This document shows, one piece after another, positions 1 to 24,161 of a stretch of 24,161 nucleotides of DNA. Made by a program: the position numbers and the translations under genes. The notes below the pieces were generated by a model. The model saw only the letters and a program-made list of their open reading frames with translations. It was not told the origin of the DNA and made no database searches. The DNA is from a virus, in the IMG/VR virus record IMGVR_UViG_3300042316_000377, positions 1-24,161 of that record; one strand, given 5' to 3'. Every line of letters starts with the position of its first letter. Within the stretch, counting starts at the first letter, position 1.

Positions 1-390
1 ATGCCCTGCGAGGACCGCCAACTCTGCCGGCGCCATCGATGCGCCCGTGTCCTCGTCTCGCCGCATGTCGGTCTCCTTGAGTCGCTCGACCCATCGCCGC
101 CCGGGGTCGCCGCCCCACAGGAGCCACGCCACGAACCCGGGCGTCTCCTCGCCGTCCTGGTCATCGACGCCGCGGTCGAAGTCGTCAGCGTGGCGAGCGA
201 ACCATGCAGGGGCCTCGACGGTCGCCCACTGCTCGGACTGCGGCTCACCGTCCGCGATGCTGTTCGCCCGGCGCACGGTCTCGGGCTTGAGACCGTCGCC
301 CGACTTGCCGGCCTCGTGCAGCTCGACACCTCGACGCGCGGCGTCCTGCACAGCCTCGGGCGGTGTCAGCTCGGCAGTCGTGAGCGCCAT
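1..390 (-). CDS. Head-associated phage protein, 5' part only (cut by window edge)
   Basis: The first 130 codons are visible and the gene continues past position 1. The ATG at 390 overlaps the portal stop codon as TGATG, so translation is coupled to the portal gene. Residues 63-67 read WFARH and residues 89-100 read WLLWGGDPGRRW. This combination (helical N-terminus, 'F-x-RH', then 'AWLLWGGD-G-W') matches from memory a small module found in many phage head operons next to portal or prohead protease genes. Its molecular role is not established to my knowledge. Position right after the portal fits a head-morphogenesis role, which is inference. No catalytic residues can be named from the visible part. 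Confidence 0.7.
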   Translation of the reverse strand, partial: MALTTAELTPPEAVQDAARRGVELHEAGKSGDGLKPETVRRANSIADGEPQSEQWATVEAPAWFARHADDFDRGVDDQDGEETPGFVAWLLWGGDPGRRWVERLKETDMRRDEDTGASMAPAELAVLAGH

Positions 391-1778
391 CAGAGACCGC
401 CCGGCAGCGCGCCCGCAGGCGGCGTCATGGCGACCGTGCCCGCGACCCGCGCGCGCTCGCTACGCCCATCGGCGGCAGTCGAGGGCGGTGCAAGCTCGAG
501 GGTCGCGCGGATGTGGCGCTCGTCGTCGGGTGACGGCGTCAGCGCGCCGGTGTTGAGCAGAGAGACCACGTCCGCGATGCGCTCGACCCACAGCGGGGAG
601 CGGATGCCGGCGTAGGTCAGGCGCGGCAGCTCGGCGAGCGGGAGCGGCCCGATGTTGAGCGCGACGATGGCGCGCACGTAGGGCGCGAGCCCCTCGGCGA
701 CCCACTGACACAGGTCGCCCGCGAGCTGCGCCGCGAGGTCCGCGTGCACCTGCGCCGTGGAGTAAGAGCCCGAGGAGGACGCCGAGCCCATCGCGAGGTG
801 CTGCACGTAGCACGCCTGCAAAATCTGCCGCTCGAGGTCGGCGACCACGCCCGAGAGCGGAGCGGCCGAGTCGGGGCGACCCTCCCACGCAAGCGTCGCC
901 CACGAGGGCATCACCAGCGCGGCCTCCTCGTGCGAGGACCACTTGCGCGCGATGTCGAGCAGCGCCGACCGGGCCGACTCAATGGCCGACACGTCGGGCG
1001 GTCCGCCATCGCTGCGAGCCGAGCGCCCGAGGGCCTCCTCGTCGATGCTGATGGTGGGCACTGGGACCGCGGTCCGCTGCATCGCGACCGCGCGCAGGCG
1101 CATCGTGGCCGTGTAGTCCGTGGCAAGCGGCTCGATGTGCCGCATGATGCCGAGCCCCTCGACGCCCGCAGCCGGCGAGGGATAGACCAGGTGGACGAGC
1201 CGCTCGTAGGGCAGCCGCACCGATGTCATGCTCGACAGCCCGCCGGGCTCGCGGCGCCATTGGTCGACCGCGACCACGCGCCCGTCGCGGTCGTACACCC
1301 ATTGACGCACGCTCGATTGGTCGCGCGGCTCTAGGTCGACGTAGGTGGTCCCCTCGTAGGGGTATGCCACCATCTCCGCGAGGCTGAACCCCATCAGCGC
1401 GCCGCGCAGGAGGTCGCGCAACCGCGACTCCCACGAGGGCAGCGCGATGATGCGCCCCTCCCATTCGATGACCGGGGAGCTCGCCCCGCCGAGACCAAGC
1501 ACGCGCCGCACGACCGCCGCAGCGGCCTCCGACGCAGGCGAATCCGCCACCGGGGATACGTCCCACGTGGCCGAGGTCGCGAGGCCCGACAACGCCTGCC
1601 ACCCGACCCGCACGGGCGCGCACCGCTCGGCGACCGAGTAGGCCCGGATGCGCTCCGACAGCACCGCGAACCGTCGCGCGTGCTCGCCATCCTGTGCCGC
1701 GAGAGAGTGCGCGCCGATGCCCCGACCTGGTACGGCCTCGGGCGGGGTGTAGGCGGAGACGCGGACAGCCTGCGGCAT
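390..1778 (-). CDS. Phage portal protein (Mu gp29 / DUF935-like)
   Basis: This 462-residue protein is the likely portal, the dodecameric ring at one capsid vertex through which DNA is packaged and ejected. The evidence is the family pattern: an N-terminal helical part with 'RIRAYSVAERC', a core 'LLRGALMGFSLAEMVAYPYEG' near residues 123-143, a beta-rich stretch ending in 'RLVHLVYPSPAAG', and a C-terminal helical part with 'LERQILQACYVQHLAMGSASSSGSYS' before a clip/stem-like tail. The length is in the usual portal range. The ATG at 1778 follows a 50-nt gap with no strong Shine-Dalgarno. Downstream, the stop overlaps the next start as TGATG. TerL lies upstream, separated by two small inserted genes, which is the expected packaging-to-head order. 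Confidence 0.75.
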   Translation of the reverse strand: MPQAVRVSAYTPPEAVPGRGIGAHSLAAQDGEHARRFAVLSERIRAYSVAERCAPVRVGWQALSGLATSATWDVSPVADSPASEAAAAVVRRVLGLGGASSPVIEWEGRIIALPSWESRLRDLLRGALMGFSLAEMVAYPYEGTTYVDLEPRDQSSVRQWVYDRDGRVVAVDQWRREPGGLSSMTSVRLPYERLVHLVYPSPAAGVEGLGIMRHIEPLATDYTATMRLRAVAMQRTAVPVPTISIDEEALGRSARSDGGPPDVSAIESARSALLDIARKWSSHEEAALVMPSWATLAWEGRPDSAAPLSGVVADLERQILQACYVQHLAMGSASSSGSYSTAQVHADLAAQLAGDLCQWVAEGLAPYVRAIVALNIGPLPLAELPRLTYAGIRSPLWVERIADVVSLLNTGALTPSPDDERHIRATLELAPPSTAADGRSERARVAGTVAMTPPAGALPGGL

Positions 1779-1811
1779 GTGCGCAGACTACCACACGCCG
1801 TCAGTCGATGC

Positions 1812-1824
1812 ACGCACGGTGCGT
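1812..1824. repeat. Short inverted repeat between a small gene and the portal
   Basis: ACGCAC and GTGCGT arms flank a single central base within the 50-nt gap between the 103-aa gene and the portal start. It could be a weak hairpin or a protein site. There is no U-run behind it, so it is not a classical terminator. Confidence 0.3.
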
Positions 1825-1828
1825 CAGG

Positions 1829-2140
1829 CTACTCGGCTGCGGTGTCTGCGGCCCCGGGCACGGGGGCTCCGTCGCGCAACACCGTCATACCGCCGCGCAG
1901 CGCATCCCACACGGCTTCGGACTCCGTGTCGAAACTCTCGCAAGCCTCCCACACAGAGCGGTCGGACGTGTAGGCGCGCTCCCAGTTCATCCGCTCAACG
2001 GCGATGCCGACTGCCTTGGCCAGCTCGGCAGCCTGCTTGATGTTGCTTTCGTCGTCGCGCAACACCGCTACGTGGTCCTTCATCGGCCCTGCATTGCACT
2101 CCCACAGAGTCCATATGCACACCTTGACACCGTCGCTCAT
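1829..2140 (-). CDS. Small acidic protein of unknown function between terL and portal
   Basis: I do not recognise this 103-aa protein. It starts 'MSDGVKVCIWTLWECN', is rich in Asp and Glu (for example 'LRDDESNIKQAAELAKAVGI' and 'ACESFDTESEAVWDALRGG') and looks like a small alpha/beta cytoplasmic protein. The ATG at 2140 is chosen over an in-frame ATG 30 nt upstream because a strong GAGGAGG Shine-Dalgarno sits five bases before it and the longer form would begin inside the leader hairpin. It has its own 30-nt leader with the recurrent GAGG-loop hairpin. It lies between terL and the portal, where small accessory genes are often inserted. Confidence 0.6.
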   Translation of the reverse strand: MSDGVKVCIWTLWECNAGPMKDHVAVLRDDESNIKQAAELAKAVGIAVERMNWERAYTSDRSVWEACESFDTESEAVWDALRGGMTVLRDGAPVPGAADTAAE

Positions 2141-2152
2141 CTCATCCTCCTC

Positions 2153-2166
2153 GCGCCCCTCGGCGC
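2153..2166 (-). promoter_or_regulatory. SD-adjacent GAGG-loop hairpin, copy 1
   Basis: On the transcribed strand the leader reads GCGCC-GAGG-GGCGC, a perfect 5-bp stem closing a GAGG tetraloop, followed directly by GAGGAGG and the ATG at 2140. It is one of nine copies in this window that share the loop and the position but not the stem sequence. Confidence 0.7.
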
Positions 2167-2170
2167 TCAT

Positions 2171-2410
2171 CTACTCCACTAATTCCGCCGCCGGTCTGCA
2201 CGTCGTAGTGAACCCCGCCGACGTGCAGTGATAGTCCACGCCCTTGCACCGCGCGTCCCACGTCCACGAGGCGTAGTGCATCTCCACCTCGCGGACCTCG
2301 ACCTGCTGCTCCGTGCACGGCATCTGCGACACGCTCATCGCACGCGCCGAGGACTGCCACTGCGCCGAGCAACCTGCGGCGACGAACGCCACGAGGATGA
2401 ACCTGCCCAT
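2171..2410 (-). CDS. Small exported lipoprotein (unknown function)
   Basis: This 79-aa protein has a short signal sequence 'MGRFILVAFVAAGC' with a lipobox ending at Cys14, so it should be processed by signal peptidase II and anchored to a membrane. The mature part carries four further cysteines, in 'MPCTEQQ', 'DARCKGVDYHC' and 'TTTCRPAAE', which could form disulfides outside the cytoplasm. The ATG at 2410 is fixed by an AGGAGG four bases upstream; longer in-frame extensions run through the leader hairpin. It sits alone between terL and a small gene, 64 nt after the terL stop. Possible roles are o-spanin-like, superinfection exclusion or another accessory ('moron') role; none can be chosen from sequence. 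Confidence 0.65.
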   Translation of the reverse strand: MGRFILVAFVAAGCSAQWQSSARAMSVSQMPCTEQQVEVREVEMHYASWTWDARCKGVDYHCTSAGFTTTCRPAAELVE

Positions 2411-2420
2411 ATCGACCTCC

Positions 2421-2436
2421 TGCGGCCCTCGCCGCA
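2421..2436 (-). promoter_or_regulatory. SD-adjacent GAGG-loop hairpin, copy 2
   Basis: The leader of the lipoprotein gene reads TGCGGC-GAGG-GCCGCA, a 6-bp stem. The final stem base is also the first A of the AGGAGG Shine-Dalgarno. It lies in the 64-nt non-coding gap after the terL stop. Confidence 0.7.
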
Positions 2437-2474
2437 CCGTCACGAGTAGCACGCGCCCGGACACCTCGCAACGC

Positions 2475-3884
2475 CTACTCATGCCACGACCCCGGCGCCT
2501 CGTACCGCCTCGGCCCCTGCTGCGTCGGAGCCGGTGCCGTCGTCGGAGGACCGGGCGGCGACCACAGCACGTGCCGCACGGCGTACCGCAGCGCGTCGGC
2601 GTGGTGGTCATGCGTCCCGTCCTTCGCGGGCCTGCCGGGTTGCCGCGCGTCCCATCGATACCCCGACAGCGCGCGGGCCAGGGTGCGCCGCCCTGCCGGA
2701 GCGCGCAGTCCGGCCTCGTAGAGCTGCCGCGCCACGGTCAAGGCGCCGCGCTCGAGGGCGAGGTCCACGCGCGTGCACCCGCTCACGATGTCACGCCGAG
2801 CCGGGTCGCGCTCGATGATGGGCACCATGCCGAGCCCCTGCGGATGCGCCGCGCGCACCAGGTCGAGGTCAGACGCCCCGGTCTGCGCCGACCGCGCAGC
2901 GCCTGCCGGGTCGACCACGACCATATCAAGCGGGATGCGCCGGTCGCCCGGGGTCCAGTGGCGTCGAGGCACGCAGTCGGCCGCGAGGCGCGCGAGCAGG
3001 TCGGGGAGCGCCTCGTCGTCGGGCGCCCACTCCCGCACGACGCACCAGCGGTTACGCCCGGTCTCGGCGAGCGCGAGCACCGCAGGGTGCCGCAACCCGA
3101 AGTCCATCGCGAGCAGGCACCGCATCGTACCCCACTCCGGGACCAGGTCGACGACGCAGCGCTCAGGCGCCCACGACCTGAACACGGACCCCGAGGGCGG
3201 CAGCGGCCGATTCTCCGCGAGCGCCGAAAAGTCCCGCTCGCCGAGCGTCTCGCGCATCCGGTCGAGCCACCCCGGCCCGAGGTGCGCCACGTTGTCCGCG
3301 CTCACCGGCAGGTACACCGCTCCCCCGACCTCGCGCGTCCGCTCGACCCACCACGCGGGCTCGACGGGGATGCCGCACGTGAGCACGATAGGCGCGCGGA
3401 CGTGCCCGCCCTGCGTCATCGGCACGCGAGCTCGAGAGCGCGCCACGTCGAGCACGTCGGGGCGCAGCGTCTGGCACTCGTCGATGAGCACGGCGTGCGC
3501 GTTGACCCCCTCGATAGGAGACTGACCGAGGCCCGCGCCGGCAGGCGTGTCGAGGTGCGCGAGGATGAGCCGCGACCCGCTTGGCCACGCGAACGCCTGC
3601 TCGCTTATCTGGTGGGCCACGGTCGAGCCCGAGAGCAGGCCGTGGAGATGTGGGAGGTGCACGTCGCGGAGGCGCCGATGCGTATCCATGCCCACGACCA
3701 CGGTGGCGCCGGGTCGGTGCTCCGCGATGAGGCACGCGAGCGCGCAGAGTGCGAGGCTCTTACCGCTCCCGAGCCCGCCGCGAATCGCCGCGATGTCGCC
3801 GGGCCAGTGACCCGAGAGCCCTGCGGCGAGCATGTCGGCCTGCCACGGCAGCGGGTCGAGGTCCGCGATGCGCGGCGTGGTCAT
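2475..3884 (-). CDS. terL: Terminase large subunit (packaging ATPase and nuclease)
   Basis: This 469-residue protein powers DNA translocation into the prohead and cuts the concatemer. The ATPase half carries Walker A GGLGSGKS at residues 36-43 and Walker B with catalytic glutamate VLIDE at 132-136. The RNase H-fold nuclease half shows its acidic residues in order: Asp261 in 'AMDFGLRHPA', Asp325 in 'MVVVDPAGAA', and 'HDHHADALRY' at 425-434 with Asp426 and Asp430. The length is normal for a TerL. The ATG at 3884 overlaps the terS stop as ATGA, so the two subunits are co-translated. The nearest match by eye is the Terminase_6-type group rather than the T4 group; that assignment is tentative. Confidence 0.93.
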   Translation of the reverse strand: MTTPRIADLDPLPWQADMLAAGLSGHWPGDIAAIRGGLGSGKSLALCALACLIAEHRPGATVVVGMDTHRRLRDVHLPHLHGLLSGSTVAHQISEQAFAWPSGSRLILAHLDTPAGAGLGQSPIEGVNAHAVLIDECQTLRPDVLDVARSRARVPMTQGGHVRAPIVLTCGIPVEPAWWVERTREVGGAVYLPVSADNVAHLGPGWLDRMRETLGERDFSALAENRPLPPSGSVFRSWAPERCVVDLVPEWGTMRCLLAMDFGLRHPAVLALAETGRNRWCVVREWAPDDEALPDLLARLAADCVPRRHWTPGDRRIPLDMVVVDPAGAARSAQTGASDLDLVRAAHPQGLGMVPIIERDPARRDIVSGCTRVDLALERGALTVARQLYEAGLRAPAGRRTLARALSGYRWDARQPGRPAKDGTHDHHADALRYAVRHVLWSPPGPPTTAPAPTQQGPRRYEAPGSWHE

Positions 3885-4345
3885 GCCGAGCCCGAGCGCT
3901 CCGGGGCGGTGCGTGCTGCGATGCGCTCGAGGAGCGGCGCCGTCTCGACGCCCTGATGCACGTGCGTCGTGACGGTGACCGATGGCTCGCGCGGGTACTC
4001 GTCCGGGGATGCGCGCTCGAGGAGCCACGCGGCGGCCTTCCAGTCGCCCCCGGCCGATGCGCCGCGCACGTGGTCGAGCAGTACGGCATTCGCGCGCGCG
4101 CGCGCCTGTGCCCATCGGGCCGCGAAAGTCGCGAAAGGCTCCTCGCCACGCTCGCCCCGCGCCACCCAGTCCTGCACGGTGCTCTTGACCACGCCTGCCC
4201 GAGCGCACGCAGCGCCGACGAAGCCGAGCGACTCCATCTCGGCGCAGAGTCGGTCCATGACCTCGGGCGTGCACTTCGTGGGCGCCCCCTGCTCGTGCGT
4301 AGGCGGAGGACGCCGCGCGCCCTTCTTCGCCCTCGGCGCGCTCAC
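3881..4345 (-). CDS. terS: Terminase small subunit
   Basis: This 154-aa protein is the probable DNA-recognition subunit of the packaging motor. It has a basic N-terminus, then a helix-turn-helix 'GFVGAACARAGVVKSTVQDW' near residues 41-60, followed by 'FATFAARWAQARARANAVLLDHVRG', typical of TerS proteins that bind pac/cos DNA and oligomerise through a helical segment. I place the start at GTG 4345, which overlaps the preceding stop as GTGA. A longer in-frame reading would run deep into the upstream gene as a low-complexity Gly/Ala tail and is rejected. It lies directly upstream of terL with an ATGA overlap. Confidence 0.85.
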   Translation of the reverse strand: MSAPRAKKGARRPPPTHEQGAPTKCTPEVMDRLCAEMESLGFVGAACARAGVVKSTVQDWVARGERGEEPFATFAARWAQARARANAVLLDHVRGASAGGDWKAAAWLLERASPDEYPREPSVTVTTHVHQGVETAPLLERIAARTAPERSGSA

Positions 4346-4773
4346 ACTGCCACCCGCTGCGGACCCACCGGCCACGCCGCCATCTGCTCCCGTGCGACCC
4401 GCGCCACCTCGAGGATGACGCTCGCCCGCTGCGCTGCGCCCCAATCGTAGACCACCGGCGCCCCGCCGACCGGCCCCGTCCGCGTCCACCGCCCGAGCAG
4501 CACAGCCGGAACGCCTCGGTCTCGCGCAGCTCGCAGCACATGGTCGTGGAGCAGTCGCGTCGGGTCGTCCTCGGCGGCGCTCATGCCCTCGCCCGTGTCC
4601 TCGGCGACGAGGAGCAGCGTCGGGGGCGGCTGCACGTCGAGCAGCCGCAGCACGTCGAGCGTCGTCGACAGCGCGATGGTGACGTTGGCGCCGAGGTGTC
4701 GAGCTGCCGCGATGAGCAGCGCACGGGGCGCCTCGGTCTCGCCATAGATGACGACGGTCATCGGCATGGTCAT
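4342..4773 (-). CDS. Unknown alpha/beta (receiver- or Rossmann-like) protein before terS
   Basis: This 143-aa protein is not recognised. It begins 'MTMPMTVVIYGETEAPRAL' and alternates hydrophobic strands and helices ('TVVIYG', 'NVTIALS', 'TLLLVAED', 'VPAVLLG', 'GAPVVYDW'), the rhythm of a flavodoxin- or receiver-like fold. A phospho-acceptor site cannot be assigned. Three closely spaced ATGs exist; 4773 is preferred because a GGGAG lies four bases upstream and because it overlaps the previous stop as ATGA. It links the lysis group to the terminase genes and ends in a GTGA overlap with terS. Confidence 0.6.
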   Translation of the reverse strand: MTMPMTVVIYGETEAPRALLIAAARHLGANVTIALSTTLDVLRLLDVQPPPTLLLVAEDTGEGMSAAEDDPTRLLHDHVLRAARDRGVPAVLLGRWTRTGPVGGAPVVYDWGAAQRASVILEVARVAREQMAAWPVGPQRVAV

Positions 4774-5066
4774 CCGTCTCCCTGTGTACCTGGCGCGGGG
4801 GGAATCCCGCCCAAGTGGTGGATCATCGATTGCTGCGTGAGGTCGCGTCGTAGGCCGTGCATGCGCTCCGAGCATACCCGCTGGCTCACCCGCTCCCCAT
4901 CGATGCGCGTAACCGACGCCTCGATTCGGACGCAGTCCGCCGTGAGCCGCTCGACCATGAGGCGCGTGCGCTCCATCGCCGAGGCCATGCGCCACAGGAT
5001 TCCGCCGAGCGTGCACAGGGCGCCGATGAGACCGAGCCCAACGGCGACCTCGGACGCACTACCCAC
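4770..5066 (-). CDS. Small membrane protein with N-terminal TM segment and coiled coil (holin/i-spanin candidate)
   Basis: This 98-aa protein has one strong membrane segment, 'VAVGLGLIGALCTLGGILWRM' (about residues 7-27), followed by a charged helical region 'ERTRLMVERLTADCVRIEA' likely to form a coiled coil. That topology suits an i-spanin or a holin accessory in a lysis cassette, but no family signature decides between them. The GTG at 5066 overlaps the preceding TAG by 8 nt; an alternative in-frame TTG at 5132 would add a Gly/Ser-rich stretch and has no ribosome binding site. It ends in an ATGA overlap with the next gene. Confidence 0.55.
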   Translation of the reverse strand: MGSASEVAVGLGLIGALCTLGGILWRMASAMERTRLMVERLTADCVRIEASVTRIDGERVSQRVCSERMHGLRRDLTQQSMIHHLGGIPPAPGTQGDG

Positions 5067-5253
5067 GGGCGCACACCCACAAAGGCTGCCGCCGGCACCG
5101 CGAGGCGTGGAGCCTGACGACGGGGGCGACAATGCAGCGGTACACGTCAGCGACCGCGCAGAGCGAGCGCATGACCGTCTCGCACGCAGGCATCCCCCAC
5201 GCCCGAGCAGACCACCACGTCGGGGGCCTGCGCTTGCGCGGTACCAGCGGCAT
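5059..5253 (-). CDS. Small basic Cys-containing protein, unknown
   Basis: This 64-aa frame starts 'MPLVPRKRRPPTWW', is strongly basic and has a moderately hydrophobic stretch 'LCAVADVYRCIVAPVVRL'. I do not recognise it. The support is positional: the ATG at 5253 overlaps the upstream stop as TGATG, and its own stop overlaps the next start by 8 nt, so it fills the gap exactly in a coupled chain. It may be a small membrane-associated lysis factor. It could also be a spurious frame in GC-rich DNA if the next gene starts at the TTG at 5132. Confidence 0.4.
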   Translation of the reverse strand: MPLVPRKRRPPTWWSARAWGMPACETVMRSLCAVADVYRCIVAPVVRLHASRCRRQPLWVCARG

Positions 5254-5435
5254 CAGGCGCCGCCCGGCTTCGGTCCGCCGGTGCCCATCGACCGCCCGAC
5301 GAGCAGCCCGACGATGCCCGCAATCTGCGCGATGGCCGTGTCGACCTTGCCGCCCTCGATGAGCGCGAGGCTCGCGATGAGCCCCATGCCGATGACGCCC
5401 GCGATGAGCGTCGCGTTTGCCCGCAGGCCGCTCAC
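5253..5435 (-). CDS. Two-TM small membrane protein (holin candidate)
   Basis: This 60-aa protein has two hydrophobic segments, 'ATLIAGVIGMGLIASLALIEG' (about 8-28) and 'IAQIAGIVGLLVG' (about 35-47), joined by a short charged turn, and a polar tail 'RSMGTGGPKPGGA'. Size and topology fit class II-type holins, which permeabilise the inner membrane to release endolysin. The M15 endolysin lies four genes upstream in the same coupled operon. The GTG start at 5435 overlaps the preceding lipoprotein stop as GTGA. Function is inferred from topology and context only. Confidence 0.6.
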   Translation of the reverse strand: MSGLRANATLIAGVIGMGLIASLALIEGGKVDTAIAQIAGIVGLLVGRSMGTGGPKPGGA

Positions 5436-5758
5436 GGCGCGAGACCGGGCGGCGCATCCTCGGCTGCCGGCAGTGCAGCGTCCGGTGCCGAGCTCGCAGC
5501 CACGACCGGGAGCGCTGCATCAGGCGTCTCGGCGACCTGCCGCGAGCACCCCACGTCGACCCGCAGGCCGTCAGCCTCGAGGGTCGCGCGCAGTGCCACG
5601 AGCCGCACCGGCAGGCCCGTCAGCGACGGCACCGCGACCGGGACCGACGCGACCGGCGTGGAGCAGACCCACACGTCGCGCTCGATGCTCGGCACGGTCG
5701 CCGAGCCGCAGGAGATGAGGAGCGCGAGAGCCGCGCAGAGACCGATGATGCGCGTCAT
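5432..5758 (-). CDS. Lipoprotein in lysis cassette (o-spanin candidate)
   Basis: This 108-aa protein begins 'MTRIIGLCAALALLISCGS', a signal sequence with lipobox L-I-S-C and lipidated Cys17. The mature part has cysteines in 'VWVCSTP' and 'VDVGCSRQ' and an Ala/Pro-rich C-terminus suited to spanning the periplasm. In a lysis cassette a small lipoprotein suggests an outer-membrane spanin, but the beta-rich centre ('VPVAVPSLTGLPVRLVALRATLEADGL') is not typical, so another envelope role is possible. The start at ATG 5758 overlaps the upstream stop as ATGA, and the stop overlaps the next GTG as GTGA. Confidence 0.6.
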   Translation of the reverse strand: MTRIIGLCAALALLISCGSATVPSIERDVWVCSTPVASVPVAVPSLTGLPVRLVALRATLEADGLRVDVGCSRQVAETPDAALPVVAASSAPDAALPAAEDAPPGLAP

Positions 5759-6591
5759 GGTGACCCCCGCAGGATGCCCTCGAGTGTGTGACTTGGCGGC
5801 GCGTCGTTGATTGCGCCGAACTTGATTTTGAACGACCGAATCTCGCTCACGATGCCGGTCACGGCGGTCGCCGTGCCGATACGGATTTCGCCGGGGTTAT
5901 TCGTGTCGGCGGTCATCGTCGAATAGACCTTCGTGTCGATGAGGTCGCCGTTGCACCAGAACCTCACATACCCGGCCGTGCGCTGAATCGTGAGGATGTA
6001 ATACGCGCCCGTGGCGATGGGGCGTGCCATCGATGCCGTCGTCGTCTCGATGACGTGCCCCGACGAACTGGGATACACCCCGATGCGCTTCGTCCCGTCG
6101 CGGATGACGATGTAGTTGTTCCCGTTCGCGCCCAAGGTGCTCGCCAGCATCTCGACGCGCGCCTCCCACTCCGTCTCCGTCGTCAGTTCCGAGAGCGTGC
6201 GCGACAAGTAGCCGGTCGACGACGTGCCGGTGACGATGCGAATGGACGTGCCCGTGCCGACCGTCGGATAGGTCACGGTCGCCGCGTTCGGCGACTGCGT
6301 GAGAGACCATCCCGAGGGCAGCGCGCCGCTCGGGTTCGCCCACTCGTAGGTCCACGAGTCGGCGGCGAACCCCGCCAGGAAGTCGGTCGACGCGGCGACT
6401 GCCGCAGTCCCGAGCCCGAGGTTCGTTCGCGCGGCCGCAGCGTCGCTCAGGTTGCTCAGCGTGGTATCCGCCCCGCTGCCCCCGCTGCTCGGCAGCGTGA
6501 TGCTCGACCCTGCGCCGACGGCATACGTCCCGATGCCCGCGATGCCGAGCGTGATGCAGACCCCGAGGAGTAGCAGGCGCGCGCCGCTCAC
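5755..6591 (-). CDS. Exported LamG/lectin-like protein with tail-fibre linker
   Basis: This 278-aa protein starts with a signal-peptide-like segment 'ARLLLLGVCITLGIAGIGTYAVGAG'. Next comes 'LSNLSDAAAARTNLGLG', the linker sequence common in phage tail fibres. Residues from about 75 to the end read like a concanavalin A/LamG beta-sandwich, with 'WEARVEMLAS', 'NNYIVIRDGTKRIGVY', 'YYILTIQRTAGYVRFWCNGDLI' and 'EIRIGTAT'. It may bind a glycan or another surface polymer. The GTG at 6591 is chosen for its GTGA overlap; an upstream in-frame GTG at 6615 is possible. A signal peptide on a fibre-like protein inside a lysis operon is unusual. Confidence 0.6.
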   Translation of the reverse strand: MSGARLLLLGVCITLGIAGIGTYAVGAGSSITLPSSGGSGADTTLSNLSDAAAARTNLGLGTAAVAASTDFLAGFAADSWTYEWANPSGALPSGWSLTQSPNAATVTYPTVGTGTSIRIVTGTSSTGYLSRTLSELTTETEWEARVEMLASTLGANGNNYIVIRDGTKRIGVYPSSSGHVIETTTASMARPIATGAYYILTIQRTAGYVRFWCNGDLIDTKVYSTMTADTNNPGEIRIGTATAVTGIVSEIRSFKIKFGAINDAPPSHTLEGILRGSP

Positions 6592-7043
6592 GGCTGCGTC
6601 CGATACGTGCCGCACACCTCGAGGTCAGCCGTCCCGCTCCCGACCGAGCGCAGTGACACGGCCTGCGCCGTCACACCGCCCGCGACCAGGCCACGCGTCG
6701 ACCACACCCGAGCGCCACCCGCCACGATGCGGGGCGCGTGAGTCGTCGCGCCGCAGCCTGCCGAGGCGCCCATGCACAGGACCGCATTGTCGCCGGTGCC
6801 CGCGGTCTCGCGCGACACCACCGACACCTCCTGAAGATACAGCCCCGCCGCGAGCGCGGTGCCCGTGGCCGGGTCGTAGAGGTCGTCACTCGTGAGCTCG
6901 CCCCATGACCCCGTCGCAGCGGCGACGACGACGCACCCGTATCGAGTGCCGTAGACGCCCTGCGAATCCTGCGCCTGCGCGCGGCTCATCAGCCCGCCAT
7001 TGCACGCGATGAACGCGATGACCCACCAGAGAAACGCTCGCAT
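6588..7043 (-). CDS. Exported Cys-containing protein of unknown function
   Basis: This 151-aa protein carries a clear signal peptide, 'MRAFLWWVIAFIACNGGLMSRAQA', with a probable signal peptidase I site after AQA. The mature region is beta-rich and has cysteines in 'RYGCVVV', 'VLCMGASAGCG' and 'LEVCGTYR' that could pair in the periplasm. I do not recognise the family. The ATG at 7043 overlaps the endolysin stop as TGATG, and the stop forms a GTGA overlap with the lectin-like gene. It is the first of three consecutive exported products behind the endolysin. Confidence 0.6.
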   Translation of the reverse strand: MRAFLWWVIAFIACNGGLMSRAQAQDSQGVYGTRYGCVVVAAATGSWGELTSDDLYDPATGTALAAGLYLQEVSVVSRETAGTGDNAVLCMGASAGCGATTHAPRIVAGGARVWSTRGLVAGGVTAQAVSLRSVGSGTADLEVCGTYRTQP

Positions 7044-7567
7044 CAGCCGACCTCCATCCTTGTGCGGATTGCCTGCCGGGCGACCTGCGCCGCAGCGGTG
7101 ACCCGCGCGTAATCTGCATCCGAGACGCCCGGCCCGCGCCACGTGGCGACCCGGCCTCGATTGTCCACGTGGGCGAAATCCGGGTAGACCCCGACGCCGC
7201 CCGCCGGGATGACGCCCTGCCCCATCAGCCGCAGCGCGAGGATGCCCAGCTCGAGCGCCGACATGAACGCCGTGGCGAGGTCGGCCGCTGCGTCGTCGCC
7301 ACGCTCGCGCGGGTCGGCCCGGTCCTCGGGCGGTACGTGCCGGCTCGACTTCGCGGTCCTCGAGTGCGCGCGCTCGCCCGAGACGATGCGCACCGCGCCC
7401 CCGACCTCGTCGCGGATGCGCTGCACGGTGCCGGTGACGAGGCGCTGATACCGCGCCCGAGACCCGGCGCGCAGCCATCGGCGACCGTGGAGCCCGGGAC
7501 CGCTGCGACGGTCCATCAGTTCCCACGCCGCATAGTTCATGGACAAGCGTTCCGTCGCGTCGCTCAT
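7043..7567 (-). CDS. Endolysin, peptidase M15-like (D-Ala-D-Ala carboxypeptidase fold)
   Basis: This 174-aa protein matches the zinc peptidase M15 pattern of phage endolysins that cut peptidoglycan cross-links. It has 'IVSGERAHS' (61-69), 'SSRH' with His77, 'GDDAAADL' with Asp96, then 'GGVGVYPDFAHVDNRG' (123-138) with His133 and Asp135, and 'VATWRG'. The spacing between His77 and Asp96 is longer than the usual S-x-H-x6-D, because of a charged insert. There is no signal peptide, so release depends on a holin. The ATG at 7567 overlaps the stop of the second frame in the methyltransferase region as ATGA; an in-frame GTG at 7585 is the alternative start. Confidence 0.8.
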   Translation of the reverse strand: MSDATERLSMNYAAWELMDRRSGPGLHGRRWLRAGSRARYQRLVTGTVQRIRDEVGGAVRIVSGERAHSRTAKSSRHVPPEDRADPRERGDDAAADLATAFMSALELGILALRLMGQGVIPAGGVGVYPDFAHVDNRGRVATWRGPGVSDADYARVTAAAQVARQAIRTRMEVG

Positions 7568-8619
7568 GTGGGCATCGTACCACACGGCGATGCCGGAATC
7601 ACCCGCCCCGCGCCCGGGTCAGGAGTTGCCGCCACGCTTCCGCCGCGCAGGCAGGTACTTGCCCATTGCCGAGGCATCGCAGGCGGTCCACCCGAGAGGC
7701 ACCCCATGAGCCACTCGACCCACGTCGGGTTCAGCGGCCCACCAGCTACCGCATCCAGCGGGAGCGCGTTGCGCCTGTGTTGCGAAGGACTGCCGTTGTT
7801 GCTCGCGTTGTTCGCCGTCGGCGTAGGTAGCATCGACCGCGCCACCGCCGACGAGAGCCGCAGGTCGCCCTTCCCGCCCGCCTGATTCGGGCCGCCGTGA
7901 CTGCCGTCCGTTGCCAGCGGCGTGGGCCACATTGCCCGCCGCGCCATCGTGTCGAGACTCGGGGCGCCCGCCGTCCGATACGTCGACCCGTCGGGCCGGT
8001 GCCCGTTGTTGCGTGTGCCGTAGGGTGTCGAGGTCGGCGTCGGAAACTGCGCGGCCCATGTCGCGAGCCCGTCCCCGCTTTTGTCGGACAGCCCGGCCTT
8101 GTTGTAGTTGCCTTTGACCGTCGGCGTCGGGCAGTTGAGCCAATATCCAGATTCGCTGTCGCCTGTGCGGGGCGCCAACATCGGACGCTCCGAGCACGCC
8201 CCACTCTGCATCGTACCCGAGCGCGGCCAGGTCACCGAGCACGGTGCCGAGTCCTCGAGTAACGAGAGCTGGAGAGTTTTCCACGAAGACGTAGCGTGGT
8301 CGAACCTCGCCAATGATGCGGGCCATCTCTCGCCAGAGTCCCGAGCGCGCGCCGTCGATGCCGGCGCCGGAGCCTGCGACGCTGATGTCCTGACACGGGA
8401 AGCCGCCAGAGACGACATCCACGAGTCCAGCCCACGGTCTCCCGTCGAAGGTTGACACGTCATCCCACACGGGGAAGGGCTCAAGGCTCGCGTCGTCCTG
8501 TCGGGCCATGAGCACGGCGCGGGCGTATCGGTCGAGCTCAACGGCGCAGACGGTTCGCCATCCGAGCTCAAGGCCGCCGAGAATGCCGCCCCCAGCGCCC
8601 GCGAAAAGTGCCAGCTCAT
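7564..8619 (-). CDS. Second same-strand frame across the methyltransferase gene (methyltransferase-associated family)
   Basis: This 351-aa reading is in the +1 frame relative to the C5 methyltransferase and overlaps it for about 1 kb. It contains 'TSSWKTLQLSLLED', 'VTWPRSGTMQSG', four Pro-Thr-Pro repeats ('CPTPTVKGNYNKAG', 'FPTPTSTPYG', 'MWPTPLATDG', 'MLPTPTANNASNNG') and 'LNPTWVEWLMG'. From memory these are hallmarks of a phage protein family annotated as hypothetical or methyltransferase-related. The ATG at 8619 lies four bases inside the methyltransferase start. The stop forms an ATGA overlap with the endolysin ATG, the junction style of real genes here. Either it is translated, or it records a frame change in the ancestor. 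Function unknown. Confidence 0.5.
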   Translation of the reverse strand: MSWHFSRALGAAFSAALSSDGEPSAPLSSTDTPAPCSWPDRTTRALSPSPCGMTCQPSTGDRGLDSWMSSLAASRVRTSASQAPAPASTARARDSGERWPASLARFDHATSSWKTLQLSLLEDSAPCSVTWPRSGTMQSGACSERPMLAPRTGDSESGYWLNCPTPTVKGNYNKAGLSDKSGDGLATWAAQFPTPTSTPYGTRNNGHRPDGSTYRTAGAPSLDTMARRAMWPTPLATDGSHGGPNQAGGKGDLRLSSAVARSMLPTPTANNASNNGSPSQHRRNALPLDAVAGGPLNPTWVEWLMGCLSGGPPAMPRQWASTCLRGGSVAATPDPGAGRVIPASPCGTMPT

Positions 8620-8623
8620 TCAC
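7619..8623 (-). CDS. C5 cytosine DNA methyltransferase
   Basis: This 334-aa frame encodes an m5C methyltransferase that likely protects phage DNA from host restriction. It shows motif I 'LFAGAGGG' (6-13), motif IV 'SGGFPCQDIS' with catalytic Cys77, motif VI 'FVENSP' (113-118) and motif VIII 'RRQRIWILA' (144-152). A variable target-recognition region follows, with 'DADG'-type repeats, then 'WWAAEPDVGRVAHGVP'. The expected C-terminal motif X (a GNAVP-like string) is not intact; the tail reads 'LGWTACDASAMGKYLPARRKRGG' instead. The GTG at 8623 overlaps the upstream stop as GTGA. The stop at 7619 leaves a 51-nt gap to the endolysin, unlike neighbouring junctions. The degenerate tail leaves activity uncertain. 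Confidence 0.85.
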   Translation of the reverse strand: MNELALFAGAGGGILGGLELGWRTVCAVELDRYARAVLMARQDDASLEPFPVWDDVSTFDGRPWAGLVDVVSGGFPCQDISVAGSGAGIDGARSGLWREMARIIGEVRPRYVFVENSPALVTRGLGTVLGDLAALGYDAEWGVLGASDVGAPHRRQRIWILAQLPDADGQRQLQQGRAVRQKRGRARDMGRAVSDADLDTLRHTQQRAPARRVDVSDGGRPESRHDGAAGNVAHAAGNGRQSRRPESGGREGRPAALVGGGAVDATYADGEQREQQRQSFATQAQRAPAGCGSWWAAEPDVGRVAHGVPLGWTACDASAMGKYLPARRKRGGNS

Positions 8624-9312
8624 ACACCGCCCCGCGCCGTCTCTGCCCGCTCCACGCGCACCTGGTCGAGCGCGATGAGCCTCGCATCGCCCCGGTGCAC
8701 CGCGCGCCCGAGGTGGTCATCGACCGTGGACGGAGGCGCCTTGCCTGGCCCGCCGCGCATCAGCCACGCGTCACGGGCGGCACGCTCGCGGCAGAGCGTC
8801 AGGTGTCGCGCGACGTAATCCACCGGGTCGGCCGTGCGCTTGCGTAGATGCTTCGGCTCAGTCGATGAGGCGCTGTGCGCGACGCCGTCAGCCTCCGCGA
8901 GAGACGCCGCGATGGGCGCGTCTCGCCGCGAGTCGAGGAGCGCGGAGAGGGTCGCCTGCATCGTGCACTCGTCGTCGCGCAGGTTCGCCGCGGTCAACGC
9001 CAACCCCATCGCGTGTGTGACGTGCAGGTCAAGACGCCCGGCAGGCTCGTGCACTCGGCTGAACCGAGTCTGTGCCACATCCATGCTCCGCAGCAGCGTT
9101 ACGACTGAATGACGGTGCGCGCGAAGATGCGGAACGATATACCCGAGCGCACGCAGCGCCTCGGCGACCTCCTCGCGCACGACCTGCGCGCCGCTCCACA
9201 TGCGCACGCCGCGACGCCGCGACGCCGTCGACTCCTGCCGGTCGGCTATCCAGTCGCGCTGGAGCATCGTGGGTCGGTAGATGACCCGCACGTCGAGACC
9301 GTCGCCCCTCAT
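8620..9312 (-). CDS. Unknown 230-aa protein upstream of the methyltransferase
   Basis: I do not recognise this protein. It is basic and mostly helical, with 'LQRDWIADRQESTASRRRG' near the N-terminus and a helical centre 'VREEVAEALRALGYIVPHLRAH', then 'ATLSALLDSRRDAPIAASLAEADG' and a basic C-terminus. No nuclease, ATPase or zinc motif is evident. The ATG at 9312 overlaps the RecU-like stop as ATGA, and an upstream in-frame extension is rejected because it would lie inside that gene. Its stop overlaps the methyltransferase GTG. It may work with the adjacent nuclease or methyltransferase, which is inference from position. Confidence 0.6.
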   Translation of the reverse strand: MRGDGLDVRVIYRPTMLQRDWIADRQESTASRRRGVRMWSGAQVVREEVAEALRALGYIVPHLRAHRHSVVTLLRSMDVAQTRFSRVHEPAGRLDLHVTHAMGLALTAANLRDDECTMQATLSALLDSRRDAPIAASLAEADGVAHSASSTEPKHLRKRTADPVDYVARHLTLCRERAARDAWLMRGGPGKAPPSTVDDHLGRAVHRGDARLIALDQVRVERAETARGGV

Positions 9313-9869
9313 GCCACACCCCCCATCGACGGCACCCACGCCGCCCCGTCCATCATCCGCGCCCATGCGGCGCACTCGTCATGCCCCACGCTCGCGACGC
9401 CTCGGTCACGCAGCGCGTGCAGCGTCGACCACTCCCACAGCGACCCCCACGGCGACTGCCCCGGAGGCATCCACCACAGCGCCACGAGCGCGTGCGCGTC
9501 CATCGCGTCAGCCGCTGCGAGCGTCGACCACTGCGGCCCGTGCGGCGGTCGAGCGCCGAGCGCGGATGCGAAGTCCCACCGCTCGGTGACGCAGGTCTTG
9601 GCCTCGAGGTACACGGCCTCGGGCGGCCCGCCCCGCACGATGCTGCCCACGTAGTCGACGCTGGCCCGCGCAGCCCACGCCGCGGGAAACGTGGTGCGCC
9701 CCCGCGCGTCCTGCCGCGTCGGACCCATCACGAGCGCCTCGGTCGGCACCTGGACCATAAGCCCGGCCCGCGTGACGCGGAGGTGCGCGTGATACGCATC
9801 GAGCCGCGCCTGCCACGCGAGGCCGAGGGCGCGAGACGTGCGCCCGGTCGAGGACTTGGTCTCGGTCAT
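9309..9869 (-). CDS. RecU-like PD-(D/E)xK nuclease (Holliday junction resolvase candidate)
   Basis: This 186-aa protein has the core of a RecU/PD-(D/E)xK nuclease: Asp72 in 'SVDYVGSIV', then 'AVYLEAKTCV' with Glu89 and Lys91, and a following 'PHGPQWSTL' with Gln113 where RecU proteins carry a conserved Gln. Such enzymes cut four-way junctions or process recombination ends and would finish replication/recombination intermediates before packaging. It lies in the replication operon behind the DnaC-like loader. The ATG at 9869 overlaps the upstream stop as ATGA. A different PD-(D/E)xK subfamily remains possible; the nuclease fold is more certain than the substrate. Confidence 0.65.
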   Translation of the reverse strand: MTETKSSTGRTSRALGLAWQARLDAYHAHLRVTRAGLMVQVPTEALVMGPTRQDARGRTTFPAAWAARASVDYVGSIVRGGPPEAVYLEAKTCVTERWDFASALGARPPHGPQWSTLAAADAMDAHALVALWWMPPGQSPWGSLWEWSTLHALRDRGVASVGHDECAAWARMMDGAAWVPSMGGVA

Positions 9870-10120
9870 ACGTCCCTCCGCATCGCGTCGAGGTCTGCCT
9901 CTGCCTCGCGCAGCATCGACGCGCAGTGCGACTCCATCGCCCGCGCCACGCGGACCCGCATCGCGTCGACCCGTGCCAGACGCGCCGACTCATCGGCCTG
10001 TGCCTCCGCATCGCGGGCCTCCTGCGCCGACTCCGCGAGCGCACGCCGTGCCGCGCTCACCTCGCGACGCTGCCACTCGAGGGCGATACGCCGCAGCGCG
10101 CGCCCGAGGATGTCACCCAT
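9866..10120 (-). CDS. Small helical (coiled-coil) protein
   Basis: This 84-aa protein is almost entirely helical and charged, with heptad-like 'LALEWQRRE'-type patterns: 'SAARRALAESAQEARDAEAQ' and 'SMLREAEADLDAMRRDV'. It is probably a coiled-coil accessory protein; no function can be assigned. The ATG at 10120 is supported by a GGAGG upstream and overlaps the previous stop by 8 nt; an upstream in-frame reading lies inside the preceding gene. It ends in an ATGA overlap with the RecU-like nuclease. Confidence 0.55.
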   Translation of the reverse strand: MGDILGRALRRIALEWQRREVSAARRALAESAQEARDAEAQADESARLARVDAMRVRVARAMESHCASMLREAEADLDAMRRDV

Positions 10121-10451
10121 TGTTCGATTCCTCCTCAAGCGCAGCCTCGAGCGCCTCGACGTCCTCGCGCAGTTCCTCGAGCCTGCTTTCGGTGTCACGC
10201 ACATCCCGGCGCCACAACTCCAACAGGTCCGCCACCGCGTCGCGCCTCGCCAGACGCGGAGGGCGCACGCCGTGGCACGTCAGCCACCTGCGCCGGCCGT
10301 CTGCCGTCTCGCAGAGCGCTTCGTCGACGTCTCCGTCGTCCCCGCGCACGTCACACACCGTCATCGCCGTGAACCGAACTCCGGCATACCCCGTGTCCGG
10401 GTCGTACTCGGCCTGATAGACCACGTCGCGAGCCTTGATTGCCGTACTCAT
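10113..10451 (-). CDS. Unknown 112-aa protein with C-terminal coiled coil
   Basis: The N-terminal half is beta-rich ('VVYQAEYDPDTGYAGVRFTA', then 'RRRWLTCHGVRPPRL') and the C-terminal half is a clear coiled coil ('LEELREDVEALEAALEEESN'). I do not recognise a family. The ATG at 10451 has both an AGGAGG with good spacing and an ATGA overlap with the DnaC-like stop. The leader hairpin lies inside the end of the DnaC-like coding region, so this junction has two translation signals. It may be a replication accessory factor, by position only. Confidence 0.6.
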   Translation of the reverse strand: MSTAIKARDVVYQAEYDPDTGYAGVRFTAMTVCDVRGDDGDVDEALCETADGRRRWLTCHGVRPPRLARRDAVADLLELWRRDVRDTESRLEELREDVEALEAALEEESNNG

Positions 10452-11191
10452 ACTCGACCTCCTGCGCCCCCTCGGACGCGCCTGTCTGGACCCACCATCT
10501 CCGCTCGCCTCGTCGCCCCGCGCAACCTCGACCACAACCGGTCGCCGATGTGCTCCGCCAGCCCCGCGTCGTCGAGGTTGCTCGCGATGACCGTCGTCTT
10601 GCCGTCGTCGAGCCTGCCGCCGAGCACCTCGTCGAGCAGTTCCGCCGCGTACTCCGTCACCCGCTCGCGCCCGATGTCGTCGAGCACGACCACGTCGGGC
10701 GTCAGCACCCGCGCCCGCATACCGTGTTGGTCGACTTCGCGCCCGATGGCGTCTCGGTACCGCCGCACCCACTCCGACCAGAGCACATATCTCGCCGACA
10801 CTCGACGGTCGCAGAGCGCGCGGACCAGAGCGCATGACCGATGCGTCTTGCCGGTGCCGGTCGGGCCGACGAGGCGCAGGCCCATCGACCTCGAGGTCCA
10901 CGCCTCGACCCACGCCGCAGCAGGGCCGCCCGGGTCGAGCGTCGCAGCGCGGTACGTCCACGGGATGCGGGCCAGCGTGAGACGTCGAGCGCGGGCCACA
11001 ATCCCCGCGCACGGGCACCGCACACCGTCGACGGCCTCGACCCCGGCGCAGACGCCGCAGCGCGGCGCATCCCACGCGCACGCTCCGTCACGCTCGACCT
11101 GCACGACGTCGGACCAGGCCAGCGGAGGGCGCGGTGTGTCGTCGCCACCGCCCCCGCCGAAGTCGCCGAGCAGGTCAGCAAGTGAATCCAT
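10448..11191 (-). CDS. DnaC/IstB-like AAA+ ATPase, helicase loader
   Basis: This 247-aa protein resembles DnaC-type loaders that place a replicative helicase at an origin. It has an acidic Gly-rich N-terminus 'MDSLADLLGDFGGGGGDD', a cysteine cluster (Cys38, 45, 48, 59 and 61) that may bind zinc, Walker A GPTGTGKT at 109-116, Walker B VVVLDD at 167-172, sensor-1-like 'TVIASN' near 200-205 and arginines in 'GDRLWSRLRG' suited to an arginine finger. No DnaB-type helicase is seen in the window, so it may load the host helicase. The ATG at 11191 is preferred over an in-frame GTG at 11320 because of AGGAGG and the leader hairpin. It follows the initiator-like gene, the usual order. Confidence 0.85.
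   Translation of the reverse strand: MDSLADLLGDFGGGGGDDTPRPPLAWSDVVQVERDGACAWDAPRCGVCAGVEAVDGVRCPCAGIVARARRLTLARIPWTYRAATLDPGGPAAAWVEAWTSRSMGLRLVGPTGTGKTHRSCALVRALCDRRVSARYVLWSEWVRRYRDAIGREVDQHGMRARVLTPDVVVLDDIGRERVTEYAAELLDEVLGGRLDDGKTTVIASNLDDAGLAEHIGDRLWSRLRGATRRAEMVGPDRRVRGGAGGRV
10464..10479 (-). promoter_or_regulatory. SD-adjacent GAGG-loop hairpin, copy 3 (with G-U pair)
   Basis: The transcribed strand reads GCGTCC-GAGG-GGGCGC, a 6-bp stem with one U-G wobble, followed by AGGAGG and the ATG at 10451. The wobble pairs only in RNA from the minus strand, which supports an RNA structure rather than a DNA palindrome. It is embedded in the 3' end of the DnaC-like gene. Confidence 0.7.
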
Positions 11192-11348
11192 GTCGACCTC
11201 CTGCGCTCCCTCGAGCGCGCAAAAGTGCCCCGGTATCGCCACCGCCGGGGCGTCGGTGTAGGGACCGACCGACCACCGCGTTAGCGGGAGGAGCGGCCTG
11301 CCGGCTGCGCTGCGTAGCACCTCGCGACCCCTCGGTCGCTGTGCTCAT
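11175..11348 (-). CDS. Possible small basic protein (57 aa), weakly supported
   Basis: A 57-codon frame begins 'MSTATEGSRGATQRSRQAAPP' and ends 'GGRHGFTC'. Its ATG at 11348 overlaps the upstream stop as ATGA, the style of real junctions here, and it would fill the otherwise empty 11192-11344 gap. Against it, the composition is low in hydrophobic residues, there is no family signature, and it reads through the hairpin and Shine-Dalgarno of the DnaC-like gene. If it is not translated, this stretch is a 153-nt leader. Confidence 0.3.
   Translation of the reverse strand: MSTATEGSRGATQRSRQAAPPANAVVGRSLHRRPGGGDTGALLRARGSAGGRHGFTC
11203..11218 (-). promoter_or_regulatory. SD-adjacent GAGG-loop hairpin, copy 4
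   Basis: The transcribed strand reads GCGCTC-GAGG-GAGCGC, a perfect 6-bp stem, followed directly by AGGAGG and the DnaC-like ATG at 11191. The same stem is found again at 23716-23731 in front of an unrelated gene. Confidence 0.75.
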
Positions 11349-11584
11349 GTCGCACGCCCCGGTGCGGCTGTCAACCGTCCGCACGCCCTGCGAATCGCGT
11401 CGAGCCGCTCGCCCTCGGTCAGATTCCGCCCCGCGATGAGGTCGAGCAGCGCGTCACGAGCTCGCCGCCGAGCACACCCCTCGTCGCGGTCGCGAGTCGG
11501 GCGGTTCGTGAGGATTGCGCGCGAATCAGGCGCCACGAGAATTGAGAGCAGCGCGTCGAGATGTCCCGGGTCAATGCTTACCAT
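11345..11584 (-). CDS. Small helical protein following the initiator gene
   Basis: This 79-aa protein ('MVSIDPGHLDALLSILVAPDSR') is helical and basic, with 'DALLDLIAGRNLTEGERLDAIRRACGRL' forming a likely helical hairpin. I do not recognise it. The ATG at 11584 overlaps the initiator stop by 7 nt. Its position between initiator-like and DnaC-like genes suggests a replication accessory, but that is inference. Confidence 0.5.
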   Translation of the reverse strand: MVSIDPGHLDALLSILVAPDSRAILTNRPTRDRDEGCARRRARDALLDLIAGRNLTEGERLDAIRRACGRLTAAPGRAT

Positions 11585-12456
11585 CTCTCACCCTCCTCTG
11601 CCGATTCCTGCACGGTCGCCCACGCGGCATTGACGGACTTGCGCCCTGCCGGGCCTTGGCGCCCCCCAGAAGGCGCGCGGACGGGTCGGGTGCTGTCGTG
11701 TATGCCCTCGGCCACGATGCGGCCTAGGAGAGCCAGCGACGGCCCGCTGCCGCCTGCGACCTCTGCCGCCCGCTGGATGCAGGCGAGGACGTGCGGCGCT
11801 CCCTTGGCCTCGACGTGGCGCTGGATGGCGTCCGCGTCGAGCGCCCCGACCATCATCGGTGCCGAGCCTCGTGCACTGCGCAGCGCCAGACGCCACGCCT
11901 CGAGGCAGCCCGAGAGCCCTTCCGGTGCTGGAGCCGTCGCCGCCGCTGCCTCGTGCGCGCGCCCCTGCGTGCGCGTGGGAGCTGCGTCAGCAGCGACCTG
12001 TATGTCCTGTCCTGTGTGTACTGTATGTCCTGTACTGTAGGCGTGACCGTCACGCGACGTCACGTGACGTAACGTTACGTCACCGTTACTCGCCGTTATG
12101 TCACGTGACGTCGCGTGACCGTCCGTTACGTCACCGTTACGCCGTGACGCTCGGTGACGCCGCTGCCTCTCGGCGCCGGTGTTGTCCCGCTGGTACTCGT
12201 CCCAGCCCGCCACGAGGTACGCGTCGCCATCGACGATGAGCAGGCCGACCTCGAGCAGATGGTCGAGCGCCGCCTGCCACGCCTCCGGCGACGGTCCCCA
12301 CAGGTAGGCCATAATTCGCGCGGTGCACTCCCGCATCTTGACTCGCCCGTCGCCGGCCTTCGCTCGAGCGACGACAGCAGGCCACGCCCACGCGTGACCG
12401 GACGCGCAGAGACGCCCGTCCATCGGTACATCGCAGTCTATGCGGACCCAGCTCAC
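11578..12456 (-). CDS. Replication initiator / replisome-organiser-like protein
   Basis: This 292-aa protein has a winged-helix-like N-terminal domain (about 1-100): 'VSWVRIDCDVPMDGRL', then 'WQAALDHLLEVGLLIVDGDAYLVAGWDEYQ', the pattern of phage replisome-organiser N-termini. Residues 101-150 are a repetitive polar linker in which NGDVT recurs at 107 and 124 and 'TSRD' follows each time; this linker is encoded by the repeat field described below. The C-terminal third is helical ('CIQRAAEVAGG'). It should bind the origin and recruit the DnaC-like loader encoded downstream. The GTG at 12456 is chosen for the GTGA overlap; a longer in-frame start at 12501 lies inside the preceding gene. The family call is by pattern, not search. 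Confidence 0.6.
   Translation of the reverse strand: MSWVRIDCDVPMDGRLCASGHAWAWPAVVARAKAGDGRVKMRECTARIMAYLWGPSPEAWQAALDHLLEVGLLIVDGDAYLVAGWDEYQRDNTGAERQRRHRASRRNGDVTDGHATSRDITASNGDVTLRHVTSRDGHAYSTGHTVHTGQDIQVAADAAPTRTQGRAHEAAAATAPAPEGLSGCLEAWRLALRSARGSAPMMVGALDADAIQRHVEAKGAPHVLACIQRAAEVAGGSGPSLALLGRIVAEGIHDSTRPVRAPSGGRQGPAGRKSVNAAWATVQESAEEGERW
11998..12033. repeat. 13-bp direct repeat pair beside the iteron field
   Basis: CTGTATGTCCTGT occurs at 11998-12010 and again at 12021-12033, a 23-bp period, within the initiator coding region. The stretch is visibly less GC-rich than its surroundings and adjoins the palindrome cluster, so it could be part of the same origin. Confidence 0.45.
12041..12140. 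other. Candidate replication origin: palindromes and iterons inside the initiator gene
   Basis: A 17-bp repeat CGTTACGTCACCGTTAC occurs exactly at 12073-12089 and 12124-12140, a 51-bp period (17 codons). GTGACGTAACGTTACGTCAC at 12064-12083 is a perfect 20-bp palindrome. ACGTCACGTGACGT at 12057-12070 is a perfect 14-bp palindrome, and its core GTCACGTGAC recurs at 12100-12109. GCGTGAC and GTCACGC arms flank one base at 12041-12055. Origins with iterons inside the initiator gene are known from lambda O and related phages; assignment here is inference. Confidence 0.55.
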
Positions 12457-12656
12457 GGCGCGACCGTGCCAGGTGTCGAGGTCGGTGCAGCCTCGCGCCA
12501 CAGGCCGCGACGCTTAAGCCGCCGCCGTGCATCGGCCGACGAGGGCCGCGCGCCGCGTGCGACCCACCGCCACGCGGTCGAGAAATCCACACGCGCGATG
12601 TGCGCGAGGTCTGCGATGGTCATGTGGTCGCCGTGGAACCGTTCAAGGTCGAGCAT
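12453..12656 (-). CDS. Small helix-turn-helix DNA-binding protein (Cro-like)
   Basis: This 67-aa protein contains 'MTIADLAHIARVDFSTAWRWVARG', a helix-turn-helix with the recognition helix around 'FSTAWRWV', followed by a basic 'ADARRRLKRRGLW'. It is small enough to be a Cro-like regulator and would act as a transcription factor for this or neighbouring promoters. The ATG at 12656 is fixed by an AGGAGG nine bases upstream; longer in-frame readings extend into the control region. It is the first gene after the 136-nt control region and ends in a GTGA overlap with the initiator. Its target site is unknown; the TGCAA repeats upstream are candidates. Confidence 0.65.
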   Translation of the reverse strand: MLDLERFHGDHMTIADLAHIARVDFSTAWRWVARGARPSSADARRRLKRRGLWREAAPTSTPGTVAP

Positions 12657-12792
12657 CGTCTGCGCCCTCCTCAGCGCGTGATACACAGTGCGCACATTTT
12701 GTTTGCGGGCGCAAGTGTCGTGCGCGCGAATGACGCGCCACGACTTGCGGTGCAAGGTCGGATGCAAGTTGCAACGCAAGATGCAACCAGCG
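12657..12792 (-). promoter_or_regulatory. 136-nt control region with TGCAA tandem repeats
   Basis: No gene fits here. TGCAA occurs on the plus strand at 12751, 12763, 12770 and 12782, with spacings 12, 7 and 12, so that two 19-bp units each hold TGCAA-N7-TGCAA (13 of 19 positions alike). TTGCG and CGCAA arms flank two bases at 12703-12714. The layout suggests operators in front of the HTH/initiator operon. I could not identify convincing -35 and -10 boxes. Confidence 0.5.
12662..12677 (-). promoter_or_regulatory. Variant leader hairpin with the SD inside the loop
   Basis: The transcribed strand reads GCGCT-GAGGAG-GGCGC, a 5-bp stem with a terminal U-G pair whose loop contains the GAGGAG ribosome binding site. 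It differs from the other copies, where the Shine-Dalgarno follows the stem. Here pairing could hide or present the SD directly. Confidence 0.4.
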
Positions 12793-13221
12793 TCAGAGCG
12801 GGATGATCAGTTGCTCTGGCTCGGCTCGCAGCGCACGAGCGACGGTCGTCGATTGAATCGGCCCGCCGGTGCGCGACCGAAAGCCCTCACCACTCAGCGC
12901 CGCAGCGATCTTTCTGATGCTCAGGCCAGATGCGCGAAGCTGATGCATCCGGAACAACAAGGCGCGCTCTGTTGGGTCGATGGTCAACGCGCCAGAAGTT
13001 TTGCTATAGCCAAGTGGAGGGTGGCCAGGCGGCACGCCTCCATGCTTCCTGATGCGCGCGTGAGCCTCGCGAATCATGGCCGAGATGGCCATATCCTTGT
13101 CGTGCACCTTACCGTGGCAGGGCTCGCAGAGCGGGACAGTCCTTGTGCCCCCCCTGCTGCGCGGGACCACGTGATGGTCATGCAGGGGAGGAGCGGCGTC
13201 GCACTCCCAACAGGATTGCAT
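12793..13221 (-). CDS. HNH endonuclease fused to a serine-recombinase-type DNA-binding domain
   Basis: This 142-aa protein has an HNH nuclease at its N-terminus: Cys4 and Cys7, 'DHHVVPRSRGG' (15-25), then Cys32, Cys35 and 'HGKVH' ending at His40, a zinc-supported beta-beta-alpha metal finger. Residues 69-131 ('PLGYSKTSGALTIDPTERA', then 'LSIRKIAAALSGEGFRSRTGGP' and 'TTVARAL') match the 'Recombinase' domain that follows the catalytic domain of large serine recombinases. The serine catalytic domain is absent. It could be a homing-type nuclease or a packaging-associated HNH protein. The gene looks less GC-biased than its neighbours. The ATG at 13221 follows the previous stop by 7 nt. Confidence 0.8.
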   Translation of the reverse strand: MQSCWECDAAPPLHDHHVVPRSRGGTRTVPLCEPCHGKVHDKDMAISAMIREAHARIRKHGGVPPGHPPLGYSKTSGALTIDPTERALLFRMHQLRASGLSIRKIAAALSGEGFRSRTGGPIQSTTVARALRAEPEQLIIPL

Positions 13222-13228
13222 CCGGCAC

Positions 13229-13771
13229 CTACTCGCCCCGCTCGATAGCCGCCATGTCGGCGGTCATGAGCGCGGGCATGATTGCGGCCGCTGCGTCCTC
13301 GATGGCCGGCGCGATGGCAAGCATGAGCCGCTCCGCCTCGGCGCCCCGGAGTTGCGCGCGGCCGGCGACGCCCATCGGCAGACCGAGCGCGCGCCAGAGC
13401 GCGTCGAGCATGCGGCCGGCGAGGATGTCGGCGTCAGCGGCGACGCCGAACCCGGAATCCCCGGTCGTGACGGTCGCGCCCAGGTGGCGCCAGTGCACGG
13501 CCCCGAGCTGCGACAGCGGCGTCATCAGCGGCGCCGCGAGCACTGCTCCGCGCACGTCGACACCCCGCGCCCTGACTTGGCACGGCCTCGTGACCCCGCC
13601 CTGCGTCGAGCGCCCCGCGGTCAACGGGTCAGGCATCGCAGGCGGGTCGCCGACCATGCCGCCCCGGCGCCACGCGGCGAGCTCGGCCTCGAACGCGACC
13701 CACTCCGGCCCGTGCTCGTAGGCATACTCCGCGCGGCGCTCTGGGCGCTCGTTGTCGCTCGTGGTGCTCAT
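13229..13771 (-). CDS. Unknown 180-aa protein
   Basis: I do not recognise this protein. It starts 'MSTTSDNERPERRAEYAYEHGPEWVAFEAELAAWRRGG'. The centre 'GDSGFGVAADADILAGRMLDALWRALG' and the C-terminus 'MLAIAPAIEDAAAAIMPALMTADMAAIERGE' are helical. No metal or nucleotide motif stands out. The ATG at 13771 overlaps the upstream stop as ATGA; the gene ends 7 nt before the HNH gene. It belongs to the cassette A transcript. Confidence 0.55.
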   Translation of the reverse strand: MSTTSDNERPERRAEYAYEHGPEWVAFEAELAAWRRGGMVGDPPAMPDPLTAGRSTQGGVTRPCQVRARGVDVRGAVLAAPLMTPLSQLGAVHWRHLGATVTTGDSGFGVAADADILAGRMLDALWRALGLPMGVAGRAQLRGAEAERLMLAIAPAIEDAAAAIMPALMTADMAAIERGE

Positions 13772-14154
13772 CGGCGGGACCCCATGGCAACGATGCGGTC
13801 ATGCGTCGACGCCGCGAGCGACTCGACCTCGATGGTCGCCACGAGTCGCTCGGCGACGGCCTGCGCGATGCCGGACCCGACATGCTCGGAGCACGCGCCC
13901 ATCAGTATGCTGATGACCCGCTCGTCGTGCATGGCGGACCAGTACGAGCCCGCGATGATGGCAGATACGGGCGTCGGGCTCGGCCCGAGCGCGATGTGCA
14001 GGCCGGACAGCCATCGGAACCGGACATGCGTCCAGTGCGCCGACTGCATGTGTGCCATCGATAGCCCGCACGCGGCGAACCGCTCGCGGACCTCGGGCGT
14101 GGCGTGGGCCAGCACGAGGCCGACCCAATCGGGAGTGATGGACGCGGGAATCAT
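13768..14154 (-). CDS. Unknown 128-aa protein
   Basis: I do not recognise this protein. The sequence begins 'MIPASITPDWVGLVLAHATP' and contains 'HMQSAHWTHVRFRWLSGLHIALG' and 'MHDERVISILMGACSEHVG'. It looks like a soluble mixed alpha/beta protein rich in His and Trp near its middle, without a clear metal-binding pattern. The start at ATG 14154 and the stop at 13768 both sit in ATGA overlaps with neighbours, which supports the frame. Confidence 0.55.
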   Translation of the reverse strand: MIPASITPDWVGLVLAHATPEVRERFAACGLSMAHMQSAHWTHVRFRWLSGLHIALGPSPTPVSAIIAGSYWSAMHDERVISILMGACSEHVGSGIAQAVAERLVATIEVESLAASTHDRIVAMGSRR

Positions 14155-14387
14155 ACGGCAGCCGCCTGCGCAGCATGGTAGGCGAGACGCAGAGCGCGGC
14201 GCGCGAGCGCAGCGTCATACACGCCATCCTCGTCACACGGCGACATGACGGCCTCGCCGCAGCCAATGTCGAGCCCGTCGACGGTCACCTCGATGATGCT
14301 CGGCTGCATCTCCTCGAGCCACTCACCGGCGAGACCGAAGCTGTCGACCGTCACGTTGCCCTTACACGACTCGATGCGGATTTCCAT
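14151..14387 (-). CDS. Small acidic 'GNVTVD' protein, first gene after cassette A
   Basis: This 78-aa protein ('MEIRIESCKGNVTVDSFGLAG') is acidic and beta-rich, ending in a helix 'ALARRALRLAYHAAQAAAV'. The string GNVTVD-[S/C]-[F/I]-G recurs in the 80-aa gene at 17671-17913, and the underlying DNA is nearly identical there, so the two are probably paralogous. Function unknown. The ATG at 14387 has GAGGAG with good spacing after the leader hairpin; another ATG five bases upstream is out of frame. It is the first gene downstream of cassette A. Confidence 0.6.
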   Translation of the reverse strand: MEIRIESCKGNVTVDSFGLAGEWLEEMQPSIIEVTVDGLDIGCGEAVMSPCDEDGVYDAALARRALRLAYHAAQAAAV

Positions 14388-14400
14388 GGCATGTCTCCTC

Positions 14401-14416
14401 GCGGCCCCTCGGCCGC
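14401..14416 (-). promoter_or_regulatory. SD-adjacent GAGG-loop hairpin, copy 5
   Basis: The transcribed strand reads GCGGCC-GAGG-GGCCGC, a perfect 6-bp stem followed by GAGGAG and the ATG at 14387. The identical hairpin occurs at 18211-18226, also just downstream of a promoter cassette. Confidence 0.75.
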
Positions 14417-14440
14417 CTCATCACCGCGCCACTGCGGCCC

Positions 14441-14530
14441 GGTGAACAGACACTCTCACGCCCCGACGCGCCGGTCAATAGCGCACTTGCGCTTTTTGAC
14501 ACTTTGTTCCGAAGTCGTTGTGCCGCAACG
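14441..14530 (-). promoter_or_regulatory. Promoter/operator cassette A
   Basis: This non-coding segment is a near copy of 18259-18348: 55 of 62 positions match between 14469-14530 and 18287-18348, and an 11-bp block (14441-14451) is identical and at the same 17-nt distance although those 17 nt differ. On the minus strand it contains a -35-like TTGACC; 17 nt further lies GAGTGT, a poor -10. A 5-bp inverted repeat (CGTTG and CAACG arms) lies right after the upstream gene's stop. It probably drives the 14387 operon. Which sigma factor reads it is unclear. Confidence 0.6.
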
Positions 14531-14531
14531 C

Positions 14532-14837
14532 TTACAGCCGCGCGAAAGCGACCCGCAACGAATCGCTACGCCGCACGTCGACCATGCCCGGCACCTCGAC
14601 GAGCGCGACCTCGTGCCCATCGAGCGGGCCCGAGCGCACGATGCGCACCTGCCCGGCGTAGGCGTCGAGGCCGAGCCCCTCGCCGTGGGTGAGGGTCATG
14701 TGCCACGCCCCACGCGAGAGGACGCGCTCCTCGCCGGGGCGCTGCGGCCGCTCGAGGGTGACGAGCGTGCGGGGTCCGTCGATGTGCACGGCGTCGAGGA
14801 CGGACCAGACGCGGGCGTCAGAAGGGGATGGGGTCAT
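14532..14837 (-). CDS. Unknown 101-aa protein overlapping ssb
   Basis: This protein is not recognised. It is beta-rich ('[25 protein letters not shown]', then '[23 protein letters not shown]') and may be a small beta-barrel or a regulator acting with SSB. The ATG at 14837 overlaps the ssb gene by 20 nt and has a GGGAGG eight bases upstream that lies within the ssb C-terminal codons. It is the last gene of the cassette B transcript, directly before cassette A. Confidence 0.6.
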
Positions 14838-15300
14838 CGCCGAAGCCTCCCCCCTGCGACCCGCCGAAGCCTCCCCCCTGCCCGCTGCCGCCCTGCGTCT
14901 GCCCGCCGCGCCATCCGCCGCCACCCGCACCCGTGCCGCCCGACGCGTTGCCCCGCTGCGGTCGCTCCTCGCCGCCGCCGAGGAAGGTGACCTTGTCAGC
15001 GCGCACCTCCCACGCCTTCCGGTTGACGCCCTCCTTGTCGGTGTACTCACGGGTCCGGAGCGAGCCCTCGACGTAGACCGACCGGCCTTTCGCCAGGTAC
15101 TGCCCGCACAGCTCCGCGGTCTTGCCCCACACGCTGATGGTGTGCCACTCGGTGCGCTCCTGCTTCGCGCCGGCCTTGTCGGTCCACTGCTCCGACGTCG
15201 CGAGGCGCAGCTCGCACACAGGCTCACCGCCCTGCGTGTACCGCACCTCCGGGTCAGCCCCGAGGTTGCCGACCAGAATCACCTTGTTGACCGATGCCAT
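14818..15300 (-). CDS. ssb: Single-stranded DNA-binding protein
   Basis: This 160-aa protein is a canonical SSB that coats single-stranded DNA in replication and recombination. It begins '[21 protein letters not shown]', continues with the OB-fold landmarks '[20 protein letters not shown]' and '[12 protein letters not shown]', then has a Gly/Gln-rich disordered linker and ends 'DDPIPF', the acidic tip that recruits partner proteins. Length and order of parts match bacterial SSB. ATG 15300 has a properly spaced AGGGA; an in-frame GTG at 15306 would form a GTGA overlap with the previous gene and cannot be excluded. The RecT-like gene in the same operon is a natural partner. Confidence 0.95.
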
Positions 15301-15302
15301 GC

Positions 15303-16097
15303 TCACGTCCCTTCGTTCAGTGCCGTGCTGACGCGCACGCGAGTGTCTTCACGCCATTCGCCCAACAGCTTGATCAACTTGGTGCTGATTTCGAAGCGGT
15401 CGAATACCAGCAGCGCAGCCGCGAGAATTTCCATGTTTGGGTACGGGTCCGCGCTGCAATGGAAGTTCTGGAAGCGACGGCGAAAGCACCGCGCAACAGG
15501 CGTCTCGCAGTCTTCGTCTTGACAGACGAGGACGCGCCGCTGTTCTGCGACCCATTCAAAATCCTGCCCTTCGAGGACCGCGACGGTTGCCGCGAGCCCA
15601 ACCCAGCTGCTCGACATCGCGCGCTTCTGCGTGCCGTTCGTCTCGAGCAGAGCAGCAGCGGTCCGGCCGAATTGTGAGTCTGCGATTGCGCGAATCTGGG
15701 TCGGCCGAGCGATACGTTTGCGCCCGTTCGCGACAGCATCGGCTGCGGTCAGGACGGCCACGAGACGGCGCGAAAGCACCAGACGGTCGCCGACGCTGCG
15801 GCGCACGCCGCAATCTGTTGCGGCGAACGCAGCCACTGGAACGCCGACTGTGACCATCATCGGCACCGTTGCGCCTGCCTCGACCACCGCAGCGAGCCGG
15901 TGTTGCCCGTCGATGAGCACGCCTGCCGCGTCGAACGCGACCCCCTGGTGCGTCAACTGCCACTCTCCGGCCTTCATCAGCTCCGCGTAACTCTTCACCG
16001 TCCCCGGGCGCATCGGCCGATTGCTCGCGTAGTTCTTCGCCAGCCACAGCGCCGCGAGCACAGGGTCGACCAGCACCACCTCAGACTTCATCTGCAT
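15303..16097 (-). CDS. ParB-like 'DGQHRL' phage protein
   Basis: This 264-aa protein carries a ParB/Srx-type N-terminal domain: '[21 protein letters not shown]' (26-46), then '[15 protein letters not shown]' with the DGQHRL signature at 63-68. Many phages encode such proteins near recombination genes; roles from DNA binding to nuclease activity are known or proposed for the fold, and none is proven for this group as far as I know. The C-terminal half is helical with Cys residues ('[15 protein letters not shown]'). ATG 16097 is chosen because the GAGGAG lies six bases upstream; ATG 16103 abuts it. Third-position GC looks lower than in the neighbours, hinting at recent acquisition. Confidence 0.7.
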
Positions 16098-16299
16098 CGT
16101 CATCTCCTCGCGCCCCTCGGCGCATCGTCTCGCTGATGTGCGCGGTCAGGTCCACCACGGACTGCCGCGCCTCGTCTCTCTCCTCGAGCAGCCGCCGCAC
16201 CTCTGCGCGCAGCCGCTCGACCTCCATCTCTGCCCGCTCCAGCCTCTCGGCCTGTATCGCCCGCACGAGCGCGCGGGCCAAGTGCACCTCGTCACTCAT
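16081..16299 (-). CDS. Small coiled-coil protein
   Basis: This 72-aa protein is one long charged helix: 'ALVRAIQAERLERAEMEVER' runs into 'LRAEVRRLLEERDEARQSVV', a clear coiled-coil heptad pattern, with an acidic end 'GDDDADEV'. It is probably a scaffold or partner protein in the recombination operon. The ATG at 16299 overlaps the preceding stop through an ATGAGTGA junction. Its end overlaps the start of the ParB-like gene by 17 nt. Confidence 0.55.
   Translation of the reverse strand: MSDEVHLARALVRAIQAERLERAEMEVERLRAEVRRLLEERDEARQSVVDLTAHISETMRRGARGDDDADEV
16110..16123 (-). promoter_or_regulatory. SD-adjacent GAGG-loop hairpin, copy 6 (inside a coding region)
   Basis: The transcribed strand reads GCGCC-GAGG-GGCGC followed by GAGGAG and the ParB-like ATG at 16097. 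The hairpin is also coding sequence for the end of the upstream 72-aa gene ('[10 protein letters not shown]'), so two constraints are met at once. Confidence 0.65.
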
Positions 16300-16645
16300 G
16301 GCCGCCGTCCTCGTCGCCCTCGTGCCACACGTCGATGACCGGCTCGCGCCGCACCTTCGCACTCCGCAGCCGCTCCGACGCCGGGAGCGAAAGAACGCAC
16401 CGCGCGGCGAGTTCCGCCAGCGCCGCCGCGTGCGCCATCGTCGCGGCCTCCGTGGCGTCATGCGCCGCCGTGCACTCGGCCCGCGCGTCGAGGTCTGCGG
16501 CCTCGCACTGCGCAGCGCACGCTGCCACGATGCGCGCCGACTCCTGCGCCATCGACTCCCCCGAGCGCAGCGCGAGTGCGCCGACTGCGACGGCCCCCAG
16601 CGCGGCGCCGATAATGAGGGACACCAGGTCCCATCGGTCACTCAT
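16292..16645 (-). CDS. Single-pass membrane protein with Cys-containing helical domain
   Basis: This 117-aa protein has an N-terminal membrane segment, 'LVSLIIGAALGAVAVGALAL' (about 7-26), then a helical Ala-rich region with cysteines in 'IVAACAAQCEAADLDARAECTAAH' positions and 'LAARCVLSL', and an acidic tail. A membrane-anchored helical protein inside a recombination operon is unexpected; it could be a superinfection or host-takeover factor. The ATG at 16645 overlaps the RecT-like stop (ATGAGTGA), and its own stop overlaps the next start the same way. Confidence 0.55.
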   Translation of the reverse strand: MSDRWDLVSLIIGAALGAVAVGALALRSGESMAQESARIVAACAAQCEAADLDARAECTAAHDATEAATMAHAAALAELAARCVLSLPASERLRSAKVRREPVIDVWHEGDEDGGHE

Positions 16646-17438
16646 GGTCGCCCTCCCCCGGATACTCGACCGGCGCCGACAGCGCAGCCTCTCGCCGCGC
16701 CCGCCACGCCTCGAGCGCGTCGGCCCCGCGCTGCGTGTCGAGGTAGGACGCTGCACCGTTGACGCGCCCGAGCGGCGCCGTGCCGAGGTCGAGGCCGTCG
16801 CGCTGAAGCATCTCCTCGATGTACTCCGCCGCGTCGTCGCCGTGCGCGAGAATGCGCGCCGTGGCGTCGCGGCGCTCGTCGGCAGACTCGGGCGCAGGGA
16901 CTGCGGCCGGCGCAGGTCGCGAGGTCGCCACGGGCGCGTCGGTGCCGGCGAGCTCGTCCGGGTCGTACACCCCTGCGACCAGGTCGGGATACACGATGCG
17001 CGCGAGAGCTGCGGCGCACCGCGCCCGGAGCATCGCCTCGGGGTAGGTCTGCCACTGCCCGCCGCCGCGCACGAGGCCGGCGACGCGCGCCTGCTCCATG
17101 GTCCACGTGAGCACGGTCGGCGAGGCGTCGCCGCGCCGGGTCGTGGAGTAGGTCGCGCGCTCTGCGGTCGACTCCACCATGCGCCACTCGACGCACTGGT
17201 CAGAGCGGCGAACAAGGGCAATGGTGGCGTCCGCCGAGAGGGTGACGCGGCCGCGAATGACGGTGACCATGCGCAGCGCCTGCATGGGACCGATACCGAG
17301 TTCGCGGCCGGTCATCAGGACCAGGAGCGCGTCCTGCGGCTTGCCGCGCAGCGCCTCCGGGGCGAGCGATGACGAGGCGATGACGATGGCGGTCGGGCCG
17401 AGCGGGTCGGCTGCTGCGACGGTGTCTACGATGCTCAT
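16638..17438 (-). CDS. recT: RecT-like single-strand annealing protein
   Basis: This 266-aa protein fits the phage RecT family that anneals complementary strands. It shows 'GRELGIGPMQALRMVTVIRGRV' beginning at residue 44 (written here in two parts: GRELGIGPMQALR and MVTVIRGRV), then 'TWTMEQARVAGL' (111-122), 'WQTYPEAMLRARC' (129-141) and 'YPDLVAGVYDPDEL' (150-163), the order expected for the family. A disordered Ala/Pro-rich part and a helical tail follow. SSB in the same operon supports the role; no exonuclease partner is seen nearby. The ATG at 17438 has AAGGAGG upstream and an ATGA overlap with the HTH gene. Confidence 0.8.
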   Translation of the reverse strand: MSIVDTVAAADPLGPTAIVIASSSLAPEALRGKPQDALLVLMTGRELGIGPMQALRMVTVIRGRVTLSADATIALVRRSDQCVEWRMVESTAERATYSTTRRGDASPTVLTWTMEQARVAGLVRGGGQWQTYPEAMLRARCAAALARIVYPDLVAGVYDPDELAGTDAPVATSRPAPAAVPAPESADERRDATARILAHGDDAAEYIEEMLQRDGLDLGTAPLGRVNGAASYLDTQRGADALEAWRARREAALSAPVEYPGEGDHE

Positions 17439-17674
17439 TGCCGCGCCTCCTTCCAGCGTCGCCGCGCTTCGACAATCTCGACCCCGGCGAGCGCGCAGAG
17501 GGTCCGCATGTGGCGCACGTTGGGCCGCGCGTGCCCGTTCGCCCACCGCGACACGGTGGCAGCGCGGACCCCGAGCACGGCCGCGAGTTGCGCGCCCCCG
17601 CCGCAGGAGCCGCAGGCTTCGATTGTGACGTAGGCCGGGACCGCGCCCGGCTCGATGGTGTCGAGGGAAATCAC
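17435..17674 (-). CDS. XRE-type helix-turn-helix regulator (small)
   Basis: This 79-aa protein has 'GAQLAAVLGVRAATVSRWANGHARP', a textbook XRE-type helix-turn-helix with the recognition helix at 'ATVSRWANG', preceded by 'EACGSCGGG' and followed by 'HMRTLCALAGVEIVEA'. It is probably a Cro-like transcription factor of the early operon and a candidate to bind the duplicated cassettes. There is no C-terminal oligomerisation or protease domain, so it is not a CI-type repressor. The GTG at 17674 overlaps the previous stop as GTGA. Confidence 0.75.
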   Translation of the reverse strand: MISLDTIEPGAVPAYVTIEACGSCGGGAQLAAVLGVRAATVSRWANGHARPNVRHMRTLCALAGVEIVEARRRWKEARQ

Positions 17675-17913
17675 CCGAGCACCGCCGCGTTCGCCGCGCT
17701 CAGGCAGGCGCGCGCCCACTCTTTGAGCGTGCACGTCAGCACCACGCGGTCCTCCTCGACGCCGATGCAGTCGACCGTCACATTGCCGCCCTGCTGCCCG
17801 CGCACGGTGACCGACCACGCATACCGGCTCGGTCGAGCGGCCAACTCCGCCGCGAAGTCGAGCGCCTGACTCTGGGACATCTCCATCGCAGGCGACATTG
17901 TAGCCTGTACCAT
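17671..17913 (-). CDS. Small 'GNVTVD' protein, paralogue of the 14151-14387 product
   Basis: This 80-aa protein contains 'SRYAWSVTVRGQQGGNVTVD', then 'CIGVEEDRVVLTCTLKEWARACLSAANAAVLG'. The GNVTVD segment and the final helix resemble the 78-aa product downstream of cassette A. The role is unknown; it could be a small nucleic-acid-binding or regulatory protein. The ATG at 17913 is set by AAGGAGG five bases upstream; a longer in-frame start at 17964 would run through the leader hairpin. A stretch of 122 nt with only the hairpin in it separates it from the upstream gene. Confidence 0.6.
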   Translation of the reverse strand: MVQATMSPAMEMSQSQALDFAAELAARPSRYAWSVTVRGQQGGNVTVDCIGVEEDRVVLTCTLKEWARACLSAANAAVLG

Positions 17914-17926
17914 CTCATCCTCCTTC

Positions 17927-17940
17927 GCGCCCCTGGGCGC
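17927..17940 (-). promoter_or_regulatory. SD-adjacent hairpin, copy 7 (CAGG loop)
   Basis: The transcribed strand reads GCGCC-CAGG-GGCGC followed by GAAGGAGG and the ATG at 17913. It is the only copy whose loop is CAGG rather than GAGG. Confidence 0.65.
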
Positions 17941-18035
17941 CGTGCCGTCATCAGTCGCCACCATGGCGTGCAGGTCGCGCCAGCGTGCAGGCTGACGGCG
18001 TGCGACCCATCGAGACGCCCCGGAGGGCGCGGCGG

Positions 18036-18197
18036 TCAGGCGTCGTACCCGATGGAGCCATCCCTGGCCGCCCGTGCCGCTGCCCTGACGAGAGAAGCGG
18101 CCCGCAGCCTGACGAGCGCGTCGCGCATTCGCTGAATCTGGCGCGCATTCTCCTCCTCAGACACTCGGCGACCTGGCCTTGACTTCTTATTGTCCAT
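18036..18197 (-). CDS. Small basic protein, first gene after cassette B
   Basis: This 53-aa protein starts 'MDNKKSRPGRRVSEEENARQ' and is helical and basic, with 'MRDALVRLRAASLVRAAARAARDG'. I do not recognise it; its size and charge would fit a small nucleic-acid-binding early protein. The ATG at 18197 is set by GAGGAG seven bases upstream; an upstream in-frame reading would cover the cassette and is rejected. It is the first gene downstream of cassette B. Confidence 0.5.
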   Translation of the reverse strand: MDNKKSRPGRRVSEEENARQIQRMRDALVRLRAASLVRAAARAARDGSIGYDA

Positions 18198-18210
18198 GCT
18201 GTCTCTCCTC

Positions 18211-18226
18211 GCGGCCCCTCGGCCGC
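18211..18226 (-). promoter_or_regulatory. SD-adjacent GAGG-loop hairpin, copy 8
   Basis: The transcribed strand reads GCGGCC-GAGG-GGCCGC followed by GAGGAG and the ATG at 18197. It is identical to copy 5 and lies downstream of cassette B as copy 5 lies downstream of cassette A. Confidence 0.75.
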
Positions 18227-18258
18227 CTCTGCTGTTTTGCACCGTGGCACATCGCCTC

Positions 18259-18348
18259 GGTGAACAGACCATCGCACAGCCCATTGCGCCGGTCAATAGC
18301 CCACTTGCGCTTTTTGACACTTTCTTCCCAGACCGTTGCGCCGCAACG
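18259..18348 (-). promoter_or_regulatory. Promoter/operator cassette B
   Basis: This is the partner of cassette A (14441-14530). The minus strand holds a -35-like TTGACC and, after 17 nt, GATGGT in the -10 position; both boxes sit at the same relative positions as in A. CGTTGC and GCAACG arms flank three bases at 18334-18348, four to seven bases after the stop of the tail gene. No U-run follows, so this is not a standard terminator. It probably starts the early recombination operon. Confidence 0.6.
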
Positions 18349-18351
18349 ACC

Positions 18352-21300
18352 CTAGCCTACGTCGCGACCCCGTGCCGCCGCAGTCCCGAGCGTGTGCGCG
18401 GCATCGCTCAGGTAGGCATAGACCCGCGCTGCCGCGCTCGCATCGTCGTAGTCTGCGTGGTCGATGTCGTCGCCCGCCGCGAGGCCGTGAGCCGCGCCGA
18501 ACGTCACGGTGTTGCCCGCAATGACGGTGATGGTGACCTCGCCACCGCTCGCCCACGCGCCCGCAGGGATGCACCGCACCTTGTCGCCGACCGCGAAGTA
18601 GGCGAGGGACGTGCGCCCAATGTCGGTCTGCGCCTCGCCCGTGCGCGGGCAGACAGCGCTCGTGTACTGATTCGCGCTGACCACCACGACGGTCGGCGAG
18701 CTGACCGACGCGACCCGCAGCGACGGTGCCCACCCCGAGGGTCGGAGGCCTGCTGCGCCGAGGGTCAGCTGCACGCGATTCCCCAGCCAGTCCCGCTCGA
18801 CGCCGAGCACGCGGCACGGTTCCGAGGTCAGGCCGAGCGTCCCGTCGATGCCGACCGCAGACGAGCAGGTCAGCGTGACCGTGTCGCCGACCCCGACCTC
18901 GAGCGCTCCCACGTGGTCCGCACTGACCGCGACCTGGTACCGCACGCGAGGCACGCCGGCGCGACGTCGCAGGTGCTGGATGACCGGGAGCAACAGCACC
19001 GCCGCATCTGCGCCCCCGCCGTCGAGGCGGATGTGCCGCAGGTCGAGCGTCATCTGCTCGCCCGCGTCGCCCCCGGTCGCGTCGACCGCATCGCTGTCTA
19101 CGTAGGTCGTCACGCGCCCGGGCTCACCGGCTGCGTCGTGGTCGCTCTCGATGCGATACGAGCGCACAACCCGCCCGTCGACCGTCGAGACGCACTGACC
19201 GTCCGCGAGGATGTCGGCGTCCGTGATGACCATGACCGCGTCGGCCGATGGCGCCGGCCCGATGGGCGTACACACGAGGCGTTGCCGCCCGTCTGCCCAC
19301 CGCTGCACGACCGCTGCGCCGATGAGCGTCAGCACGCCGCCCATGACGTCAGCGACGGTCGAGGAGCCCGACACGTCAGCCGAGACGCCGCGCAGGGGCT
19401 CGGGCATCGGGAGCGCAGAGAATGAGTCCTCGAGCATGTCGTCATCGTCGAGGCCCGCGCCGTAGGGCAGGACGTCGTAGGCCCCGTGGACCTGCCCGCC
19501 CCCGCCCGACTGGAGTAGGCGCAGAAGCAGGATGCCCGGGTCGACGCCCTGTGACCGGGCCTGCGGCGTGACCGTGATGGGCGTGCCGCGGTCGAGGATG
19601 TACCGCCGGTCATCGTCGACCCACGAGACGGTCAGGAGGTAGCCGACGAGGTCGCCCGTGTCCGGGTCGTTGACCGCGGAGCTGGCCGTCACGATGACGT
19701 CGACGTGCCCGCGTGCGTCGTTGCTCTCGTCGCCGCCGCTCAGGCGCATCATCTGCGGCTGTCCCGCACCGGAGTAGACGTCATCCGCCACGAGCAGCCG
19801 GCGCTCCGAACCCTGGTACCACGCGAGCGCAGGGCCTCGGCACGGGATGCGGGCCAGCGCGCGGAGGTCTGCGTCGGCCGAGACGCGCTCGCGGCGGATG
19901 GCGATGCTCTGCGCCTCGAGGTCGTAGAGCTTGCGCGCATCGTCCGGGGCGCGGAAGTCGACCCCGACGCACACGTCGAGGCCCGGGGTCCAGCGCAGCG
20001 AGAGCGGCGCGCGCGCAGCTCCGCCGACGATGAGCCCGGCGCGCCAGAGCCACCCGGCCCCGTCCCCCGCCAGCTCGACCCGCGCCCATCGGCCGAGGCG
20101 CCCCTGCGTCGTAGCGATGCGCCATCGGTCGCAGTCGTGCCGCGTATCGTTCCATGTCACGGCGCTCGCGTAGGTTCCTGCGATGACCTGCAACGCCCTC
20201 TCGGGCCAGCGCACGAGCTCGCCCGTGCCGGTCGGGTCGACGAGTTCGAGCGTGCACGGCTCCTCGACATAGGGCGAGACGACGAGGCCGAACGGCGCAC
20301 CGCCCGCAGGCGCTGCCGGTGATGGGTCCGTGGTCAGCCGGCCGCCGCCGCCGCCCAGTGCGCGCGCAGTGACCGCGTGCGTGGTCGACACCCCGCCCGT
20401 GTCCACCTCGATCTGCCCGCCGCGGGGATGGTCCGGGTCGAGAGTGATGTCGGTAAGCCGCTCGTGCGCGCGGTAGCACCGGATGTCGACCTCAGCATCG
20501 GTCCCGCCGTGGACCTTGTACTGGCTCTGATACGCCTCCGAACGCTCAAAAATCTGGTCATGCGTGACGCGCGAGCCCTGCCCCGGCACGATGTAGTGCC
20601 AGCCCCGCACGAGGGTCGTGCTCGTCGCGCCCGAGGACAGCCGCTGCCGCAGGAGCGCCGACAGCGGGGCGATACGCAGCTCGAGCGTGAGCCCGTCAGC
20701 GGCGAGGGATGGCTCGCGGTCGAGCACGCCGCGCCAGACCTCGGCGTACGACCCGACGCGCACCCCGTTCGCGACCGGCGCCGCCTGCACGATGCAGACG
20801 CGCCCGCGCCACGCCGTGACCTCGCGAGTCACCGCAGGCTGATACCCGCGCGACGGCTGCCACACGTGCCGAGCGATGCGCGTGTAGGCCACGCCGCGCG
20901 CCACGTCGAGGTCGAGCGCAGAGCCGGTGCCTGCGCCCGCGACGTGGAGCGCCTCGAGACCGCAATGGATGAGCCCGGTCCATGCGCTGATGTCCGACGT
21001 GCACGTGATGACGGACGGCCCGGCCTCGCTGATGAGCGTGGCGCCGAGCGTGGTCCTCGACGTCGCGCCCCGGGGTCCGATGCGCCGCAGGGTCGAGAGC
21101 GGGTCGACGGTGCGCGCCGTGGTCGTGGCGTGGAGCGGCGAGAGCGCAGCGCCCCGAGCGAGGAGCCGAACCGACACCGGCGACTGCTCGACCGTGGCGT
21201 CGACCTCATCGACGCTGCACGACTCGGGACCGAGCGACAGCACGGCCTCGATGTCGCGGTAGGTCAGCGCGCCGCCCGTGCCCGGGATGTTCTGCGAGTC

Positions 21301-21399
21301 GGGATGCGGGCCGGAGTAGTAGCGGTCGGTGAGCCCGGCGACCGTGACCACGACCGCCCACTGCCGACCCCGGAGAACGTCGAGCGCGGCGACGGTCAT
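18352..21399 (-). CDS. Large tail/virion structural protein (tail hub/tip candidate)
   Basis: This 1015-aa protein is the largest in the window. It begins 'MTVAALDVLRGRQWAVVVTV' and is beta-rich throughout, with 'LHCGLEALHV'-type strands, Gly-rich turns ('ALGGGGGRL') and a 'GTPITVTPQARSQGVDPGILLLRLL' region. Its C-terminus 'GEVTITVIAGNTVTFGAAHGL' resembles the end domains of baseplate/tail-tip proteins. No enzymatic motif is visible. The role is inferred from size, composition and the two similar genes directly upstream. The ATG at 21399 overlaps the upstream stop as ATGA. It is the last gene before the early region, as expected at the end of a tail module. Confidence 0.6.
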   Translation of the reverse strand: MTVAALDVLRGRQWAVVVTVAGLTDRYYSGPHPDSQNIPGTGGALTYRDIEAVLSLGPESCSVDEVDATVEQSPVSVRLLARGAALSPLHATTTARTVDPLSTLRRIGPRGATSRTTLGATLISEAGPSVITCTSDISAWTGLIHCGLEALHVAGAGTGSALDLDVARGVAYTRIARHVWQPSRGYQPAVTREVTAWRGRVCIVQAAPVANGVRVGSYAEVWRGVLDREPSLAADGLTLELRIAPLSALLRQRLSSGATSTTLVRGWHYIVPGQGSRVTHDQIFERSEAYQSQYKVHGGTDAEVDIRCYRAHERLTDITLDPDHPRGGQIEVDTGGVSTTHAVTARALGGGGGRLTTDPSPAAPAGGAPFGLVVSPYVEEPCTLELVDPTGTGELVRWPERALQVIAGTYASAVTWNDTRHDCDRWRIATTQGRLGRWARVELAGDGAGWLWRAGLIVGGAARAPLSLRWTPGLDVCVGVDFRAPDDARKLYDLEAQSIAIRRERVSADADLRALARIPCRGPALAWYQGSERRLLVADDVYSGAGQPQMMRLSGGDESNDARGHVDVIVTASSAVNDPDTGDLVGYLLTVSWVDDDRRYILDRGTPITVTPQARSQGVDPGILLLRLLQSGGGGQVHGAYDVLPYGAGLDDDDMLEDSFSALPMPEPLRGVSADVSGSSTVADVMGGVLTLIGAAVVQRWADGRQRLVCTPIGPAPSADAVMVITDADILADGQCVSTVDGRVVRSYRIESDHDAAGEPGRVTTYVDSDAVDATGGDAGEQMTLDLRHIRLDGGGADAAVLLLPVIQHLRRRAGVPRVRYQVAVSADHVGALEVGVGDTVTLTCSSAVGIDGTLGLTSEPCRVLGVERDWLGNRVQLTLGAAGLRPSGWAPSLRVASVSSPTVVVVSANQYTSAVCPRTGEAQTDIGRTSLAYFAVGDKVRCIPAGAWASGGEVTITVIAGNTVTFGAAHGLAAGDDIDHADYDDASAAARVYAYLSDAAHTLGTAAARGRDVG

Positions 21400-22061
21400 A
21401 GCGCCGTCCCCCACACCGGGAGCACGGCCACCGCGAGGATGCGGCACGAGGTCGACGTCACGCGCAGCACGGCGACCGACCCGCGCACGTCACCCGCCGT
21501 CGTGTTCGCCTCGAGGGCCCGAGGCCCGCTCGCGCTGCCTGCCGTCGCGAGGTCAGGCCGGCGAACGTCGCCCGATACCTGCCACGTGGGCACGATGCGC
21601 CGCTGCCCGGACGCCGCCGCGATGCGTATCTCGGGCAGCTCGCGACACGCGAGAGTCCCGAGCGCGCGCGACCAGGTCACGCCGATGTCGATGACGGTCG
21701 AGGTGATGGAGTCGAGCCGCACCGTCACGACCGGCGACGACGAGCCGCCGGCCTCCTGCGCTGCCGTGAGCACTGCGACTTGGAGCGCGGAGTCGAGAGG
21801 CCCGATGGTGAGGAGCGCGTCGAGGGCTTGGTTGACCCCGTCGGCCGAGTGCACGTACCCATGCCGCCGCGCCGCCGTGGTCTCTACGACCTGCGTGCCG
21901 TGCACGACCTGCCAATGCCGCGCGTAGACCCCGGCGAGCGTGTTGGCCCCGCCGGCGAGGCCGGCGAGCGTGGCACCCGTGACGGTGCGCGCGGTGCGCA
22001 TCTCGGCCGCAGCGGGGAGGATGAGACGCGCGGTGAAGGGGATGCTCAAGTCCACCCCCAC
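21396..22061 (-). CDS. Virion/tail-associated protein (221 aa)
   Basis: The sequence is Ala/Val/Thr-rich and beta-stranded ('SIPFTARLILPAAAEM', 'SPVVTVRLDSITSTVIDIGVTW', 'GSVAVLRVTSTSCRILAVAVLP'), typical of structural virion proteins; no family is recognised. The start is uncertain: GTG 22061 overlaps the previous gene by 16 nt, and an in-frame TTG at 22049 would give a 4-nt overlap. It lies between two tail-type genes in a coupled operon. Confidence 0.5.
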   Translation of the reverse strand: MGVDLSIPFTARLILPAAAEMRTARTVTGATLAGLAGGANTLAGVYARHWQVVHGTQVVETTAARRHGYVHSADGVNQALDALLTIGPLDSALQVAVLTAAQEAGGSSSPVVTVRLDSITSTVIDIGVTWSRALGTLACRELPEIRIAAASGQRRIVPTWQVSGDVRRPDLATAGSASGPRALEANTTAGDVRGSVAVLRVTSTSCRILAVAVLPVWGTAL

Positions 22062-23107
22062 ACGAGGACGCCGTGCACCTGGTCCACCGTGCTCGTGTCG
22101 GCCTGGAGCCGGTCGACGAACGCCGGGTCATGCTGCGGCACGATGCCGACCGCCTGCCAATCGATGCCGAGCGAGGCCGGCGAGATGCCCTGCCCCGGGC
22201 GCTGGCGGATGGTCGCCGTGCTCATCGAGCGCGCAGCCCCGGCGCCGACCTGCACCTCAACCACAGGCCCGCGCTCGCCGTCGCCAGAGTGCCGCAGGAC
22301 GATGCGCCCGTCTGCCGCCGACGTGGTGCGGATGCGCACCGTGAGGTCGAGCGCGCGGTCATCGACGTCGGGCAGGCGCGGGCCCGGGAAGCTGTGCCGA
22401 TACGGGGCGAGTTCGTTTTGACTCGCGGTGTCGACGTTGCGCAGGTCGCTCACGTTGGCGTGGACGCGCGGCAGCGCCGCGAGCCCAGCCATGCACCCGC
22501 GCAGGTCGTGCCCGAGGCGCGCCGAGAGCGGGTTGTCGGGCTCGATGTCGTCGTCATCGACCGCGATGCGCCCGTCTGCGAGACGCCCGGTCGGGAGGCT
22601 GGAGAGCACCGGATACCGCACGAGGAGCGCGACCACCTCGACGGGCGTTGCGCCGTCGCCGAGCAGGTGCATCGTGATGTTCTCGTACCCGCCTGCGAAC
22701 CCGACCGCGAGGCTGCCCGAGTAGACCGCGAGGGACGTGGAGAGCCCGTCTGCGGCGTCGATGGCGAGCGTGGCCGCGCCCGTGGCGCTGCGTATCTCGA
22801 CCGCGTGTGTGGTCACCGGCCCGGCAGCCACGCGCGCGATGAGCGTCACGGTGACGGCAGTCGCGCCGGCGAGCTGCGGAATCTCCCACCGCGCGCACTC
22901 GGCGAGCGTGCCCGCTGTGCGCCGACACACCGACGCGCCGCCCGTCTGCGCCCACGACTGCGAGATGACCGTGCACCGCGCGACCTGTGACATGAGGTAG
23001 TTGACAGCGCTCCCGAGCGGCGTGACGGTCGACGCCTTGAGCGCCTCGCCCGTGAGCAGGGCCTGCGGGTCGACCGCGGTGTAGGAGCCGGGGATGGTGC
23101 GCGCCAC
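22046..23107 (-). CDS. Virion/tail-associated protein (353 aa)
   Basis: This protein starts 'MARTIPGSYTAVDPQALLTGEALKAS' and is beta-rich, with repeated strand patterns 'TAVTVTLIARVAAGPVTTHAVEIRS' in two stretches, 'ENITMHLLGDGATPVEVVALLV' and 'RIVLRHSGDGERGPVVEVQVG'. It is consistent with a tail or distal tail component that carries carbohydrate-binding-like sandwiches, but no family is recognised. The GTG at 23107 lies 12 nt after the previous stop and has no clear Shine-Dalgarno. Confidence 0.5.
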   Translation of the reverse strand: MARTIPGSYTAVDPQALLTGEALKASTVTPLGSAVNYLMSQVARCTVISQSWAQTGGASVCRRTAGTLAECARWEIPQLAGATAVTVTLIARVAAGPVTTHAVEIRSATGAATLAIDAADGLSTSLAVYSGSLAVGFAGGYENITMHLLGDGATPVEVVALLVRYPVLSSLPTGRLADGRIAVDDDDIEPDNPLSARLGHDLRGCMAGLAALPRVHANVSDLRNVDTASQNELAPYRHSFPGPRLPDVDDRALDLTVRIRTTSAADGRIVLRHSGDGERGPVVEVQVGAGAARSMSTATIRQRPGQGISPASLGIDWQAVGIVPQHDPAFVDRLQADTSTVDQVHGVLVWGWT

Positions 23108-23119
23108 GCGGCGAGAGTA

Positions 23120-23704
23120 TCACACGCCGCGCAGTGCGTCAGTGACCTCGACCCGCGCGAGCGGCCCACGATACATCACAAGTTTCAGGCTCTTGCCGCT
23201 GGTCCAGATTCGCGGGCCTCGCGTGCTGCCTGCCGGCCTCGATGCGCCCCACCCTGTCGTGTTCCCGAGGACGCGATATCCGGCACGCCTGAAGCATGCC
23301 CCGGGCACCACAGACGAGACCGCCGCCGGGTCCACCATCGTCTCCCAGTGCAACGGCGTCCACCCGTACCGCGCCGCCCACTCTGCCGCTGCCACGCCGT
23401 GCCACGTGCGCAGGATGTCACCGGCCGATGGCTCGCCCGGCAGTCGCGCGTCGACCCGGTAAAGCGCGCAGCACACGGTCGAGGCCAGCGGTCGAGCGTC
23501 CATCAGGCCAAGCGAACGCCTCGCCGCGAGTTTGAATGAAGGCTCACCGAGGACAATCCACCCGCGCGCGCGCCCGGCAGTGAAGATGCGCCACGCGAGT
23601 TTCTTTCCCGGCGGCGCCCCGCGGCTACCGGTGTAGTGGTCCGCGTATGCCTGCACGAGACCTGCGTCCCATGTCGACACCGGCAGGAATGCCGCGTCGC
23701 TCAT
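23120..23704 (-). CDS. DUF4338/DruA-like protein (GNAT-like fold candidate)
   Basis: This 194-aa protein shows the pattern I associate with DUF4338, the domain of the Druantia component DruA: 'WIVLGEPSFKLAARRSLGL' (49-67), 'AEWAARYGWTPLHWETMVD' (107-125) and 'PGACFRRAGYRVLGNTTGWG' (134-153). The last string parallels 'GT-YRAANW-LG-T-GRG' of that family and, more remotely, the end of the Mu Mom protein. The biochemical activity of DUF4338 is not settled; a DNA-modification role would be speculation. It has its own leader hairpin and AGGAGG, and lies among tail genes. ATG 23704 is the clear start. Confidence 0.5.
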   Translation of the reverse strand: MSDAAFLPVSTWDAGLVQAYADHYTGSRGAPPGKKLAWRIFTAGRARGWIVLGEPSFKLAARRSLGLMDARPLASTVCCALYRVDARLPGEPSAGDILRTWHGVAAAEWAARYGWTPLHWETMVDPAAVSSVVPGACFRRAGYRVLGNTTGWGASRPAGSTRGPRIWTSGKSLKLVMYRGPLARVEVTDALRGV

Positions 23705-23715
23705 GCTGCCCTCCT

Positions 23716-23731
23716 GCGCTCCCTCGAGCGC
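23716..23731 (-). promoter_or_regulatory. SD-adjacent GAGG-loop hairpin, copy 9
   Basis: The transcribed strand reads GCGCTC-GAGG-GAGCGC followed directly by AGGAGG and the ATG at 23704. It lies in the 59-nt gap between two genes and matches copy 4. Confidence 0.75.
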
Positions 23732-23763
23732 TGCGCATGATGAGCACGTCGCCGCGCTCGTGT

Positions 23764-24161
23764 CTACGCGTCCTCGTCGACGAGCAGCGTGACCTCGTCA
23801 GAGCGGACCCGCGCGTCGGCAAGGCCGAACGCCACATCCGCAGCGCTGCCCCCTGCGACGCGACCAGGCACGCGCCCGCGGAGATGCTCGGTCGTGTAGG
23901 CCGTCGAGTGCGCCGCGACCGCCGTCCCGTCGTAGAGGTCGGCGAGGAGTCGAGAGCGGCGAGGGTCGCCGAGGTCGTGTGAGATGGCGACGCGCTGCCC
24001 GCGCCCGAGGAGAGGCCAGCACGCGGCGAGGGCCTGCCCCTCGTCGGAGGTCGTGTGCGTCGGCCCGCGCAGGGTGTACCCGACGCCGTGCTGCCGGCAG
24101 TGCCCGATGTGTCGACCCCGAGCGCGGCCGCTGGAGAGCTCGACGAGCCCAGCCGACGTGC
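23764..24161 (-). CDS. Unknown protein, 3' part only (cut by window edge)
   Basis: The last 131 codons of a minus-strand gene are visible; the start lies beyond 24161. The frame reads 'LVELSSGRARGRHIGHCRQH', then 'GYTLRGPTHTTSDEGQALAAC', 'RVAISHDLGDPRRSRLLADLYDG' and ends 'VRSDEVTLLVDEDA'. It is the only minus frame here with mixed strands and helices; the two other open frames are Arg/Ser/Thr-rich shadows. No family is recognised. Its position before the DUF4338-like and tail genes suggests a late gene. Confidence 0.5.
   Translation of the reverse strand, partial: TSAGLVELSSGRARGRHIGHCRQHGVGYTLRGPTHTTSDEGQALAACWPLLGRGQRVAISHDLGDPRRSRLLADLYDGTAVAAHSTAYTTEHLRGRVPGRVAGGSAADVAFGLADARVRSDEVTLLVDEDA

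Follow-up and report, generated by a model that had tools for sequence, protein, structure and literature searches.

The window analysed here is the whole stretch of 24,161 nucleotides that forms positions 1 to 24,161 of the IMG/VR virus record IMGVR_UViG_3300042316_000377. On its minus strand, two long reading frames occupy nearly the same DNA. Frame A extends from a GTG at 8623 to a stop at 7619 (334 amino acids), and frame B, read in the +1 frame of the same strand, extends from an ATG at 8619 to a stop at 7564 (351 amino acids). The locus comprises the following features.

7619..8623, minus strand: frame A, a C5-cytosine methyltransferase and putative alpha subunit, assigned by its PF00145 and phrog_363 matches.
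7564..8619, minus strand: frame B, a putative beta subunit of the phrog_1008 family, in the +1 frame and nested over the whole of A, supported by the phrog_1008 match, conservation, and profile and dN/dS tests.
8617..8623, minus strand: the nested starts GTGAATG, kept as xTGAATGAG in nearly all of 79 relatives.
7735..8130, minus strand: a putative target-recognition region with four PTPT-type repeats, read in B, placed by dual-frame rates and by homology to an in-frame segment of single-chain enzymes.
7702..7734, minus strand: the core of motif IX, LNPTWVEWLMG, read in frame B; it varies little or not at all among 66 B proteins and aligns with EWMMGWPxGW of single-chain enzymes.
7696..7702, minus strand: the site of a one-nucleotide frameshift relative to the intact loci L042 and L050, located by three-frame comparison.
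7599..7697, minus strand: SRVDRLRCLGNGQVPACAAEAWRQLL, read in the third frame and containing methyltransferase motif X, identified by three-frame translation; in relatives this motif belongs to frame A, from which it is displaced here.

Frame A matches PF00145 in Pfam (E 4.8e-32, residues 4-182) and phrog_363 in PHROG (E 1.7e-59). Motifs I-VIII lie within its first ~165 codons (about 8623-8128) and include both catalytic signatures, PC in motif IV (GGFPCQ) and ENV/ENS in motif VI (VENS), so that the C5-methyltransferase motifs recognised in an initial annotation of this DNA are borne out. Frame B matches phrog_1008, which is labelled 'DNA methyltransferase' (E 4.2e-25). It contains the string WPRSGTMQSG, four PTP motifs (PTPTVKG, PTPTSTP, PTPLATD and PTPTANN) and LNPTWVEWLMG, and it joins the downstream open reading frame in an ATGA overlap. 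The strings, the overlap, the frame coordinates and the start offset had all been listed in that annotation and are all found in the sequence. Within GTGAATG, A's GTG at 8623 is followed by the TGA of an upstream frame at 8622-8620 and by B's ATG at 8619. This upstream frame (8620-9375, minus strand, 251 amino acids) has no match in Pfam or PHROG. The downstream frame (7043-7585, minus strand), called an endolysin, matches PHROG only weakly (phrog_894, E 0.0011) and Pfam not at all.

The window copy of the gene pair carries a one-nucleotide frameshift right after LNPTWVEWLMG, which three-frame comparison also places in L011/L040 and L012/L041. The nearest relatives, L042 and L050, lack it: their A reads VAHGVA(S/A)RVDRL...GNGQVP and their B reads LMGWPLGWT.... 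Past the frameshift, A of the window reads a B-type tail and stops at 7619, while B runs on into the endolysin frame. Both A's early stop and the ATGA junction thus result from the frameshift; they had been taken as arguments for a gene pair and, although present, they lose that value. Motif X (GNxV) is absent from frame A in the window, where it lies in the third frame, and is found in frame A in L042, L050, L044 and L119. As the frameshift is common to two contigs, it may be a real mutation. With motif X out of A's frame and B's normal tail replaced, the window copy may be inactive.

The GC content of the window is about 70%, a composition at which long open frames arise often, and several spurious open reading frames overlap the locus. 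Frame B could accordingly be a non-coding by-product of A's composition, an explanation which the shuffle and substitution tests contradict for the family and which can be virtually dismissed. When A's protein is held fixed and synonymous codons are permuted, a B frame as long as that of the window appears in 0.4% of the shuffles, and in <0.1% for most relatives, AT-richer ones included. Of 80 IMG/VR loci collected with frame A as the sole query, 79 were analysed; selection on A only also answers the concern that a biased choice of loci produced the open B. B is open over >85% of A in 78 of these 79 loci (median 98.7%), and the third frame is open across the gene in none. Summed over the loci, B holds 140 stops, nearly all of them at the ends, against 539 expected from shuffles, and the third frame holds 1522. 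Since many of the loci have 44-55% GC, base composition does not explain the open frame: there, the third frame has about 20 stops whereas B remains open. In nearly all 79 loci, B's ATG lies 4 nt past A's first codon, with a TGA in the B frame just before it.

Conservation of the B protein was assessed with profiles trained on loci <72% identical in A and with 100 A-preserving shuffles per locus. The B profile score exceeds all 100 shuffles in 14 of 14 loci, with z values of 10-16 overall and about 5-12 for each half. That conservation of B is merely induced by A is ruled out by these A-preserving shuffles together with a recognition region in which A is neutral (see the rates below). The overlap of A and B is real, with very high confidence.

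Homologues of B are numerous. Searches by tblastn retrieve 12 phage records with B of the window and 116 with B of an intact relative (Acinetobacter phage ABMM1, L001). The match falls in the +1 frame of the annotated frame A gene in ABMM1, Salmonella phage S9-5, the Manatee Spring phages, Microcystis phage Mel-JY01 and others. In Pseudomonas phage phPA-G, B alone is annotated, as hypothetical. Both frames are annotated in the Paenibacillus phages Diva and Jacopo, and gp50 of Diva bears the remark 'g49 internal gene'. Annotation therefore mostly captures one frame, which is A in most records and B in phPA-G. When the B alignment is run against prokaryote genomes, one per species, 385 relatives are recovered, and among the best 80 of these an overlapping A frame with methyltransferase motifs is present in nearly all. 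The titles among the same best 80 include Pseudomonas, Acinetobacter, Halomonas, Akkermansiaceae, Phycisphaerales, Geothrix, Desulfuromonadales, Nitrospiria, Patescibacteria and Spirochaetia, whose prophage status was not determined. The overlapping arrangement is preserved in dozens of other phages and across many bacterial genomes from several phyla.

Substitution rates in the two frames were estimated from 22 disjoint pairs of 74-97% nucleotide identity with an OLGenie-like procedure (our own simplified script). In the catalytic region, dNN/dSN of A is 0.11 (0.09-0.13) and dNN/dNS of B is 0.57 (0.46-0.70). In the recognition region, A is neutral at 0.92 (0.77-1.09) and B is constrained at 0.29 (0.25-0.34), and the region of motif IX is constrained in both frames (A 0.52, B 0.42). 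The control value, taken from the third frame, is 1.43 in the recognition region and 1.33 over B residues 3-100. Over B residues 101-158 it falls to 0.59 against 0.51 for B, so that B cannot be separated there by this measure. The constrained frame hence switches along the gene: it is A in the catalytic part, where constraint on B is weak, then B in the recognition region, and both at motif IX. Both frames are conserved and under selection. The initial annotation had proposed a genuine overlapping gene pair or an old frame switch, to be refuted if B had no database homologues and substitution patterns constrained A alone; the rates give the opposite, both frames being constrained in different parts of the gene, and the pair is further supported by B's open frame in 78 of 79 loci and by its homologues.

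What does B contribute? The homologue search that had been suggested leads to the phrog_1008 family, which matches 66 of 66 aligned B proteins as well as the C-terminal half of the Seagreen enzyme and the separate C-terminal frames of Dorothy and phiBT1. The string LNPxWVEWLMG near B's end is invariant or nearly so in the 66 proteins. In actinophages, single-chain enzymes carry a PTPT segment and EWMMGWPxGW between motifs VIII and X (Seagreen L128, prophi91-4 L006 and Gudmit L009), and the B alignment matches this PTPT and motif IX segment with a probability of 97.2 (E 4.3e-11). The longer form LNPxWVEWLMGFPxGW resembles motif IX of M.HhaI; this likeness and its position before motif X in the single chains lead us to identify it as motif IX. 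Pfam and NCBIfam give no match for B and recognise no motif IX in it, and the best hit of a PDB profile search with B (E 0.017) is an uncharacterized protein, aligned outside the motif IX region. Going by its PHROG label, B might be a complete methyltransferase, a possibility which is rejected because Pfam finds no catalytic part in B. An AlphaFold2 model of a single-chain relative adopts the C5 methyltransferase fold (best matches M.HhaI and M.HaeIII, E about 1e-12); its C-terminal part is confident and the repeats are unmodelled. B had been described as similar to phage proteins of unknown role. The phage homologues exist, but the role can now be refined to the recognition region and motif IX of A's enzyme.

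It could also be argued that B is a separate functional protein, for instance a regulator or an anti-restriction factor, which overlaps a self-sufficient methyltransferase A. B does have its own start, its N-terminal ~100 residues have no counterpart in the single-chain enzymes, and AlphaFold2 of B alone gives only a low-confidence model (mean pLDDT 55, pTM 0.25) without any fold match. We consider a separate protein improbable, as the C-terminal half of B is homologous to the recognition and motif IX part of the single chains, and the middle of A is neutral, which leaves A without a conserved recognition region. A natural fusion also speaks against it. In L035 (IMG/VR 3300024518_002752, 1640-2995), one chain holds an A-like part with motif X, in which merely a short linker follows motif VIII, and then the PTPT repeats and motif IX. 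To judge from this order of parts, L035 is a permuted C5 methyltransferase, a natural fusion of A-like and B-like parts. A search for further tandem fusions like L035 found none.

Other relatives divide the enzyme differently. In L253 (a Spirochaetia MAG, 3998-5167), B reaches into motif X and A goes no further than motif VIII. The halves are separate and in the +1 frame in Dorothy, Float294, Samy, L141 and L152. L014 (2389-3213 and 2640-3254) displays a frame swap: A's start runs on in-frame into B sequence and the rest of A lies in another frame. In Streptomyces phage phiBT1 (L127, 2050-2982), gp9.1 is annotated 'DNA methylase may be inactive', and an unannotated downstream frame in +1 contains PTPT repeats, motif IX and motif X, so this enzyme may be split rather than dead.

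We regard it as highly probable that A and B are the two subunits of one split C5-cytosine DNA methyltransferase whose genes overlap almost fully, although no protein, methylation or binding data are available. Motifs I-VIII, for AdoMet binding and catalysis, would come from A (alpha), which in intact relatives would also provide motif X; B (beta) would supply the target-recognition region with the PTPT repeats and motif IX. With starts 4 nt apart, ribosomes could initiate either subunit from one site. A Shine-Dalgarno-like stretch is located upstream in 44 of 79 loci; the distance from its end to the start is mostly 2-8 nt for A and so 6-12 nt for B, a spacing at which one ribosome-binding site could serve both. 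In 60 of the 79, the end of an upstream open frame falls between -20 and +8 relative to A's start. Once made, the two chains would join to form a single enzyme, and its methylation of phage DNA would most likely protect against host restriction. Translation from both starts, heterodimer assembly, recognition by B, the protective role and the need for both chains are all inferred.

B might instead be made mainly by ribosomal frameshifting from A, as a fused catalytic-recognition chain, and not from its own ATG. The joined order of catalytic part, PTPT repeats and motif IX does work in the single-chain relatives, and the halves of Dorothy and Float294 stand in the +1 frame. This explanation is nevertheless very doubtful: the openness and conservation of B reach back to its own ATG, which lies far upstream of where a shift would be useful and has a stop just before it; a second shift back would be needed for motif X; and in class-2 relatives an AGGA-type site precedes an internal ATG by 6-7 nt.

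In DNA phages and bacteria, it is considered rare for two constrained genes to overlap at length on the same strand. The overlap of A and B covers a whole gene of ~1 kb and is conserved in numerous phages, and also in bacterial genomes that span several phyla. Because neutrality of one frame coincides exactly with constraint on the other, the division of labour is directly testable and phrog_1008 can be given a role. If the two-subunit reading is true, A cloned on its own from loci of this kind would yield a dead enzyme. It also appears likely that the loci represent a large, mostly unannotated viral class of fully overlapping subunits, in which the specificity subunit is read in +1 across the whole catalytic gene, whose own frame is carried along neutrally through the recognition region; the N-terminal ~100 residues of B would then have arisen as a protein segment through overprinting of a catalytic domain. 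A literature search found no paper describing the overlapping arrangement in phages, subscription journals being largely outside its reach. The arrangement is widespread, and the split-enzyme explanation for it is strong but needs biochemistry.

Among the closest known systems is M.EcoHK31I, whose smaller gene, as Lee, Kam and Shaw are said to have described in 1995, lies inside the larger one in another frame. In M.EcoHK31I (YGGCCR), motifs I-VIII and X reside in one polypeptide and motif IX in the other, and the recognition domain is predicted in the larger subunit, not in the smaller one (PMC3404938). The loci described here likewise have the second polypeptide encoded within the first gene and in a different frame, B being nested in A in 78 of 79 A-selected relatives. 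They also share the motif layout (the sequences themselves were not compared), with motif IX in B alone and motifs I-VIII and X in A in the relatives; in the window, motif X is out of frame. Unlike the smaller gene of M.EcoHK31I, B spans nearly the whole A gene and starts 4 nt after it, selection puts the recognition region in B rather than in the larger subunit, and the locus is phage-borne with no restriction gene seen.

M.AquI is naturally split into alpha and beta, and the second chain contributes all or part of its recognition region and motif IX (PMC3404938). It differs from A and B in that motif X belongs to the smaller subunit and half of the variable region to the larger; L253, in which B has captured motif X, resembles it. 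Among phages, Diva gp49/gp50 and Jacopo gp56/gp57 are similar, as their internal frame matches phrog_1008 (E 1.1e-73). Unlike B of the window, this internal frame starts about 180-200 nt inside the gene, and Diva gp50 has no assigned function. Finally, the single-chain actinophage enzymes (Seagreen gp68, prophi91-4 gp24 and Gudmit gp58) share the catalytic part, the PTPT repeats and motifs IX and X but, unlike A and B, carry everything in one frame and one chain.
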